Source of the DNA: Comamonas resistens
GTDB taxonomy: Bacteria > Pseudomonadota > Gammaproteobacteria > Burkholderiales > Burkholderiaceae_C
DNA: 64,000 nucleotides
Reading direction: 5' to 3'
NCBI RefSeq assembly: GCF_030064165.1
Contig: NZ_CP125947.1
Span: 1,612,001 to 1,676,000, forward strand
Numbering within the stretch: the first letter of the stretch is position 1; every line of letters begins with the position of its first letter. Of the stretch, positions 1-64,000 are shown in pieces. The translations under genes and the position numbers were made by a program. The notes beneath the pieces were generated by a model. That model searched no databases and was not told where the DNA came from. It saw nothing but the letters and a program-made list of their open reading frames with translations.

Positions 1-205
1 TAAAGCTTCAGCCTGCCGGTGTTCAGCCGCTGGCCTGAAGTCTGTTGCCCCGGTCGCGGGCAGCTTATCCACTCGACAGCTATCGCACCTGCCTCTTGGT
101 GTTCCCTGGCCTTTGTAGCGCAGCAGGCTTGCTGCCGCATACGTACGGTTTGGGCATTCAACTCTTTCCTTACTTCATCTGCCCTCAAGAAGGCAGCTGT
201 GTTCC
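1..205. other. Window edge, no gene recognised
   Basis: This stretch lies before the first gene. I see no convincing coding frame, RNA gene or clear promoter. It probably holds the 5' leader of the efflux operon, whose regulator is not visible here. Confidence 0.4.
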
Positions 206-1573
206 ATGTTCTATAGATCGATAGTGCCGGCGTCTTTGCCGGTCCAGGCGGCTGTACGTCATCACGATGGTGCCTCTTCCAGGCGCTGGTTGCGCCCTAG
301 TGCGCTGGCCTTGTGTCTGGCTGCTGCCCTGTCTGCCCAGGCTGCCGGGCCTGATGCGGCAGCGGCTCAACCCCGCGCCACCATTTCCGACCATGCCACG
401 CCCAAACTCAGCCTGAATCGGCTGATCGAGACCGTGCTGGATCACAACCCCGAGTTGCGCTCCGTGCAGCAGTCCAGCGTGACGGCACAGGCTGCGGTAG
501 TCAGTGCAGGTGCATTGCCCAACCCCAAGCTGGAGTGGAGCCGCGGTGACAACAAAGCCCGTATGGCCTCGGCCACGCCCGGCAGCGTGAATTCCGTGGG
601 GATTTCGGTGCCCATCGAGATGCCTTCGGTGCGCAGTGCCCGCATCGAAGCCGCCGAAGCCGGCCAGCGTGCCTCGGTGCATCAGATTGCAGCCTCCCGC
701 AATGCCTTGGTGGCCCAGGTCAAGCTCAAGGCTTATGAGGTGGTGCTGCGCCAGGCTCAGGTGCAGGCTGCGCATGATGCGGTCAAGCTGCTGGAGCAGG
801 CTCATGAGCGTGTCCGTGTGCGGGTAGCCAGCGGAGAGGCTGCGCGCTACGAAATCATCAAGGCCGACGCCGAGCTGATCAATGCGCGCCAGCAGGAGCA
901 GACAGCGCGATTGATGGTCGAACAGTCTCAACTCACGCTCAACCGCCTGGCCGCCGGCCAGTTGCCAGTGCGTTTTGATCTGGACCTGTCTTTGCAAGAC
1001 CCTGTGCAACTGGATGCACTGCAGCAGGGTATTGAGTCTCACCCCGAGTTGCTGCAGCTGCGCTCGGAAGTGGAAAAGGCCGAGGCCCAGAAGCAGGGTG
1101 CCAAGGCCGGCCGCTGGCCAGGGATTGAACTGCGTTATGCCCAGACCCGCGAGCCCGACATTCGCAACAACACCGTGGGCGTGAGCATGCAGATTCCGCT
1201 GTTTGACCAGCGTCGCGGCCCGATTGACGAGGCTGCTTCCGAAGAGCAGCGCGCACGGCTGCGTCTGGACGGGCGCAAGGCGGAGCTGCAGCAGCAGATG
1301 CTGCAGGCCAGCAAGGTGCTGGAGATGGCGCAGGTGCGCACCAAGGCCCTGGGAGAAGGATCGGTCAAGGAGGCGGAGGCAGCCTTGCGCGTGGCCGAGG
1401 CGGCCTATCGCTACGGCGAGCGCGGCATTCTCGACGTGCTGGATGCCCAACGGGTCTTGCGCACCGTGCGTGCCGATCTTCTGGAGGCCCGCTACCAGAT
1501 GCAATCCGCACGCATTGAGCTGGATTTTCTGGCTGGCCGCTATGCGGATGCCGCTGCAGCCATTGCGCGCTGA
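206..1573 (+). CDS. czcC: CzcC-like outer membrane factor of a heavy-metal RND efflux system
   Basis: This is the outer membrane channel of a tripartite metal efflux pump, expected to form a TolC-like trimer that carries the substrate across the outer membrane. The 455-residue product has a hydrophobic signal-peptide segment around residues 31-47 ending in AQAAG. The rest is the alanine- and glutamine-rich helical pattern of two outer membrane efflux protein repeats. It is the first gene of a czcCBA order, 55 bp before the membrane fusion gene. The start chosen is the ATG at 206; the Shine-Dalgarno match is weak and the N-terminus ahead of the signal core is long, so the true start is uncertain. 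Metal specificity cannot be read from this subunit. Confidence 0.88.
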   Translation: MFYRSIVPASLPVQAAVRHHDGASSRRWLRPSALALCLAAALSAQAAGPDAAAAQPRATISDHATPKLSLNRLIETVLDHNPELRSVQQSSVTAQAAVVSAGALPNPKLEWSRGDNKARMASATPGSVNSVGISVPIEMPSVRSARIEAAEAGQRASVHQIAASRNALVAQVKLKAYEVVLRQAQVQAAHDAVKLLEQAHERVRVRVASGEAARYEIIKADAELINARQQEQTARLMVEQSQLTLNRLAAGQLPVRFDLDLSLQDPVQLDALQQGIESHPELLQLRSEVEKAEAQKQGAKAGRWPGIELRYAQTREPDIRNNTVGVSMQIPLFDQRRGPIDEAASEEQRARLRLDGRKAELQQQMLQASKVLEMAQVRTKALGEGSVKEAEAALRVAEAAYRYGERGILDVLDAQRVLRTVRADLLEARYQMQSARIELDFLAGRYADAAAAIAR

Positions 1574-1628
1574 GGCCGCACTACCGATTTCACGCAGAGA
1601 CCGAGTTTTATTGTTTTAGGCACGCTTT

Positions 1629-2843
1629 ATGTCTTCTCAACACAGCATGTTTTCAGCGGGGCACCACCGCCCGGCTTCCCTGGTCCTGGCTCTGGCGATC
1701 GCCGGGTTGATTTCACTGACTCTGACAGCCTGCGGCAATGGTGAAAAACCTGCGACCGCCGTGGCGGAGCAGGTCAAGCCAGAGCTGGATCCTTCGGAAG
1801 TGATGGTTTCTCCAGAAATGGCCAGCAATTTCAAGGTTGCGGCCGTGACTCAGACCGAGCTGGCCTCGGTGCAGGAGATTGCAGGCCGCATTGAGGCCAA
1901 TGAGCGCAAGGTGACGCGCATTGGTGCCGTGGTCACCGGGCGCGTGACCGAGGTACTGGCAGAGGCCGGCGACCGCGTCAAGTCCGGTCAGGTTCTGGCG
2001 CGTGTGGCGAGCCCGGAGCTGACTTCGGCACAGCTGGCCTATATGCGTGCCAGTGCCACGGCCACCTTGGCGGAGCGATCTGTGGAGCGTGCGCGCCAGC
2101 TGATTGCCGCCGATGTGATCGGCTCTGCCGAGCTGCAGCGCCGCGAGTCCGAGGTGCAGATTGCCCGTGCCGAACTGCGCGCGGCGGGCGACCAGCTCAA
2201 GCTCATGGGACTGTCGGGCGATGCACTGACGCGCTTGCGAGGTCAGGGTAGCGTTGCGCCGGCTGCAGCCATTGCAGCCTCCTCGGCCGGCATCGTGATC
2301 GAGCGCCAGGTCAGCCAGGGGCAGGTAGCTCAGCCGGGTGACCCCTTGTTCACCGTGGCCGACCTGTCCAACGTCTGGGTGGTGGGGGCATTGCCCGAGC
2401 AGATGGCACGTAGCGTGCAAGTGGGTCAGGACGTTCAGGTTGATGTGCCGGCTCTTGGACTGACCGTGGAGGATCCACCTATCACCGGAAAGATCATTTA
2501 TGTGGGCGATACCGTATCGACGCAAACCCGCACGGTTGCCATTCGCACTCAGGTGGATAACAAGGATCTGGCCCTCAAGCCCCAGATGCTGGCGTCCATG
2601 AGGATTCAGGGAGCGGTTGAGAAAGTGCTGGCCATTCCCGCGGTCGCTGTGGTGCGCGAGAACGACAAAGACCATGTCTATGTGAAGAAGGCCGAGAACC
2701 ATTACCGCCTGACCCCCGTGGACCTGGGAGCCACCAGCGGTGGACAGCGTCCCGTGCTCAAGGGCCTGAGCGAAGGGGCTGAAATCGTGGTCGAGGGCGC
2801 TTTCCATTTGAACAACGAGCGCAAGCGCGCAGAGCTGGAGTAA
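1629..2843 (+). CDS. czcB: CzcB-like periplasmic adaptor (membrane fusion protein), lipoprotein
   Basis: This is the HlyD/CusB-family adaptor that links the inner-membrane RND pump to the outer membrane channel. The 404-residue protein starts with a hydrophobic signal followed by a lipobox ending at Cys35 (LTAC), so it should be lipid-anchored in the periplasm. The barrel-sandwich/lipoyl region (around GRVTEVLAEAGDRV), an alpha-hairpin rich in Ala, Glu and Arg, and a C-terminal beta-barrel follow in the usual order. The pump gene starts 4 bp after its stop codon, which indicates translational coupling. No histidine-rich metal-binding tail is visible, unlike some CzcB proteins. Confidence 0.9.
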   Translation: MSSQHSMFSAGHHRPASLVLALAIAGLISLTLTACGNGEKPATAVAEQVKPELDPSEVMVSPEMASNFKVAAVTQTELASVQEIAGRIEANERKVTRIGAVVTGRVTEVLAEAGDRVKSGQVLARVASPELTSAQLAYMRASATATLAERSVERARQLIAADVIGSAELQRRESEVQIARAELRAAGDQLKLMGLSGDALTRLRGQGSVAPAAAIAASSAGIVIERQVSQGQVAQPGDPLFTVADLSNVWVVGALPEQMARSVQVGQDVQVDVPALGLTVEDPPITGKIIYVGDTVSTQTRTVAIRTQVDNKDLALKPQMLASMRIQGAVEKVLAIPAVAVVRENDKDHVYVKKAENHYRLTPVDLGATSGGQRPVLKGLSEGAEIVVEGAFHLNNERKRAELE

Positions 2844-2847
2844 GCCC

Positions 2848-5800
2848 ATGATTGCCTCCATGATTCGTGCCGCGCTATCGCAGCGGCTGGTGGTGATCGT
2901 GCTTGCCCTGGTGATGTGCGGATTCGGCCTGCGTGCTGCCATGAATCTCTCGGTGGATGCATTCCCCGATGTGACCAATGTGCAGGTGCAGATCGCGACC
3001 GAAGCGCCAGGACGCTCGCCCGAGGAAATCGAGCGCTTCGTGACCGTACCGCTGGAAATCGCCATGACCGGCTTGCCGGGCCTGACGGAGATGCGCTCGC
3101 TCAACAAGAGCGGCCTGTCCATCATCACCCTGGTGTTCACCGATGCGACCGATGTGTACTTTGCCCGCCAACTGGTGACGGAGCGGCTGATCGAGGTCAC
3201 GCCGCGCATGCCGCAGGGCATTGTTCCCGTGCTGGGGCCTGTTTCCACAGGTTTGGGCGAGGTCTATCAGTACACGCTTGACCATCCCGACGACGGCAAG
3301 CGCGAGCTGACACAGGCCGAGCTGACCGAGCGGCGCACCATCCAGGACTGGGTGGCGCGTCCGTTGCTGCGCTCCATTCCCGGCGTGGCGGAAATCAACT
3401 CGCAAGGTGGCTATGTCAAGCAGTACCAGGTACTGGTGGACCCAAGCCGCTTGCGTCACTATGACCTGACCGTGCGCCAGGTGGTTCAGGCCGTGGCGGA
3501 TAACAATGCCAACGCCAGCGGCGGTATCCTGCCCCAGGTCACCGAGCAGTATCTGATTCGCGGCGTGGGCATGATCCGTTCGCTGGACGATATCGGCAAC
3601 ATCGTGCTCAAGGAGCAGGCAGGCATTCCCGTCTACGTGCGTGATGTGGCCACGGTGCAGATCGGCGCCGAAGTGCGCCAGGGCGCCATCATCAAGGGCG
3701 GCTATACCGAAGGTGTCTCCGGCATCGTGCTGATGATGCGCGGCGGCAATGCCAAGGAAGTGGTGACCCGCGTGAAGGAGCGCGTGGAGGAAATCAATTC
3801 CAAGGGCATGCTGCCTGGGGGTCTGCAGATCGTCTCGTACTACGACCGTACCGATCTGGTGGATTCTGCCTTGTGGACCGTTGGCAAGGTGCTGATCGAA
3901 GGCATCTTCCTGGTGGTCGTCGTGCTGTTCATCTTCCTGGGCGATGTGCGCTCCAGCCTGATCGTTGTGGCGACGCTCATCATCACGCCGCTGACGACTT
4001 TCATCCTAATGAACAAGTACGGCATCTCCGCCAATCTGATGTCTCTCGGGGGGCTGGCGATTGCCATCGGCCTGATGGTGGACGCGACCGTGGTGGTGGT
4101 GGAGAATGTCTTTCACAAGCTGGGGCAAGCGGGAAATAGCGTCGGGGAGCGCGTGCGTACTGTGCTGTCCGCTACTACAGAAGTAGCAACGCCGACCATT
4201 TTCGGTATTGCCATCATCATCCTGGTGTTCCTGCCATTGATGACGCTGCAGGGTATCGAAGGCAAGATGTTTGGGCCGCTGGCGCTGACGATCGCCATGG
4301 CGCTGGCGGTCTCGCTGGCAGTCTCGCTGTTCCTGTCGCCCGTGCTGTGCTCGTACTTCCTCAAGGGCGGCGCGGATCATGACACCAAGCTGATCGCCTT
4401 CCTCAAGCGCCACTACATGCGCCTGCTGGAGGCCGCGACATCGCGCAACCGCCTCACGCTGGCCGTGGCCGTGATTCTGCTGATTGGCTCTCTGGGCCTG
4501 TTTCCCTTTCTGGGCAAGTCCTTCATGCCGACCATGAAGGAGGGGGCGCTGACGCCTCAGATCAATCGCGTTCCCAGCATCTCGCTGGATGAATCCATTC
4601 GCATGGAAATGGCCGCGATGAAGGAGGTGGCGCAGGTCGATGGTGTGAAATCCGTGGTTTCCAAGCTGGGGCGTGGAGAGTCGCCGGCCGACCCTGCAGG
4701 TCCCAACGAGTCTGATCCCATCGTGCTGCTGGACCCCGAGTCCGAGCGCACGCAGGACGAGATCGATGAGGACATCCGTCAGCGCCTGTCCAAGATTCCT
4801 GGTGTTCAGATCGTGCTGTCCCAGCCGATTTCGGAGCGTGTGGACGAAATGGTGACGGGCGTGCGCTCGCAGCTGGCCATCAAGATCTTTGGCGACGAAC
4901 TCGATGAGCTCAAGGATGTGTCCGAGCAGGTGGCGCGAATCCTCAAGAGCGTGCATGGCAGCACGGACATTCGCATCGAGCGCCTGTCCGGCCAGCAGGC
5001 CTTGACCGTGGATATCGACCGCAAGGCGATTGCGCGCCATGGCCTCAATGTGGCCGATGTGCAAAGCGTGCTGGAGTCGGCCATTGGCGGCAAAGACGTG
5101 ACCACGCTGTATGAGGGCGAGCGCCGCTATGCCGTGGTGGTGCGCTTTCCTGAAGCCTTCCGCAGCTCGCCTGCATCGATTGGGGCAACGCTGCTGACCA
5201 CGGCGACCGGGGGGCAGGTGCCGTTGAACAATGTGGCACGCATCGAACTGGTGGACGGCCCTGCACAGATCAGCCGTGAAGGCGGCAAGCGCCGTGTGGT
5301 GGTGGGGGCCAATGTGGAAGGGCGTGACCTGGGTGGCTTTGTGACCGAGGTCGAGCAACGCCTGGCGCAGGAGGTGAAGCTGCCCGACGGCTACTACTTC
5401 AAGTTCGGTGGCCAGTTCGAGAACATGGAGCGTGCCATGGGGACGCTGCAGGTGATCGTGCCGCTGACCATTGCGGCCATCTTCTTCCTGCTGTTCCTGT
5501 TGTTCAACTCGGTCAAGCTGGCCAGTCTCATCATTCTGGTGCTGCCCTTTGCTTCGATTGGCGGTCTGATCGGCCTGTTCGTCACTGGCGAATATGTGAG
5601 CGTTCCCGCGTCGGTGGGCTTTATCGCGCTCTGGGGTATTGCCGTGCTCAATGGCGTGGTGTTGGTGACCTGCATCCGTCATCTGCGCGAAGACGGCATG
5701 AGCGTGCATGACGCCGTGCGCGAAGGCTGTGCTCAGCGTTTTCGTCCGGTGATGATGACCGCGACGGTGGCCTTGCTGGGGCTGGTGCCTTTTCTGTTTG

Positions 5801-5937
5801 CGACGGGACCAGGCTCTGAAGTCCAACGACCGCTGGCGATTGTGGTGATTGGCGGTCTGATTTCTTCGACGCTGCTGACGCTGGTGGTATTGCCCACGCT
5901 GTACCGCTGGTTTGATGAAAAGCCGAGGGAAGCGTAA
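2848..5937 (+). CDS. czcA: CzcA-family heavy-metal RND transporter (inner-membrane pump)
   Basis: This is the proton-driven inner-membrane pump of the system. At 1029 residues it has the usual HME-RND length, with one N-terminal membrane helix, a periplasmic porter domain, a central block of helices, a second periplasmic domain and a C-terminal helix block. The relay motif on the fourth helix reads AIG-LMV-DAT-VVV-VEN, with Asp412 and Glu419 present. Ala406 stands where Czc-type pumps have the first Asp of DFG. This resembles Cu/Ag-type (CusA) pumps more than CzcA itself, so the czcA symbol denotes family only and the metal is not determined. The next gene encodes a PII-like protein. Confidence 0.92.
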   Translation: MIASMIRAALSQRLVVIVLALVMCGFGLRAAMNLSVDAFPDVTNVQVQIATEAPGRSPEEIERFVTVPLEIAMTGLPGLTEMRSLNKSGLSIITLVFTDATDVYFARQLVTERLIEVTPRMPQGIVPVLGPVSTGLGEVYQYTLDHPDDGKRELTQAELTERRTIQDWVARPLLRSIPGVAEINSQGGYVKQYQVLVDPSRLRHYDLTVRQVVQAVADNNANASGGILPQVTEQYLIRGVGMIRSLDDIGNIVLKEQAGIPVYVRDVATVQIGAEVRQGAIIKGGYTEGVSGIVLMMRGGNAKEVVTRVKERVEEINSKGMLPGGLQIVSYYDRTDLVDSALWTVGKVLIEGIFLVVVVLFIFLGDVRSSLIVVATLIITPLTTFILMNKYGISANLMSLGGLAIAIGLMVDATVVVVENVFHKLGQAGNSVGERVRTVLSATTEVATPTIFGIAIIILVFLPLMTLQGIEGKMFGPLALTIAMALAVSLAVSLFLSPVLCSYFLKGGADHDTKLIAFLKRHYMRLLEAATSRNRLTLAVAVILLIGSLGLFPFLGKSFMPTMKEGALTPQINRVPSISLDESIRMEMAAMKEVAQVDGVKSVVSKLGRGESPADPAGPNESDPIVLLDPESERTQDEIDEDIRQRLSKIPGVQIVLSQPISERVDEMVTGVRSQLAIKIFGDELDELKDVSEQVARILKSVHGSTDIRIERLSGQQALTVDIDRKAIARHGLNVADVQSVLESAIGGKDVTTLYEGERRYAVVVRFPEAFRSSPASIGATLLTTATGGQVPLNNVARIELVDGPAQISREGGKRRVVVGANVEGRDLGGFVTEVEQRLAQEVKLPDGYYFKFGGQFENMERAMGTLQVIVPLTIAAIFFLLFLLFNSVKLASLIILVLPFASIGGLIGLFVTGEYVSVPASVGFIALWGIAVLNGVVLVTCIRHLREDGMSVHDAVREGCAQRFRPVMMTATVALLGLVPFLFATGPGSEVQRPLAIVVIGGLISSTLLTLVVLPTLYRWFDEKPREA

Positions 5938-6085
5938 GCCACCTGTGCGGCGTTGCCGCTTTCCCCTCTCTGGCGCTTGACGCCGGAGCGGGCGACACCG
6001 CTGCAACGGGGCAGCTCTTGCGCGGTGTCTCTGACTCAGTCAGCGCCGAATTTTGAAGGCGTGAACATGGATAGGAGAGAGAACG

Positions 6086-6418
6086 ATGACGATGAAAGAA
6101 ATCCGGGCCATCGTGCGACCGAGCCGGCTGGAGCGTTTGCGCGCAGCCTTGCGTGCCATTCCCAATTTTCCGGGCGTGACCCTTTTCAAGGCCGAAGGCT
6201 TTACTGCGCCTGCAGCGATAGACAAGCGTACCGTCAAGGATGAGCTGACCGATTTTTCGGACAAGCTGATGGTGTGCGTGATTGCCGATGAGTCCATGGT
6301 CGAGCCGATTCGTGAAGCCATTGTCAATGCCTGCCGTACCGGTCAGATCGGTGACGGATTGGTCTGGACGGTGGACATCGCCGAGATGCATCGCATCCGC
6401 GATGGTGAAGAGGTCTGA
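6086..6418 (+). CDS. PII-like protein of the metal-efflux-associated (PII-NG) group
   Basis: This 110-residue protein has the PII/GlnB-like ferredoxin fold pattern: MKEIRAIVRP at the start, a variable T-loop region, then VEPIREAIVNACRTGQIGDG, which matches the GlnB C-terminal signature. It lacks the uridylylated tyrosine T-loop of GlnB/GlnK. PII proteins encoded beside heavy-metal RND pumps form a recognised group (PII-NG). A role in sensing metal or nucleotide state for the pump is inference. It starts at the ATG at 6086, 8 bp after AGGAGAG, about 150 bp after the pump, with a terminator right behind it. Confidence 0.82.
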   Translation: MTMKEIRAIVRPSRLERLRAALRAIPNFPGVTLFKAEGFTAPAAIDKRTVKDELTDFSDKLMVCVIADESMVEPIREAIVNACRTGQIGDGLVWTVDIAEMHRIRDGEEV

Positions 6419-6440
6419 TACCGGCTGGGCAACAATTCGA

Positions 6441-6465
6441 AGGGGCGCCATGTGCGCCCCTTTTT
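6441..6465 (+). terminator. Rho-independent terminator of the efflux operon
   Basis: A 7-bp GC stem (GGGGCGC/GCGCCCC) with a short loop is followed by TTTTT. It lies 22 bp after the PII-like gene and ends the czcCBA-PII transcript. Confidence 0.85.
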
Positions 6466-6517
6466 CATGCGCTGAAGGAAAATTTCGCGATTTTCGAAAA
6501 TCGGGTCAAAAAGGCTG

Positions 6518-6526
6518 TGCTACAAT
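6518..6526 (+). promoter_or_regulatory. Putative extended -10 promoter for the tRNA cluster
   Basis: TGCTACAAT fits an extended -10 box (TGnTACAAT) 39 bp before tRNA-Ala. No good -35 is visible at 16-18 bp spacing, which is acceptable for an extended -10 promoter. Confidence 0.4.
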
Positions 6527-6565
6527 TTTTGTACTGCAGCGATGAGGCACTGTCTTGTTGCTCAA

Positions 6566-6641
<76 letters not shown>

Positions 6642-6686
6642 AAATTTTTGACGACTGATCGAAAGATCAGAAACGTTCTAGGAATT

Positions 6687-6762
6687 GACCCTATCGTCTA
6701 GAGGCCTAGGACATCACCCTTTCACGGTGAGTACCGGGGTTCGAATCCCCGTAGGGTCGCCA
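6687..6762 (+). tRNA. tRNA-Glu (TTC)
   Basis: The 76-nt cloverleaf has acceptor arms GACCCTA/TAGGGTC, anticodon TTC in the loop CTTTCAC, a T arm GGTTCGAATCC and an encoded CCA. It follows tRNA-Ala by 45 bp and is probably co-transcribed. Confidence 0.96.
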
Positions 6763-6810
6763 AGTTTGAAGCGCTTGCAGCTACATGATATGTAGCAAAG
6801 CTTCCTGCCA

Positions 6811-6887
6811 GGAGTGGTAGTTCAGTTGGTTAGAATACCGGCCTGTCACGCCGGGGGTCGCGGGTTCGAGTCCCGTCCACTCCGCCA
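6811..6887 (+). tRNA. tRNA-Asp (GTC)
   Basis: The 77-nt cloverleaf has acceptor arms GGAGTGG/CCACTCC, anticodon GTC in the loop CTGTCAC, and an encoded CCA. It is the last gene of the tRNA cluster, followed by a strong terminator. Confidence 0.96.
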
Positions 6888-6892
6888 GATAC

Positions 6893-6929
6893 AAAAACCG
6901 CCATCAAGCAATTGATGGCGGTTTTTTCT
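6893..6929 (+). terminator. Rho-independent terminator of the tRNA operon
   Basis: A 15-bp stem (AAAAACCGCCATCAA and its complement) with loop GCAA ends in a T tract. The A-rich left arm also makes it a plausible terminator for the convergent minus-strand SDR gene. Confidence 0.9.
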
Positions 6930-6984
6930 TTGCCTGAAAAGAAAACAGGCCTTCGTAAAGGCCATGTCTTCGATATGGATGGAA

Positions 6985-7743
6985 TTACTTGGGTGCCATG
7001 CGGATGGCGCCGTCCAGACGGATCACTTCGCCGTTGAGCATATCGTTGTCCAGGATATGTTTGACCAGCTTGGCATAGTCCTCGGGCTTGCCGAGGCGGC
7101 TGGGGAAGGGCACGCTGGCGGCCAGTGCATCCTGCACTTCCTGCGGCATGGTGAACAGCATGGGGGTGCCAAAGATGCCGGGCGCAATCGTCATATTGCG
7201 GATACCGCTGCGCGCCAGGTCGCGAGCGATGGGCAGGGTCATGCCGACGACACCACCCTTGGAGGCAGCATAGGCCGCCTGGCCGATCTGGCCGTCATAG
7301 GCTGCAACGCTGGCCGTGGAGATCAGCACACCACGCTCGCCGGTAGCTTCGGGCTCGTTCTTGCTCATGGCATCGGATGCCAGGCGAATCATGTTGAAGC
7401 TGCCAACCAGGTTGACCATGATGGTCTTGGTATAGGTGGCCAGGCTATGGGGGCCGTTCTTGCCCACGGTTTTTTCTGCAGGAGCAATGCCTGCACAGTT
7501 CACCAGGCCAACCAGCTTGCCCAGGCTGGTAGCCTTGGCCACCACGGCCTGACCATCGGCTTCGTTGCTGACATCGCAGCGCAGATAAACACCGGCGATT
7601 TCGCGCGCTACGGCCTCACCGCGCTCGGTGTTCATGTCCGCAATCACAACCTTGCCGCCATTGGCGGCCAGCATGCGGGCCGTGCCTTCTCCCAAACCCG
7701 AAGCACCGCCGGTGACGATGAATACCCGATCCTGAATTTGCAT
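6985..7743 (-). CDS. SDR-family 3-hydroxyacyl-CoA dehydrogenase-like protein
   Basis: This is a classical short-chain dehydrogenase of about 252 residues. The N-terminal NAD-binding motif is TGGASGLG, followed by the NCAG motif. The catalytic Ser lies in [11 protein letters not shown] and the Tyr-Lys pair in YAASK. It most resembles type II 3-hydroxyacyl-CoA dehydrogenases (HSD17B10-like), which act in beta-oxidation; the substrate is inferred. I chose the start MQIQDR because AGGAG lies 7 bp before it on the minus strand. An upstream in-frame ATG adds 13 unlikely residues. Confidence 0.88.
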
Positions 7744-7824
7744 GAGCTGTCTCCTGAAATGTGACGTTGACGTAAACGTCAATTATGCACAGAGACCGGC
7801 CAGTATTCGTATTGCGGAAAGCGC

Positions 7825-7858
7825 ACAAAAAAAAGCCCGGTCTCAAAAGGCCGGGCTT
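7825..7858 (-). terminator. Rho-independent terminator of the phasin gene
   Basis: Read on the minus strand, an 8-bp stem AAGCCCGG/CCGGGCTT is followed by eight T residues. It lies about 130 bp after the phasin stop codon and before the SDR start codon. Confidence 0.8.
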
Positions 7859-7987
7859 GAAGGGATCCGTGAAACGGGGGTTTCAGGAGGATCCAAGGAG
7901 ACAACTTGTGTGAGATCGTCTGATCTCGCATGCTGGCAATTATAGGTGTAAACCCTAGGTATTGCCAAGCCTGCAGAAAAACCTTGC

Positions 7988-8536
7988 TTAACGCTTGCCG
8001 CTGGAGGCGGTCTTCACCGCTTCGGCAGCGGTTTGGGTGGCGGCATTGAAGTTGGCTTCGGCGACGTCGGAGGCTTGCTTGACAGCCTTTTGCACGGAGT
8101 CAAAAGCGCTGTTGGCGGCAGAAACGGCGCTCTTCAGCACGGCCACGGCAGATTCGGAACCGGCGGGAGCGTTCTTGGCGGAAGTTTCCACCAGGCTGTT
8201 GAAGTTCTTGCGAGCTTCGGCGGACTGGGCTTCCAGGGCCTTGTTGAATTCGGCAGCGGTGCTGCTGGCGATGTCATACAGGTGGCGGCTGTAAGAAGCG
8301 GTCTTCTCTGCCAGGGGCTGGAACAGGCCGGCTTGCAGTGTCAACAGCTCTTGTGCGTCCTTGACGCTCAGAACAGCTTGTGTGTGCTGGGCAGCTTCGT
8401 TCAGGGCTGCGCGAGAAGCGGTGACATTCAGTTCCACCAGCTTTTCCACGCCGGCGAAAGCCTTGCTGGTCAGGCCGAACAGGGTTTCGATGTTGGCTTT
8501 GTGGGCGCTCAGGATTTGGTCAGGGGTCAGGCTCAT
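7988..8536 (-). CDS. phaP: Phasin family protein (polyhydroxyalkanoate granule-associated)
   Basis: The 182-residue protein is alanine-rich, free of cysteine and predicted to be almost entirely helical. The N-terminus [20 protein letters not shown] and the amphipathic helices that follow match the phasin (PhaP) family of Ralstonia and Comamonas. Phasins coat polyhydroxyalkanoate granules and control their size. The gene is monocistronic, with its own terminator. Upstream lie two copies of a 15-bp repeat that could be the operator of the PhaR repressor. The exact phaP paralogue number cannot be assigned. Confidence 0.9.
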
Positions 8537-8853
8537 TTCAATGCTCCAAATTTACGGATCTAACAAAGGGATCGGACCGGAGAAACATCTGCTCTGACAT
8601 GATCATTCTCCTTGAATGACTTTATGTTGCAGTGCAGCATGGAATGAATTGTGAAAGAGTTTCTTCGGCAATGCAAGCATTAAATTGTTGCAGTGCAGCA
8701 CAAAAGATTGATGACTGTTGTTTTTGAGTAAGTATTTGATTTCTCTCAACTTTGTTATGTCGGATAACTGACTTTGAGAGAGGCAGGCATTAGCTTGTGT
8801 ACCCATGTCGCCTGTGTGCTGACGGCTTTCAAGGCGGGCTGCAAAATGCCTGA
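8537..8853. other. Intergenic region between phasin and thioesterase
   Basis: This 317-bp AT-richer region separates two divergent genes and must hold both promoters. The recognisable content is the pair of 15-bp repeats at 8625 and 8686, annotated separately. I see no further gene. Confidence 0.6.
8625..8700. promoter_or_regulatory. Two 15-bp direct repeats, putative PhaR operators
   Basis: TGTTGCAGTGCAGCA occurs at 8625-8639 and identically at 8686-8700, 61 bp apart (about six helical turns). Each contains TGC/GCA half-sites like those described for PhaR, the repressor of phasin genes. They lie about 90 and 150 bp before the phasin start. PhaR binding is inferred. Confidence 0.55.
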
Positions 8854-9312
8854 ATGAGTGAAATCCAATCCCCCAAAGCAGGCCGGGCACAGCCACAGGA
8901 GCGCAGCAGTTATTGTGTATTTCGCGATATCAGCACGCGCTGGTCTGACAACGATGTCTATGGGCATGTGAATAACGTCGTCTATTACAGCTGGTTCGAT
9001 ACGGCAGTGAATGCCTATCTGATCGAGCATGGAGCGCTGGATATTCATGCGGGCCAGACCATTGGTCTGGTCATAGAGACGCAGTGCAATTACTTTGCTC
9101 CACTGGCCTTTCCGCAGTCCGTGGAGGCGGGGATTCGCGTCGCGCATATCGGCAGCTCCAGTGTGCGCTATGAGGTGGGTCTGTTTGCCAAGGGACAGAC
9201 GCATTCGGCGGCGGCCGGGCACTTTGTCCATGTCTATGTGGATCGTGAGTCGCGCAGGCCGGCGAGCCTGCCTGAAGCCCTGCGCCAGGCATTGCTGCCG
9301 TTGAAGACCTGA
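8854..9312 (+). CDS. Hotdog-fold acyl-CoA thioesterase (4HBT family)
   Basis: The 152-residue protein carries the 4-hydroxybenzoyl-CoA thioesterase signature near residues 29-48 (TRWSDNDVYGHVNNVVYY), with the catalytic Asp in DNDVYGH. The family hydrolyses acyl-CoA thioesters in the cytoplasm as dimers or tetramers. Substrate is unknown. The first 20 residues are polar and probably disordered. It is transcribed divergently from the phasin gene. The start at 8854 is the only ATG ahead of the domain. Confidence 0.88.
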   Translation: MSEIQSPKAGRAQPQERSSYCVFRDISTRWSDNDVYGHVNNVVYYSWFDTAVNAYLIEHGALDIHAGQTIGLVIETQCNYFAPLAFPQSVEAGIRVAHIGSSSVRYEVGLFAKGQTHSAAAGHFVHVYVDRESRRPASLPEALRQALLPLKT

Positions 9313-9327
9313 GGTTCTCAAGAAACA

Positions 9328-9380
9328 TAGCTGATAGCGCTTGATGGATAAGCGCTGCAGCCATATTTCATCAAGTTTTT
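9328..9380. repeat. Dispersed intergenic hairpin repeat, copy 1
   Basis: An inverted repeat AGCGCTT...AAGCGCT (9336-9342 and 9350-9356) is flanked by AGCTGAT and GCAGCCATATTTC. The reverse complement of this unit reappears before rmuC around 14126-14168 with only a few changes. It resembles REP-like intergenic hairpins common in Comamonadaceae. Confidence 0.65.
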
Positions 9381-9536
9381 GCTGAGCCCTTGGCTCAGGC
9401 AGGGCAGTTAAGGCCAGAGGCCATTGGCTCACTGTGAATCGCCTACACTCATAAACCTTCTTGAGGCGGGCCGGGCATGCATGCGGCCAACCTTGTCCAA
9501 TGATTGAACACGGACCGCCAAGGCCCACCGTCGTCC

Positions 9537-10772
9537 ATGATCATCACCAGCCTGCTAGACACCGACCTGTACAAATTCACGATGATGCAGGTGGTGCTGC
9601 ATCAGTTTCCGGGCGCGCAGGTGGAATACCGCTTCAAATGCCGCAATCCCGGAGTGGAGCTGGCTCCCTATGTCAATGAAATCCGCGAAGAGATCCGTTC
9701 GCTGTGCAAGCTGCGCTTTCAGGATGCCGAGCTGGCCTATCTGAGTTCGCTGCGCTTTATCAAAAGCGATTTTGTGGATTTTCTGAGCCTGTTTCAGCTC
9801 AACGACAAATACATCACGGTCACGCCTTTGGCCAATGGAGAGATCGACATCACCATCAAAGGCCCATGGCTGCACACGATTCTTTTCGAAATTCCGGTGC
9901 TGGCCATCGTCAATGAGGTGTACTTCCGCAATACCCAGCCCGTGCCCGATTTTCTGGAGGGGCGCAAGCGCCTGGACGAGAAGATCGCACTGCTGCAGGG
10001 CACTGGCCTGGAGTCGCTCAAGATTGCCGATTACGGTACGCGCAGGCGCTTTTCCAAGGCCTGGCATGAAGAGGTGCTGCGCGTGCTCTGCGCCAAGCTG
10101 GGCCATGCAGGCTCGCGCGTGAATGGTCCAGCTTCGGGCCAGCGCAAGGGCCAGCTGGCAGGCACGAGCAATGTGCTGTACGCGATGAAGCTGGGCCTGA
10201 TTCCGTTGGGTACCTTGGCCCATGAATATCTGCAGGCCTGCCAGTCTCTGGGCCCACGGCTGCGCGACAGCCAGATCTTTGGTTTCGAGACCTGGGCTCG
10301 GGAATATCGTGGCGATCTGGGCATTGCGCTGTCCGATGTCTACGGCATGTCGGCGTTCCTGCGTGACTTCGATCTGTACTTCTGCAAGTTGTTCGACGGC
10401 GCGCGCCATGACAGCGGTGACCCGTTTGACTGGGGTGAGCGCCTGATTGCGCACTACAAGGCCAACAAGATCGACCCGCTGAGCAAGGTGCTGATCTTCA
10501 GCGACGGACTGACGATTCCCAAGACCATTGAGCTGTTCGAGCGTTTCAATGGCCGTTGCCAGCTCGCTTTCGGCATCGGCACGAATCTGACCAATGACCT
10601 GGGCAGCCCGCCCAGCCATGTGCCGCTGCAAATCGTGATCAAGATGACGCGCTGCAATGGCCAGCCCGTGGCCAAGCTGTCGGACACGCCGGGCAAGAGC
10701 ATGTGCGATGACGAGAAATATCTGGCCTATCTGCGTCAGGTGTTCAGCATTGCCGCACCACAGAGAGCTTGA
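9537..10772 (+). CDS. pncB: Nicotinate phosphoribosyltransferase
   Basis: This enzyme joins nicotinate to PRPP with ATP hydrolysis to give nicotinate mononucleotide, the first step of NAD salvage (Preiss-Handler pathway). The 411-residue product begins with the conserved [14 protein letters not shown] block. It also has the [14 protein letters not shown] region, GTSNV (a phosphoribosyl contact) and a C-terminal [10 protein letters not shown] block typical of PncB. I chose the ATG at 9537, because the family begins just before SLLDTD; a TTG at 9504 in the same frame would add 11 residues. It is a single-gene unit. Confidence 0.95.
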
Positions 10773-10909
10773 ATAGAAGTTGCGATGGCCTGGGCAGGCC
10801 CGGCCATCGCGGCAGAGGGGTACATGACTTAGGCAAATCAGGTGCAGGCAGGCGCTGCGCCTCAAGGCGGCATTCTTGCTCATCCTTGTTTGCCCAGGTC
10901 CTAAGGTAG

Positions 10910-12367
10910 ATGGAGGAAGGCCTTTTGAACAACCGCAAACCTTGGGTCAAGGCCGCCGTGGCCATGGCAACAACCTTGGCCGTCGGCAGCGCCCGAGCGG
11001 CAGAAATCGACGGCGCAGCCATGTCCGTGGCCTGGGGCGTTCCGTTTGTGGGCATGCTGCTGTCGATTGCGCTGATGCCCTTGCTGGCACCGCATTTCTG
11101 GCATCAGCACTTTGGCAAAGTGACTGCGGGCTGGGCGCTGGCTTTTCTGCTGCCGTTTGCGCTGGTCTATGGCATGGGCGCTGCCGGGGTGAATCTTGTC
11201 CATGCGCTGCTGGCCGAGTACTTGCCGTTTGTCATCCTGCTGACCGCGCTGTACACCGTGGCTGGCGGTATTTATGTGCGCGGCAATCTGCGCGGGTCGC
11301 CGGGGCTCAATACAGCCATTTTGGCGATCGGTGCCGTGCTGGCCAGCTTCATGGGAACGACAGGCGCTTCGATGCTGCTGATTCGTCCTTTGCTGCGTGC
11401 CAATGACAACCGACGTCATCAGGCCCATGTGGTCGTGTTTTTCATCTTCATCGTCTCCAACGCCGGCGGGGCGCTCACGCCGCTCGGTGATCCGCCTCTG
11501 TTCCTGGGCTTTCTGAAGGGCGTGGATTTCTTCTGGACGGTGCGCCATATCTGGGGTCCCATGCTGTTCCTCACGCTGGCGCTGCTGGCGATCTTCTATG
11601 TGATCGACCACCGTCTGATGAGCGAGAAAGGCGAGACCGATCTGCCCGACCCCACACCCAGCGTCGATGTGACGGGTACGCAAAGCCGTCTGGGATTTGA
11701 TGGCAAACTGAACTTTGCGCTGCTGGCGGTGGTGGTGGCTCTGGTGCTGATCAGCGGCGTATGGCGAACACCGGCAGGCTTCGAGATTGCAGGCACCCAT
11801 GTGGGCGTGCCGGGACTGGTGCGAGATGTGGGCCTGCTTGTGGTTGCGCTGCTGTCGATCAGGCTTACACCGGCTCGCGTGCATCAGGCCAACGAGTTTG
11901 GCTGGGGGCCGATGCAGGAGGTTGCCAAGCTGTTTGCCGGCATCTTCCTGACCATCATTCCCGTGATCGCCATGCTCAAGGCCGGTGTCGACGGTCCCTT
12001 CGGCGCTGTGGTGCGCGCGGTCACCAACAGTGATGGTTCGCCCAACCCTGCCATGTATTTCTGGGCCACGGGCGTACTGTCCTCCTTTCTGGACAACGCG
12101 CCGACCTATCTGGTGTTCTTCAATACCGCGGGTGGTGACCCGGGGCATCTGATGACCGATATGGCGCTGACGCTGACCGCCATCTCGGCCGGTGCGGTTT
12201 TCATGGGGGCCAACACCTATATCGGCAATGCGCCCAACCTCATGGTCAAGGCGATTGCCGAAGATCGCGGCGTCAAGATGCCCGGCTTTTTTGCCTATAT
12301 GGCCTGGTCCATCTGCATTCTGCTGCCGTTGCTGGCGGCAATCACATGGCTGTGGTTCATGCCCTGA
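10910..12367 (+). CDS. NhaD-like sodium:proton antiporter
   Basis: The 485-residue membrane protein has an N-terminal hydrophobic signal-like segment ending in ARAAE and about 11-12 further membrane helices. The segments FMGTTGASMLLIRPLL and SNAGGALTPLGDPPLFLGF, and a repeat of that pattern near the C-terminus (SSFLDNAPTYLVFF), fit the NhaD/CitMHS branch of the ion transporter superfamily. Such proteins exchange Na+ or Li+ for protons at the inner membrane. It is followed by a dehydrogenase gene after 30 bp, so the two may be co-transcribed, without an obvious functional link. Confidence 0.85.
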   Translation: MEEGLLNNRKPWVKAAVAMATTLAVGSARAAEIDGAAMSVAWGVPFVGMLLSIALMPLLAPHFWHQHFGKVTAGWALAFLLPFALVYGMGAAGVNLVHALLAEYLPFVILLTALYTVAGGIYVRGNLRGSPGLNTAILAIGAVLASFMGTTGASMLLIRPLLRANDNRRHQAHVVVFFIFIVSNAGGALTPLGDPPLFLGFLKGVDFFWTVRHIWGPMLFLTLALLAIFYVIDHRLMSEKGETDLPDPTPSVDVTGTQSRLGFDGKLNFALLAVVVALVLISGVWRTPAGFEIAGTHVGVPGLVRDVGLLVVALLSIRLTPARVHQANEFGWGPMQEVAKLFAGIFLTIIPVIAMLKAGVDGPFGAVVRAVTNSDGSPNPAMYFWATGVLSSFLDNAPTYLVFFNTAGGDPGHLMTDMALTLTAISAGAVFMGANTYIGNAPNLMVKAIAEDRGVKMPGFFAYMAWSICILLPLLAAITWLWFMP

Positions 12368-12397
12368 GGCAGCCACCTGACCACCGAGGAGACAACA

Positions 12398-13375
12398 ATG
12401 AATCACAAACCCCGCATTCTGATTGCCCGCGCCATCTCGCCCGAGGTGGTGCAGCGGCTGCAGCAGCATTTTGAAGTTCAGTCCAATCAGGACGATGTGG
12501 TCTGGTCTGCAGCCGAGCTGGCTCGGCAACTGCAGGGCAAGGACGGCGTGCTGACCACAGGCTCGCAGACCATCAATGCCGAACTGCTGGCGGCCTGCCC
12601 GCAGCTGAAGATCGTGGCCAATATGGCCGTGGGCTACAACAATTTCGATGTACCGGCGATGACCGCTGCCGGCGTGCAGGGCACGAACGCCCCCGATGTG
12701 CTGACCGAGACCACGGCGGATTTCGGCTTTGCCTTGCTGATGGCGACGGCACGCCGCATTTGCGAGAGCGAGCACTATCTGCGTGCGGGGCTGTGGAAGG
12801 ACTGGCATTACGACCTGTTTGCCGGTGCCGAGGTGCATGGTTCCACGCTGGGCATTCTGGGCATGGGCCGTATCGGTCAGGCCATTGCCCGTCGCGCCGC
12901 CCATGGCTTTGGCATGAAGGTCATCTATCACAACCGCTCGCGCCTCGACACGGCGCTGGAGGCAGAGTGCAAGGCCAGCTATGTCAGCAAACCGGAGCTG
13001 CTGGAGCGTGCAGACCATCTGATGCTGGTGCTGCCACTCACCCCCGAAAACCGTCACGCCATCGGTGCGGCAGAAATTGCCCGGATGAAGTCCACGGCCA
13101 CACTGATCAATATCGCGCGCGGCGGCATTGTCGATGATGCGGCCCTGGCTCAGGCTTTGCGTGACAAGCGCATTGCCGCAGCGGGCCTGGATGTGTTCGA
13201 GGGCGAGCCTGCCGTGCACCCGGATCTGCTGACCGTGCCCAATGTGGTGCTGACGCCCCATATCGCCAGCGCCACCAGGGGCACGCGCTCGGCCATGGCA
13301 GGGCTGGCAGCCGACAATCTGATTTCCTTCTTTGCAGGCAAGGGGCCGCTGACGCCGGTCAATCAGCTGGTCTGA
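12398..13375 (+). CDS. D-2-hydroxyacid dehydrogenase (glyoxylate/hydroxypyruvate reductase type)
   Basis: The 325-residue protein is a D-isomer-specific 2-hydroxyacid dehydrogenase. The NAD(P) motif LGILGMGRIGQAIARR is central. The catalytic triad appears as Arg in INIARGGIVDD, Glu in FEGEP and His in LTPHIASAT. The segment NMAVGYNNFDV matches GhrB/glyoxylate reductases, which reduce glyoxylate and hydroxypyruvate. A GGAG sequence lies 8 bp before the ATG. A terminator follows about 95 bp downstream. Confidence 0.9.
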   Translation: MNHKPRILIARAISPEVVQRLQQHFEVQSNQDDVVWSAAELARQLQGKDGVLTTGSQTINAELLAACPQLKIVANMAVGYNNFDVPAMTAAGVQGTNAPDVLTETTADFGFALLMATARRICESEHYLRAGLWKDWHYDLFAGAEVHGSTLGILGMGRIGQAIARRAAHGFGMKVIYHNRSRLDTALEAECKASYVSKPELLERADHLMLVLPLTPENRHAIGAAEIARMKSTATLINIARGGIVDDAALAQALRDKRIAAAGLDVFEGEPAVHPDLLTVPNVVLTPHIASATRGTRSAMAGLAADNLISFFAGKGPLTPVNQLV

Positions 13376-13468
13376 TGAACGGGGACGGGTGGCGATTAGG
13401 CTGCATCACGTCACATCAGTTTGAGGGCGGATGCGTGGTCTGAGCGCTGTCCCGGCTTTGATAATTTC

Positions 13469-13507
13469 AGCCCGCCAGGCGCTTGTGTGCACGGCGGGCT
13501 TTTTTAT
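13469..13507 (+). terminator. Rho-independent terminator
   Basis: An 8-bp stem AGCCCGCC/GGCGGGCT with a 16-nt loop is followed by a T tract. It lies only 17 bp before the tautomerase ATG, so it could also act as an attenuator for that gene. Confidence 0.75.
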
Positions 13508-13523
13508 TTCCAACGAGACAGCC

Positions 13524-13931
13524 ATGCCTTTTATCCGCACCAGCGTCCACAAGGACACCCCAGCCGCTCAGCGTCAGGCCATCGTCAACGGCATCCATCA
13601 GGCTTTGATCGATGGCATCGGCATGCCCGCCGACGAGCTGTTCAACATGGTTGACGACTATGACGAGCAGAAGTTCTTCTTCAGCCGTACCTTCAACGGC
13701 TACAAGCGCTCGGACCGCGTGGTGGTGGTGGAGATCACCATGCGCCGCGGCCGCAGCGATGCGATGAAGCGCGCCCTGTACGCCAACATCGCCGCCAATC
13801 TGGAAAAGGACGCAGGTGTGGCTCCCGCCGATGTGTTCATCTTCACGCACGAAAACGACTATTCGGACTGGTCGGTGGGCGGAGGCAAGTTCGCCATGGC
13901 CATTGCCCAGCAAGTCGGCCCAGACGCCTGA
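13524..13931 (+). CDS. Tautomerase family protein
   Basis: The protein starts MPFIRTSVHKD, so after removal of Met the N-terminal Pro1 would be the general base typical of the tautomerase superfamily. The 135 residues cover two beta-alpha-beta units, the length of the double-unit families (MSAD/cis-CaaD-like). The conserved block FFFSRTFNGYKRSDRVVVVEITMR lies mid-protein. Substrate is unknown. The start follows from the N-terminal proline; an upstream in-frame ATG would run through the terminator. Confidence 0.85.
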   Translation: MPFIRTSVHKDTPAAQRQAIVNGIHQALIDGIGMPADELFNMVDDYDEQKFFFSRTFNGYKRSDRVVVVEITMRRGRSDAMKRALYANIAANLEKDAGVAPADVFIFTHENDYSDWSVGGGKFAMAIAQQVGPDA

Positions 13932-14201
13932 TTTGGGCAGCAGCCTGTTGCCGATTCGAGGCCGCCACGCTGGCAACAGGCGCTCACACTTTTGTCTCGT
14001 TTGATTTCGCATTGAAGGCGCAGGACTGATAATTTGCCCGCACGCAAGTGTTTGCAAACTTCAGCTTGCGCGTGAAAGTCGGCCAGGCCCTGTCTTCAGG
14101 GGCTGGTTGCTTGGCGAAATCTATGCGAAATATGGCTGCAGCGCTTGCCCAGTAAGCGCTGTCAGCTATGAAAACAAAAGTGCGAAAGGCATGGCAAGAC
14201 A
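13932..14201. other. Intergenic region before rmuC
   Basis: No gene is visible in this 270-bp stretch. It contains the second copy of the dispersed hairpin repeat (14126-14168). Confidence 0.5.
14126..14170. repeat. Dispersed intergenic hairpin repeat, copy 2
   Basis: GAAATATGGCTGCAGCGCTT, an 8-bp loop and AAGCGCTGTCAGCTAT form an inverted repeat. It is nearly the reverse complement of the copy at 9328, differing mainly in the loop. Confidence 0.65.
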
Positions 14202-15854
14202 GTGACGACGTGGTGGCTTGGGTTGGCGGCGGCAGCCGTATTGATCGTGGTCCTGCTTTTGGTGCTGCTGTGGCGGCTGCAGGACTTGCGCCGTCAGACC
14301 GAATCAGCGCTGGGACCGGAGGCCCTGAGACTGCAGGCCCAGTTGCTGCAAGGCATGCAGGCACTGGATATGCGGCTGCAACAGCTGGAGCGCAGCAGCC
14401 AGAGCACACAGATGAGTGTGGCCAAAAGCGATGGTGCACTCGATCGTGTGACGCAGCATGTGCAGACACAGCTGGCCCAGGCCCAGCAAGATGCCCAGCT
14501 GGCGCGCCGGGAGCAGGGGGCCGCCCTGACCGGTTTTCGGGAAGAAGTGAGCCAGCTGGCGCAGCGCCTGACGGCGGACAGCCAGCAGGCCCGTGCGGCG
14601 CTGGTGCAAAGCAGTATCGAGCAGACGGCTCATGTGCAGCAGCGCTTCGAGGCGCTGGCAGAAACTACGCGCGGCATATTGGACTCGCTCAAGGGGGATA
14701 TCCAGCAGCAGCTCACCCATATGAGCACCAATATGGGCGCGGCGCTCAAGGACCAGCTCACGGGTAATGGCGAACAATTGCGCCATCAGTTTGCGGTGCT
14801 GCAGGATGCCGTGAGCCAGCAACTGGGGGCATTGGCGCAAGGCCAGCAGACCACGGCCGAGCAACTGCGCGGTACGCTCAACGAGCGGCTGGCCACGATT
14901 CAAAGCGATAACGCCGCCCGGCTCGACGAGATGCGGCGCACCGTCGATGAGAAACTCCATGCCACGCTGGAGCAGCGTCTGGGCGAATCCTTCAAGCTGG
15001 TCAGCGACCGGCTGGAGCAGGTGCACAAAGGCCTGGGCGAGATGCAGACCCTAGCGGGCAGCGTGGGCGATCTCAAGCGCGTGATGACCAATGTGAAGTC
15101 GCGCGGCACCTGGGGCGAGCTGCAGCTGGGCTCCATCATCGACAATGTGTTGACGCCCGAGCAGTACGCCAGGAACGTCAAGACCGTGCCGGGCAGCGAC
15201 GAGCTGGTGGAGTTTGCGATCCGCCTGCCGGGCCGCCACGACGAGCAGCCCGTGTGGTTGCCCATCGATGCCAAGTATCCGGTCGAGCATTACCAGCGCC
15301 TGCAGGATGCGCAGGACAGTGCGGATCGCGTGGCCATCATGGCTGCGGGCAATGCGTTTGAAACCTCGATTCGCGGTGAAGCCAAAAAGATCGCCAGCAA
15401 ATACATCGCGCCGCCGCACACCACGGACTTTGCCGTGATGTATCTGCCCACCGAGGGCCTGTTTGCCGAGGTGCTGCGCCGGCCGGGCCTGGTGGAGGCG
15501 CTGCAGAGCGAAAGCCGTATCGTGGTCACCGGCCCGGCGAATCTGGCCGCGATGCTCAGCAGCCTGCAGATGGGCTTCAAGACCCTGGCGATTGAGAAGC
15601 GCTCTTCCGAAGTCTGGGGCGTGCTTGGCCAGGTCAAGACGGAGTTTGGCAAGTTCGGTGAAGTGGTCGAGGCCACGCGCAAATCTATTGATGCAGCGGC
15701 GCGCAGGTTTGATCAGGTGGGTGTGCGCACCCGAGCCATTCAGCGCCATCTGCGCAATGTGCAGGAGCTGCCGGCCACTGCCGGGCCTGAGCAGCCTTTG
15801 TTCCCGGCAACGCCACCAGGCAACGATCAGATCAGTGCCGAGGATGAAGAATGA
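14202..15854 (+). CDS. rmuC: DNA recombination protein RmuC
   Basis: The 550-residue protein has one N-terminal membrane helix (residues about 5-26). A long glutamine-rich coiled coil runs to about residue 290, and the RmuC nuclease-like domain follows (GTWGELQLGSIIDNVLTPEQY, LPIDAKYPVEHY, YLPTEGLFAEV). RmuC limits inversions at short inverted repeats in E. coli; its nuclease activity is predicted from a PD-(D/E)XK-like fold. The MFS gene overlaps its stop codon by 4 bp (ATGA), so the two genes are translationally coupled. Confidence 0.93.
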   Translation: MTTWWLGLAAAAVLIVVLLLVLLWRLQDLRRQTESALGPEALRLQAQLLQGMQALDMRLQQLERSSQSTQMSVAKSDGALDRVTQHVQTQLAQAQQDAQLARREQGAALTGFREEVSQLAQRLTADSQQARAALVQSSIEQTAHVQQRFEALAETTRGILDSLKGDIQQQLTHMSTNMGAALKDQLTGNGEQLRHQFAVLQDAVSQQLGALAQGQQTTAEQLRGTLNERLATIQSDNAARLDEMRRTVDEKLHATLEQRLGESFKLVSDRLEQVHKGLGEMQTLAGSVGDLKRVMTNVKSRGTWGELQLGSIIDNVLTPEQYARNVKTVPGSDELVEFAIRLPGRHDEQPVWLPIDAKYPVEHYQRLQDAQDSADRVAIMAAGNAFETSIRGEAKKIASKYIAPPHTTDFAVMYLPTEGLFAEVLRRPGLVEALQSESRIVVTGPANLAAMLSSLQMGFKTLAIEKRSSEVWGVLGQVKTEFGKFGEVVEATRKSIDAAARRFDQVGVRTRAIQRHLRNVQELPATAGPEQPLFPATPPGNDQISAEDEE

Positions 15855-17044
15855 ATGCTGCGTTGCTGCGCTTGATCCTGGCGCAAATCTGCATTCACGG
15901 CTGCATGACGGGCATGCGCATGGCCACGCCGTTGCTGGCGCTCAGGGAAGGCTATAGCGCAGCAGCCGTGGGTATGCTGCTGGCACTGTTTGCGCTGACG
16001 CAGGTGTTTCTGTCCTTGCCGGCCGGGCGTTATGCCGATCGCCACGGGCTCAAGCGCCCCTTGATCCTCAGTGTGGTGGCTGCGAGCTCCGGGGCTGGTT
16101 TGGCGGTGATCTTCCCGCTTTACCCGGTGCTGTGCGCGAGCGCCTTGCTCACCGGAGGTGCGGCAGGCACGGCTCTGATTGCGTTGCAGCGCCATGTGGG
16201 CCGCATGGCGCACAACAAGGAGGAGCTGCGCAAGGTCTTCAGCTGGCTGGCCATAGGGCCGGCGATTTCCAATTTCCTGGGGCCGTTCGCCGCGGGCCTG
16301 CTGATTGACTACGCAGGAGGCGAAGCTGCCAGCGATGTAGGTTTCAGGGCCGCTTTTGTGCTGCTGGCCTTGATGCCGCTGGCTGCCTGGTTCTGGGCGC
16401 GTACGGTGCAGGAGTTGCCGCCTGTGCAAGTCTCTGGTGTCGGTAAAAAGGCCACGGCCTGGGATCTGCTGGAGAACCGAGGTTTCAGGCGTTTGCTGCT
16501 GCTGAACTGGGCACTGTCCTCCTGCTGGGATGTGCATACCTTTGTCGTGCCGATTCTGGGGCATGAGCGCGGACTGCCCGCTTCGGTGATCGGCACCATT
16601 CTGGGAGCATTTGCGATAGCGGCAGCCGTCATTCGCATGCTGATCCCTATTTTGACGCGCCACCTGGCGGAGTGGCAGGTGGTGCTGGGTGCCATGGTGT
16701 CGGCCTGCATTCTGTTCATTGCTTATCCATTCATGCCGGGAGCCTGGAGCATGGGGGGCTGTTCGGTTCTTTTGGGGATCGTGCTGGGCTCGGTGCAACC
16801 CATGGTGATGAGCATGATTCACCAGATCACCCCAACCGAGCGACATGGCGAGGCTCTGGGTTTGCGCATGATGGCCATCAACGGCTCCAGCGTTCTGATG
16901 CCGGTGCTGTTTGGCTCCCTGGGGGCGGTGGTAGGTGTTTCCGCACTGTTCTGGGCGGTGGGTACGCTGGTGGGCAGTGCGACGCGTCTGCCCTGGTTGA
17001 TAGGACATCAGGACATGCCCAGGGGCGAATGGGAGCAGCATTAA
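15851..17044 (+). CDS. MFS transporter
   Basis: The 397-residue protein shows 12 hydrophobic segments in two halves. The loop motif PAGRYADRHGLKRPL after helix 2 is the major facilitator signature. It acts at the inner membrane; the substrate cannot be inferred. It overlaps rmuC by 4 bp and is followed by a terminator shared with the converging lapB unit. Confidence 0.88.
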   Translation: MNAALLRLILAQICIHGCMTGMRMATPLLALREGYSAAAVGMLLALFALTQVFLSLPAGRYADRHGLKRPLILSVVAASSGAGLAVIFPLYPVLCASALLTGGAAGTALIALQRHVGRMAHNKEELRKVFSWLAIGPAISNFLGPFAAGLLIDYAGGEAASDVGFRAAFVLLALMPLAAWFWARTVQELPPVQVSGVGKKATAWDLLENRGFRRLLLLNWALSSCWDVHTFVVPILGHERGLPASVIGTILGAFAIAAAVIRMLIPILTRHLAEWQVVLGAMVSACILFIAYPFMPGAWSMGGCSVLLGIVLGSVQPMVMSMIHQITPTERHGEALGLRMMAINGSSVLMPVLFGSLGAVVGVSALFWAVGTLVGSATRLPWLIGHQDMPRGEWEQH

Positions 17045-17088
17045 GGGAGCTGTCCTGAACCTTCCCACGTACCCAGAATCGGTAAAGC

Positions 17089-17155
17089 AAAAAGCCGACC
17101 GGCTTCGCATGCCACCTCTGACGCAGGGAGGGGATGCGAAGCCAGTTGGCTTTTT
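17089..17155. terminator. Bidirectional terminator between the MFS gene and lapB
   Basis: A long stem pairs AAAAAGCC plus GGCTTCGCAT (17101-17110) with ATGCGAAGCC (17134-17143) plus GGCTTTTT. It gives a T tract on both strands, as expected between convergent genes. Confidence 0.8.
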
Positions 17156-17174
17156 GATGGCGTGAAGGGGTGGC

Positions 17175-18332
17175 TTACAACTCTTCGACCCGACGTGCCG
17201 GGTAGCTGTCCCAGCTCTGGCATCCTGGGCAATGCCAGAAATGCGTGCGTGCCTCAAAGCCGCAGGCTGCGCAGCGGTAACGTGTCAAAGGCTTGGTGGC
17301 ATGGTTCAACGCTTTCTGCACGGCACCGTGGTACTGCTCTTCGGCCAGGGTTTCGCCCTCCAGCCATTGGGCTGCGGCTACCAGGGAGGGCTCATGCTGC
17401 AGGTGCTCGACGAGGCGCGTGCGGCCCAGGGCATTCGCGCTCTGGCTCTTCTTGTCCAGTGCCACCAGGGCTTGCAATAGGTCCAGCGAGGGCTGCTGCT
17501 CATAGTGCTTGAGCAATAGCGCGCGTATGGACTCGATCTCTCCCGTGGCTTCCGCGACTTCCACCATCAGGCTGGCCGCTAGCGGCAGCGCGATGGAGCT
17601 GTGCTGTGCCAAGGCCTGCAGGCTGGCCCAGGCCTTGTCGGACTGTCCCTGGCGATGCTGTAGCTGTGCCAGCTCCAGGCGGGGGCGGGGCGCCTGTGGA
17701 GCAGTTTCCAGGGCCTGCTGCAGCTGTACAAAAGCCTTGTCGAGCTGGCCGTGGGCTACCTGAGTCTGGGCATCCTCACACAGATAGTGAGCCAGGCGCG
17801 TGCTGAAGTCGCCCTGGTTGGCTGCCTGCATTTTGCGCACGATGGCAGCGGCTTGAACCCAGTCACGCGAGCGTTCGTAGATGGCCAGCAGGGCCAGGCG
17901 GGCGTCGCTTTCGTACTGCGTGCCTTCCAGTCGATTCAGGGCCTCCTCGGCGCGGTCAAGCAGGCCGGCCTTGAGGAAGTCCTGCGCCAGTGCATGCTGG
18001 GCTCGGTCCCGGTCGGGGCGCGAGAGATCGGCGCGGCTCAGCAGATGCTCATGCACGCGCACGGCACGGTTGTATTCGCCGCGGCGGCGAAACAGATTGC
18101 CCAGGGCAAAGTGCAGCTCGGTGGTGTCGGGGTCGTTCTGCACGGCCTCGATAAATGCGTCAATCGCCTTGTCCTGCTGCTCGTTGAGCAGAAAGTTCAG
18201 GCCCTTGAAATAGGCCCTGGGTGCCTGGCGATTGTCTGCGCGTACCTGGCGCAAATCCCAGCGCGATGCCAGCCAGCCAAGCACAAAGGCGACGGGCAAG
18301 CCCAGCAAGATCCAAGTCAGGTTAAATTCCAT
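17175..18332 (-). CDS. lapB: Lipopolysaccharide assembly protein LapB (YciM)
   Basis: LapB is an inner-membrane TPR protein that controls LPS synthesis by promoting FtsH proteolysis of LpxC. The 385-residue product begins MEFNLTW, followed by one membrane helix, a series of tetratricopeptide repeats, and a C-terminal rubredoxin-like knuckle with Cys354, Cys357, Cys368 and Cys371. I chose the ATG at 18332, which gives the usual LapB N-terminus; the frame stays open further upstream without family resemblance. It overlaps lapA by 11 bp, in the E. coli order rpsA-ihfB-lapA-lapB. Confidence 0.93.
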   Translation of the reverse strand: MEFNLTWILLGLPVAFVLGWLASRWDLRQVRADNRQAPRAYFKGLNFLLNEQQDKAIDAFIEAVQNDPDTTELHFALGNLFRRRGEYNRAVRVHEHLLSRADLSRPDRDRAQHALAQDFLKAGLLDRAEEALNRLEGTQYESDARLALLAIYERSRDWVQAAAIVRKMQAANQGDFSTRLAHYLCEDAQTQVAHGQLDKAFVQLQQALETAPQAPRPRLELAQLQHRQGQSDKAWASLQALAQHSSIALPLAASLMVEVAEATGEIESIRALLLKHYEQQPSLDLLQALVALDKKSQSANALGRTRLVEHLQHEPSLVAAAQWLEGETLAEEQYHGAVQKALNHATKPLTRYRCAACGFEARTHFWHCPGCQSWDSYPARRVEEL

Positions 18333-18666
18333 GCAGGTCGCTCGGGGAGATGATCGAAGAAGAGGACTGGGGTGCAGCGGCGGTGGCGGAGTTCTCTGCC
18401 GCGGATGGGTTGGCCGCGGTGGGTGCCGCATGCTTGCCGGCCTGTACTTCGCGGGCGGCGCTGCGATGCTTGAGCCAGCGCGGCACCATGCCCAGCACGC
18501 CCACAAACAGCCCCAGCGCGAAAGCTGCAAGCACGATCAACACCAGGGGCGCGGTCCACGCCGTGCCAAAGAAGAAATGCACGGTGGCGTCTTGCTGGTT
18601 GTTGAGTGCGAAGGCGAACAGAGTGAAAAAAATGGCTGCCTTGAGCAGCCACAACAGGTATTTCAT
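18322..18666 (-). CDS. lapA: Lipopolysaccharide assembly protein LapA domain protein
   Basis: This small inner-membrane protein (114 residues) has two membrane helices: KYLLWLLKAAIFFTLFAFAL and a second after the NNQQDATVHFFFG segment typical of LapA (DUF1049). A polar Ala/Ser-rich tail follows. It is the partner gene of lapB. The start at 18666 places an AGGGG-type site just upstream and removes an unlikely N-terminal extension. Confidence 0.9.
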   Translation of the reverse strand: MKYLLWLLKAAIFFTLFAFALNNQQDATVHFFFGTAWTAPLVLIVLAAFALGLFVGVLGMVPRWLKHRSAAREVQAGKHAAPTAANPSAAENSATAAAPQSSSSIISPSDLHGI

Positions 18667-18735
18667 GCTTCCCCTTGTGTGACGGGAAGATTTTAGGCCA
18701 GCCCATGTGCCTGTCGGCAAATAGGCCTGTATTGC

Positions 18736-19050
18736 TCAGAGTGCCTGCGTGGGCGCCTGCTCTTGAGTCTTGAGGTTGTCCACGGCTTCGCGCAGGGCCT
18801 TGCCGGGCTTGAAATGGGGTACGCGCTTGGAGGGGACTTGAACCGATTCTCCGCTGCGGGGGTTGCGGCCGATACGTGGCGGGCGATGATTGATGGCAAA
18901 GCTGCCGAAGCCGCGAATTTCGATGCGGTGACCGCGTACCAGTGCGTCGCTGACGGCGTCCAGAATGGTCTTGACGGCCTGTTCTGCATCGCGTTGGTTG
19001 AGTTGGCCGAATCGGGCGGCAAGTTCTTCGACGAGGTCGGATCGGGTCAT
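18736..19050 (-). CDS. ihfB: Integration host factor subunit beta
   Basis: IHF-beta is half of the heterodimer that bends DNA at specific sites and helps recombination, replication and transcription. The 104-residue product starts [11 protein letters not shown] and has the HU/IHF signature [18 protein letters not shown], whose proline intercalates in the DNA. Length is typical (about 94-105 residues) with a short C-terminal tail. The start was set at MTRSDL by family match. It lies downstream of rpsA, as in E. coli. Confidence 0.95.
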
Positions 19051-19071
19051 CGGATGATGAAAGCTAGGTTG

Positions 19072-19103
19072 AAAACAACAACGGGCGCACAAGGCGCCCG
19101 TTG
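19072..19103 (-). terminator. Terminator/attenuator between rpsA and ihfB
   Basis: On the minus strand a 10-bp stem CAACGGGCGC/GCGCCCGTTG with loop CTTGT is followed by TTGTTTTC. The interrupted T tract suggests partial termination, with read-through into ihfB. Confidence 0.65.
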
Positions 19104-19157
19104 TCTTTGACGCTGAGCAGTCGGTCAGACCAGCTGACCGACCGGCTGAGGCAAGAA

Positions 19158-20840
19158 TTACTTGTCAGCGTCCAGCTTGGCGCGCAGCAGGGCGCCCAGG
19201 CTGGTGGTACCAGCGTTTTCCTTGGAGGACTGAGCCGACAGAGAAGCCATGGCTGTCTGCTGTTCAGCGTGATCCTTTTGCTTGATGGACAGCTGGATGT
19301 TGCGGCTCTTGCGATCCACGTTCACCACCACGGCAGTCACTTCGTCGCCTTCCTTCAGCACGGAACGGGCATCTTCCACGCGGTCGATGGAGATTTCCGA
19401 AGCGCGCAGGTAACCGATGATGTCTTCGCCCAGGTCGATTTCAGCGCCCTTGGCGTCCACAGTCTTGACCTTGCCGGTCACGACTTGGCCCTTGTCGTTC
19501 ACAGTGGTGAACGTGGTGAAGGGGTCGCTGTCCAGTTGCTTGATGCCCAGGGAGATGCGCTCGCGCTCAACGTCCACGGCCAGCACGATGGCTTCGACTT
19601 CCTGGCCCTTCTTGTAGTTACGAACAGCGGCTTCGCCGGTTTCGTTCCAGGACAGGTCGGACAGGTGAACCAGGCCGTCGATACCGGCAGCCAGACCCAC
19701 GAACACGCCGAAGTCGGTGATGGACTTGATGGGGCCCTTCACGCGGTCGCCGCGCTTGGTGTTCTGGGCGAATTCTTGCCAGGGGTTAGCCTTGCACTGC
19801 TTCATGCCCAGGGAGATGCGACGCTTGTCTTCGTCGATTTCCAGAACCATGACTTCCACTTCGTCGCCCAGGGACACGAGCTTGGTAGGAGCAATGTTCT
19901 TGTTGGTCCAGTCCATTTCGGAAACGTGCACCAGGCCTTCGATGCCGGGTTCCAGTTCCACGAATGCACCGTAGTCGGCAATGTTGGTGACCTTGCCGAA
20001 CAGACGAGTGCCCGAGGGGTAGCGGCGAGCCACACCCATCCATGGGTCGTCGCCCATTTGCTTCAGACCCAGGGACACGCGGTTCTTTTCGGTGTCGAAC
20101 TTCAGGATCTTGGCCGTGATTTCCTGGCCGGCAGTCACCACTTCGGAAGGGTGACGCACGCGGCGCCATGCCATGTCGGTGATGTGCAGCAGGCCGTCAA
20201 TACCGCCCAGGTCCACGAACGCACCGTATTCGGTGATGTTCTTGACCACGCCCTGAACGATAGCGCCTTCCTTCAGGGTTTCCATCAGCTTGGCGCGCTC
20301 TTCGCCCATGGAGGCTTCCACCACAGCGCGACGCGACAGCACAACGTTGTTGCGCTTGCGGTCCAGCTTGATGACCTTGAATTCCATGGTCTTGTTTTCG
20401 TAGGGGGTCAGGTCCTTGATAGGACGTGTGTCGATCAGCGAACCGGGCAGGAATGCGCGGATGCCGTTGACCAGAACGGTCAGACCGCCCTTGACCTTGC
20501 CGGAAGTGGTGCCGGTCACGAATTCGCCGGATTCCAGAGCCTTTTCCAGCGACAGCCAGGAAGCCAGACGCTTGGCGGTGTCGCGCGACAGGATGGTGTC
20601 GCCGTAACCGTTTTCGATGGAGCCGATGGCCACGGAAACGAAGTCACCCACTTGGACTTCGACTTCGCCCTGGTCGTTCTTGAACTCGTCCAGAGGCACG
20701 TAGGCTTCCGACTTCAGGCCGGCGTTCACCACCACGAAGTTGTGCTCAACGCGCACGACTTCAGCGGTAATGACTTCGCCAGGACGCATTTCGGTGCGTG
20801 TCAACGACTCTTCAAAAAGGGCGGCAAAAGATTCAGACAT
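19158..20840 (-). CDS. rpsA: 30S ribosomal protein S1
   Basis: The 560-residue protein is the full-length, six-S1-domain form of proteobacteria. Repeated blocks such as [19 protein letters not shown] and VSEMDW mark the OB-fold repeats. S1 binds mRNA leaders and unwinds them on the 30S subunit. The start [13 protein letters not shown] at 20840 matches the family. Gene order aroA/cmk-rpsA-ihfB is conserved. Confidence 0.97.
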
Positions 20841-21023
20841 GTAGTTCCTTGACCGCAAACAGGTTTCCGGCAGCACCATTGCCACCGTTTTTATGACTGA
20901 ATGCGGAGGGTTGCGGGTTTGAGACCCACGGGGTTAAAGGTTAACAACCTTGCTGCCGGCTCGCGATCTGCGGGGCCTGACATCAAGGGCCAACAAGTCA
21001 GCTGCGGGGCTGCACCTGAAAAA
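20841..21023. other. Leader region of rpsA
   Basis: This 183-bp gap between aroA-cmk and rpsA carries no gene. It should hold the rpsA leader, where S1 autoregulation occurs in E. coli. I see no clear consensus promoter. Confidence 0.45.
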
Positions 21024-23096
21024 TCAAGAGCGGCCAAACGGCTGGCGTTCCTGCCACCACATCAGCACCTGGGCAACCACTTCTTCAATGGTCATCTCGG
21101 AGCTGTCGAGCTGCAAAGAATCCTCGGCGGGCTTGAGTGGCGCGGTCGCGCGATTCATGTCGCGGGCGTCGCGCGCCTCAAGGTCTGCCAAAAGGGTGGA
21201 AATATTAGCTGAAATCCCTTTGGAAATCAACTGTTTATGGCGCCGTTCGGCGCGGCATTGGGCGGAAGCCCACAAATAGACCTTGAGCGGCGCATGGGGA
21301 AAGATCACCGTGCCCATGTCGCGACCGTCGGCAACCAGGCCGGGAAGAGCCTGGAAAGCCAGTTGCAAATCGACCAGTGCGCCGCGTACGGCGGGCAGGG
21401 TGGACACGCGCGAGGCATTCATGCCGGCTTCTTCGCTACGGATGGCCAGACTGATGTCCTCGTCACCGAGCCACACGCGCTGCTGGGCATCAAAATGCAC
21501 GGGCATCTCAAGCGCCATCTCGGCAATGGCTTCCTCGTTGGATTCGTCCAGCGTCATGCCTGCACGCGATGCGGCCAGGCCCGTGATGCGGTAGAGCGCG
21601 CCGGAGTCCAGCAGCTGGTAGCCCAGAGCCTTGGCGACTTCTGCGGCAATCGTGCCCTTGCCCGAGGCCGTGGGGCCGTCGATGCAGATCACGGGGATAT
21701 GTTCGCGCTCGGTCTGGCAGACCGAGAACAGGGCCTCGAAATAGTCGGGGAAGGTCTTGGCCACGCACTTTGGGTCTTCGATGCGCACGGGCAGTTTGGC
21801 CGGATTGAAAGCGGCCAGCGAAAAGCACATGGCGACGCGATGGTCGTCATAAGTGTGAATGCTGGCGGCCTTCCAATGGGCCTTGGTCGCTGGTGGCGTG
21901 ATGCGGATAAAGTCCGCGCCTTCCTCCACCGTGGCGCCGAGCTTGCGCAGCTCTATGGCCATGGCGGCGATGCGGTCGGTTTCCTTCACGCGCCAGCTGG
22001 CGATATTGCGCAGCGTGGTCACTCCGTCGGCATACAGGGCCATCACGCCCAGCGTCATGGCGGCGTCGGGGATATGGTTGCAATCGAGGTCGATGGCCTT
22101 GAGAGGCCAGCTGCCACGGCTGACCTGCAGCCAGTTGGGGCCGCTTTCAACTTGCGCTCCCATGGCCTGGGCGGCTTCGATAAAGCGGATATCGCCTTGA
22201 ATCGAGTCCTGGCCCACACCCAGAATGCGGATGCTCTTGCGCTCCGCCGTGCTGTCGGCATCGGCTTCATCGATTGTGCCGGTGGCAATGGCCCCCAGGG
22301 CGATGAAGTAACTTGCGGAGGAGGCGTCGGCCTCCACATGGATGGCACCGGGCGACTGGTAGCGGCTGCCTGCGGGAATCACAAAGCGCTGCCAGCTGTC
22401 ATTCTTTACGGCAATGCCGAAGCGCGCCAGCAGCTCCAGCGTGATGTGGATATAGGGTTTGGAGATCAGCTCGCCCACCACTTCGATGGTGATATCGCGC
22501 TGTGCCCCGGGGACATTGGCCAACAAGGGCAAGGCCATCAGCAGCGAGGTCAGGAACTGGCTGGAGACATCGCCGCGCACCTTGATGGATTCGCTACCCA
22601 GCTGGCTGAAGTCGGGCTGTCCGATCTTCAGGGGCGGAAAACCTTCATCCTTCAGATAGTCGATCTTGCAGCCCAGCTGGCGCAGCGCATCGACCAGGTC
22701 GCCGATCGGGCGTTCGTACATCCGGGGCACGCCGGTCATCTCGAAGTCGCCGCCCAGCACCGACAGCGCCGCAGTCAGCGGGCGCATGGCCGTGCCGGCA
22801 TTGCCCAGGAACAGCGTGGCCGCAGTGCCGGCCGGCAGCTGACCACCGATGCCGGTGACCGCAATGGCCTGGCCAGGGGTGACGACGTCCGGGCTGATGC
22901 TGCATCCCAGCTGCTTGAGTCCGGCCAGCATGACGCGGGTGTCGTCCGAATCCAGCAGGTCGTGAATGGTGGTCGTGCCCTGGCTCATCGCCGCCAGCAG
23001 CAGCACGCGATTGGAGATGCTCTTGGAGCCGGGCAGGCTGACGGTGCCGTTGGCGGAGTCCAGTGCGGGCAGATCCAGGAATTCAGTCGTGAACAT
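21024..23096 (-). CDS. aroA-cmk: Bifunctional EPSP synthase / cytidylate kinase
   Basis: This 690-residue fusion carries two enzymes. Residues 1 to about 455 are 5-enolpyruvylshikimate-3-phosphate synthase, with [10 protein letters not shown] (Lys25) at the start and WRVKETDRI near residue 350. It makes the chorismate precursor. Residues from about 465 on are cytidylate kinase, with P-loop GPTASGKGT and [13 protein letters not shown]. It phosphorylates CMP. The genes are separate neighbours in E. coli; the fused form is known in Comamonadaceae. Neighbouring tyrA and pheA use the chorismate made. Confidence 0.95.
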
Positions 23097-23207
23097 ATCT
23101 ATTGCTCCCTGAGCTGCTTGGCAGCTTCCCCCTAGCGGGGACGAGGCCCTTGCAGCGCGGCGGCGCTTGCTCGGTGTCTCTTTGATGGAATGTGTTGCGT
23201 TTCAGAT

Positions 23208-24104
23208 TCAGCTGCTGCGCTTGGTGCCCATTTTCCAGTGGGCGCGGGCCGCGCTGGCCAGCGTCAGCCGGTCTTGCAGGCCCTGGCCGTCATCGGCCTG
23301 CATCAGAGCTTCAAGCTGCTCCAGTGCCTGACGGAAGTTGCGCGACTGGGCCAGCACCTGTTCGCGGTTGGCCAGCAGCACATCGCGCCAGAGTTTGGGG
23401 TCGCCGGCGCCGATGCGGGTGAAGTCGCGAAAGCCAGGGCCGGCCAGCGACAGGACCTCATCGGCATTGGGCTGGTTGAGCACGCTTTGCATCATGGCAA
23501 AAGCCAGTAGATGGGGCAGGTGGCTGACGGTGGCCAGGGCGCTGTCGTGCGCTTCGGGCGACATGGCTTTGACGTTGCAGTCCAGTGCCTGCCACAGCGC
23601 CTGGGCCCTGGTCAGATGGGCCGTCAGCGTGCGCTCGGTGGGCGTCAGAATGACCTGCGCGCCACGGTACAGATTGACGTCGGCATGCTCCACGCCGGCC
23701 ACTTCCTTGCCGGTGATGGGGTGGGCGGGCACAAAGCTGCCGATCTGGTCGCGCAGCGCCGAACGTGCGGCTTGCACCACATCGACCTTGGTCGAGCCCA
23801 CGTCCATGATCATCATCTGGGGCGTGACCAGATGCTTGATGGACTTGAGCGTGGCTTCGGTGGCGGCCACGGGCACGGCCAGCAGCACCAGATCGGCTCC
23901 GGCGGCGGCCAGCAGGGCCGAGGGGGCCTCCACATCGATCACGCCCATCTGCCGGGCACGCTCGGTGGTGGAGGGGGATTTGCTATAGCCCACCACGCGC
24001 TTGACCAGGCCCGCTTTTTTCAGGGCCAGCGCAAACGAGCCGCCCATGAGGCCGCAGCCAATCAAGCCCAGTTGCTCGAAGGGCTGCACTTGCTGAGTTG
24101 CCAT
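23208..24104 (-). CDS. tyrA: Prephenate dehydrogenase
   Basis: TyrA oxidatively decarboxylates prephenate to 4-hydroxyphenylpyruvate in tyrosine synthesis. The 298-residue monofunctional form has the NAD motif G16-C-G18-L-M-G21 and the conserved FVPAHPITGKEVAGVEHA block with the catalytic His. No chorismate mutase domain is attached; that lies in pheA. The start ATG shares one base with the pheA stop codon (TGATG), so translation is coupled. Confidence 0.93.
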   Translation of the reverse strand: MATQQVQPFEQLGLIGCGLMGGSFALALKKAGLVKRVVGYSKSPSTTERARQMGVIDVEAPSALLAAAGADLVLLAVPVAATEATLKSIKHLVTPQMMIMDVGSTKVDVVQAARSALRDQIGSFVPAHPITGKEVAGVEHADVNLYRGAQVILTPTERTLTAHLTRAQALWQALDCNVKAMSPEAHDSALATVSHLPHLLAFAMMQSVLNQPNADEVLSLAGPGFRDFTRIGAGDPKLWRDVLLANREQVLAQSRNFRQALEQLEALMQADDGQGLQDRLTLASAARAHWKMGTKRSS

Positions 24105-25204
24105 CACTTGCTCGCAGGGTAGGTGCCCAGCACCTTGTAGAAGGCGCACAGGCTGCGCAACTCATCGAGTGCGGCGGCCACATTGGCCTGGGCCGGATGG
24201 CCTTCGATGTCGATATAGAAGTAGTACTCCCACTGGCCGGTGCGCGCGGGGCGTGACTCGAAGCGCGTCATGGACACGCCGTGTTTCTTCAGTGGCACCA
24301 ACAGGTCATGCACGGCGCCAGCGATATTGGGCACGGACACCACCAGGCTGGTGCAGTCATGGCCGCTGGGGGCGGCCGTGGCCAGCGTATGGGGCAGGCA
24401 GATGACGGCAAAGCGCGTGCGGTTGTAGGCGTCGTCCTGAATCGCATGGCTGACGATGTGCAGGCCGAACTGCTGGGCCGCGCGTTCGCCGGCGATACCT
24501 GCCCAATTGGGATGCAGGGCGGCCAGGCGTGCGCCTTCGGCATTGCTTTCCACGGGGCGGCGCTCGGCATGGGGCAGATGCTTGGACAGCCAACCCTGGC
24601 ATTGGGCCAGGGCTTGCGGATGGGCGGCCACGACTTCGACGCCATCCAGCGTGTTGCTGGTGCGCATCAGGTTGTGGCGGATCAGCATGCTGACTTCGCC
24701 GACCACATGGCATGGCGTGTGTAGGAACATGTCCAGCGAGCGTGTGACCACGCCCTCGTTGGAGTTCTCCACGCCCACCACGCCGTACTGGGCGCTGCCG
24801 GCGGCCGTGGCATGAAAGACTTCCTCGAAGCTGTTGCAGTACATCAGGTCGGCCGCGCCGCCGAAGTACTGGATCGCCGCTTCTTCGCAGAAGGTGCCGG
24901 CAGGGCCGAGCACGGCCACGCGCTGGGGCGATTCCAGCGCCAGGCAGGCGGACATGATTTCGCGCCAGATGGCGGCCACATGGGCGCCCTTCAGGGGGCC
25001 GGGGTTGTTGGACTTGATCTTCTCGATCACCTGGGCCACACGGTCCGGGCGGAAGAAGGCCGAGCCTTCTTTCTTCTTGAGTTCGCCCACCTGTTCAGCC
25101 ACATGGGCGCGCTGGTTGACCAGTTCCAGCAACTGGCGATCCAGCGAGTCGATCTGGTTGCGCAGCGTCAGCAACTCGGGGCTGGCTTGGGGGTCTTGGC
25201 TCAT
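24104..25204 (-). CDS. pheA: Chorismate mutase / prephenate dehydratase (P-protein)
   Basis: The 366-residue P-protein has three parts. An AroQ chorismate mutase domain covers about residues 10-95 (LRNQIDSLDRQLLELVNQR). A prephenate dehydratase domain covers about 105-280 (GPAGTFCEEAAIQYFG; conserved THR-type motif as NRTRFAVI). A C-terminal ACT domain has ESRPARTGQWEYYF for phenylalanine feedback. It converts chorismate via prephenate to phenylpyruvate. It sits between serC and tyrA. Confidence 0.95.
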   Translation of the reverse strand: MSQDPQASPELLTLRNQIDSLDRQLLELVNQRAHVAEQVGELKKKEGSAFFRPDRVAQVIEKIKSNNPGPLKGAHVAAIWREIMSACLALESPQRVAVLGPAGTFCEEAAIQYFGGAADLMYCNSFEEVFHATAAGSAQYGVVGVENSNEGVVTRSLDMFLHTPCHVVGEVSMLIRHNLMRTSNTLDGVEVVAAHPQALAQCQGWLSKHLPHAERRPVESNAEGARLAALHPNWAGIAGERAAQQFGLHIVSHAIQDDAYNRTRFAVICLPHTLATAAPSGHDCTSLVVSVPNIAGAVHDLLVPLKKHGVSMTRFESRPARTGQWEYYFYIDIEGHPAQANVAAALDELRSLCAFYKVLGTYPASK

Positions 25205-25217
25205 GAAATCCTCGGTT

Positions 25218-25303
25218 CTTGTAGCTGCTGGCGCTTATCCCGCAATGATTTCAATCTCATAAATGGTGAAATTCATTGGCTGGTAAGCGTCAGCAGCTCA
25301 TCT
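25218..25303. repeat. Long inverted repeat between serC and pheA
   Basis: TAGCTGCTGGCGCTTA and the downstream TAAGCGTCAGCAGCT pair over 15 bp with one mismatch across a loop of about 45 nt. The arms resemble the dispersed AGCGCTT hairpin family. Confidence 0.55.
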
Positions 25304-25339
25304 TTTTCAATCGGTGCGATGCTTGGCGCAGGGCACGGC

Positions 25340-26449
25340 TCAGGCCTGATGCTGCTCGAAATCCTGCATATAGGCGATCAGCGCCTGCACGCCTTCAATG
25401 GGCATGGCGTTGTAGATGCTGGCGCGCATGCCGCCCACGGACTTGTGGCCCTTGAGCTGCAGCAGGCCGGCTTGCTTGGCGCCGGCCAGGAAGGCATCGT
25501 TGCGCGATTCGTCGCGCAGGAAGAACGGAATGTTCATGCGCGAGCGGCAGTTCTCCGCCACCTTGTTCACGTAAAAGCGCGACTGGTCCACATAGTCATA
25601 GAACAGCTTGGCCTTGGCGATATTGCGCGCCTCCATGGCGGCCACGCCAGTCAGATCACCTTCCTTTTGCTCCTTGAGCCATTTGAAGGTCAGGCCGGCC
25701 ATATAGATGCCCCAGGTTGGAGGCGTGTTGTACATGCTGCCGTTGTCGGCCACGATTTTGTAGTCGAAAGCGCTGGGGCAGATGGGCAGGGCGTGACCCA
25801 GCAGATCTTCGCGCACGATGACGATGGTCAGGCCGGCAGGGCCGATGTTTTTTTGAGCGCCGCCAAAGGCCAGACCCACGCGGCTCCAGTCGATGGAGCG
25901 CGAAGCCACATGCGAGGAGAAGTCCACGACCAGCGGGGCATCCGAGCCCAGGGTCTTAAGGTCGGGCAGTTCCTGGAATTCCACGCCATGGATGGTCTCG
26001 TTGCTGCAGATATGGACATAGCTGGCGCCGCGGCTCAGCTGCCATGACGAGGCCGCGGGAATCGTGGTGTAGGCGCTTTCCTTGGCCGTGGCGGCGATAT
26101 GCGATTCGCTGGCGTACTTGGCCGCTTCCTGAGCCGACTTCTGGCTCCAGCTGCCGGTGACCACAAAATCCACCACGCCGGCGCGCGACAGGTTCATGGG
26201 CACGATGGCGTTCTCGGCAATGCCGCCGCCCTGCATGAACAGAATCCTGAAGTGGGCAGGTACGGCCAGCAGCTCGCGCAGATCGGCTTCGGCGGCCTCG
26301 TAAATGCTGATGAATTCCTTGCCGCGATGGCTCATTTCCATCACGCCCATACCGGAACCTTGCCAGTCCAGCATTTCGGCGGCTGCGGTCTGCAGCACTT
26401 CTTCAGGGATGGCGGCGGGGCCTGCGGAGAAGTTAAAAGGGCGGTTCAT
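25340..26449 (-). CDS. serC: Phosphoserine aminotransferase
   Basis: SerC transfers an amino group from glutamate to 3-phosphohydroxypyruvate in serine synthesis, and also serves pyridoxal phosphate synthesis. The 369-residue product starts [15 protein letters not shown]. The PLP lysine is Lys200 in [12 protein letters not shown], and the pyridoxal phosphate-binding region includes TGSWSQKS. I chose MNRPF; an earlier in-frame start would add five residues. Position between gyrA and pheA is a conserved order. Confidence 0.95.
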
Positions 26450-26560
26450 CAGATTTACGCTCAAAACATGTGAAGGCGCTTGTGTAGCTTGCGCTCTCAG
26501 CTATCAAAAACATTGCGCCACGGGCAAGTGGGCAGGCCCGTGGCGACTGGGGGCCGCAGC

Positions 26561-29266
<2,706 letters not shown>

Positions 29267-29377
29267 GTCTAGTGATACTTTGACGGCTGGAAAACGACCA
29301 TTTTAGGTCGAATGACGTGTGGCAGCAGAGCAACATAACTCAGGAATTACGCAGCTGTCCTACTTGTTGGTGCCTAG

Positions 29378-29407
29378 TTGACAACACTCTTGCATGTTAC
29401 GTATGGC
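29378..29407 (+). promoter_or_regulatory. Weak promoter candidate for the OmpA-like gene
   Basis: A perfect -35 TTGACA at 29378-29383 is followed 18 bp later by TATGGC, a poor -10. It lies about 90 bp before the gene, in the divergent gap with gyrA. Confidence 0.3.
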
Positions 29408-29495
29408 ACAATCGTTTCAACGTTTTTGGTGATGGTCACTAATGACGTCCACAGATTCGCAGCCTTGCTGCGGCTTTTTCCCCAAGAGGAGAACC

Positions 29496-30137
29496 ATGAA
29501 GAAACTGAACAAAGTGGCGATGTTGTTTGCCTCTGCTGCCCTCGTGACGGCCGCCGGCGCACAAGTTAAGGCTGCAAACGGCGGCAACGTCATCGACAAC
29601 TGGCAAAACGGCACCAGCGAGCTGGTGTGGAAGAACGGCACCAACGAACTGTGCTGGCGCGATGCCAACTGGACCCCTGCAACTGCCGCTGTTGATTGCG
29701 ACGGTGCACTGAAGGCTCAAGTTGCTGCTCCTGCTCCCGCTGTTGTTGCTCCTCCCGTTGCTCCTCAGCCTGCTGTGGCCTCCAAGGTTACTTACTCTGC
29801 AGACGCTTTCTTCGACTTCGACAAGTCGGTGCTGAAGCCCGCAGGCAAGGCCAAGCTGGATGACCTGACCGGCAAGATCAAGGACATCAACCTGGAAGTC
29901 ATCATTGCCGTGGGTCACACTGACTCCGTGGGCTCTGCTGCTTACAACCAGAAGTTGTCCGTGCGTCGCGCTGAAGCTGTGAAGGCTTATCTGGTGTCCA
30001 AGGGCATCGAAAAGAGCCGCGTGTACACCGAAGGCAAGGGCAAGACCCAGCCCGTGGCAGACAACAAGACTGCTGCTGGCCGCGCCCAGAACCGTCGCGT
30101 GGAAATTGAAGTGGTGGGCACTCGCGCTGCTCAGTAA
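29496..30137 (+). CDS. OmpA family outer membrane protein
   Basis: The 213-residue protein has a clear signal peptide (MKKLNKVAMLFASAALVTAAGAQ). A short N-terminal part of about 65 residues contains tandem NGT-(S/N)EL-(V/C)W motifs, followed by an Ala/Pro/Val linker. The C-terminal OmpA-like peptidoglycan-binding domain has FFDFDKSVLKPAGKAKLDDL and the conserved HTDSVGS and NRRVEIEV. It lacks the 8-strand barrel, so it probably links the periplasm to peptidoglycan. AGAGGAGA lies just before the ATG. A terminator follows at once. Confidence 0.9.
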   Translation: MKKLNKVAMLFASAALVTAAGAQVKAANGGNVIDNWQNGTSELVWKNGTNELCWRDANWTPATAAVDCDGALKAQVAAPAPAVVAPPVAPQPAVASKVTYSADAFFDFDKSVLKPAGKAKLDDLTGKIKDINLEVIIAVGHTDSVGSAAYNQKLSVRRAEAVKAYLVSKGIEKSRVYTEGKGKTQPVADNKTAAGRAQNRRVEIEVVGTRAAQ

Positions 30138-30156
30138 TCTTTCGATTGCTACACAA

Positions 30157-30183
30157 GAAAGCCCCGGTAACGGGGCTTTTTTT
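30157..30183 (+). terminator. Rho-independent terminator of the OmpA-like gene
   Basis: Stem AGCCCCG/CGGGGCT with a small loop and TTTTTTT follows the stop codon by about 20 bp. Confidence 0.9.
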
Positions 30184-30222
30184 ATGCACGAGTCGTTGCC
30201 GTAATCGCCGACAATTGAACCC

Positions 30223-30936
30223 ATGACCAACACGATCAATGCCGACCCAGCAGAACTGGAGAAGTTCTCCAGTCTGGCCCACCGCTGGTGGGATCCCGAG
30301 AGTGAATTCAAGCCTTTGCATCAGATCAATCCGCTTCGGCTGGAGTGGATTGACGGGCAGGCTCCGTTGCAAGGCAAGCGCGTACTGGATGTGGGGTGTG
30401 GTGGTGGCATCCTGGCGGACTCCATGGCGCGCAAAGGCGCGGAGGTCATGGGAGTGGATCTGGCAACCAAGGCACTGCGTGTTGCGCAGCTGCATGCGCT
30501 GGAGACTGGGACCCCCAATATTCAATACCACGAGGTCAGCGTCGAGCAGCTGGCGCAGGAGCGGCCCGCGTCCTTTGATGTGGTGACTTGCATGGAGATG
30601 CTCGAGCATGTGCCCGATCCCTCATCCATCGTGAGAGCCTGTGCGACCTTGGTCAGACCTGGTGGCTGGGTGTTCTTTTCCACGATCAATCGCAATGCCA
30701 AGGCCTTCGGGTTGGCCATTGTGGCGGCCGAGTATGTGCTCAAGATGATTCCTAAGGGCACTCATGAATACGCCAAGTTGCTGCGCCCCAGCGAACTGGC
30801 GCGATTTGCTCGTGATGCCGGGCTGGATGTGCAGGGTAGCAAAGGGCTTGAGCACAACCCGGTGACAGGTCGCTATTGGCTCAGCAATGACACATCGGTC
30901 AATTACATGTTGGCCACGCGCCGCCCCCAGGAGTGA
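30223..30936 (+). CDS. ubiG: Ubiquinone biosynthesis O-methyltransferase UbiG
   Basis: UbiG performs both O-methylations of ubiquinone synthesis with S-adenosylmethionine. The 237-residue protein has motif [10 protein letters not shown] at residues 55-63 and the family block [22 protein letters not shown] near the N-terminus. The C-terminal block [22 protein letters not shown] is also typical. It overlaps or abuts gph, as in many betaproteobacteria, where the two share an operon. Confidence 0.95.
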
Positions 30937-30941
30937 TGTTC

Positions 30942-31607
30942 ATGTGGAATCATGTGCAAGCGGTACTGTTTGATCTGGACGGTACCTTGATCGATAGCGC
31001 ACCGGATTTGGGGGCTGCGGCGGACAAGATGCGTGTAGACCGTGGAATGGCATCACTGTCTTTGGCTTCCTACCGTCATATGGCGGGAGCCGGTGCTCGT
31101 GGGATGCTGGGCATTGCCTTTGGCATGACGCCAGAGTCTGATGGCTTTGCCGAGATGCGGGAGGAATTTTTCCGCAACTATGAGCGATGCATGACGGAGC
31201 GCACATATGCCTTTGAAGGTGTTGTGCAAATGATTCATTCCTTGCAGGCTGCGCCACTGACATGGGGGGTTGTCACCAACAAGCCCATGCGCTTTGCCGA
31301 TCCGCTGACCCAGCAGATGCCCTTGTTTGCAGGTGCAGCAACTGTGGTCAGTGGCGACACCACGCCTTATTCCAAGCCTCACCCTGAACCATTGCTGGAG
31401 GCTGCTAGACGCATGAATATTGCGCCTGAACGCTGCATTTATGTTGGAGATGATGAGCGTGACATGCAGGCGGGTCGTGCTGCGGGCATGAAAACGGTTG
31501 CGGCTTGCTACGGTTATCTGGGCTTGAAGGCTGATACAAGTCATTGGGAGGCTGATGCACACATCAATTCGCCCCTTGAGCTTTTGAAACTGCTGGGAAG
31601 AGGCTAA
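30942..31607 (+). CDS. gph: Phosphoglycolate phosphatase-like HAD hydrolase
   Basis: This HAD-superfamily phosphatase (221 residues from this start) has the nucleophile motif FDLDGTLIDSAP (Asp11, Asp13), the motif III Lys in SKPHPEPLLEAA, and motif IV YVGDDERDMQAG. It probably dephosphorylates 2-phosphoglycolate. Three starts are possible: GTG 30933, ATG 30936 and ATG 30942. I prefer 30942 because AGGAG (30929-30933) lies 8 bp before it. The gene follows ubiG directly. Confidence 0.88.
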   Translation: MWNHVQAVLFDLDGTLIDSAPDLGAAADKMRVDRGMASLSLASYRHMAGAGARGMLGIAFGMTPESDGFAEMREEFFRNYERCMTERTYAFEGVVQMIHSLQAAPLTWGVVTNKPMRFADPLTQQMPLFAGAATVVSGDTTPYSKPHPEPLLEAARRMNIAPERCIYVGDDERDMQAGRAAGMKTVAACYGYLGLKADTSHWEADAHINSPLELLKLLGRG

Positions 31608-31619
31608 AATAACTACCAA

Positions 31620-31996
31620 GGGGCTGTCCTGGTTTCGACGTGGGTTCGGGATCGGTGCGGTGCATGTCGAGCTTGAGTGATGCTCGTAAATCTCCATTCA
31701 AAAAACTAACTGCAAACGACGAACGTTTCGCACTCGCCGCTTAATCCGGTGAGCCTTGCAACAGCACGCTAGTGGGCTGGGCAAGGGGGTAGCAATACCT
31801 CCCGGCTGCAAGGGAATTTACATTAGCTGGCTGGATACCGGGCTTCTTGGTATTTGGCGAGATTTAAGGAAGCTGGCTACCCAAGCAGCGTGTGCCTGCG
31901 GGGTTTGGGTGGCGAGATCTAAAACAGAGCACTAAACATGTAGATCTGTCCGACGAAGGCTTACGGACGCGGGTTCAATTCCCGCCAGCTCCACCA
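31620..31996 (+). ncRNA. ssrA: Transfer-messenger RNA (tmRNA)
   Basis: The one-piece tmRNA starts GGGGCTG and ends CAGCTCCACCA, so the acceptor stem has the alanine G3:U70 pair. The T arm is GGGTTCAATTCCC. The reading frame from 31712 encodes the tag ANDERFALAA followed by TAA at 31742. The molecule rescues stalled ribosomes and tags proteins for degradation. It is intact and marks the border between host genes and the mobile element. Confidence 0.97.
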
Positions 31997-32002
31997 ATAA
32001 TG

Positions 32003-32034
32003 AAACCCCAACCGTTCTCGGTTGGGGTTTTTTC
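32003..32034 (+). terminator. Rho-independent terminator of ssrA
   Basis: A perfect stem ACCCCAACCG/CGGTTGGGGT with loop TTCT is followed by TTTTTT, 7 bp after the tmRNA. Confidence 0.92.
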
Positions 32035-32373
32035 TTGCCCGATCGCGCCGGTTCCCGCGTGTTGTTGGGGGCTCCTGCGGAAGCCTGCGGACTTCGCCGG
32101 TCAGCCTCCCAGCCCGTTCCGGGCCACATTCCACTCTCTCTTAGCCATTCCTCGCTCCGACCTCGCTCCCTGAAAGTTGCCCGAAGTCCGCAAGGGCCAC
32201 AAGTCAGCGCCATACAGATCAAAGGGTTACGCGCGGACGAATCAAGCGGTTGGATTGCAGCATCGGGTGGCGAAGGACACGCTGCGGGTGCGTTTCGTCG
32301 GTAGTTATCGAGAACTACCGACATGTCGCAACGCGAAAGTACGTGCTTGGATGGTGGCTAAGATAAGGAACCT
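32035..32373. other. Non-coding border region between ssrA and the toxin-antitoxin pair
   Basis: No convincing gene lies here. It probably contains the junction of host and element DNA. Two structures stand out. An 11-bp inverted repeat TGCGGACTTCG at 32086-32096 is complementary to 32182-32192. A 9-bp hairpin stem TCGGTAGTT/AACTACCGA lies at 32298-32321. Neither matches a known attachment site that I can name. Confidence 0.5.
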
Positions 32374-32404
32374 ATTGTCAGGACAATGTCCGGACGAGTA
32401 CAAT
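32374..32404 (+). promoter_or_regulatory. Promoter with overlapping palindromic operators for the TA pair
   Basis: A -35 TTGTCA (32375-32380) and -10 TACAAT (32399-32404) are 18 bp apart. The -35 lies in the palindrome ATTGTC-AG-GACAAT (32374-32387). The spacer holds a second palindrome, GTCCGGAC (32388-32395). This fits autoregulation by the antitoxin or the TA complex. Confidence 0.6.
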
Positions 32405-32436
32405 AAAGGAATCCAATATCAGTCCGGAGGGGCACC

Positions 32437-32715
32437 ATGAGCACCCTGAATCTTTCCAAGACCGAACGCATTGACGTTCGTGCCAGCACGCCGGTCAAGC
32501 AGCTGCTTCAAGAAGCCGCACGCGCCTGCCACAAGAACGTCAGCGAGTTCCTGCTCGACGCGGGCGTGACGGCGGCCGCGCAGACGCTGGCGGATCGTCG
32601 CCAGTTCGTGCTGGACGACACACAGTGGCAGGCCTTCCAGGAGGCGCTGGACCGCCCGGTGCAAAGCAAGCCGCGTCTGAAGAAGTTGCTGCGTGAACCT
32701 GGGGTGCTGGATTGA
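32437..32715 (+). CDS. DUF1778 (TacA-like) antitoxin
   Basis: This 92-residue protein is a DUF1778 antitoxin: an N-terminal ribbon-helix-helix DNA-binding part (ERIDVRASTPVKQLLQEAAR) and a C-terminal tail that would block the partner acetyltransferase. AGTCCGGAGGGG before the ATG gives a strong ribosome site. The toxin gene overlaps its stop codon. Such pairs stabilise mobile elements and autoregulate through palindromes such as those just upstream. Confidence 0.9.
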   Translation: MSTLNLSKTERIDVRASTPVKQLLQEAARACHKNVSEFLLDAGVTAAAQTLADRRQFVLDDTQWQAFQEALDRPVQSKPRLKKLLREPGVLD

Positions 32716-33215
32716 GCAATGACTACTCGCCCGTTCGCAAGCTGGCTGCAACGGATCAGGTCGATGCGTTCGACTGCGGCCAGGCCGCGCTGAACCAGTT
32801 CCTGCAGCGCTACGCGCTCGTCAACCAGAAGGCCAACAGCGCGCAGACCTATGTCTGCTGCCAGGGTGACGTGGTGGTCGGCTTCTACAGCCTAGCCGTT
32901 GGTAGCGTCGATCCGGAAGCCACGCCGTCGAGAGTGATGAAGGGGCTGGCGCGCCACCCGGTGCCGGTCATGATCCTGGCCCGGCTCGCCGTGGACAAGG
33001 AGCATCAGCGTAAAGGTCTGGGCCAGGCCTTGCTCAAGGATGCACTGCTGCGCACCGCACAGGCCGCCGACATTGCGGGTATCCGCTGCCTGTTGGTCCA
33101 TGCCAAGGACGACGCAGCACGGCAGTGGTACGAATCGTGGGAATTCGACCCCAGCCCGACTGATCCGTACCATCTGTTCCTGATGCTCAAGGATCTCAAA
33201 GGCATGTTGAGCTGA
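32712..33215 (+). CDS. GNAT-family acetyltransferase toxin (TacT-like)
   Basis: The 167-residue protein has the GNAT acetyl-CoA-binding motif QRKGLGQALL, preceded by the family core ILARLAVDKEHQ. In TacT toxins this fold acetylates aminoacyl-tRNA and stops translation. It begins with TTG at 32712, overlapping the antitoxin stop by 4 bp (TTGA); antitoxin and toxin are thus coupled. Target tRNA specificity cannot be read from sequence. Confidence 0.9.
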   Translation: MSNDYSPVRKLAATDQVDAFDCGQAALNQFLQRYALVNQKANSAQTYVCCQGDVVVGFYSLAVGSVDPEATPSRVMKGLARHPVPVMILARLAVDKEHQRKGLGQALLKDALLRTAQAADIAGIRCLLVHAKDDAARQWYESWEFDPSPTDPYHLFLMLKDLKGMLS

Positions 33216-33230
33216 GGTGGTGTCTCCACC

Positions 33231-33662
33231 TCAGAGTCCGACTCTCTCCCGCTGCTCATCCCACAGCGCTGGCGGATCAACCGCCAGATCAAACAGCGTG
33301 ACGTGGTTCGGCAATTCGTCGTCCAGGATGGCCGCCACGATGTCGGGTGCCAGCGTGGTCAGGTTGACCATCCGGCTGACGTAGCTGTTGTCGATCCCCT
33401 CCCGCGTGGCGATTTCTTTCAAGGACTTCGCTTCCCCCGATTCCAGCATCGCCAGCCAGCGGTGACCCCTGGCCAGCGCCAATTGAATGGAGGTCGGTGC
33501 CACGTCCCATGGTCTGACCGGTGCAGTCTCACCGTTCGGGAGAGTGACCAGCTTGCGGCCGCTGCGCCGCTTGATCTGGATCGGCACAGACACAGTTAGC
33601 CGGCCATCACTCGCCTCAACGATGTCCGGCTCGCCAGTTTTCTGGATGCGGATGTCGCTCAT
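33231..33662 (-). CDS. KorB/ParB-like helix-turn-helix protein of the recombinase module
   Basis: This 143-residue protein carries a helix-turn-helix around residues 78-105 (SLKEIATREGIDNSYVSRMVNLT), followed by LAPDIVAAILDDELP, as in KorB/ParB-like DNA-binding domains. No ParB nuclease or sulfiredoxin-like domain is attached. Its start overlaps the recombinase stop codon by 4 bp. It is found with serine recombinases and DUF2924 proteins in proteobacterial elements; a role in excision control is inference. Confidence 0.72.
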   Translation of the reverse strand: MSDIRIQKTGEPDIVEASDGRLTVSVPIQIKRRSGRKLVTLPNGETAPVRPWDVAPTSIQLALARGHRWLAMLESGEAKSLKEIATREGIDNSYVSRMVNLTTLAPDIVAAILDDELPNHVTLFDLAVDPPALWDEQRERVGL

Positions 33663-35014
33663 GCCAACGCCTCCGCTTGTTGCTCGACCGGCTCGGGACG
33701 CAGTTCCAGCACCAGGCGTTCGATGCCGTTGGCGCGCAATCGCACCTCGAGGTCATTGGGCGAAACGATCACCTTCTCGACCAGCAATTTCACGATCCGG
33801 GTCTGCTCCGCCGGGAACAGTTGATCCCAAATCGCGTCGAGTCGGGTCATGGCCACGGTGATCTTGGCCTCGTCCAGCGTTGGGTCGAGCTTGATCGCCT
33901 GTGGCAGCATGTCGCCGAGCAGATTCGGGGCACGCAGGATCGCGCGCAGTTGATCGAGTACCGCCGATTCGAGTTCTGCGGCAGGCAGTCGCGGCAGACC
34001 CGAGGCGCCCGCGTGTTCCTTGGCGTCGCGCTGGGGCACGTAGTAACGGTAGCGTCGGCCATTCTTCTTGGTGGTGTGCCACGGCGACAGCGCACGGCCG
34101 TCGTTGCCGAACACGATGCCCTTGAGTAGATAGGGAACCTTGGCCCGCGTCGTGTTGCCCCGCACCCGGCCGTTGGTATCGAGGATCGCGTGGACGCTGT
34201 CCCACAGTTCGCGGCTGATGATGGGCGGATGCTCGGCCTGGTACCACTGGTCCTTGTGCCGCAACTCGCCAAGGTAGGTTCGGTTGCTCAGGAGCTTGTA
34301 GATGTGACCCTTGTCGATCGGCCTGCCATCGCGGGTCTTACCGTCTTGCGTGGTCCACGCCTTCGACGTCACGCCATCCAGTTTTAGCTCTTTAACCAGT
34401 GCGGTGCTGGACCCGAGTTCGACGAAGCGCTGGAAGATGTGCCGGATCAGCTTGGCCTCACGCTCGTTGGGCACCAACCGCCGGTTCTCGACGTCGTAGC
34501 CCAGCGGCGGCACGCCGCCCATCCACATGCCCTTGCGCTTGCTAGCGGCGATCTTGTCGCGGATGCGCTCGCCAGTGACCTCGCGCTCGAACTGCGCGAA
34601 GGAGAGCAGGATGTTCAGCATCAACCGGCCCATCGAGTTCGTAGTGTTGAACTGCTGGGTGACCGACACGAACGACACGCCGTAGCGCTCGAACACCTCG
34701 ACCATCTTGGAGAAGTCCGCCAGGCTACGCGTCAGGCGGTCGATCTTGTAGATGACGACCACGTCAATCTTGCCAGCTTCGATGTCCGCCATCATGCGCT
34801 GGAGCGCCGGGCGCTCCATGTTGCCGCCAGAAAAGGCGGGATCATCGTAATCGTCGGCGACCGGAATCCAACCCTCCGCGCGCTGGCTGGCGATGTAGGC
34901 GTGACCGGCATCGCGCTGAGCATCGATGGAGTTGTATTCCTGGTCCAGCCCTTCATCGGTGGATTTGCGCGTGTAGACCGCGCAGCGCATGCGGCGCTTC
35001 AAGACTTCGCTCAT
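33659..35014 (-). CDS. Large serine recombinase (integrase of the element)
   Basis: The 451-residue product has an N-terminal resolvase/invertase catalytic domain with the nucleophile Ser18 in CAVYTRKSTDEG. The conserved arginines lie in IYKIDRLTRSLADF and QFEREVTGERIRDKI. A recombinase domain follows around residues 165-270. The position of the usual zinc ribbon (NDGRALSPWHTTKKNGRRYRYYVP) has lost its cysteines. It probably integrates and excises the element. The start at MSEVLKRR is set by overlap with the DUF2924 stop; the frame is open further upstream. Confidence 0.9.
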   Translation of the reverse strand: MSEVLKRRMRCAVYTRKSTDEGLDQEYNSIDAQRDAGHAYIASQRAEGWIPVADDYDDPAFSGGNMERPALQRMMADIEAGKIDVVVIYKIDRLTRSLADFSKMVEVFERYGVSFVSVTQQFNTTNSMGRLMLNILLSFAQFEREVTGERIRDKIAASKRKGMWMGGVPPLGYDVENRRLVPNEREAKLIRHIFQRFVELGSSTALVKELKLDGVTSKAWTTQDGKTRDGRPIDKGHIYKLLSNRTYLGELRHKDQWYQAEHPPIISRELWDSVHAILDTNGRVRGNTTRAKVPYLLKGIVFGNDGRALSPWHTTKKNGRRYRYYVPQRDAKEHAGASGLPRLPAAELESAVLDQLRAILRAPNLLGDMLPQAIKLDPTLDEAKITVAMTRLDAIWDQLFPAEQTRIVKLLVEKVIVSPNDLEVRLRANGIERLVLELRPEPVEQQAEALA

Positions 35015-35517
35015 CGACCACCTCTCTTCTTGGTGGCGGGCTTGGTCTTGGCATTGGATGGCGGCTTGAGCCCAAAGAACAGTGGCCCCGACCAGCGCAT
35101 GCCGGTGATTTCGCGGGCGATCATCGAGAGGCTCGGGCACATGCGGCCCTGGAAGTCATATTGGCCGTCGGCGGTCGCGATCACGCGGTACTCGACGCCT
35201 TTGTATTCACGGACCAGCACCGTGCCTGCGGCCGGACGGTAGTCGCGGTCGCGCTTTTTCACCTTGCCAGTTTCGACCAAAGATTGGATGCGACGCTGAT
35301 TGCGATCCAGCAGATTGGCGTTGACCTTGCGGAACTCAAGCTCCTGCAGTCGGTAGGCAATCCGGCGTTCGAGGAACTGGCGGTTGTGGGTGGGTGTGTC
35401 GCCACCGACCAGCTTCTGCCAGAGTGCCCGGATCTCTGCCATCGGCATCTCGGGCAGCCTGGCGATCTGCGCCGCCACCGACGGCGGCGTGGAAAATAAT
35501 GGTGTTTGTGTACTCAT
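35011..35517 (-). CDS. DUF2924 domain-containing protein
   Basis: This 168-residue basic protein matches DUF2924, a family almost always encoded beside serine recombinases. Recognisable blocks are EIRALWQKLVGG, RRIAYRLQELEFR, LVREYKGVEYRVIAT and SLSMIAREITGMRWSGPLFFGL. The last part resembles the basic DNA-contact tail of recombinase accessory proteins. A recombination-directionality or accessory role is inference. It overlaps the recombinase start by 4 bp. The 31-bp three-copy element lies 35 bp before its start. Confidence 0.85.
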   Translation of the reverse strand: MSTQTPLFSTPPSVAAQIARLPEMPMAEIRALWQKLVGGDTPTHNRQFLERRIAYRLQELEFRKVNANLLDRNQRRIQSLVETGKVKKRDRDYRPAAGTVLVREYKGVEYRVIATADGQYDFQGRMCPSLSMIAREITGMRWSGPLFFGLKPPSNAKTKPATKKRGGR

Positions 35518-35732
35518 TTGGACTCCGTAGTTATCTTGTTGACGGGGTCTGCATGAACGCGCTGGTTGCCAGAGAAGCCAAGCTCAAACTCGCTCGCTTC
35601 TGCCCTGGCTGCGGACTGCTCTGTGCCGGTGATACGCAGGCGTGCCAGGCCGTTGGCCAGCAACGACGCGATCTCGTGGCGACGCTGCTCCGGCGTCATC
35701 CGCTCCGGTGGTAAATGGTTGATTTGATGCAT
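35514..35732 (-). CDS. Small conserved protein upstream of DUF2924
   Basis: This 72-residue protein is the first gene of the recombinase operon and overlaps the DUF2924 start by 4 bp. It begins MHQINHLPPERMTPEQRRHE, a helical segment seen in small phage/element proteins. I recognise no named function. Its C-terminal coding sequence (LGF-SGN-QRVH) is one copy of the 31-bp repeated element also found before two late-region minus-strand genes. Confidence 0.65.
   Translation of the reverse strand: MHQINHLPPERMTPEQRRHEIASLLANGLARLRITGTEQSAARAEASEFELGFSGNQRVHADPVNKITTESK
35553..35583 (-). repeat. 31-bp three-copy element, copy A
   Basis: ATGAACGCGCTG-N9-GAAGCCAAGC on the plus strand (minus: GCTTGGCTTC-N9-CAGCGCGTTCAT). 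It is identical at 22 positions to copies at 53912 and 54178. All three lie 35-36 bp before a minus-strand start codon. Confidence 0.75.
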
Positions 35733-35857
35733 TGGTGGCGGTCCTCTCGGTCAAACTCACATGCAGTGAAATTGTCCGGATGGACTGCCGCCGACACCAT
35801 GAGGGAGTTTCGGAGCCGTGCGAACCGATGCGGGTTGCTGCGAAAAGCAGGTCCCTT

Positions 35858-37078
35858 TTAGCTCGCCAGATGACGGGCGAGGATGGTCTTCATCAACGAA
35901 TTGCCTGGCTGGGTGCTGGCGATCATGTCCCGGATCTGCTCGTTGACCTGCTGGGTTGGCAACCCAGCGTTCTCCGCCGCCTGCGTGACTGCCGAATAAG
36001 CATCGAGCACATCAGCGCCGGTGATCTCATAGCCGTGTCCAAGAGAGATCCAACGCAACGCGGCGAGGCCTGCGGCGAGCGCGAATGCTGGCTGCTTCTC
36101 GGCGTAGTCACGGGCAGCGCGCGTCAGCGTGCGTGGATCGGTCGGGCTGCGCGTGCCCAGCTCGATCGCCGCATTGAACAAACCCGCATCCTTGGCAGCG
36201 GCGAACCACTTGCCCTCGGCGCCAGGCGTGCTGGCTACCAGGTCGCGTAGGATCTCTTCCGGCTGCTTATGGGGATACTTCTTGGCAATGGCGCGAAACG
36301 TCGCCAGGTTCGTTGTGCCCTGATTCGCCTCGATGGCGTAGCGGCGGTAGGCCTCGTCGAGCAAGCCCGAGGACAACAGGATTTCTTCGCAGGCCTGGGC
36401 AATCTGCCAGCCAGGATCATTGAGACCGCGCGACTCCTCGGCATAGCGGATCGCCTCCGCCTTCCTGCCCATCGCTGCCAATGCCTTCACGCCCCAGCGC
36501 CGATCGTGCCACCACTTGAACCGCGCCTTGTCGAGTAACGCCAACAGTTCCTGGTGGCGGCCCGCCGCGTACATCGATGCTAGGCAAGCGCTGGTGCCTT
36601 TGAAAAATCCATGTCCGGAAGCCTTCGGGCTCCACACGCTCTCGACGACCGGCAAAAACTCATCGGCCCAGTGCGACGCCAGTTCCGGCGTCACGCATAA
36701 CTCTCCCCAGTAATCGCCGAGCACTTCGATGTAGGGTATCTCGTCTTCCTGCAGCGCTTGCCACAAGCGTCCGAGCCAGCGTAGTCGCAGCTTCGGCTCG
36801 ACATCGGCCTTGGCAATGATCGGCACCAGTGCGTCGATGGCCTTATTGACCGCCGAGCCCAGGGCACCCGAGGAACTATCAACCTGCTCGAGCGCCGGGG
36901 ACAACTTTTCGAGGAGTTGCACCGCACCCTCGGCTGCGAGCAGCGGCTCCTTGCGCGCGACCTGCTTGATTTCCGCGAGGGCTTCCTTGATACGCTGAAT
37001 TGGCGTATCGGATCGCCAGCCGAAGGCGTGACGACGGAAGCGGGAACTGAACTGCCATTTGTGCGCGCTCACGACCAA
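35858..37078 (-). CDS. Unrecognised helical-repeat protein next to ImmA/IrrE
   Basis: I do not recognise this 406-residue protein. It is almost wholly helical, without membrane segments or a signal peptide. Repeated Leu/Ala-rich helix pairs (for example LDKARFKWWHDRRWGVKALAAMG and AFALAAGLAALRWISLG) suggest a TPR- or HEAT-like solenoid, which would be a protein-binding surface. It is 11 bp downstream of the protease gene and in the same operon as the XRE repressor. A role as partner or sensor in that control unit is inference. Confidence 0.7.
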   Translation of the reverse strand: MVVSAHKWQFSSRFRRHAFGWRSDTPIQRIKEALAEIKQVARKEPLLAAEGAVQLLEKLSPALEQVDSSSGALGSAVNKAIDALVPIIAKADVEPKLRLRWLGRLWQALQEDEIPYIEVLGDYWGELCVTPELASHWADEFLPVVESVWSPKASGHGFFKGTSACLASMYAAGRHQELLALLDKARFKWWHDRRWGVKALAAMGRKAEAIRYAEESRGLNDPGWQIAQACEEILLSSGLLDEAYRRYAIEANQGTTNLATFRAIAKKYPHKQPEEILRDLVASTPGAEGKWFAAAKDAGLFNAAIELGTRSPTDPRTLTRAARDYAEKQPAFALAAGLAALRWISLGHGYEITGADVLDAYSAVTQAAENAGLPTQQVNEQIRDMIASTQPGNSLMKTILARHLAS

Positions 37079-37089
37079 TTCCTCATGAT

Positions 37090-38001
37090 CTATCGCACAG
37101 GGTACTGGCCGTTGCGGATGAATCGATCAAAGGTATCCTCCTCTGCCTCTTCATCATCATGCCGAGGCCGTTGCCATTCGGCGTCGGGCATCAACAGCAG
37201 CGTCAGAGTGTAGTCGTACTGCCCCGCCACCCGGGTCATTTCAGTGACGGGCATGCTGGTGGGTTCGCGTGGAAACCAGTCCTGTGCTCGGCCCGTCTGT
37301 TGATCGCCTGCATCCCAGCCGTTGTAGCTGTGAGCCAACGCTTGTCGAGGCAACTCGATGGTGTTCTTGCGGGTGGCGAAGTAAGCGCCGGACCGTAGTG
37401 CCGCCTCGTTCGACTTGGCCCACAGCATGTGATCATCACGGCTGGCCACCAACACGGCGCGCTTCGGGGCGATTTCGGTCCAGCGCAAGGCTGCAGCCGT
37501 CAGCGAAACGCCGTAGCGATCCGCGCAGTGACTCAGCAGATCGAAGCTGATCGACTGCCCATCCACCTGGCGCCGGAAGTCGTCCAGCGGCATCAGCAGG
37601 GTCGAAGCAAACAAGTCCGCTTCTGACTCGATGTCGCGCTCGTTGTTGTCGCCCGTTTCGATGTCGCCGTCGCCGCACTCGAATAGGTCCCGCTGGTGGC
37701 GGTGCAGGATGTAGTGGCCGAACTCATGCGCGATCGTGAAGCGCTTGCGGCCCTCCGAAGGGGTGGCACTGTTGTATAGGAGCAGCCACTTCGAGCGCGC
37801 CTTATTGGCTTTCAGCAGACCATCGAAACCGTCGAGATCTTCGCCCTGGACCTTGTCGATCGGCGAGTCTGAAAAGCACTGGCGGGAATACTCCAGCGCC
37901 AGCTCGTCAACCTTGACCGGAAAACGATCCGCACCGAGCACCGTGTTGAGCATGGACGAGATGCGATTGGCCTCGGCCATGGGCTTCTTCGCCTCCGTCA
38001 T
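37090..38001 (-). CDS. ImmA/IrrE family metallo-endopeptidase
   Basis: The 303-residue protein has the zinc protease motif H92-E-F-G-H96 in FTIAHEFGHYILH, followed by a downstream Glu-rich stretch (ESEADLFASTLLMP) that supplies the third zinc ligand and matches ImmA/IrrE. Family members cleave a cognate XRE repressor to derepress mobile element genes (ImmA/ImmR) or to trigger a stress response (IrrE/DdrO). The XRE gene overlaps its start by 4 bp, so this pair fits that model. Confidence 0.9.
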   Translation of the reverse strand: MTEAKKPMAEANRISSMLNTVLGADRFPVKVDELALEYSRQCFSDSPIDKVQGEDLDGFDGLLKANKARSKWLLLYNSATPSEGRKRFTIAHEFGHYILHRHQRDLFECGDGDIETGDNNERDIESEADLFASTLLMPLDDFRRQVDGQSISFDLLSHCADRYGVSLTAAALRWTEIAPKRAVLVASRDDHMLWAKSNEAALRSGAYFATRKNTIELPRQALAHSYNGWDAGDQQTGRAQDWFPREPTSMPVTEMTRVAGQYDYTLTLLLMPDAEWQRPRHDDEEAEEDTFDRFIRNGQYPVR

Positions 38002-38318
38002 TCATCTTCCCAGGCATCGAGGATCTTGCGGATCTTCTTTTTGTCCGGCTCCGACATGGTTTTGTACTTGCGGAAGAAGGCCTCGTCGAGCACTTCCTCG
38101 TCCGGGGTGGTTGCCGACTCGGTCAGCAGGAACTCCGTGGTGACCTCGAGGACGGCGGCGATCTTGCCGATCTTCTCGGCCGATGGCTTTGGGTCGTCTT
38201 TGTTTTCCAGTTCCCAGATGTAGCTCTTGCTGGAGTCGGTCAGTTCGGCCAACTGTTCCAGGCTGAGCTTCTTTTGCTTCCGCAGTGCGCGGATCTTGTC
38301 CCCCAGGGGCGATGGCAC
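37998..38318 (-). CDS. XRE-family repressor, partner of ImmA/IrrE
   Basis: The 106-residue protein has an N-terminal Cro/CI-type helix-turn-helix (LGDKIRALRKQKKLSLEQLAELTDSSKSYIWELE). A C-terminal tail (FFRKYKTMSEPDKKKIRKIL) is found in XRE proteins paired with ImmA-like proteases. I chose the GTG at 38318, 7 bp after GAGGAA; an ATG is not available near the domain. The frame continues open far upstream, but that part is antisense to the next gene. It should bind the palindromes in the divergent region. Confidence 0.87.
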   Translation of the reverse strand: MPSPLGDKIRALRKQKKLSLEQLAELTDSSKSYIWELENKDDPKPSAEKIGKIAAVLEVTTEFLLTESATTPDEEVLDEAFFRKYKTMSEPDKKKIRKILDAWEDE

Positions 38319-38363
38319 CGGTATTTCCTCATTTGTTGGCTTCAATCCTAAAATAATACCACT

Positions 38364-38439
38364 GTACCGAACGAATTCGTACCTGCTTGACAAACCTATA
38401 ACCGCTCCGCGACAATCTAAATCGTTCGGTACACCGAAC
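38364..38439. promoter_or_regulatory. Divergent operator/promoter region of the XRE unit
   Basis: A palindrome GTTCGGT-AC-ACCGAAC lies at 38424-38439. A third half-site ACCGAAC lies at 38366-38372, next to the palindrome ACGAATTCGT (38371-38380). A rightward promoter is likely: TTGACA at 38387-38392 and GACAAT at 38411-38416, 18 bp apart, placing the palindrome at its start point. On the minus strand TATTAT (38358-38353) is a possible -10 for the repressor gene. Confidence 0.6.
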
Positions 38440-38522
38440 TTCATCGGTCTGCACACCCCAACAAGAAGAAGGGGCCGTCGAGGCTGATACCAAGCCGATC
38501 CAAACCTTTGAGGGGTATGTAG

Positions 38523-39752
38523 ATGAACGATGCAGAAAACCTGAGCAAGCTCCTGGGCCACCTGCCACCGGCGGTGTTCCGTGAATTTATGGTGGATGAA
38601 TTCGGCCTGGCCATGCCGGACGCGGACGCCAAGAAGCCCAAGAAAGAACAGCGTGAGCAGATGGAGGCTGTGCTCGCGGCTCTTGGGGTGGGCGAGCGGC
38701 AGCGGATCGAAGAAGTGGCCGAACGGATCGTGCTGCTGTCGGACGGCGCCGGCCAGGACGTCATCGACGGCTTTAAGGACGACATCTTCGATGACGCGGC
38801 CCGGGAAACCTTCGCAGCGATTCCGAACCAGTACGAGCGGGCACTGTGGCTGCACGTCCATGAACCCGTGATCTTCGAGGAAGCCCTCAACGCCCGACAG
38901 GCCGACGTGTTCCGGCAAAGCGCCTCCTGCTACTCCGGTTTCATGGCACCTGCCAATCTGGCGGTACTCGACGACGCGACGGCCAAGGCGGCATTCCACC
39001 AAACCGTCGCCCAGCAACTCGGGTGCTCCGATGACGCGGTCGCGATCCAGATCTTCAAGCGTCTGCGGCCCGACACGCAGACCGGCGAGGACGTGGATCT
39101 GTACCAGATCAGCATCCATCACAACCGCCCACCGGAAATCATCGACTGCGTGCAGGCGAGCGAATTGGTGCCCCAGGAAGTGATCCGGGCGGTGTCTTCG
39201 CACATCACATACGAGCCGGCCAATGGGCACCTGGAGGTGCTGTCGAAAGATACGGCTGGCCGGGAAGCATTGGCGCGCATCGTGGCCGACTCCCTGCTGC
39301 AATCGCCCATCACCGGCGAGAAGATCCCGCTCAAACAATACGACTACCAGAGCTTGGCGGCGCCGCGAAATTTCGATTTGTCCGGCGAGCCGGTAGCGTT
39401 CGTCAAGGTCGTCGAGCTCGGTTACGCCGCCGGAAATGGGCGGTCGCTCCTGGTGAAGATCTGGACCAAGGACGTCGATGACATCTATGCGGCCGCCCGG
39501 TCGTTGATCGGCCCCGCCTTCGACTTCCGCGATCACCACCTCAACTACGCCAAGCTGTCCATCAAGCTGAAAAAGGTCGGCAAGGACCGCGCACGGACGA
39601 TTACCGTGATCCTGCGTGACGACAACAAGTGCAACATCAAGACCAAGCGGGAAAAGGACCGGGCGCTGTGCGACCGACTGCTGGCCAAATGGCATCTTGT
39701 GAAGGAGATCGGCCATGTCGTCGAAGCCCCTGCCGACACAGTCGCTGCTTGA
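38523..39752 (+). CDS. Unrecognised 409-residue protein divergent from the XRE repressor
   Basis: I do not recognise this protein. It is acidic and soluble, with a charged helical N-terminal half. The C-terminal half is more beta-like (EPVAFVKVVELGYA, SLLVKIWTKDVDDIY). The tail (LSIKLKKVGKDRARTITVILRDDNKCNIK) could bind nucleic acid. It starts 205 bp from the XRE start, under the candidate rightward promoter. The last 38 bp overlap the next gene in another frame, so the two are tightly coupled. Function is open: an antirepressor, establishment or defence role would all fit the position. Confidence 0.75.
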   Translation: MNDAENLSKLLGHLPPAVFREFMVDEFGLAMPDADAKKPKKEQREQMEAVLAALGVGERQRIEEVAERIVLLSDGAGQDVIDGFKDDIFDDAARETFAAIPNQYERALWLHVHEPVIFEEALNARQADVFRQSASCYSGFMAPANLAVLDDATAKAAFHQTVAQQLGCSDDAVAIQIFKRLRPDTQTGEDVDLYQISIHHNRPPEIIDCVQASELVPQEVIRAVSSHITYEPANGHLEVLSKDTAGREALARIVADSLLQSPITGEKIPLKQYDYQSLAAPRNFDLSGEPVAFVKVVELGYAAGNGRSLLVKIWTKDVDDIYAAARSLIGPAFDFRDHHLNYAKLSIKLKKVGKDRARTITVILRDDNKCNIKTKREKDRALCDRLLAKWHLVKEIGHVVEAPADTVAA

Positions 39753-40719
39753 ACTGATCGACCTGTTCGAGCAGTCTGGGCAGCCGATTGCCGACGGCGA
39801 CGGACTGCGGCTTCGTGGGGTGCCCGGGTGGAGTGTCCTTGGACGGACATCTTTGACGCCGAAGCTGCTGGAGCAGTGGACCGACTGCGTCGGCTACGCC
39901 GGGAGTTACCCTGCATCGCTCGACGACGAACTTGTCAATGCTGACCTGACCGAAGATGAGCAGGCTGATCGGTATCGCTACCGCTGTCCTCAGACTTTTC
40001 GGTGGAAGTTTGTCCCCGCCGCCGAAGTCGCCGTCTACAGCGTTCGACCAGCAGCAATCCTGAGCACCATCGCCGATCTCCTGGGTATCGCGCAGGCTCT
40101 GCGAAAAGGGATCGATGCGCCGCTGCTGGACGATGCCCTCTGGCATTTGGGGAAGGCACGAATCGGACCCGCGCTGACAGACGTCTGGCTCGTTCGCGGC
40201 TTGGCGCACTCCGTCGAAGAGGTATTTCGCCACTTCAGCCAGACAAGTCTTCCTGACCAGGGTCTGATCTTGTCGTCTGGCGGTGTATTGCCGCAGTTTG
40301 TGCGCCCACCTCGCAGTTACCGATTCGCATCGCTACGAGCTGCAATCGTCGACTACGTCGCCACGCCGTGCATCGACATGGATCTCCTGCATCGCATCCT
40401 GGCCGCTTCGCCCGATGGCGCGATCCGCCCCGTGTTGCCGGTGCACTTCGACGAGTACACCAACACGCTGACCATCCGCACCAAGACCAAGCCCTGGACG
40501 ATCAAAGGAGAGCGTCAGGCTGCGGCAGTCCGCTACATGTTCGAACAGGCCATCAACGACAGATGGCTCCTTCCCGCTGCCGAAATTCTCGGTGCAGCCT
40601 ATGCCGACAAGAAGACCGCTCGCAGCCAGCGCATGCAGAACCTGTTCAGCGGCAACACGGAGTGGGAGCACTACATCGACAACCCTGAGAAGGGAAAGTA
40701 TGGCTTCCGCCGAGATTGA
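39715..40719 (+). CDS. Unrecognised 334-residue protein with a C-terminal winged-helix-like domain
   Basis: I do not recognise the family. The C-terminal 90 residues (WTIKGERQAAAVRYMFEQAINDR, AEILGAAYADKK, RMQNLFSGNTEWEHYI, KGKYGF) have the spacing of a winged helix-turn-helix DNA-binding domain. The N-terminal half contains a Trp/Arg-rich segment (YRCPQTFRWKFVPAAEV) of unknown role. The gene overlaps its upstream neighbour by 38 bp and is followed by a strong terminator, so the two genes form a closed operon. It may regulate, or act with, its partner. Confidence 0.75.
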   Translation: MSSKPLPTQSLLELIDLFEQSGQPIADGDGLRLRGVPGWSVLGRTSLTPKLLEQWTDCVGYAGSYPASLDDELVNADLTEDEQADRYRYRCPQTFRWKFVPAAEVAVYSVRPAAILSTIADLLGIAQALRKGIDAPLLDDALWHLGKARIGPALTDVWLVRGLAHSVEEVFRHFSQTSLPDQGLILSSGGVLPQFVRPPRSYRFASLRAAIVDYVATPCIDMDLLHRILAASPDGAIRPVLPVHFDEYTNTLTIRTKTKPWTIKGERQAAAVRYMFEQAINDRWLLPAAEILGAAYADKKTARSQRMQNLFSGNTEWEHYIDNPEKGKYGFRRD

Positions 40720-40746
40720 CCGGCCACCAGTTGGCAGCAGCACGCA

Positions 40747-40769
40747 CAACCGCCTTCGGGCGGTTTTTT
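40747..40769 (+). terminator. Rho-independent terminator of the divergent pair
   Basis: Stem AACCGCC/GGCGGTT with loop TTCG is followed by TTTTTT, about 30 bp after the stop codon. Confidence 0.9.
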
Positions 40770-40901
40770 GCTTTCTGGCCCCCGCTTTTCCCCGCAGAAG
40801 CTGCGCCCGTACATCAGCCCGTACATGGCGGCGGCAGACGCCCGCACAGGCCGACTTCGAAACTGACCTCATGAATTCGCAACAACCAGAAGGAGTGCAT
40901 C

Positions 40902-41114
40902 GTGAGTGTCAAACATCTGAATCAAGGCCAACTGGCCGAACGCTGGGGAGTCAGCGAAGCCACGCTTGAGCGCTGGCGTTCCGAGGGAATCGGTCCGGTA
41001 TTTCTGAAGCTGCAAGGTCGCGTCGCCTATCGCATCGAGGACATCGAAGCCTACGAGGCAGAGAGCCTGCGCAAGAGCACCTCTGAACGCGTCAATGCTG
41101 GAGGTGCGGCATGA
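40902..41114 (+). CDS. AlpA/excisionase-like helix-turn-helix protein
   Basis: The 70-residue protein is a MerR/Xis-type HTH: LNQGQLAERWGVSEATLERWRSEGIGPVFLKLQGRVAYRIEDIEAYE. Such small proteins act as excisionases or transcription activators of phages. It begins with GTG at 40902, 6 bp after AAGGAG. It is the first gene of the early phage operon, far from the recombinase, so a regulatory role may be likelier than excision. Confidence 0.75.
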   Translation: MSVKHLNQGQLAERWGVSEATLERWRSEGIGPVFLKLQGRVAYRIEDIEAYEAESLRKSTSERVNAGGAA

Positions 41115-41581
41115 ACCGTATCTCTCCCGATCAGGCATTGGCCACCCCAGCCGGTGAACTGGCTGAGCTTGCCAGCGAATCGCTGTTCCAGCTCAAAAAC
41201 GACGCGACTGATCTTCTTTCCATGGCCAAGGCGATCGTCGAGCACGTCGATCGCGCACTGGACCTCAAGTACGCCGGCCGCGCTCACCAGCTGCGCCTGG
41301 CAGCCGGCAAAGACACCGGCGTCGTCCATTTCGACGACGGGCACGTCCGCATCACCGCCGATCTGCCCAAGAAAGTCGACTGGGACCAGAAGCGGCTCGC
41401 CGAGATCACCCGGCGCATCGCCGCCAACGGTGACGACCCGTCCGAGTACGTGGAGATCAGCTATCGGATCTCGGAAACCAAGTTCAACGCGTGGCCCGAG
41501 TCGCTCAAGAGCGCCTTCGCTCCGGCACGCACCCTCAAGACCGGCAAGCCGGGCTTTCGTCTCGCTCTGCTTCAGGAGTAA
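41111..41581 (+). CDS. Conserved phage early protein, function unknown
   Basis: This 156-residue protein is not assigned to a function. It overlaps the HTH gene by 4 bp. The first 60 residues are helical (LAELASESLFQLKNDATDLLSMAKAIVEHVDRAL), a coiled-coil-like segment. The rest is mixed, ending in LKTGKPGFRLAL. It sits at the head of a recombination operon, where phages often encode nuclease inhibitors or host-takeover proteins, but nothing visible supports either. Confidence 0.6.
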   Translation: MNRISPDQALATPAGELAELASESLFQLKNDATDLLSMAKAIVEHVDRALDLKYAGRAHQLRLAAGKDTGVVHFDDGHVRITADLPKKVDWDQKRLAEITRRIAANGDDPSEYVEISYRISETKFNAWPESLKSAFAPARTLKTGKPGFRLALLQE

Positions 41582-41586
41582 TCGCC

Positions 41587-41901
41587 ATGAAAACCAAACC
41601 TACGCTGCTCGAACTGCTGCGCAAGCAGCCGGAAATGTATCTCCGTGATCTGCCGGAAAACATCCGCATCCCGGCACTGGACGGCAATCGCCCCGACGAA
41701 GTCGTGCGTCGCATCGAAGACGCCACCATTGATGACTTGGCATTCGCGATCCAGGGCATGGAGTTGGAATCCCGTCTGATCCATCGCCGTCTGAGCGGTC
41801 TGCGCGACCTGTACGAAATGGCCCGCAAGCGCGGCGCACTCGGCGTGACCACCGTCGCTGACGCGTTCGCCAGCATCAGCGCCGAGGAGGCCGGCAAATG
41901 A
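41587..41901 (+). CDS. Small helical phage protein, function unknown
   Basis: The 104-residue product starts at the ATG at 41587. It has the sequence LLELLRKQPEMYLRDLPENIRI and an Arg/Leu-rich helical second half. I recognise no motif. It overlaps the next gene by 4 bp in a chain of coupled early genes. The frame is open further upstream into the preceding gene, which I treat as chance. Confidence 0.6.
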   Translation: MKTKPTLLELLRKQPEMYLRDLPENIRIPALDGNRPDEVVRRIEDATIDDLAFAIQGMELESRLIHRRLSGLRDLYEMARKRGALGVTTVADAFASISAEEAGK

Positions 41902-42785
41902 GCCTCCCCATCATTACTGCAGACCAGCGCCTGGCCGAGCGCCGTGGTGTGAAAGGCGTGCTCGTCGGCAAGAGCGGCATCGGCAAGACGTCACAGCTCT
42001 GGACGCTGAAACCCACGGCCACGCTGTTCTTCGATCTCGAGGCTGGGGACTTGGCCGTCGAGGGCTGGGCGGGCGACACCATCCGTCCACGCACCTGGCA
42101 GGAGTGTCGTGACTTCGCGGTGTACATAGGCGGACCGAACCCAGCGCTGCGCGACGACCAGCCGTTCAGCCAGGCCCACTTCGATGCTGTGTGTGCGCGC
42201 TTCGGCGATCCAGCCGTGCTGGACAAGTACGACACCGTGTTCGTCGACTCCATCACCGTGGCCGGACGCCTGTGCCTGCAATGGTGCAAAGGCCAGCCGC
42301 AGGCCTACTCCGAGAAGACCGGCAAACCCGACAGTCGGGGTGCGTATGGGCTGATGGGCCAGGAAATGATCGCCTGGCTGACCCACCTGCAGCACACGCG
42401 CGGCAAGAACGTCTGGTTCGTCGGCATCCTCGACGAGCGCCTCGACGATTTCAATCGCCGGGTGTTCTCGCTGCAGATCGACGGCTCCAAGACCGGCCTG
42501 GAACTGCCCGGCATCGTCGATGAGGTGGTCACCCTGGCCGAGCTGAAGGCCGATGACGGCGCCAGCTACCGCGCATTCGTCTGCCACACGCTGAACGCAT
42601 GGGGATACCCCGCCAAGGACCGCTCCGGGCGGCTCGATCCGATCGAAGAACCGCATCTCGGTCGGTTGATGGAAAAGATCGCCGGCCCTGCCAGGCCCGC
42701 CGCCGAGCGACTCGACTTCGCGCGCCCCGCGCCATCTGCCGCGCCTGTCCCTAACACCGAATCCACTTCCACTCAGGAGTCCTAA
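41898..42785 (+). CDS. Phage ATP-binding protein, Sak4-like recombinase
   Basis: The 295-residue protein is a RecA-core ATPase of the phage nucleotide-binding type (AAA_24/Sak4). The Walker A motif is GKSGIGKT at about residues 24-31. LFFDLEAGD follows, and a Walker B-like VFVDSITVAGR lies near residue 115. Sak4 proteins anneal single strands with help from a phage SSB; the next gene encodes a candidate SSB. The C-terminal 35 residues are Pro/Ala-rich and disordered. Confidence 0.78.
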   Translation: MSLPIITADQRLAERRGVKGVLVGKSGIGKTSQLWTLKPTATLFFDLEAGDLAVEGWAGDTIRPRTWQECRDFAVYIGGPNPALRDDQPFSQAHFDAVCARFGDPAVLDKYDTVFVDSITVAGRLCLQWCKGQPQAYSEKTGKPDSRGAYGLMGQEMIAWLTHLQHTRGKNVWFVGILDERLDDFNRRVFSLQIDGSKTGLELPGIVDEVVTLAELKADDGASYRAFVCHTLNAWGYPAKDRSGRLDPIEEPHLGRLMEKIAGPARPAAERLDFARPAPSAAPVPNTESTSTQES

Positions 42786-42787
42786 TC

Positions 42788-43390
42788 ATGACCTATTTCG
42801 ATTTCAATTCCGCTTCCGAACAGACCTCTTTCGACCTGATCCCGAAGGGCACGCTGGTGCGCGTCCGCATGACCATCAAGCCGGGTGGCTTCGATGATCC
42901 GTCGCAAGGCTGGACCGGCGGCTACGCCACTCGCAACGACAACACCGGCTCGGTGTACCTGAACTGCGAGTTCGTTGTGATGGAGGGCGAGTTCGCCCGT
43001 CGCAAGATGTGGTCTCTGATCGGCCTGCACAGCCCGAAGGGCCCTGAGTGGGCGAACATGGGCCGCACCTTCGTCAAGGCGATCCTGAACTCCGCGCGCG
43101 GCGTTCACCCCGGCGACAACAGTCCTGCTGCGCAAAACGCGCGCCGCATCAGCGGGTTTGCCGACCTCGACGGCATCGAGTTTCTCGGCAAGGTCGACTG
43201 GGACAAAGACCAGAACGGCCAGGACAAGAGCGTTATCAAGGCCGCGATCACGCCCGACCACAAGGACTACGCCGCCCTCATGGGCGGGGCCGCAAAGCCT
43301 GCGGTGTCAGGGGCTGCCAACGGGTCGAACGCGTATGCCCAGGCTACGGGACGTGCCTCCGTGCCGGGTCGCCCGAGTTGGGCACAGTAA
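42788..43390 (+). CDS. Phage protein, probable SSB-like partner of the Sak4-like ATPase
   Basis: This 200-residue protein (MTYFDFNSASEQTSFDLIPKG) resembles phage proteins found just after Sak4-type ATPases, including DUF669/DUF2815-like ones. The first 150 residues are beta-rich (LVRVRMTIKPGGFDD, GSVYLNCEFVVMEGEF), consistent with an OB-like single-strand DNA-binding fold. A Gly/Ala/Ser-rich flexible tail ends the protein, as in SSBs. The assignment rests on position and gross features, not on a firm motif. Confidence 0.6.
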   Translation: MTYFDFNSASEQTSFDLIPKGTLVRVRMTIKPGGFDDPSQGWTGGYATRNDNTGSVYLNCEFVVMEGEFARRKMWSLIGLHSPKGPEWANMGRTFVKAILNSARGVHPGDNSPAAQNARRISGFADLDGIEFLGKVDWDKDQNGQDKSVIKAAITPDHKDYAALMGGAAKPAVSGAANGSNAYAQATGRASVPGRPSWAQ

Positions 43391-43403
43391 GGGGGACGCC
43401 GCC

Positions 43404-45080
43404 ATGATGCTTCGCCCCCGCCAAGCCCTGTTGGTCGAGCGCTCCCTGGCGGCTCTCGCCCAACACGGCAACACGCTGTCTGTTGGCCCCACCGGGTCGG
43501 GCAAGACCATCATGCTGTCGGCGGTGGCCGGCAGCCTGTTGGCCGAGCCAGATGCCAAAGCCTGCATACTCGCCCACCGCGACGAACTGACTGGCCAGAA
43601 CCTGACCAAATTCGCACGGGTGAATCCGGGCATCAGCACCTCCGTGTTTGATGCCAAGGACAAATCCTGGTCAGGGCGCGCCACGTTCGCGATGGTGCAA
43701 ACGCTGTCGCGCGACAACCATCTCGCTGCCATCCCGATCCTCGATCTGCTGGTGATCGATGAAGCGCATCACGCAGCCTCGGCGTCGTACCGCCGCGTAA
43801 TCGACCGCGTGTTGGACAAGAACCCGCGCGCCCAAATCTTCGGGGTGACGGCGACGCCAGTCCGCAGTGACGGCAAGGGACTGCGAGAGGTCTTCAGCAA
43901 CGTCGCGGATCAAATCACCCTCGGCGAGCTGATCGCCTCCGGCCACCTCGTACCACCACGCACCTATGTCATCGATGTCGGGGCCCAGGAGCAGTTGACG
44001 AAGGTCCGGCGCACGGCCACCGACTTTGACATGACGGAAGTCGAGGCGATTCTCAACAAGACGCCCATCACCGATGCCGTGATCCGTCATTGGCGCGAGA
44101 AGGCCGGCGACCGCAAGACGATCGTGTTCTGCTCGACCGTTGCCCATGCCGAGTGCGTGCGCCAGGCATTTCACGACGCCGGGGTGCCTACCGTGATCGT
44201 GCACGGCGAGCTGTCCGATGCGGAGCGCAAGGCGCGCCTTGCAGAGTACGAGTCCGGCGCCGCACAGGTGGTCGTCAATGTGGCCGTGCTCACGGAGGGC
44301 TACGACTTCACGCCTACGTCGTGTGTTGTTCTGCTGCGACCCAGCTCGCACAAGTCGACGCTGACCCAGATGATCGGGCGTGGCCTGCGCACCATCGATC
44401 CTATCGATCATCCCGGCGTCATCAAGACCGACTGTGTGGTGCTGGACTTCGGCACCGCCACCTTGATGCACGGTTTCTTGGAGCAGGACGTCAACCTCGA
44501 CGGGCACCAGCATCACGGGGAAGCGCCGACCAAGGACTGCCCGTCCTGTGAAGCCACCCTCCCGCTCGGCTGCCGCGAATGCCCGCTGTGCGGATTCGTC
44601 TGGGAGAACGAGACCGCCGAGGAAGGTGATGCGCTGGCCGATTTCGTGATGACCGAGATCGATCTGCTCAAGCGATCCAACTTCCGCTGGTGCGACCTGT
44701 TCGGCTGCGACGACGCGCTGATGGCGACCGGCTTCAACGCATGGGGTGGCGTGTTCTTCCTGAATGGACGCTGGCACGCCGTGGGCGGTGGCAAGGATCT
44801 GCAGCCACGCTTGCTGGCCGTCGGCGACCGCACCGTCTGCATGGCCAAGGCCGATGACTGGCTGAACGACCGCGAGTCGGCGGATTCCGCGCACAAGACC
44901 CGGCGCTGGCTGAACGAGCCGCCTACGCCCAAGCAACTGCAGTATCTGCCGCAGGCGCTGCGCGCCGACTTTGGCATGACACGTTATCAAGCCTCGGCGC
45001 TGCTGTCCTTCCAGTTCAACAAGTCGTCGATTCAGCGCCTCGTGGTGGCTGCCAACGATGCCCACCGGGAGGCCGCGTGA
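43404..45080 (+). CDS. SF2 DEAD/DEAH-box DNA helicase with zinc ribbon
   Basis: The 558-residue protein is an SF2 helicase: Walker A GPTGSGKT at residues 28-35, DEAH in LLVIDEAHHA near 118, and motifs V-VI (TEGYDFTPTSCVVLLRPS, QMIGRGLRTID) in the C-terminal half. After the helicase core comes a zinc ribbon (CPSC-x8-CREC-x2-C pattern) and a further 150 residues of unknown role. It probably unwinds phage DNA in replication or recombination. Start at ATG 43404; the frame is open upstream. Confidence 0.9.
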   Translation: MMLRPRQALLVERSLAALAQHGNTLSVGPTGSGKTIMLSAVAGSLLAEPDAKACILAHRDELTGQNLTKFARVNPGISTSVFDAKDKSWSGRATFAMVQTLSRDNHLAAIPILDLLVIDEAHHAASASYRRVIDRVLDKNPRAQIFGVTATPVRSDGKGLREVFSNVADQITLGELIASGHLVPPRTYVIDVGAQEQLTKVRRTATDFDMTEVEAILNKTPITDAVIRHWREKAGDRKTIVFCSTVAHAECVRQAFHDAGVPTVIVHGELSDAERKARLAEYESGAAQVVVNVAVLTEGYDFTPTSCVVLLRPSSHKSTLTQMIGRGLRTIDPIDHPGVIKTDCVVLDFGTATLMHGFLEQDVNLDGHQHHGEAPTKDCPSCEATLPLGCRECPLCGFVWENETAEEGDALADFVMTEIDLLKRSNFRWCDLFGCDDALMATGFNAWGGVFFLNGRWHAVGGGKDLQPRLLAVGDRTVCMAKADDWLNDRESADSAHKTRRWLNEPPTPKQLQYLPQALRADFGMTRYQASALLSFQFNKSSIQRLVVAANDAHREAA

Positions 45081-45499
45081 AATGTGCAGTCTGCTCACGA
45101 AAGGCCAAGGGCTTCGGCTACTTCAATCCACGCCTGCCGCGCAGCGATCCACGCCGTTACTCGGACCGATGGGTGTTCTGCTCCATGCGCTGCCAGAACG
45201 CATTTTCACGACTCATGGTAAAGACCGGAGGTCACATGATCGACCCGAGTGACATGGAGCTGGCTGCTATGGCGTCCTGCCTGGCGCCGCTTGGAGAGTA
45301 CGTCGGCGCCATCGGCATGCAGCGCCCGCTGGCGGACTACAGCAAAGACGAAGTGCTGATGCTGATCGACGTCGTGGTGACCGCCTACCAGGAACACATG
45401 CTCGTCGAGCACGAGCGGATGGCGGAGAAGGACCGCGCTTTTCTTGAGGAGCGACTCGCCCGCCAAGGCAAATCGGTTTCGACGGGGGTGCCGTTCTGA
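45077..45499 (+). CDS. Zinc-finger phage protein (DUF6511-like)
   Basis: The 140-residue protein begins with a treble-clef-like zinc site: MKCAVCSRKAKGFGYF, then FCSMRCQNAF (C-x2-C and C-x3-C). The remaining part is helical with a charged C-terminus. It resembles the DUF6511 phage family by its N-terminal pattern; this is from memory and moderately sure. It overlaps the helicase gene by 4 bp and shares its last base(s) with the nuclease gene start (TGATG). Confidence 0.65.
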   Translation: MKCAVCSRKAKGFGYFNPRLPRSDPRRYSDRWVFCSMRCQNAFSRLMVKTGGHMIDPSDMELAAMASCLAPLGEYVGAIGMQRPLADYSKDEVLMLIDVVVTAYQEHMLVEHERMAEKDRAFLEERLARQGKSVSTGVPF

Positions 45500-46254
45500 T
45501 GCTGGACTTCAATCACCGCCCCAAGATCCACGAGCAGATCGGCGCGCTCATCGATACCGCGCTGAGCGCCGAACGTGACACCCAACCCCGGCGCAACTAT
45601 CTCGGCGCGTCGCGGTTGGGCGTTGCCTGCGAGAGGGCGCTGCAATACGAGTATCTGCAGACACCGGTCGATCCTGGCCGGGACATGCCAGGTCGCGTTC
45701 TGCGCGTCTTCGAGGTGGGCCATGTCCTCGAAGAATTGGCCATCCGCTGGCTGCGCATGGCCGGATTCGATCTGTACACGCAAAAGGCCAGTGGCGGTCA
45801 GTTCGGATTTTCCGTCGCAGGCGGCCGCATCCAAGGCCACGTCGATGGTGTGCTGAACGGCGGTCCCGCAGCGCTAGGAATGAGCTATCCGGCCCTGTGG
45901 GAGTGCAAGACCATGAACGACAAATCCTGGCGGGACACGGTCAAGCACGGCGTCAGCAAATCCAAACCGGTTTATGCCGCGCAGATGGCCATCTATCAGG
46001 CCTACATGGAGGCCAGCGTTCCGGGCATCTCTGCGAACCCGGCGTTGTTCACCGCCATCAACAAGGACTCCGAAGAGATCTGGTTCGAGCTGGTTCCGTT
46101 CGACGGCGGCCTGGCGCAGCGTATGTCCGATCGCGCGGTTCGGGTCATCACGGCAACGGACAGCCAGGAACTCCTGCCGCGCCATGCGACCACGCCAACG
46201 CATGTCGAGTGCAAGTTCTGCCCCTGGCAGGACCGCTGTTGGAGTTCGACATGA
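45499..46254 (+). CDS. Cas4/AddB-like PD-(D/E)XK nuclease with an Fe-S cluster
   Basis: The 251-residue protein has the PD-(D/E)XK core: His114 and Asp116 in GHVDG, Glu135 and Lys137 in ECKT, and a downstream QAYMEA-type helix. Four cysteines, Cys44 near the N-terminus and Cys238, Cys241 and Cys247 at the C-terminus (CKFCPWQDRC), match the 4Fe-4S signature of Cas4 and AddB nucleases. No CRISPR array or other cas gene is nearby, so it is probably the phage recombination exonuclease that feeds the Sak4-like annealase. Confidence 0.82.
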   Translation: MLDFNHRPKIHEQIGALIDTALSAERDTQPRRNYLGASRLGVACERALQYEYLQTPVDPGRDMPGRVLRVFEVGHVLEELAIRWLRMAGFDLYTQKASGGQFGFSVAGGRIQGHVDGVLNGGPAALGMSYPALWECKTMNDKSWRDTVKHGVSKSKPVYAAQMAIYQAYMEASVPGISANPALFTAINKDSEEIWFELVPFDGGLAQRMSDRAVRVITATDSQELLPRHATTPTHVECKFCPWQDRCWSST

Positions 46255-48440
46255 TGGCCGACAACATCATCTGGCTCGACTTCAATGACGCGCCCGAGCA
46301 GCGCGACGAACTGACCTCTGACACCGATGCCTTGCGCGCTGGCTTGCTGGATCGACTTGAGGCCGTCCTCCACTACCTGTTTCCGCAGGGGCGCATCCGG
46401 GGTGGCAAGTTCTACGTCGGTGATGTCGATGGCAACCCGGGTAAGAGTCTGGTGGTTGAGCTGGACGGACCACGGCGAGGCCTGTGGAAAGACTTCTCCA
46501 CCGACGAGGGCGGCGACATCATCGATCTGTGGGCGCGCTCGCAGGGCCGCTCCGCCCGCAGCGACTTCCCTCGCATCGCTGGTGAGATCCGGCAGTGGCT
46601 CGGTCTTGCACAACCGAACATCACGCCAATGCGCCGCGATGTTCGCAGCGTGCCGATGGATGAACTCGGCGCTTACACCGCCAAGTGGGACTATCAGTCA
46701 CCCGAAGGCGAACTGATCGCCTGCGTCTACCGCTACGACCCACCGACGGGCAAGGAATATCGCCCCTGGGATGTCCGCGCCCGCATGTGGCGCGCCCCCG
46801 ACCCCAGGCCGCTTTACAACCTACCGGCCATCGCGAAAGCGCGAGAGGTCGTCCTGGTCGAAGGCGAGAAGTGTGCGGCTGCGTTGATCGCCTCCGGCAT
46901 TGCCGCCACCACCGCAATGAACGGCGCCAAGGCACCAGTCGACAAAACCGACTGGCGTCCATTAGCCGGGAAATCCGTGGTCATCTGGCCGGACCGGGAT
47001 GCACCCGGTTGGGACTACGCCGAGAGCGCGGCTCGCGCTTGCGTGGTGGCGGGCAGCACATCCGTGGCCATCCTGGTGCCGCCCGCCGACAAGCCGGCCA
47101 AGTGGGATGCCGCAGACGCTGTCGAAGAAGGCTTCGACTGCGCGGCATTCATCGCCCAGGGTGACCGACGGATCGTAAAGGCTGCGGCTCCTTCTCTGCC
47201 TACCTTCACGCTCGGCGAACTGCTCGACGATAACTCACCGCTGCCACCCGATCTGATCTCTCCGCGCGTGCTGACGCCGGCTGGCATGTTGGTGTTCGGC
47301 GGTGCGCCCAAGGTCGGCAAGAGCGACTTCCTGTTGTCTTGGTTGGCGCACATGGCGGCTGGCGCTGTATTCCTCGGCATGCAGCCACCCCGTCCGCTGC
47401 GCGTGTTCTACCTGCAGGCCGAGGTCCAGTACCACTACCTGCGCGAGCGCGTGAAGGATGTCCGCCTGCCGTCCCACCGGCTTCTGGACGCCCGCGCCAA
47501 CTTCGTCGCCACACCACAGTTGCGGCTGGTGCTCGATGACGCGGGACTGGCACAGGTGATCCCGGCGATCGCGCAGGCTTTCGGCGGCGAGCCTCCCGAC
47601 ATCATCGCCATCGATCCGATCCGCAATGTGTTCGACGGCGGCGACGCCGGCGGCGAGAACGATAACGGCGCCATGCTGTTCTTCCTGTCCCAGCGGGTGG
47701 AGCGCATTCGCCAGGCGGTCAATCCCGACGCTGGGATCATTCTTGCGCACCACACCCGGAAACTGGGCAAGAAGCAGTTTGAGGAGGACCCGTTTCAGGC
47801 ACTGGCCGGCGCGGGAAGTCTGCGCGGCTACTACTCGACCGGGATGTTGTTGTTCAGGCCCGACGAGACCAGAACGACCCGCCAGCTGATCTTCGAGCTG
47901 CGCAATGGCGCGGGTATCCCGCAACGGCACGTCGACAAGATCAACGGCGAGTGGCGCGAGGTCGATGCCAACGAGCGGCTGGTGATGAAGGACTACGGCG
48001 AGCGCTTGGATGCCGAGCGCCGCCGCAAGCGCGACGCCATCCTTCAGATCTTGTTCGAGGAGGCCAGCAACGGGCGCTGCTACACCGCCAATCAGTTCGC
48101 GGAGTCCTTCGAGGGCAAGGCAGGCCTGGGCGGCGAGCGCACCATCCGCGAACGCGTCTCCGCGCTCTCGACGCAGGGCTACATCAAATACTTCCGCAAC
48201 GCTGCGGACTACGGTCTGCCGTCCAGCGGCCGCACCAAGTTCGGCTATCTCTGCGTCGAAGGCATGGTGCTGCGCATGCCTGCGGGCGATGTCGACACGG
48301 CCACCGGCGAGTTGCCGATGCGCGAGTACACAGTACTCCCGACCCATTACAAGTGCCCGCATTCCGGCGCCTCGATGCCTGTCGAGAACCCCGACGTGTG
48401 GGTCTACCACGACGAATTGAACGACCCGGAGGCCTCATGA
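46251..48440 (+). CDS. Phage primase-helicase (TOPRIM plus RepA-like ATPase)
   Basis: The 729-residue protein combines two replication functions. The N-terminal part has a TOPRIM-like module: VVLVEGEKCAAAL near residue 200 and VIWPDRDAPG near 245. The C-terminal part is a RepA/DnaB-like ATPase with Walker A GAPKVGKS near 350 and Walker B PDIIAIDPI near 450. A winged-helix-like segment follows around residue 600. There is no obvious zinc finger. It starts at ATG 46251 with a 4-bp overlap; ATG 46254 is also possible. The AGTTGGCA repeat cluster begins 15 bp after its stop. Confidence 0.85.
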   Translation: MMADNIIWLDFNDAPEQRDELTSDTDALRAGLLDRLEAVLHYLFPQGRIRGGKFYVGDVDGNPGKSLVVELDGPRRGLWKDFSTDEGGDIIDLWARSQGRSARSDFPRIAGEIRQWLGLAQPNITPMRRDVRSVPMDELGAYTAKWDYQSPEGELIACVYRYDPPTGKEYRPWDVRARMWRAPDPRPLYNLPAIAKAREVVLVEGEKCAAALIASGIAATTAMNGAKAPVDKTDWRPLAGKSVVIWPDRDAPGWDYAESAARACVVAGSTSVAILVPPADKPAKWDAADAVEEGFDCAAFIAQGDRRIVKAAAPSLPTFTLGELLDDNSPLPPDLISPRVLTPAGMLVFGGAPKVGKSDFLLSWLAHMAAGAVFLGMQPPRPLRVFYLQAEVQYHYLRERVKDVRLPSHRLLDARANFVATPQLRLVLDDAGLAQVIPAIAQAFGGEPPDIIAIDPIRNVFDGGDAGGENDNGAMLFFLSQRVERIRQAVNPDAGIILAHHTRKLGKKQFEEDPFQALAGAGSLRGYYSTGMLLFRPDETRTTRQLIFELRNGAGIPQRHVDKINGEWREVDANERLVMKDYGERLDAERRRKRDAILQILFEEASNGRCYTANQFAESFEGKAGLGGERTIRERVSALSTQGYIKYFRNAADYGLPSSGRTKFGYLCVEGMVLRMPAGDVDTATGELPMREYTVLPTHYKCPHSGASMPVENPDVWVYHDELNDPEAS

Positions 48441-48454
48441 ACATTGCCCAATCG

Positions 48455-48653
48455 GCAGTTGGCAGCAGCGTTGCCAACTGCACTCACGTCCTTGCCAACT
48501 ACACGCAGTTGGCAAACCCCTGCCAACTGGAATCCCTGGCAAATCAAGGCGCTGCCGGAATTACCCCGCAGTTGGCAGTTGGCAACACTGCCAACTTGCC
48601 AACTGGCGCAAACCCGCGTGGTTGCTGGACTTTCTCGCGTTCTCCAGTTGGCG
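48455..48653. repeat. Iteron-like cluster of AGTTGGCA repeats, candidate replication origin
   Basis: The 8-mer AGTTGGCA occurs four times on plus (48457, 48507, 48570, 48577) and five times on minus as TGCCAACT (48472, 48493, 48521, 48589, 48597), plus one imperfect copy at 48646. The copies form stems: a 10-bp stem at 48455-48481, a 9-bp stem at 48492-48515, and paired tandem copies at 48570-48604. It lies directly after the primase-helicase gene. An initiator or origin role is inferred. Confidence 0.75.
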
Positions 48654-48669
48654 AAAACTCCCCTTCCTA

Positions 48670-48711
48670 CTACGTAGGAGAGGGACCCGAAGGTCCCTCC
48701 ACCCTACGTAG
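48670..48711. repeat. Interrupted cruciform between primase and RuvC genes
   Basis: Two copies of the palindrome CTACGTAG (48670-48677, 48704-48711) flank an inner perfect hairpin AGGGACC-CGAA-GGTCCCT (48681-48698). Outer arms pair over 9 bp. There is no T tract, so it does not look like a terminator. Confidence 0.7.
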
Positions 48712-48754
48712 GGGGCTTGCCGGCCACCCCGGATCAGATCATCGGCGGCCATCC

Positions 48755-49216
48755 ATGCCCTCGATCCTGGCACTGGATCTCGGCACCCAGACAGGCTGGG
48801 CGCTGCGCGACCGAGATGGCGCAGTGACCAGCGGATCGGAATCCTTCAAGCCGCAACGCTTCGAGGGTGGCGGCATGCGCTACCTGCGATTCAAACGCTG
48901 GCTCACCGAGATCAAGCAGTCCTGCGACGGCATCGACGCCGTGTACTTCGAGGAGGTGCGCCGCCACGCCGGGGTCGATGCAGCCCACGCCTACGGCGGC
49001 TTCATGGCCCACCTCACCGCATGGTGCGAGCACCACCAGATCCCGTACCAAGGCGTCTCGGTGGGTACGATCAAGAAGCACGCCACCGGCAAGGGCAACG
49101 CGAACAAGGATCAGATGATCAGCGCCGCCCGGTTGCGTGGCCACGCACCGGCTGACGATAACGAAGCCGATGCCATTGCGCTGTTGCACTGGGCCATCGA
49201 GACGCTGGAGGTGTGA
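48755..49216 (+). CDS. RuvC-like Holliday junction resolvase (RNase H fold)
   Basis: The 153-residue protein starts ILALDLGTQTGWALRD, the first catalytic strand with Asp of RuvC/RNase H-fold nucleases. Glu in VYFEEVRRHAG and the C-terminal DDNEADAIALLHW supply the other acidic residues. Phage resolvases of this kind debranch recombination or replication intermediates before packaging. I chose ATG 48755. An in-frame ATG at 48437 would translate the repeat cluster into low-complexity sequence and is unlikely. Confidence 0.85.
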   Translation: MPSILALDLGTQTGWALRDRDGAVTSGSESFKPQRFEGGGMRYLRFKRWLTEIKQSCDGIDAVYFEEVRRHAGVDAAHAYGGFMAHLTAWCEHHQIPYQGVSVGTIKKHATGKGNANKDQMISAARLRGHAPADDNEADAIALLHWAIETLEV

Positions 49217-49217
49217 G

Positions 49218-49430
49218 ATGAAGGTTCCGACTCCCGCCTACCGCTGTGCCCTGGCTCGACTGCAACCCGATCCGCGCCCCGATCCGGAGCAGATCAAGCG
49301 TGAGGGCTGGCGCGACCAGCAGATCCTGGTGATCTCGCCCGACGACGCACGGCTCGACTGGGTCGAACGCGAACTGCTGCGCCGGATCGGCGATCGGCTG
49401 TACGGGGCGAAGGAGCGTCGACATGGCTGA
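49218..49430 (+). CDS. Small phage protein, function unknown
   Basis: This 70-residue protein starts at ATG 49218, 1 bp after the resolvase stop codon, and overlaps the next gene by 8 bp. It has Arg/Asp-rich helices (PEQIKREGWRDQQILVISPDDARLDWVERELLRRIG). No motif is recognised. The tight packing and good ribosome-site context support it as real. Confidence 0.6.
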   Translation: MKVPTPAYRCALARLQPDPRPDPEQIKREGWRDQQILVISPDDARLDWVERELLRRIGDRLYGAKERRHG

Positions 49431-49827
49431 ATGGACGATCGAAACCGTGGCCGACCGGTTCATCGAGGCCGCAAGAACCGCCCACCGCCTTCCTCCGGTT
49501 CGCGTGCAGGGCTACTTCAACTGCTGGCCGGCGATCAAACGCATGCCATGGGAAAACCTCGGCGCGGAGCCGCCGGTCTACCGCTTTCCTCCCGACCCGG
49601 CTGCCATCGACCGGATGATGGAGACGATGCGTTGGGTGCAATGGCTGGAGGAGGAACAGCGCCACCTCGTCTGGATGCGGGCACAGCGCTACCCATGGAA
49701 GGAGGTCTGCTGCCGCTTTGGCTGCGACCGCACGACCGCCTGGCGCCGTTGGCAGAAGGCATTGGTGGTGGTCGTCGAGCAACTGCGGACGGCGAATAGA
49801 CATGGAGATGCGGTCAACTGCCACTGA
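49423..49827 (+). CDS. DUF6362-like phage protein with C-terminal HTH
   Basis: The 134-residue protein begins MAEWTIETVADRFIEAARTAHRLPPVR, matching the DUF6362 phage family as I recall it. The C-terminal part (RYPWKEVCCRFGCDRTTAWRRWQKAL) is a helix-turn-helix of sigma-70 region 4 type. It is the last gene of the early operon, a common position for a late-gene activator. That role is inferred. Confidence 0.7.
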   Translation: MAEWTIETVADRFIEAARTAHRLPPVRVQGYFNCWPAIKRMPWENLGAEPPVYRFPPDPAAIDRMMETMRWVQWLEEEQRHLVWMRAQRYPWKEVCCRFGCDRTTAWRRWQKALVVVVEQLRTANRHGDAVNCH

Positions 49828-50094
49828 CGTTGCGTGTAGTTGCGAAAAATCGCGACGCCGTTCGGAATCCTGCGGAACGATGCGGGTTTCAGCCACTTTT
49901 TGGCGCGCAACATCCTGAGGTTTTTTCGCTAGTATTACGGCTAATCTTGCGAGCATTGGGTGAGTGAAGGCCACGGAGCGATCTGTGGCCTTCGTCGTTT
50001 CCGGCCCGCGATGGCCATGACCTGTTGCGACGGGTCCTTCCTGGCCAGGAAGCAATGCGGGGGGCGCGAGCGCGACGCTTTTTTAGCGTCAGGG

Positions 50095-50143
50095 TGCGAA
50101 CCAAGGTTCGCACGGTTCGCAGTTCGCACCCGGTACGTTCGCA
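50095..50143. repeat. GTTCGCA repeat cluster
   Basis: Five copies of a 7-mer occur in 49 bp: TGCGAAC at 50095 on plus, then GTTCGCA at 50106, 50115, 50122 and 50137. The first two form an 18-bp palindrome TGCGAACC-AA-GGTTCGCA. It resembles a multi-site operator. Confidence 0.65.
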
Positions 50144-50151
50144 CCAACTCC

Positions 50152-50190
50152 AAAACCCGCCCACGGTTGTCGTCGGCGGGTTTTCTATTT
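50152..50190 (+). terminator. Terminator-like hairpin before the first methyltransferase
   Basis: Stem AAAACCCGCC/GGCGGGTTTT is followed by CTATTTTC. It lies just 15 bp before the proposed TTG start, so it may act as an attenuator rather than an end point. Confidence 0.55.
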
Positions 50191-50204
50191 TCGGGACACC
50201 ATCT

Positions 50205-51620
50205 TTGAATACGCTCAACGTCGAGTACCGCAAGGTCGAGGCGCTGATTCCCTACGCCCGCAATCCGCGCACGCACGCCGAAAGCCAGATCGCCAAGATC
50301 GCGGCCAGCATCGTCGAGTACGGCTGGACGAATCCGATCCTGGTCGACGGCGACAACGGCATCATCGCCGGACACGGGCGTTTGGCCGCTGCGCGCAAAC
50401 TCGGCCTGGATCAGGTGCCGGTGATCGAACTGGCCCACCTGACCGTCGCGCAAAAGCGGGCACTGGTGATTGCCGACAACCGACTGGCACTGGATGCAGG
50501 CTGGGACGAAGAGATGCTGGCCCTTGAGCTGGCCGAGTTGTCCGACGCGGGATACGACCTCGCTCTGACCGGCTTCGAGGAAGCCGAGATCGAGGCTCTG
50601 CTCACCAGTGCGGTGGCCGTCGCAGATGATGAATCCGAGTCCGAAGCCGACGAGCCTGACGCGGCTGACGACGTGCCAGACGCGCCCGTCGTGGCGGTGT
50701 CCCGGCCGGGCGATGTCTGGGCGATTGGCCCGCACCGCCTGATCTGTGGCGACGCCACCGACCGGAACGTGGTCGCTGCGCTGATGCAGGGTGACCTCTC
50801 TCGCCTGTGTTTCACCTCGCCGCCCTACGGCAACCAGCGCGACTACACCTCGGGTGGCATCTCCGATTGGGATGGCCTGATGCGTGGCGTGTTCGCGCAT
50901 CTGCCGATGGCAGGCGACGGTCAGGTGCTGGTCAACCTGGGCCTGATCCACCGCGACAACGAGGTGATCCCGTATTGGGACGCTTGGCTATCTTGGATGC
51001 GCCAGCAGGGCTGGCGGCGCTTTGCGTGGTACGTCTGGGATCAGGGGCCGGGGATGCCCGGCGACTGGGCAGGCCGCTTCGCGCCGAGCTTCGAGTTCGT
51101 CTTCCACTTCAACCGGGAGAGCCGCAAGCCGAACAAGATCGTCCCCTGCAAGCACGCAGGCCAGGAATCCCACCTGCGCGCCGACGGGTCGTCCACCGCC
51201 ATGCGCGGCAAGGATGGCGAGGTGGGCGGCTGGACGCACAAGGGTCAGCCGACGCAGGACACCCGCATCCCCGACTCGGTGATCCGCGTGATGCGCCACA
51301 AGGGCAAGATCGGCCAGGACATCGACCACCCGGCCGTGTTTCCGGTGGCGCTGCCGGTGTTCGTCATCGAGGCCTATACGGATGCGGGCGACATCGTGTT
51401 CGAACCCTTTGGCGGCAGCGGCACAACGATGCTGGCTGCCGAGCGAACGGGCCGCATCTGCCGCAGTGTGGAAATCGCGCCGGAGTACGTGGACGTCGCA
51501 ATCAAACGCTTCCAGCAAAACCACCCCGGCGTGCCGATCACCTTGATCGCCACGGGTCAGTCCTTCGAGCAGGTGGCAGCGGATCGCACCACCACCCTCG
51601 ATGCCGAGGTGTTGGCATGA
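50205..51620 (+). CDS. ParB-domain DNA methyltransferase, SPPY type
   Basis: The 471-residue protein joins an N-terminal ParB/sulfiredoxin-like domain (residues 1 to about 95; GHGRLAAARKLGLDQVPVIEL) to a beta-class DNA methyltransferase. The catalytic motif IV is TSPPYGNQ and the SAM motif I, FEPFGGSGTTMLA, comes near the C-terminus. SPPY is usual in N4-cytosine enzymes, but N6-adenine activity is not excluded. No restriction partner is visible; in phages such enzymes shield the DNA. I chose TTG at 50205, because no ATG lies near the domain start. Confidence 0.85.
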   Translation: MNTLNVEYRKVEALIPYARNPRTHAESQIAKIAASIVEYGWTNPILVDGDNGIIAGHGRLAAARKLGLDQVPVIELAHLTVAQKRALVIADNRLALDAGWDEEMLALELAELSDAGYDLALTGFEEAEIEALLTSAVAVADDESESEADEPDAADDVPDAPVVAVSRPGDVWAIGPHRLICGDATDRNVVAALMQGDLSRLCFTSPPYGNQRDYTSGGISDWDGLMRGVFAHLPMAGDGQVLVNLGLIHRDNEVIPYWDAWLSWMRQQGWRRFAWYVWDQGPGMPGDWAGRFAPSFEFVFHFNRESRKPNKIVPCKHAGQESHLRADGSSTAMRGKDGEVGGWTHKGQPTQDTRIPDSVIRVMRHKGKIGQDIDHPAVFPVALPVFVIEAYTDAGDIVFEPFGGSGTTMLAAERTGRICRSVEIAPEYVDVAIKRFQQNHPGVPITLIATGQSFEQVAADRTTTLDAEVLA

Positions 51621-52882
51621 ACTGGTTGGCAGACAAGATTGAGCAGTGGCCGACAGCCAAACTGCTGCCCTATGTCCGCAACGCGCGGACGCACTCGGAT
51701 GAACAGGTGGCGCAGATCGCCGCCAGCATCGCGGAGTTCGGATTCACCAATCCGATCCTGGCGGGCAGCGACGGCATCATCGTCGCTGGCCACGGTCGTC
51801 TCGCCGCCGCCCAGAAGTTGGGTCTGGAACGGGTACCGGTGGTCGTCCTCGACCATTTGACGCCAACCCAACGCCGAGCTCTGGTGATCGCAGACAACCG
51901 CATCGCGGAGAACGCGGGCTGGGACGATGCGATGCTCCGGATCGAACTGGAAGCCTTGCAACTCGAAGGTTTCGATCTGGACATCACCGGCTTTGACGCC
52001 GACGCGCTGGCCGAACTGATCGCGGGCGACGAGCCGGACAATGAGGGACAGACCGATGAGGATGCGGTACCGGAGGTTGGCGAAATTCCAATATCGCGCC
52101 CGGGCGATGTCTGGATCATGGGCCAGCACCGACTGCTGTGCGGCGACTCGACCGTGGCAGAGAGCTATGCCCGGCTGATGCAAGGCGACGTGGCAGACAT
52201 GGTCTTCACCGACCCGCCGTACAACGTGAACTACGCCAACAGTGCCAAGGACAAGATGCGCGGCAAGGATCGCGCAATCCTCAACGACAACTTGGGCGAT
52301 GGCTTCTACGACTTCCTGTTGGCAGCATTGACGCCCACCGTGGCGAACTGCCGGGGCGGCATCTATGTGGCGATGTCATCCAGCGAGCTGGATGTGCTGC
52401 AGGCCGCCTTCCGCTCCGCCGGAGGCAAATGGTCGACCTTCATCATCTGGGCCAAGAACACTTTCACCTTGGGGCGCGCCGACTACCAGCGCCAGTACGA
52501 GCCGATCCTCTACGGATGGCCCGAGGGCGCACAGCGCCACTGGTGTGGCGACCGCGACCAGGGTGACGTCTGGAGCATCAAGAAGCCGCAGAAGAACGAT
52601 CTGCATCCGACCATGAAACCGGTCGAGCTGGTCGAGCGGGCGATCCGCAATTCGAGCCGCCCGGGCAACGTGGTGCTCGATCCGTTCGGTGGTTCTGGCA
52701 CAACGCTGATTGCGGCCGAAAAGTCAGGCCGTGTCGCGCGGCTGATCGAACTCGACCCGAAGTACGTGGATGTGATCGTGCGCCGGTGGGAGGACTTCAC
52801 CGGCAAGCAGGCCACCCGCGAGGCGGATGGTGTGCTATTCGATGTCGTTTCAAGCCACCTGGGATCTAATCGGGGTCAGTAA
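51617..52882 (+). CDS. ParB-domain DNA methyltransferase, DPPY type
   Basis: The 421-residue paralogue overlaps the previous gene by 4 bp and repeats its layout. The ParB-like N-terminus (LLPYVRNARTHSDEQVAQIAASI, GHGRLAAAQKLG) is followed by a methyltransferase with motif IV TDPPYNVNY and motif I LDPFGGSGTTLIA. DPPY indicates an N6-adenine methyltransferase. The recognition sequence is unknown. Together the two genes look like a tandem duplication followed by divergence of target chemistry. Confidence 0.87.
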   Translation: MNWLADKIEQWPTAKLLPYVRNARTHSDEQVAQIAASIAEFGFTNPILAGSDGIIVAGHGRLAAAQKLGLERVPVVVLDHLTPTQRRALVIADNRIAENAGWDDAMLRIELEALQLEGFDLDITGFDADALAELIAGDEPDNEGQTDEDAVPEVGEIPISRPGDVWIMGQHRLLCGDSTVAESYARLMQGDVADMVFTDPPYNVNYANSAKDKMRGKDRAILNDNLGDGFYDFLLAALTPTVANCRGGIYVAMSSSELDVLQAAFRSAGGKWSTFIIWAKNTFTLGRADYQRQYEPILYGWPEGAQRHWCGDRDQGDVWSIKKPQKNDLHPTMKPVELVERAIRNSSRPGNVVLDPFGGSGTTLIAAEKSGRVARLIELDPKYVDVIVRRWEDFTGKQATREADGVLFDVVSSHLGSNRGQ

Positions 52883-53277
52883 GATCCAGGCTGCTGGGGC
52901 AGTTGTCCTTGTCCTGGTTGCGACCAAGGCTGATACCCATTGCCCATGGCTTGGTTAAAGACATTTGCCTGAGTCGTCTGGTAGTGACGGTGATTCTCTG
53001 CCTGCTGAGCATTCCAGGCCATGTTGAAATCTGTATTGTTGCGGTGGACCGCTTTGTTCAGATCCGTATCGTTTGTGTATGCCGAAGTCCGGAACTGAGT
53101 ATTCAATTCGGCCTCGCGAATTTCCTTCTCAATAAGTGCCTTGTCAGTCGCTGTGTCGTACTGGCTTTTGAGTTCGATTAACTTCTGGTAGACGGCAAGG
53201 AGATCCTTGTTACCTATGTTTTTCGACAGATGTTCTTCCAGAAACTGCCGGCATTTGTCGAAATCTTGACTGTTCAT
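52876..53277 (-). CDS. Unrecognised small protein, AT-richer than its surroundings
   Basis: The 133-residue protein is polar. It has a helical first half (ECRQFLEEHL-type helices, LIEKEIREAE) and a Gln/Asn/Pro-rich tail (YQPWSQPGQGQLPQQ). I recognise no family. It is transcribed against the phage genes, overlaps the methyltransferase end by 7 bp, and its codon use is visibly AT-richer. That fits a moron-type gene acquired separately and possibly expressed from the prophage. Confidence 0.65.
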   Translation of the reverse strand: MNSQDFDKCRQFLEEHLSKNIGNKDLLAVYQKLIELKSQYDTATDKALIEKEIREAELNTQFRTSAYTNDTDLNKAVHRNNTDFNMAWNAQQAENHRHYQTTQANVFNQAMGNGYQPWSQPGQGQLPQQPGSY

Positions 53278-53335
53278 TGTGTCGCCCTCATTGGTAGTCC
53301 GTGAAAACCCGATATGGCGTCGACCTACCGATTTT

Positions 53336-53875
53336 TCAAGATTGAATTATTCGGTACACCCGCACGCCACCTGGTACCTTGTCCGAGACGATGGCCAGGC
53401 CTAACTTCTTCTTGAAGGCCCCGGCAAAGGTGCCGCGTACCGTGTGTGCCTGCCAGCCAGTGGTTTCGCAGATCTGCTGCACCGTTGCACCCTCCGCGCG
53501 CTGCAGCATCCGGATGACTTCAGCCTGCTTGCTGTTTTCGCGGGTGCGCGGCTTGGCTTGCGCCGTGATCTTGTCCCGAGCCCACTCGGCCTCGGCGGCC
53601 GTCACGGCGGCCTCGATCTCCGGGTCAGCCCCCAGGGACGCTACGGCGGGCTCTGCTGCGGGGCGAGCACGACCCATCGCGTCGTAGCCCTCGGCGGCCA
53701 CGAACCAGTCCGTGCCATTGGTGGTGATCAGGGCCCGGTTGAACAAGCCGTCGAGCACCTTCTTGCGGGCGCCGCCTTTGATGTTGGCGGGGAACCAGTC
53801 GATCTTGCCGTTGGTGTGCTCAAGGGCGTAGGCCAGGATCGCGTGCTGGGCCGGGGTCAGTTGGGTGGTGGTCAT
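53336..53875 (-). CDS. DUF3489 domain-containing protein
   Basis: The 179-residue protein ends with a DUF3489-type winged helix: KQAEVIRMLQRAEGATVQQICETTGWQAHTVRGTFAGAFKKKLG and VRVYRI. The N-terminus (LTPAQHAILAYALEHTNGKIDWFP) is also typical. The family is common in phages and integrative elements and should bind DNA; its function is not known to me. A GAAGGAG site lies before the ATG. One copy of the 31-bp element lies 36 bp upstream. Confidence 0.85.
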   Translation of the reverse strand: MTTTQLTPAQHAILAYALEHTNGKIDWFPANIKGGARKKVLDGLFNRALITTNGTDWFVAAEGYDAMGRARPAAEPAVASLGADPEIEAAVTAAEAEWARDKITAQAKPRTRENSKQAEVIRMLQRAEGATVQQICETTGWQAHTVRGTFAGAFKKKLGLAIVSDKVPGGVRVYRIIQS

Positions 53876-53911
53876 TTGCTGCTCCTTCGGGGTCGTTGAT
53901 CGGTTGACGTG

Positions 53912-53942
53912 ATGAACGCGCTGTTCGGGAATGAAGCCAAGC
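53912..53942 (-). repeat. 31-bp three-copy element, copy B
   Basis: ATGAACGCGCTG-N9-GAAGCCAAGC, identical at 22 fixed positions to copies at 35553 and 54178. It lies in the gap between the 58-residue gene and the DUF3489 gene. Confidence 0.75.
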
Positions 53943-53965
53943 GCTTCCTGCTTGGCTCCCGGCGT

Positions 53966-54142
53966 TCAATCGAGGAGGTAGAGGTCAGCTTCCGGAACGA
54001 GCTCCGTGTACCCGGCCCTGTGCAGGACGACGACCTTGCCGTCCCGCCAGCCTTGCACCACGCCGACCCTGCGTTGGCCCTTGGCGTTGTAGTAGGCGAC
54101 CTGGTCGCCTTTCTTGGTGGGTTGGCTGATGGTCTTGTTCAT
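53966..54142 (-). CDS. Small basic phage protein (58 residues)
   Basis: This short gene encodes MNKTISQPTKKGDQVAYYN, continuing with GQRRVGVVQGWRDGKVVVL to a stop at 53966. The pattern (polar start, then a five-stranded SH3-like beta pattern) suggests a small barrel. AAGGAG lies 6 bp before the ATG on the minus strand, and a copy of the 31-bp element lies 35 bp upstream. It is probably in one unit with the DUF3489 gene. Function unknown. Confidence 0.68.
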   Translation of the reverse strand: MNKTISQPTKKGDQVAYYNAKGQRRVGVVQGWRDGKVVVLHRAGYTELVPEADLYLLD

Positions 54143-54177
54143 CGCGTTCTCCTTTGGTTGTTCGTGCTGACATCCGT

Positions 54178-54208
54178 ATGAACGCGCTGTCCCCGATGGA
54201 AGCCAAGC
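54178..54208 (-). repeat. 31-bp three-copy element, copy C
   Basis: ATGAACGCGCTG-N9-GAAGCCAAGC, the third copy, just before the 58-residue gene and next to the terminase small subunit start on the other strand. Confidence 0.75.
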
Positions 54209-54248
54209 TGATTCCGAAGGAGTGACGAACCAAGAATTGAAGGGGCAG

Positions 54249-54776
54249 ATGGGTATCTCGATTCGCGCTTACGCCCGCCACCGTGGGGTCACCGACACCG
54301 CCGTACACAAGGCGATCCGTGCCGGTCGTATCACGCCGGAGGCTGACGGCACCATCGACGCCGACCGCGCGGATCGCGAGTGGGCGCGCAATTCGGAGGC
54401 TCCCAAGGCCGGAACGCGCGCCAAGGCCCCGAAAGTCGCCGTGCCGGAGGGCGGCGGCGACGGGCCGGCTGCCTTACCCGCTGGTGGCACATCGCTCCTT
54501 CAAGCGCGCACGGTCAACGAAGTGGTCAAGGCGCAAACCAACAAGGTGCGTCTGGCCCGCCTCAAGGGCGAACTGGTGGATCGGCCACAGGCCATCGCCC
54601 ACGTTTTCAAGCTGGCACGCTCCGAACGCGATGCGTGGCTCAACTGGCCTGCGCGCATCTCGGCACAGATGGCAGCCAAGCTCGGCGTCGATCCGCACAC
54701 GATGCACATCGCCCTGGAGGCGGCGGTGCGTGAGCACCTGCAGGAACTGGGCGAGATGCGCCCAAGGGTGGATTGA
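54249..54776 (+). CDS. Terminase small subunit (Nu1-like)
   Basis: The protein starts with a helix-turn-helix (ISIRAYARHRGVTDTAVHKAIRAGRI) like that of lambda Nu1, which recognises the packaging site. An Ala/Pro/Gly-rich linker and a helical C-terminal part (LARLKGELVDRPQAIAHVFKLARSERDAW) follow, the usual layout of the family. The 175-residue form starts at ATG 54249; a GTG at 54222 overlaps its own Shine-Dalgarno sequence and is less likely. It abuts the large subunit gene. Confidence 0.82.
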   Translation: MGISIRAYARHRGVTDTAVHKAIRAGRITPEADGTIDADRADREWARNSEAPKAGTRAKAPKVAVPEGGGDGPAALPAGGTSLLQARTVNEVVKAQTNKVRLARLKGELVDRPQAIAHVFKLARSERDAWLNWPARISAQMAAKLGVDPHTMHIALEAAVREHLQELGEMRPRVD

Positions 54777-56737
54777 TGGTCATGGACTACGAAGGCGCTG
54801 CCGAGATCGAACGCGCGTGGCGTGAAGGACTGACGCCCGACCCGCTGCTCACCGTGTCCGAATGGTCGGATCGCCACCGGACGCTTTCCAGCAAGGCGTC
54901 TGCCGAACCCGGGTGCTGGCGTACCAGCCGCACGCCGTACCTGAAGGCCATCATGGATTGCCTGTCGCCGACCTCGCCGGTCGAGCGTGTGGTGTTCATG
55001 AAAGCGGCACAGCTTGGCGCGACCGAGATGGGATCGAACTGGATCGGCTATGTGATCCATCACGCACCCGGTCCAATGATGGCGGTGTGGCCAACAGTGG
55101 AGATGGCCAAGCGCAACTCCAAGCAGCGGATCAATCCGCTGATCGAGGAGTCGTCCGCACTGGCTGAACTGATTGCACCGGCGCGCAGCCGGGATTCCGG
55201 CAACACCATCCTGGCCAAGGAGTTCCGGGGTGGCGTGCTGGTGATGACTGGAGCCAACAGCGCGGTCGGGCTGCGCTCGATGCCGGTGCGGTATCTGTTC
55301 CTCGACGAGGTCGACGGTTATCCGTTGGACGTCGAGGGTGAAGGGGACGCGATCTCGCTGGCAGAGGCACGTACACGCACGTTCGCGCGGCGCAAGATCT
55401 TCATCGTCTCGACTCCGACGATTTCAGGGGCATCGGCTATCGAGCGCGAGTACGAGGCCAGTGACCAACGTCGCTACTTCGTGCCGTGTCCGCATTGCTC
55501 CCACCGTCAGTGGCTGCGTTTCGAGCAGCTCCGCTGGGACAAAGGGCAACCGGAGACCGCTGCCTACATCTGCGAGTCGTGTGACACCGCGATTGCCGAG
55601 CACCACAAAACGTGGATGCTGGAGCACGGCGAGTGGCGCGCGATGATCACCGATGGCACGGGCAAGACGGCAGGCTTCCACCTGTCGTCGCTATACAGCC
55701 CGGTGGGCTGGCGTTCGTGGCGTGAGATCGCCGCTGCGTGGGAAGCCGCCGTCAGTAAAGAGTCGGGATCGGCCGCTGCCATCAAGACCTTCAAGAACAC
55801 CGAGCTGGGTGAAACCTGGGTCGAGGAGGGCGAAGCCCCGGACTGGCAACGACTGGTCGAGCGCAGAGAGGACTACCGCGTCGGCACGGTGCCGCAAGGC
55901 GGTCTGCTCTTGGTCGGTGCGGCCGACGTGCAGAAAGATCGTATCGAGGCGTCGGTCTGGGCCTTCGGGCGTGGCAAGGAGTCGTGGCTGGTCGAGCACC
56001 GAGTCCTGATGGGCGATACCGCACGGGACACAGTGTGGAAGGCGCTGGCCGCGATGCTGGCCGAGAACTGGACGCACGCCTCGGGGGTGGCGATGCCACT
56101 GGCGCGCTTCGCGCTGGACACCGGCTTTGCCACGCAGGAGGCTTACGCCTTCGTGCGAGCCTGCCACGATCCGCGCGTGATGGCGGTCAAGGGCGTACCG
56201 CGCGGTGCCGCACTGATCGGCTCGCCGACGGCCATCGATGTCTCGCAGGGCGGGAAGAAGCTGCGCCGGGGCGTCAAGGTGTACACAGTGGCGGTCAGCA
56301 TCGCCAAGCTCGAGTTCTACAACAACCTGCGCAAGAGCGCAGATGTTGGCGAGGACGGATTGGCCACGGTGTTCCCGGCTGGGTTCGTCCATCTGCCCAA
56401 GATCGACGCCGAGTTCATTCAGCAGCTGTGCGCCGAGCAACTGATCACCCGCCGCGACCGCAACGGCTTCCCGGTGCGTGAGTGGCAAAAGATGCGTGAG
56501 CGCAATGAGGCGCTCGACTGCTACGTCTACGCCCGCGCGGCTGCATCGGCGGCGGGTCTGGATCGCTTCGAGGAACGTCACTGGCGGGAACTGGAGCGAC
56601 AACTGGGGCTGGCCAGTCCGCCAGCCCTTGAAACACCTACTGAATCGATCAACGAGGCCACCCAACGCGGTGGCCTCGCTGTTTCTGCGCCCCGCAGCAC
56701 CGGGCGACGAGTGATTAGGAGCCGCTGGCTCAGCTGA
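54776..56737 (+). CDS. Terminase large subunit (lambda GpA family)
   Basis: The 653-residue protein belongs to the GpA terminase family, which cuts concatemeric DNA and pumps it into proheads. The ATPase part has a deviant Walker A (KAAQLGATE) near residue 80 and Walker B LFLDEVDGYP. A zinc-finger-like CPHC-x20+-CESC insertion follows. The C-terminal nuclease has acidic residues in VGAADVQKDRIE and NEALDCYVYA. The start ATG shares a base with the previous stop (TGATG). Confidence 0.93.
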   Translation: MVMDYEGAAEIERAWREGLTPDPLLTVSEWSDRHRTLSSKASAEPGCWRTSRTPYLKAIMDCLSPTSPVERVVFMKAAQLGATEMGSNWIGYVIHHAPGPMMAVWPTVEMAKRNSKQRINPLIEESSALAELIAPARSRDSGNTILAKEFRGGVLVMTGANSAVGLRSMPVRYLFLDEVDGYPLDVEGEGDAISLAEARTRTFARRKIFIVSTPTISGASAIEREYEASDQRRYFVPCPHCSHRQWLRFEQLRWDKGQPETAAYICESCDTAIAEHHKTWMLEHGEWRAMITDGTGKTAGFHLSSLYSPVGWRSWREIAAAWEAAVSKESGSAAAIKTFKNTELGETWVEEGEAPDWQRLVERREDYRVGTVPQGGLLLVGAADVQKDRIEASVWAFGRGKESWLVEHRVLMGDTARDTVWKALAAMLAENWTHASGVAMPLARFALDTGFATQEAYAFVRACHDPRVMAVKGVPRGAALIGSPTAIDVSQGGKKLRRGVKVYTVAVSIAKLEFYNNLRKSADVGEDGLATVFPAGFVHLPKIDAEFIQQLCAEQLITRRDRNGFPVREWQKMRERNEALDCYVYARAAASAAGLDRFEERHWRELERQLGLASPPALETPTESINEATQRGGLAVSAPRSTGRRVIRSRWLS

Positions 56738-56759
56738 CAGATGTGCCGATGAGGACACG

Positions 56760-56966
56760 ATGACTTACACCACTACTGAGCTCGACGCGTTGAAGCGTGC
56801 GCTGGCCACTGGCGAGCGCCGTGTGAGCTTCGGCGACAAAACGATTGAGTACCGCTCAGTCGAAGAGTTGCAGGTCGCCATTCGAACTGTCGATACAGAG
56901 ATCGCCCGAAATTCAGGGAAAAGCCTCGTCCGTCAGTTGCGCGTCACGACCCGGAAGGCCACCTGA
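56760..56966 (+). CDS. Head-tail joining protein (gpW-like)
   Basis: The 68-residue protein (MTYTTTELDALKRALATGERRVSFGDKTIEYRSVEEL) matches gpW, which stabilises DNA in the head and forms part of the connector in lambda. Length agrees (68 in lambda). It lies between terminase and portal, as in lambda, and overlaps the portal start by one base. Confidence 0.88.
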   Translation: MTYTTTELDALKRALATGERRVSFGDKTIEYRSVEELQVAIRTVDTEIARNSGKSLVRQLRVTTRKAT

Positions 56967-58459
56967 TGAGCTGGTTCTCCAAACTTCGGCGCGGCATGTT
57001 TGGCGGCCCGTCGCCGACTTACGACGGTATCGGCGGTGGTCGGCGAGCGATTGCCTGGCAGGTCGGAAATCCTGGTGCCGTTGCCGCGCTGGCCTTCACC
57101 CAGAACGAGCTCCGCGCCAAAAGCCGCGACCTGGTGCGACGCAACGCTTGGGCGGCCGCCAGCGTGGAGGCCTTCGTCGCCAACGCGATCGGCACGGGCA
57201 TCAAGCCGCAGTCGATGCTCGCGGACAACACACTGCGGGAAGCCATTCACGCCCTGTGGTGGGACTGGTGCAGCGATGCCGATGCAGCCGGCTTGACCGA
57301 CTTCTACGGCCTGCAAGCACTCGCCTGCCGGGCAATGCTGGAAGGCGGGGAGGCGCTGGTGCGGCTGCGCTATCGCCGACCCGAAGACGGTCTGGCGGTT
57401 GGTCTCCAGCTCCAGCTGCTGGAACCCGAACACTTGCCCACGACGATGAACCTGGAGCTACCTTCCGGCAACGTGGTACGGGCCGGCATCGAGTTCGATC
57501 GGCTCGGCCGCCGCGTCGCCTACCACCTGTATCGCTCGCACCCCGGTGATGGCGCATTGGCGCCAATGTCCGGCACGGGTGGCATGGACACTGTGCGCGT
57601 GGCTGCCTCCGAGATCATCCACCTGTTCCGTCCGCTGCGTCCTGGCCAGATCCGGGGCGAGCCGTGGTTGGCGCGGGCGCTGGTCAAACTCAATGAGCTG
57701 GACCAGTACGACGACGCCGAACTGGTGCGCAAAAAGACGGCGGCGATGTTCGCGGGCTTCATCACCCGCCTGGCGCCCGAGGACAACCTCATCGGCGAAG
57801 GGCTGACGGACGCCAACGGCGTGTCCCTGGCAGGACTGGAACCCGGGACCTTGCAGCTGCTGGAGCCTGGTGAGGACGTGAAGTTCAGCCAACCGGCTGA
57901 CGTCGGAGCCAGTTATGCCGAGTTCCTGCGCATGCAGTTCCGGGCCGTCGCCGCCGCGATGGGCATCACTTACGAGATGCTCACCGGCGATCTGACGCAG
58001 GTGAACTACTCGTCGATCCGCGCCGGATTGCTGGAGTTTCGCCGCCGCTGCGAAGCGATCCAGCATGGCGTGATCGTCCACCAGCTCTGCCGCCCGATCT
58101 GGCGCGCCTGGATGGAACAGGCTGCGCTCGAAGGTGCACTCGATCTCCCGGGCTTCGTCGGACGCAAACGGGAATACCTGGCCGCCAAATGGATTCCGCA
58201 GGGCTGGCAGTGGGTTGATCCGAAGAAGGAGTTCGACGCGATGCTCACCGCAATCCGTGCCGGGTTGCTTTCGCGCTCCGAAGCCATTTCCGCCTTCGGC
58301 TACGACGCCGAAGACATCGACCGCGAGATCGCGTCCGACAACCAGCGGGCCGATGAGCTGGGGCTGGTCTTCGACTCCGACCCGCGCCACGACAAATCGC
58401 CCGTCAACGCCTCGGCGACCGCCACTCCGGCTCCGCCGCAAGAACCCCAGGACAACTGA
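56966..58459 (+). CDS. Phage portal protein (lambda gpB family)
   Basis: The 497-residue portal forms the dodecameric vertex through which DNA enters the head. It has the lambda-family blocks LRAKSRDLVRRNAWAAASVEAFVANAIGTGI, IIHLFRPLRPGQIRGEPWLA and GITYEMLTGDLTQVNYSSIRAGL. A disordered Pro/Ala-rich tail ends the protein. The protease gene starts 1 bp later. Confidence 0.94.
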   Translation: MSWFSKLRRGMFGGPSPTYDGIGGGRRAIAWQVGNPGAVAALAFTQNELRAKSRDLVRRNAWAAASVEAFVANAIGTGIKPQSMLADNTLREAIHALWWDWCSDADAAGLTDFYGLQALACRAMLEGGEALVRLRYRRPEDGLAVGLQLQLLEPEHLPTTMNLELPSGNVVRAGIEFDRLGRRVAYHLYRSHPGDGALAPMSGTGGMDTVRVAASEIIHLFRPLRPGQIRGEPWLARALVKLNELDQYDDAELVRKKTAAMFAGFITRLAPEDNLIGEGLTDANGVSLAGLEPGTLQLLEPGEDVKFSQPADVGASYAEFLRMQFRAVAAAMGITYEMLTGDLTQVNYSSIRAGLLEFRRRCEAIQHGVIVHQLCRPIWRAWMEQAALEGALDLPGFVGRKREYLAAKWIPQGWQWVDPKKEFDAMLTAIRAGLLSRSEAISAFGYDAEDIDREIASDNQRADELGLVFDSDPRHDKSPVNASATATPAPPQEPQDN

Positions 58460-58460
58460 T

Positions 58461-59780
58461 ATGCAGCTCGTACACCTGGCGTCCCGTCTCTACGGGACGC
58501 CGCTTCTCATTGCGCGTTCGAAACTGGACGTGATCCTGTCCGTCCTCGGCCCGCGCATCGGATTGCCCGAGATCGATGCTGCCGTCCCGCTTCCCACTTC
58601 GAAAGCCGGCACTGCGGTCGGGCAGCCCGGCATCGCGATCATTCCCGTGCACGGCACCCTGGTACGACGGGCGATGGGACTGGAGGCGGCGTCTGGCCTG
58701 ACCTCCTATGGGGAAATTGCGGCACGCATCGACGCCGCGCTGGCGGACCCACAGGTCAGCGGCATCCTGCTCGACCTAGATTCGCCCGGCGGCGAAGCGG
58801 GAGGCGTGTTTGAGCTGGCCGAGCGGATTCGCGCCGCCAACGACATCAAGCCGGTGTGGGCGCATGCCAACGACTCGGCGTATTCGGCGGCTTACGCGAT
58901 TGCAGCCGCCGCATCGCGCCTGACCCTGTCGCAAACCGCAGGTGTGGGCTCCATCGGTGTCATTGCGCTGCACGTCGACCAGTCCGTCAAGGATGCCAAG
59001 GACGGCGTCGACTTCACTGCGATCTACGCCGGCCACCACAAGAACGACTTTTCTCCCCACGCGCCGCTGTCGCCACAGGCGGCTTCCACCCTGCAGGCGG
59101 AAGTGGATCGGCTCTACGGAATCTTCGTCAGCCAGGTCGCGCAAATGCGAGCTCTTGACAGCGATGCCGTGCGGGCGACCGAAGCCAGCCTGCTCTTCGG
59201 CGAGGCTGCTGTGACGGCAGGCCTGGCTGACGCGGTGATGAGTTTCGATCAGGTCCTGATCGAGTTCTCCAACGCACTGGATGCGCAACGCCGGCTGGCG
59301 ACACCCAGTACGGGCGCCGCGAAGCGCGGCCCGCTCGCCCGTGCCTCGCTTGCTTCACGGAACGCACCCCCGCAGATTTCCAGCCAACAACAGTCTCATT
59401 TGGAGAAAACCATGACCGATCACGAACAGCAGCCCCGTCTGGACGAATCCGAGCCGGAGGTCACGCCAGACCCGGCAGACACCCCAGCGCATGATCCCAC
59501 CACCCCGCCCGTGTCTGCATCGCTCGTCGGTGCGCACGCCAACGGCCGGATCGAGGCACAAGCCATTGCCGAGATCTGCCTGATCGCAGGCACGCCACAG
59601 CGCACGGCGGAATTCCTCGCATCCGGGATGAACGAGGCCCAAGTCCGCCGCGCACTGCTCGAAGCTCGCGCTGAACAGCCGGAGATTGCCTCACGCATCA
59701 CCGCCGATGCGGGAACCACCGTGCAGCCGGAGAGCAGCCCGGTCGTTGCCGCCGTCAAGAAACTCGCCACGAAGGAGTAA
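58461..59780 (+). CDS. S49-family head maturation protease (lambda gpC-like) with C-terminal scaffold
   Basis: The 439-residue protein has a ClpP/SppA-type S49 protease domain (residues about 40-270). The catalytic Ser is near 142 (NDSAYSAAYAIA), and the block AGVGSIGVIALHVD follows. The C-terminal third, from about residue 318, is an acidic, low-complexity scaffold-like part. As in lambda C/Nu3, an internal in-frame ATG with a ribosome site starts that part. It processes the prohead during assembly. Confidence 0.92.
   Translation: MQLVHLASRLYGTPLLIARSKLDVILSVLGPRIGLPEIDAAVPLPTSKAGTAVGQPGIAIIPVHGTLVRRAMGLEAASGLTSYGEIAARIDAALADPQVSGILLDLDSPGGEAGGVFELAERIRAANDIKPVWAHANDSAYSAAYAIAAAASRLTLSQTAGVGSIGVIALHVDQSVKDAKDGVDFTAIYAGHHKNDFSPHAPLSPQAASTLQAEVDRLYGIFVSQVAQMRALDSDAVRATEASLLFGEAAVTAGLADAVMSFDQVLIEFSNALDAQRRLATPSTGAAKRGPLARASLASRNAPPQISSQQQSHLEKTMTDHEQQPRLDESEPEVTPDPADTPAHDPTTPPVSASLVGAHANGRIEAQAIAEICLIAGTPQRTAEFLASGMNEAQVRRALLEARAEQPEIASRITADAGTTVQPESSPVVAAVKKLATKE
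59412..59780 (+). CDS. Nested scaffold protein (Nu3-like), internal in-frame start
   Basis: Within the protease gene, GGAG lies 6 bp before an in-frame ATG at 59412. Translation from there gives 122 acidic residues (MTDHEQQPRLDESEPEV), the size and character of a lambda Nu3-type scaffold. Lambda makes Nu3 in the same way. Here it is predicted only from the ribosome site and position. Confidence 0.65.
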   Translation: MTDHEQQPRLDESEPEVTPDPADTPAHDPTTPPVSASLVGAHANGRIEAQAIAEICLIAGTPQRTAEFLASGMNEAQVRRALLEARAEQPEIASRITADAGTTVQPESSPVVAAVKKLATKE

Positions 59781-59783
59781 GCC

Positions 59784-60161
59784 ATGTCTGCCATTCAGGA
59801 AACCAACAACCTCGGTGATCTCCTCAAGTACGAGGCGCCGAATCTCTATTCACGCGACCTGGCCACGGTTGCTGCCGGTCAAAACCTGCAGCTCGGCGCC
59901 ATCGTCGGCCGCGACAGTACGACCGGCAAGCTGAAAGCGCTCGACCCGGCCGCCACCGATGGCACTGAGAACGCGGTCGGCGTGCTCGCCGCTGACGTGG
60001 ACGCGACCCTGATCGACCGGGAAGACGCGCTGCTGATCTCCCGCCACGCCATCGTCGCCAGCCATGCCCTGGTGTGGCCGGTCGCCATCACCCCTACCGA
60101 GAAGGCCACTGCGATCGCTCAGATCGAAGCGCGTGGCGTCCTCGTCCGAACCGCCGCCTGA
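59784..60161 (+). CDS. Head decoration protein (lambda gpD-like)
   Basis: The 125-residue protein belongs to the gpD family that trimerises on the capsid surface and stabilises the filled head. Visible blocks are VAAGQNLQLGAIVGRD, AVGVLAADVDAT and ISRHAIVASHALVWP. It follows the protease by 3 bp with AAGGAG before the ATG. Confidence 0.9.
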   Translation: MSAIQETNNLGDLLKYEAPNLYSRDLATVAAGQNLQLGAIVGRDSTTGKLKALDPAATDGTENAVGVLAADVDATLIDREDALLISRHAIVASHALVWPVAITPTEKATAIAQIEARGVLVRTAA

Positions 60162-60175
60162 ATTAGGAGACAACC

Positions 60176-61177
60176 ATGCAGAACCCTTTTACCAATCCCG
60201 CGTTCTCGATGGCGGCGCTCACGGCGGCCATCAACATTCTTCCCAACCGTTATGGCCGCATCGAGGATCTCGGTTTGATGCCGGCCAAGCCGGTGCGCCA
60301 GCGACAGGTCATCGTCGAGGAGATGAACGGCGTACTGAACCTGCTGCCGACCTTACCGCCGGGCGCCCCGGGCACGGTCGGTGTGCGCGGCAAACGCACC
60401 TTGCGTTCGTTCGTGATCCCCCACATCCCGCATGACGATGTCGTCCTCCCGGAAGAGGTTCAGGGCATCCGCGCCTTTGGTTCGGAGACTGAAACGGAAG
60501 CCGTCGCAGGCGTCATCGCGCGCCACCTGGAGACCATGCGCAACAAGCATGCGATCACGCTAGAGCACCTGCGTATGGGTGCGCTCAAGGGCGTCATCCT
60601 GGATGCCGATGGTTCCGTGCTGTACGACCTGTTCGACGAGTTTGACATCACGCCGCAGACCATCGCCTTCGATCTCGGCAACGCCGGCACGAATGTGAAG
60701 GCGAAATGCCTCGCAACCCTGGCCGCGATCGAGGACAACCTCAAGGGCGAATTCATGAGCGGTGTGCACTGCCTGTGTTCGCCCGAGTTCTTCTCCGCGC
60801 TGACGGGCCATGCCAAGGTCGAGAAAGCGTTCGAGAACTGGCAGCAGGGTGCCATCCTGATCAACGACGTGCGCCGTGGCTTCACCTACGCCGGCATCAC
60901 CTTCGAGGAGTATCGCGGGCAGGCCACCGATCCCACCGGCACCACCCGTCGCTTCATTGCGGCTGGCGAGGCCCATGCCTTCCCGCTGGGCACGGTGGAT
61001 ACCTTCGGTACCTACTTCGCGCCAGCTGACTTCAACGAGACGGTCAACACCATCGGGCAGACGCTGTATGCGAAGCAGGAGCCGCGCAAGTTCGATCGGG
61101 GTACTGACCTGCATACCCAGTCCAACCCGCTGCCCATGTGCCACCGCCCAGGTGTGCTCGTGAAGCTGACGGTGTGA
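60176..61177 (+). CDS. Major capsid protein (lambda gpE family)
   Basis: The 333-residue protein is the main shell subunit, HK97 fold, gpE family. Recognisable parts are MAALTAAINILPNRYGRIEDLGLM, RSFVIPHIPHDDVVLPEEVQGIRAFG and RRFIAAGEAHAFPLGTVDTFGTYFAPADF. GGAG lies 7 bp before the ATG. Expected to be the most abundant product of the late operon. Confidence 0.95.
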   Translation: MQNPFTNPAFSMAALTAAINILPNRYGRIEDLGLMPAKPVRQRQVIVEEMNGVLNLLPTLPPGAPGTVGVRGKRTLRSFVIPHIPHDDVVLPEEVQGIRAFGSETETEAVAGVIARHLETMRNKHAITLEHLRMGALKGVILDADGSVLYDLFDEFDITPQTIAFDLGNAGTNVKAKCLATLAAIEDNLKGEFMSGVHCLCSPEFFSALTGHAKVEKAFENWQQGAILINDVRRGFTYAGITFEEYRGQATDPTGTTRRFIAAGEAHAFPLGTVDTFGTYFAPADFNETVNTIGQTLYAKQEPRKFDRGTDLHTQSNPLPMCHRPGVLVKLTV

Positions 61178-61461
61178 TGGTGCGCATCGAAGACTTCTAC
61201 GACGCCGCTGGGCGGTCTGGCTTGCTGGTGGATGCGGAAATCGATGGCCACACTGTCGCTGTCGATTTCCGTTCGCCAGACGAGACCGTACTCGACGGGC
61301 TGGCCCTGTCCGCCGACTACACGATCCGCTTCCCGGCCTCGACACAGCCGAGCCTGGCAGCAGGGCAGACCGTGACGATCGGAGCCCACAGCTACCGCGT
61401 CCGCGATATCCGCAGCATCGGCGACGGCAGCGAGCGACGCGCCGACCTCACGCGACTCTGA
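61177..61461 (+). CDS. Head-tail connector protein
   Basis: The 94-residue protein (MVRIEDFYDAAGRSGLLVDAEI) is beta-rich and lies directly after the capsid gene. This is where lambda-like phages encode FII-type head-tail joining proteins. The region GAHSYRVRDIRSIGDGSERRADLTRL resembles that family. The ATG shares a base with the capsid stop codon. Confidence 0.75.
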   Translation: MVRIEDFYDAAGRSGLLVDAEIDGHTVAVDFRSPDETVLDGLALSADYTIRFPASTQPSLAAGQTVTIGAHSYRVRDIRSIGDGSERRADLTRL

Positions 61462-61471
61462 GGGACTCGGC

Positions 61472-61897
61472 ATGAATTCGATCCGCGAGCAGATCTTGCG
61501 GGCGGTTGCCGCACGCCTGAGCAACGCCGTCGCGCCCGTGCCGGTGCTGCGCCACCCAACAACACCGGTTGCGCGCGATACCGGACCCGCGCTCTTGATG
61601 TTCACCGAAGGCGACGCCATCACCGCGCACGCCAACAACCGCGTCGACCGAACACTGACGATTCGCTGCGTCGCGGTGGCGCGTGGCGAGGAGGCCTTCG
61701 ACGTCGCGGACCGGCTGATCGTGGCCGCACATGCTGCATTGATGACCGATGCCAACGTCACCGGCCTCGCGCTCGCGATCCGGGAGATCGATGGCGAATG
61801 GGATGCCGAGGACGCCGATGCCGGCGCCGTCGCGTTGCCTGCCCGCTACGAGATCCGTTACCGCACCAATGCCCAAGACCTCACCCAGACAGGATGA
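61472..61897 (+). CDS. Probable tail terminator/minor tail protein (gpZ- or gpU-like position)
   Basis: The 141-residue protein (MNSIREQILRAVAARLSNA) has the mixed alpha/beta pattern of tail completion proteins, and its order between connector and tail tube matches gpZ/gpU in lambda. No residue signature makes the choice secure. GGACTCGG before the ATG is a weak ribosome site; the gene is close behind the connector. Confidence 0.65.
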   Translation: MNSIREQILRAVAARLSNAVAPVPVLRHPTTPVARDTGPALLMFTEGDAITAHANNRVDRTLTIRCVAVARGEEAFDVADRLIVAAHAALMTDANVTGLALAIREIDGEWDAEDADAGAVALPARYEIRYRTNAQDLTQTG

Positions 61898-61902
61898 CCT
61901 TA

Positions 61903-62079
61903 ATGACGCTTGAACTGATGAAACCCCACACCCACGCCGGAGTGCGCTATGCCCCCGGCGCGTACCTGGATGTCGACGAGGCCACCGCACGATGGCTGAT
62001 CGACCACGCCGTCGCCCAGGAGGTCGCAGTGGCCGACGCCGCCCCGAAGCTCGCCACCCCCGTTCGTAAAGGAGACTGA
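61903..62079 (+). CDS. Small phage protein (DUF7210-like)
   Basis: The 58-residue protein MTLELMKPHTHAGVRYAPG, followed by DVDEATARWLIDHAVA, resembles small tail-region proteins of this phage type. I chose ATG 61903, 8 bp after AGGA. ATG 61894, which overlaps the previous stop as ATGA, is an alternative. Function unknown. Confidence 0.65.
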   Translation: MTLELMKPHTHAGVRYAPGAYLDVDEATARWLIDHAVAQEVAVADAAPKLATPVRKGD

Positions 62080-62081
62080 CC

Positions 62082-62834
62082 ATGCCGTATTTCTCTGGAC
62101 AAGGCCGTGTCTACATCGGCGCCCGCGACACCGCCGGCAACCCGCAAGGGCTGAACTTTGTCGGCAACGTGCCGGAGCTCAAGGTGTCGCTGTCGGTCGA
62201 AACTCTGGAGCACCAAGAATCGACCAGCGGCCAGCGCCTGACCGACCTGCAGTTGATCAAGACCAAGAAAGGCGAATTCGCCTGCACGCTGGAAGAACTG
62301 ATCGCCGTGAACTTGGGGTTGGCGTTGTACGGCACGACCACCGACCAGGTCAGCGGAACGGTCACCGCCGAGGCGCTGCCCAACCCGGTCACTGTGGGTA
62401 GTCTGTACCTGCTCGCCAAGCAGAACGTCTCGTCGGTGGTGGTCAAGGATTCCACGGCCACCCCAAAGACGCTGCCGGCGGGCCAGTACCACCTCAACGC
62501 CAAGCACGGCTCGCTGTCGATCACCGATAAGACAGCGGGCGGCCCCTTTGTGGAGCCGTTCAAGGTCGACTACGCCTATGGCGCGGCCCAATCGACGGCG
62601 CTGTTCACCCAGCCGCTGCCCGAACGCTGGGTGCGTTTCGAGGGCTTGAACACCGCCGACAGCAACCGCGAAGTGGTGATCGACCTGTACCGCGTGGCGA
62701 TCAATCCGGCCAAGGAGCTGTCGATCATCACCGAGGAGTTGCTCAAGTTCGAGCTCTCCGGGCAGGTACTGGCCGACACGCTCAAGCCGGCCGCCGGTGA
62801 TCTCGGCCAGTTCGGCCGCATCGTGCTGCTGTGA
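62082..62834 (+). CDS. Major tail tube protein
   Basis: The 250-residue protein has the tail-tube pattern: an N-terminal beta-rich domain with FVGNVPELKVSLSVETLEHQES and a second part with ELLKFELSGQVLADTLKP. It is expected to polymerise into the tail tube of a long-tailed siphophage. It starts 2 bp after the small gene and is followed by the tail chaperone. Confidence 0.88.
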   Translation: MPYFSGQGRVYIGARDTAGNPQGLNFVGNVPELKVSLSVETLEHQESTSGQRLTDLQLIKTKKGEFACTLEELIAVNLGLALYGTTTDQVSGTVTAEALPNPVTVGSLYLLAKQNVSSVVVKDSTATPKTLPAGQYHLNAKHGSLSITDKTAGGPFVEPFKVDYAYGAAQSTALFTQPLPERWVRFEGLNTADSNREVVIDLYRVAINPAKELSIITEELLKFELSGQVLADTLKPAAGDLGQFGRIVLL

Positions 62835-62845
62835 AGGAGCTGCCA

Positions 62846-63247
62846 ATGACCCCTTCCGATCTCGATGTGCTCGTGCCGCAGGCTCGGCTAATGGAAATGG
62901 CCGGGCAGCGCCTTACCATCAGCCCACTGGTGGTCGGCGAACTGCCGGCGATGCTCAAGGCCGTGCGGCCTTTTGCCGAGCAGCTAACTGGCGAACCGGA
63001 CTGGCTCGCCTTGCTCTGTGATCACGGCGACGCTTTGCTGGCTGCGCTGGCGATCGTCAGCCGTCAGCCGCGCGAATGGGTGAACGCCCTGGCGCTCGAC
63101 GATGCGATCACGTTGGCCGCTGCCGTGTTCGAGGTGAATGCCGATTTTTTCGTGCGCCGGGTCGCGCCGAAGGTCGGCGATCTGGCGCAGAGCCTGAACG
63201 GACAAAAGAAAGGTCTGTCGGCTGGATCGACGCCGTCGCCCGCCTGA
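62846..63247 (+). CDS. Tail assembly chaperone (gpG-like)
   Basis: The 133-residue protein follows the tail tube gene and precedes the T-like reading frame, as gpG does in lambda. It is helical, with LTISPLVVGELPAMLKAVRPFAEQL and DDAITLAAAVFEVNADFFVRRV, typical of tail assembly chaperones. ATG 62846 is preceded by AAGGAG at 6 bp. Near its end lies an A-rich stretch where ribosomes may shift by -1 into the next frame. Confidence 0.78.
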   Translation: MTPSDLDVLVPQARLMEMAGQRLTISPLVVGELPAMLKAVRPFAEQLTGEPDWLALLCDHGDALLAALAIVSRQPREWVNALALDDAITLAAAVFEVNADFFVRRVAPKVGDLAQSLNGQKKGLSAGSTPSPA

Positions 63248-63459
63248 TCCGCAGCGGTCACCGCTACCCGGACATCCTGGGATACACGCTGGGCCAGGTG
63301 AACGCCTTCCTGTCGGCCGACGACCGTCTCGAATACGAGCGTCTCTCCATCCAGTTGGCGGTTATGACTGCCGCCGCCCAAGGCAGCCGCGACGGCATCC
63401 GTCAGTTGCAGGCCGAACTCCATCAGGGAATGCGCGATGAAGATCGATCTGGTCGCTGA
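63202..63459 (+). CDS. Tail chaperone extension read by -1 frameshift (gpT-like)
   Basis: In the -1 frame relative to the chaperone gene, an open frame of clear coding character (GWIDAVARLIRSGHRYPDILGYTLGQVNAFL) runs to 63459 without a start codon or ribosome site of its own near its beginning. The A-rich stretch ACAAAAGAAAGG at 63202-63213 is the likely slip region. Lambda makes gpGT in this way. The exact slippery codon pair is not canonical. Confidence 0.6.
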   Translation, partial: TKERSVGWIDAVARLIRSGHRYPDILGYTLGQVNAFLSADDRLEYERLSIQLAVMTAAAQGSRDGIRQLQAELHQGMRDEDRSGR

Positions 63460-64000
63460 GGGCTTGCTGGATCGTCGTCGCTTCAACGCCTGGCAGGCCG
63501 ATAGCCACAAGGCGATCCGCGCGGCAGTTGCCCGCGCGATGCGTGACAGCGGCAAGGATATGGCCGAACAGGTCCGCGGTGAGATGCGCGCCAGCTTCCG
63601 GACGGCCAGCCCCAAGTTCCTGCGCTCCATGCACGCCAAGGTGTTCGACCGCAAAACCAATGAGTTCCCGGCCCTCTACCTCGGCTCGAAGGTGCCGTGG
63701 CTGGGCATCCACGAGCAAGGCGGAACGATCCGGGGGCGGATGCTGATCCCGCTGTTGCCTCAACACCGGCGCATCGGGCACAAGGCCTTCGCCCGGGTGA
63801 TCGATGCGCTGATGCGATCCGGGAACGCCTGGTTCATCGAGAAGAACGGCCAGCAGATCCTGATGGCCGAGAACCTTGCCGAGAACGCCCGGCCGCTCAC
63901 GCGCTTTCGCCGCGCCGAGCGCGAACGCAGCGGCGCAAAGCGCCTGCGGCGCGGCCAGGAGATTCCCATCGCCGTGCTGGTGCGGCGCGTGAGCTTGAGA
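63437..64000 (+). CDS. Phage tail protein (DUF6441-like), partial at window end
   Basis: A frame opens at ATG 63437, overlapping the previous frame's end, and runs past the window end without a stop (188 codons seen). It begins MKIDLVAEGLLDRRRFNAW and contains GKDMAEQVRGEMRASF and LGIHEQGGTIRG. The last resembles proteins of the gpZ/HK97 gp10-like or DUF6441 type that act in tail completion. The C-terminus is not in the window. Confidence 0.7.
   Translation, partial: MKIDLVAEGLLDRRRFNAWQADSHKAIRAAVARAMRDSGKDMAEQVRGEMRASFRTASPKFLRSMHAKVFDRKTNEFPALYLGSKVPWLGIHEQGGTIRGRMLIPLLPQHRRIGHKAFARVIDALMRSGNAWFIEKNGQQILMAENLAENARPLTRFRRAERERSGAKRLRRGQEIPIAVLVRRVSLR

What the first reader, a model, noticed from the sequence alone, without database searches (positions are those of the whole stretch)
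48455..48653. Nine copies of AGTTGGCA in 148 bp next to a primase-helicase gene: likely phage origin
Four direct and five inverted perfect 8-mers, arranged as adjacent hairpins, lie between the primase-helicase and RuvC genes. Chance expectation for one 8-mer in this space is far below one. Direct and inverted copies together are unusual for simple iterons and suggest a dimeric binder or foldback origin.
Basis: seen in the sequence. Interest (0 to 1): 0.8.

Follow-up and report, generated by a model that had tools for sequence, protein, structure and literature searches.

The report
Phage origin read by its helicase
A prophage carries ten short DNA repeats just after its primase-helicase gene, and comparison with relatives suggests that the tail of that same protein reads the repeats to start copying the phage DNA, with protein and repeats changing together repeatedly in evolution.

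Summary
In detail: nine exact AGTTGGCA (4 forward, 5 reverse) in 148 bp, plus a one-mismatch tenth. It is not chance: 236 of 259 relatives (redundant set) with the full primase-helicase have a repeat array above shuffles directly after that gene. The repeat changes in concert between lineages (CAGTTGGCA, CAGATTGCA, CAGTTTGCA, CAGTGGGCA, CAGAATGCA). The change tracks one residue of the predicted recognition helix in the protein's C-terminal winged helix: in 92 non-redundant loci, G at motif position 6 goes with R633 in 59 of 60 (1 gap), and T with N or another residue in 26 of 32. The 6 exceptions all lack R630. On a tree built without that domain, 7.7 of 8 independent contrasts agree (p 0.008); the next best of 641 columns reaches 4.4. 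RuvC, nuclease and DUF6362 columns track less. The array's frame is open into RuvC but shows no codon bias. Best reading: the phage's origin, bound by its own T7-gp4/RepA-like primase-helicase. It works like P4 alpha/ori with a different helicase. Foldback pairing within the array is not favoured. Binding and origin activity are inferred, not shown.

The parts
46251..48440 (+). Primase-helicase gene (729 aa): primase-like N-terminal half, AAA_25 (RSF1010 RepA-like) helicase, C-terminal winged helix
   Evidence: Pfam AAA_25 5e-20, Toprim 0.076 below cut-off; PHROG 239 DNA primase/helicase 5e-70; Foldseek of the full model: Twinkle, T7 gp4, RSF1010 RepA
47229..47768 (+). AAA_25 helicase domain, aa 327-506
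47946..48437 (+). Segment modelled alone, aa 566-729, holding the predicted winged helix
48135..48176 (+). Predicted recognition helix, aa 629-642
   Evidence: model residues 64-77; helix 629-641 in the full model
48138..48140 (+). Codon of R630, inferred partner of G at motif position 7; present in all 80 loci where the R633 rule holds without exception
48147..48149 (+). Codon of R633, inferred reader of G at motif position 6
48457..48464 (+). iteron 1
48472..48479 (-). iteron 2
48493..48500 (-). iteron 3
48507..48514 (+). iteron 4
48521..48528 (-). iteron 5 (end of left cluster)
48529..48569 (.). Gap between clusters; candidate melting region by position. AT-richest part in relatives (mean GC 0.44) but not in the window (0.61)
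48570..48577 (+). iteron 6
48577..48584 (+). iteron 7 (shares one base with iteron 6)
48589..48596 (-). iteron 8
48597..48604 (-). iteron 9
48646..48653 (+). iteron 10, one mismatch (AGTTGGCG), at a spacing of 49 bp that many relatives keep
48666..48713 (+). Conserved long stem-loop directly after the last iteron
   Evidence: window z -3.4; 32 of 32 loci z < -2 against 1 of 31 controls, 28 of 32 share the stem-loop
48437..49216 (+). ORF from the ATGA overlap through the array into RuvC; RuvC core from about 48755

Best explanation
The array is the replication origin of the prophage, and its initiator is the protein encoded directly upstream. That protein joins a T7-gp4/Twinkle-like primase, an RSF1010-RepA-like ring helicase and a C-terminal winged helix. 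The winged helix binds the 8-9 bp repeats (CAGTTGGCA here) in either orientation. R633 and R630 of the recognition helix read the two Gs at positions 6 and 7, and the wing influences position 1. Several subunits gather on the two clusters, melt DNA nearby (perhaps the gap between clusters), thread the helicase and start priming. Shown by sequence: the array, its conservation, its concerted change, and the residue-base covariation. Inferred: binding, residue contacts, melting, loading and origin activity.
For: An array above shuffles lies directly after the primase gene in 236 of 259 relatives with the full protein (redundant set, two of them only TA runs), against 20 of 92 in which the match ends before the C-terminal part. 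The motif switches in concert. In 92 non-redundant loci, among the 80 with R630 intact, R633 goes with G6 in 59 of 59 and another residue with T6 in 21 of 21. On a tree from aa 1-560 (90 loci, at least 10 changes of base 6), 8 contrasts, 7.7 agree on average, p 0.008; next of 641 columns 4.4. RuvC, DUF6362 and nuclease columns reach at most 3.4 of about 6, where R633 gets 5.8-6.9 of 6-7. Near pairs: GLGANRTIRER with CAGTTGGCA (L351) against GLGANRTINER with CAGTTTGCA or CAGATTGCA. Loci not used for the rule: 12 of 12 with R630 and a framed motif agree. R630 and R633 lie in one predicted helix. Geometry: both orientations in 93 of 93, commonly two clusters 37-56 bp apart and a last site about 49 bp on. 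No codon bias in the array.
Against: No binding or replication data. 23 of 259 loci with the full protein have no significant array, among them one clade (L035, L069, L245, L346). The Wolbachia phage WO proteins (L398, L399) keep R630 and R633, but only TA runs were found after the gene. Where R630 is absent the R633 rule fails: 6 of 6 R633 cases have T6, and among new loci 3 of 5 framed ones disagree. By plain mutual information R633 ranks third for base 6, behind A651 and E629; bases 4 and 5 have no clear partner. The base 7 signal is not independent of the tree (3 contrasts). The window's own gap is not AT-rich. GC skew has only a local minimum near 48-49 kb, with lower values further on.
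Confidence: 0.75

Rival explanations
1. The array is an operator or attenuator: the primase-helicase, or another protein with the same specificity, binds it to regulate transcription into RuvC and the genes beyond, and replication starts elsewhere.
For: The array lies between two genes in an apparent operon (ATGA overlap) and is followed by a conserved stem-loop that in L348 precedes a T-run. The covariation shows who binds, not why.
Against: Eight to eleven sites in two spaced clusters is heavy for an operator (inference). Comparable initiators bind repeats at their origins: P4 alpha (passage of PMC4234260), E. coli PICI Pri-Rep (passages of PMC6092414).
Confidence: 0.12
2. Foldback origin or RNA element: the repeats act as hairpins in single-stranded DNA or mRNA.
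For: Strong predicted folding: z -5.9 in the window, z -4.1 to -10.1 in 10 of 10 relatives tried.
Against: Any array with both orientations folds well. Neighbouring sites within 30 bp are inverted less often than random (175 of 396, null 211 +/- 9.6, 0 of 1000 shuffles as low; 63 distinct layouts). Layouts differ between lineages. Covariation with a recognition-helix residue fits double-stranded reading better (inference).
Confidence: 0.06
3. The repeats are coding: an N-terminal repeat domain of the RuvC-like protein.
For: The frame is open through the array into RuvC in at least 52 of 92 loci. In 75 loci with the ATG overlap, 65 have no stop in the first 100 codons, against 0 and 12 in the other frames.
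Against: Differences per codon position are 0.252/0.254/0.265 in the array against 0.084/0.061/0.304 in RuvC (1501 pairs from 108 unique ORFs). Repeat units fall in different frames of the same ORF. In other lineages the frame ends before RuvC.
Confidence: 0.03
4. A partition site bound by one of the two ParB-domain methyltransferase proteins downstream.
For: ParB_N-methyltransferase genes lie 1.5-4 kb downstream.
Against: Covariation singles out the primase-helicase. ParB columns themselves were not tested.
Confidence: 0.02

Closest known systems
Satellite phage P4 alpha protein with ori/crr type I iterons
   Same: One protein primes, unwinds and binds repeats at its origin with a winged helix (passage of PMC4234260); short repeats in both orientations (recalled).
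   Different: Helicase here is AAA_25/RepA-like; P4 alpha's is of the SF3/D5 kind (recalled). One array was found here, not ori plus crr. No sequence match of the winged helix to a solved chain, so homology is not shown.
Pri-Rep and ori of phage-inducible islands (PICI, SaPI)
   Same: Initiator next to its origin; E. [quoted passage not shown]
   Different: A prophage with its own head genes, not a satellite; different helicase; the gap in the window is not AT-rich.
RSF1010 RepA/RepB/RepC replicon
   Same: Helicase domain aligns with RepA (1nlf, 1olo, 1g8y); iteron origin.
   Different: Initiator, helicase and primase are separate polypeptides there (passage of PMC4234260); here they are one chain.
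T7 gp4 / Twinkle primase-helicase
   Same: Best structural matches of the full model.
   Different: T7 gp4 has no origin-reading winged helix (recalled).
PLE RepA and iterons of Vibrio cholerae, with the ICP1 nuclease Odn
   Same: Iterons and initiator diversify together under antagonism (passages of PMC8263062 and PMC7145576).
   Different: RepA_N initiator, about 30-bp iterons, no helicase or primase.

Membership tests
P4-type origin and initiator | primase, helicase and winged helix in one protein | tested here: met
   By prediction only: Pfam AAA_25, PHROG primase/helicase, fold matches, AlphaFold2 winged helix
P4-type origin and initiator | SF3/D5-type helicase domain (recalled) | tested here: not met
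   AAA_25, fold matches RSF1010 RepA. D5_N was found instead in AcaML1 gp17, which lacks this C-terminal half
P4-type origin and initiator | homology of the origin-binding winged helix | tested here: inconclusive
   Profile search of PDB sequences gave one hit at E 0.29; fold matches weak and many-family
P4-type origin and initiator | short repeats in both orientations at the origin | tested here: met
   93 of 93 loci
P4-type origin and initiator | second cis region (crr) with the same repeats (recalled) | tested here: not met
   One dense array in window and genome
Classical plasmid iteron origin | 17-22 bp repeats in one orientation (recalled) | tested here: not met
   8-9 bp repeats in both orientations
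Replication origin (function) | initiator binds and replication starts here | not testable with these tools
   Covariation only
T7 gp4-like primase-helicase | conserved Toprim acidic residues | tested here: inconclusive
   E204, E206, D248, D250 invariant in 30 sequences, but Pfam Toprim is below cut-off

The most novel reading that the evidence does not exclude
The origin sits inside a frame that is kept open but not conserved as protein, and ends in a conserved stem-loop.
Probability: 0.55. Interest if true: 0.75.

Novelty: new variant of a known kind. Interest (0 to 1): 0.62.

Why it matters
How an initiator and a whole set of repeats change specificity together, without killing the replicon in between, is an old question about origins. 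Here nature offers a series: closely related pairs with one key residue and one base changed in every copy of an array. That makes the question testable with natural proteins and natural DNA. It also gives a simple marker for finding origins in a phage family spread over several proteobacterial classes.

Tried and rejected
Coding reading of the repeats: rejected. Foldback of the repeats: disfavoured. RNA families: three weak hits, all below gathering scores, in 46000-50000. GC skew: local minimum only, inconclusive. Attachment site by repeats between 31.6-34 kb and downstream: only a 15-base match, not followed. PDB sequence search with the full-length profile: none at E 0.001. Mutual information without a tree: confounded by kinship, R633 third for base 6. 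Base 7 with R630: top of the plain scores but only 3 contrasts on the tree, not established. Base 1 with wing residues 658 and 660: 7.7 and 6.8 of about 12 contrasts, suggestive. Library searches for a paper describing this system (and others, ten in all) listed none that I recognised as doing so; only open-licence papers are held, and passages or one short section were read, never a whole paper.

Rows dropped before counts; 396 loci, 391 with a match, 272 with the C-terminal part; 259 of these with a stop codon and at least 200 bases after it; 227 usable (no significant array, ambiguous orientation CAGCAACTC in 4 loci, or no AG at positions 2-3 dropped), 92 after removing near-duplicates; 90 on the tree. 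Framing the motif to CAGNNNGCA may misplace divergent ones such as CAGTTTGAC; 24 new proteins, of which 17 gave a framed motif and a core: 12 with R630 (12 agree) and 5 without (2 agree); 4 gave an unframed motif or no core (L443, L471, L477, L478), 2 were cut short, 1 had no motif. 'New' means only that the last 160 residues were not identical to earlier ones; many are near relatives.

Full report
Observation. Nine exact AGTTGGCA lie within 48457-48604, four on the + strand and five on the - strand. A tenth with one mismatch lies at 48646-48653. The window expectation is 2.15 per 64 kb. The genome has no other place with the paired pattern.

Surroundings. The array follows a 729-aa primase-helicase (46251-48440) and precedes a RuvC-like resolvase. 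An ATG overlaps the primase stop, and its frame runs through the array into RuvC. Upstream are genes for a Sak4-like annealing protein, a helicase and a Cas4-type nuclease. Downstream are DUF6362 and ParB-methyltransferase genes, terminase, portal, protease and major head protein. This is a prophage; its ends were not determined.

Relatives. Scans with the primase-helicase and RuvC gave L005-L397 from named genomes and viral contigs, to which phage records L398-L400 were added. Of 396 loci, 391 matched a profile of the protein and 272 reached its C-terminal tenth. Of 259 of these with enough sequence after the stop codon, 236 have an 8-mer array that beats 20 of 20 shuffles; two of the 236 are TA runs in Wolbachia phage WO. 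Where the match ends before the C-terminal part, 20 of 92 pass; some of those have arrays of another kind, such as CGTTGCCA or CGTTCCCA. In one such protein, AcaML1 gp17, Pfam finds a D5_N helicase instead. So the array goes mainly with the AAA_25 helicase and winged-helix half.

Concerted change. The consensus repeat differs by lineage but is shared by the copies of one array: CAGTTGGCA, AAGTTGGCA, CAGATTGCA, CAGTTTGCA, CAGTGGGCA, CAGATGGCA, CAGTCGGCA, CAGAATGCA, CAGAATCCA and others. The window and 92 representatives all have sites in both orientations (93 of 93). The common layout is two clusters with a gap of 37-56 bp and a last site about 49 bp on, with spacings often 7-8, 14-15 or 20-22.

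Who reads it. In the C-terminal alignment one helix varies with the repeat. In 92 non-redundant loci, G6 goes with R633 in 59 of 60 (one gap). T6 goes with N in 16, another non-R residue in 10, and R in 6; all six of those lack R630. With R630 present the rule has no exception in 80 loci. To remove kinship, a tree was built from aa 1-560 only (90 loci). Base 6 changed at least 10 times. In 8 independent contrasts R633 changed the same way in 7.7 on average (p 0.0078, range to 0.0156). Of 641 columns tested, the next best, S708, reached 4.4. In RuvC (107 columns), DUF6362 (114) and the nuclease (201), the best columns reached 2.5, 1.9 and 3.4, while R633 on the same subsets reached 6.9, 5.8 and 5.9. 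For base 1 (C or A) the best columns are wing residues 658 and 660. Newly fetched loci with R630 and a framed motif agreed in 12 of 12; those without R630 agreed in 2 of 5. L443, with R630 and R633, gave no framed motif.

Structure. AlphaFold2 of aa 566-729 gives pLDDT 82.5, with helices at 573-606, 613-619 and 629-642 followed by strands. The fold matches listed are largely winged helices (MarR, Fur/Zur, Z-alpha, MCM), all weak. R630 and R633 lie one turn apart in the third helix, the position of a recognition helix. An arginine reading G is standard chemistry, and asparagine reading the A opposite T would fit (general knowledge). The full-length model (pLDDT 79.6, pTM 0.42) matches Twinkle, T7 gp4 and RSF1010 RepA.

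Not protein, not foldback. At least 52 of 92 loci have the frame open from the overlap ATG into RuvC. In 75 with the ATG, 65 have no stop in 100 codons, against 0 and 12 in the other two frames. Yet differences are equal at the three codon positions in the array (0.252, 0.254, 0.265), while RuvC shows 0.084, 0.061, 0.304. The frame seems to be kept open, perhaps for coupled translation (inference), without a conserved peptide. The region folds strongly as RNA (z -5.9; z -4.1 to -10.1 in 10 relatives), but inverted neighbours are rarer than random.

A second element. Directly after the last site lies a stem-loop (48666-48713 in the window). In 32 loci (31 of 47 distinct ones, plus the window) all have z below -2, mean -4.45, against 1 of 31 control segments, mean -0.21; 28 of 32 fold into one stem-loop of at least 12 pairs. 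Three pairs of the first helix changed on both sides in 9, 13 and 14 of 32 sequences. It may be part of the origin, or an RNA switch or terminator; L348 has a T-run after it.

Mechanism. The initiator binds its repeats through the winged helix in either orientation, gathers as a ring helicase, melts DNA nearby and primes. The gap between clusters is the AT-richest part on average (GC 0.44, against clusters 0.50 and downstream 0.61; 51 of 92 loci with this layout). In the window itself it is 0.61, so the melting site is open. GC skew has a local minimum near 48-49 kb but lower values elsewhere.

Known kinds. P4 alpha binds repeats at its origin with a winged helix, then unwinds and primes (passage of PMC4234260). 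E. coli PICIs have two sets of iterons around an AT-rich region, and deletion of rep or ori impairs the replicon (passages and one section of PMC6092414). PLE iterons and RepA diversify, and a phage nuclease that mimics RepA may select for this (passages of PMC8263062). The present system works like these, but its helicase is of another kind, so it is not filed as P4-type.

Noticed in passing
window 48654-48726; A7: Conserved stem-loop after the last iteron with compensatory changes and three mutually complementary arms; role unknown.
   Followed up: partly
L005-L012, L026, L066: Replication protein 95-100% identical in records titled Cupriavidus, Pseudomonas, Stutzerimonas, Ectothiorhodospira and in MAGs titled Thiobacillus and Geobacter, which suggests very wide recent spread; MAG titles may be misbinned.
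   Followed up: no
L387, L393, L315, L310-L313, L297, L317: Relatives sharing only the N-terminal half of the primase have arrays of another motif kind (CGTTGCCA, CGTTCCCA, ATTTCCAG, GCCGGGAA), perhaps a second initiator-repeat family.
   Followed up: partly
window 48437-48754: A frame kept open through array and leader although the peptide is unconstrained.
   Followed up: yes
window 50025-52882: Two ParB-domain DNA methyltransferase ORFs in a row, both matching PHROG 498.
   Followed up: no
window 31620-31996: tmRNA gene upstream of the prophage, a possible integration site; no clear att repeat was found.
   Followed up: partly
L398, L399: Wolbachia phage WO RepA is a full-length relative at 34-35% identity and keeps R630 and R633, yet only TA runs were found after the gene.
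   Followed up: partly
window 49961-50281: Four copies of GTGCGAAC within 200 bp.
   Followed up: no
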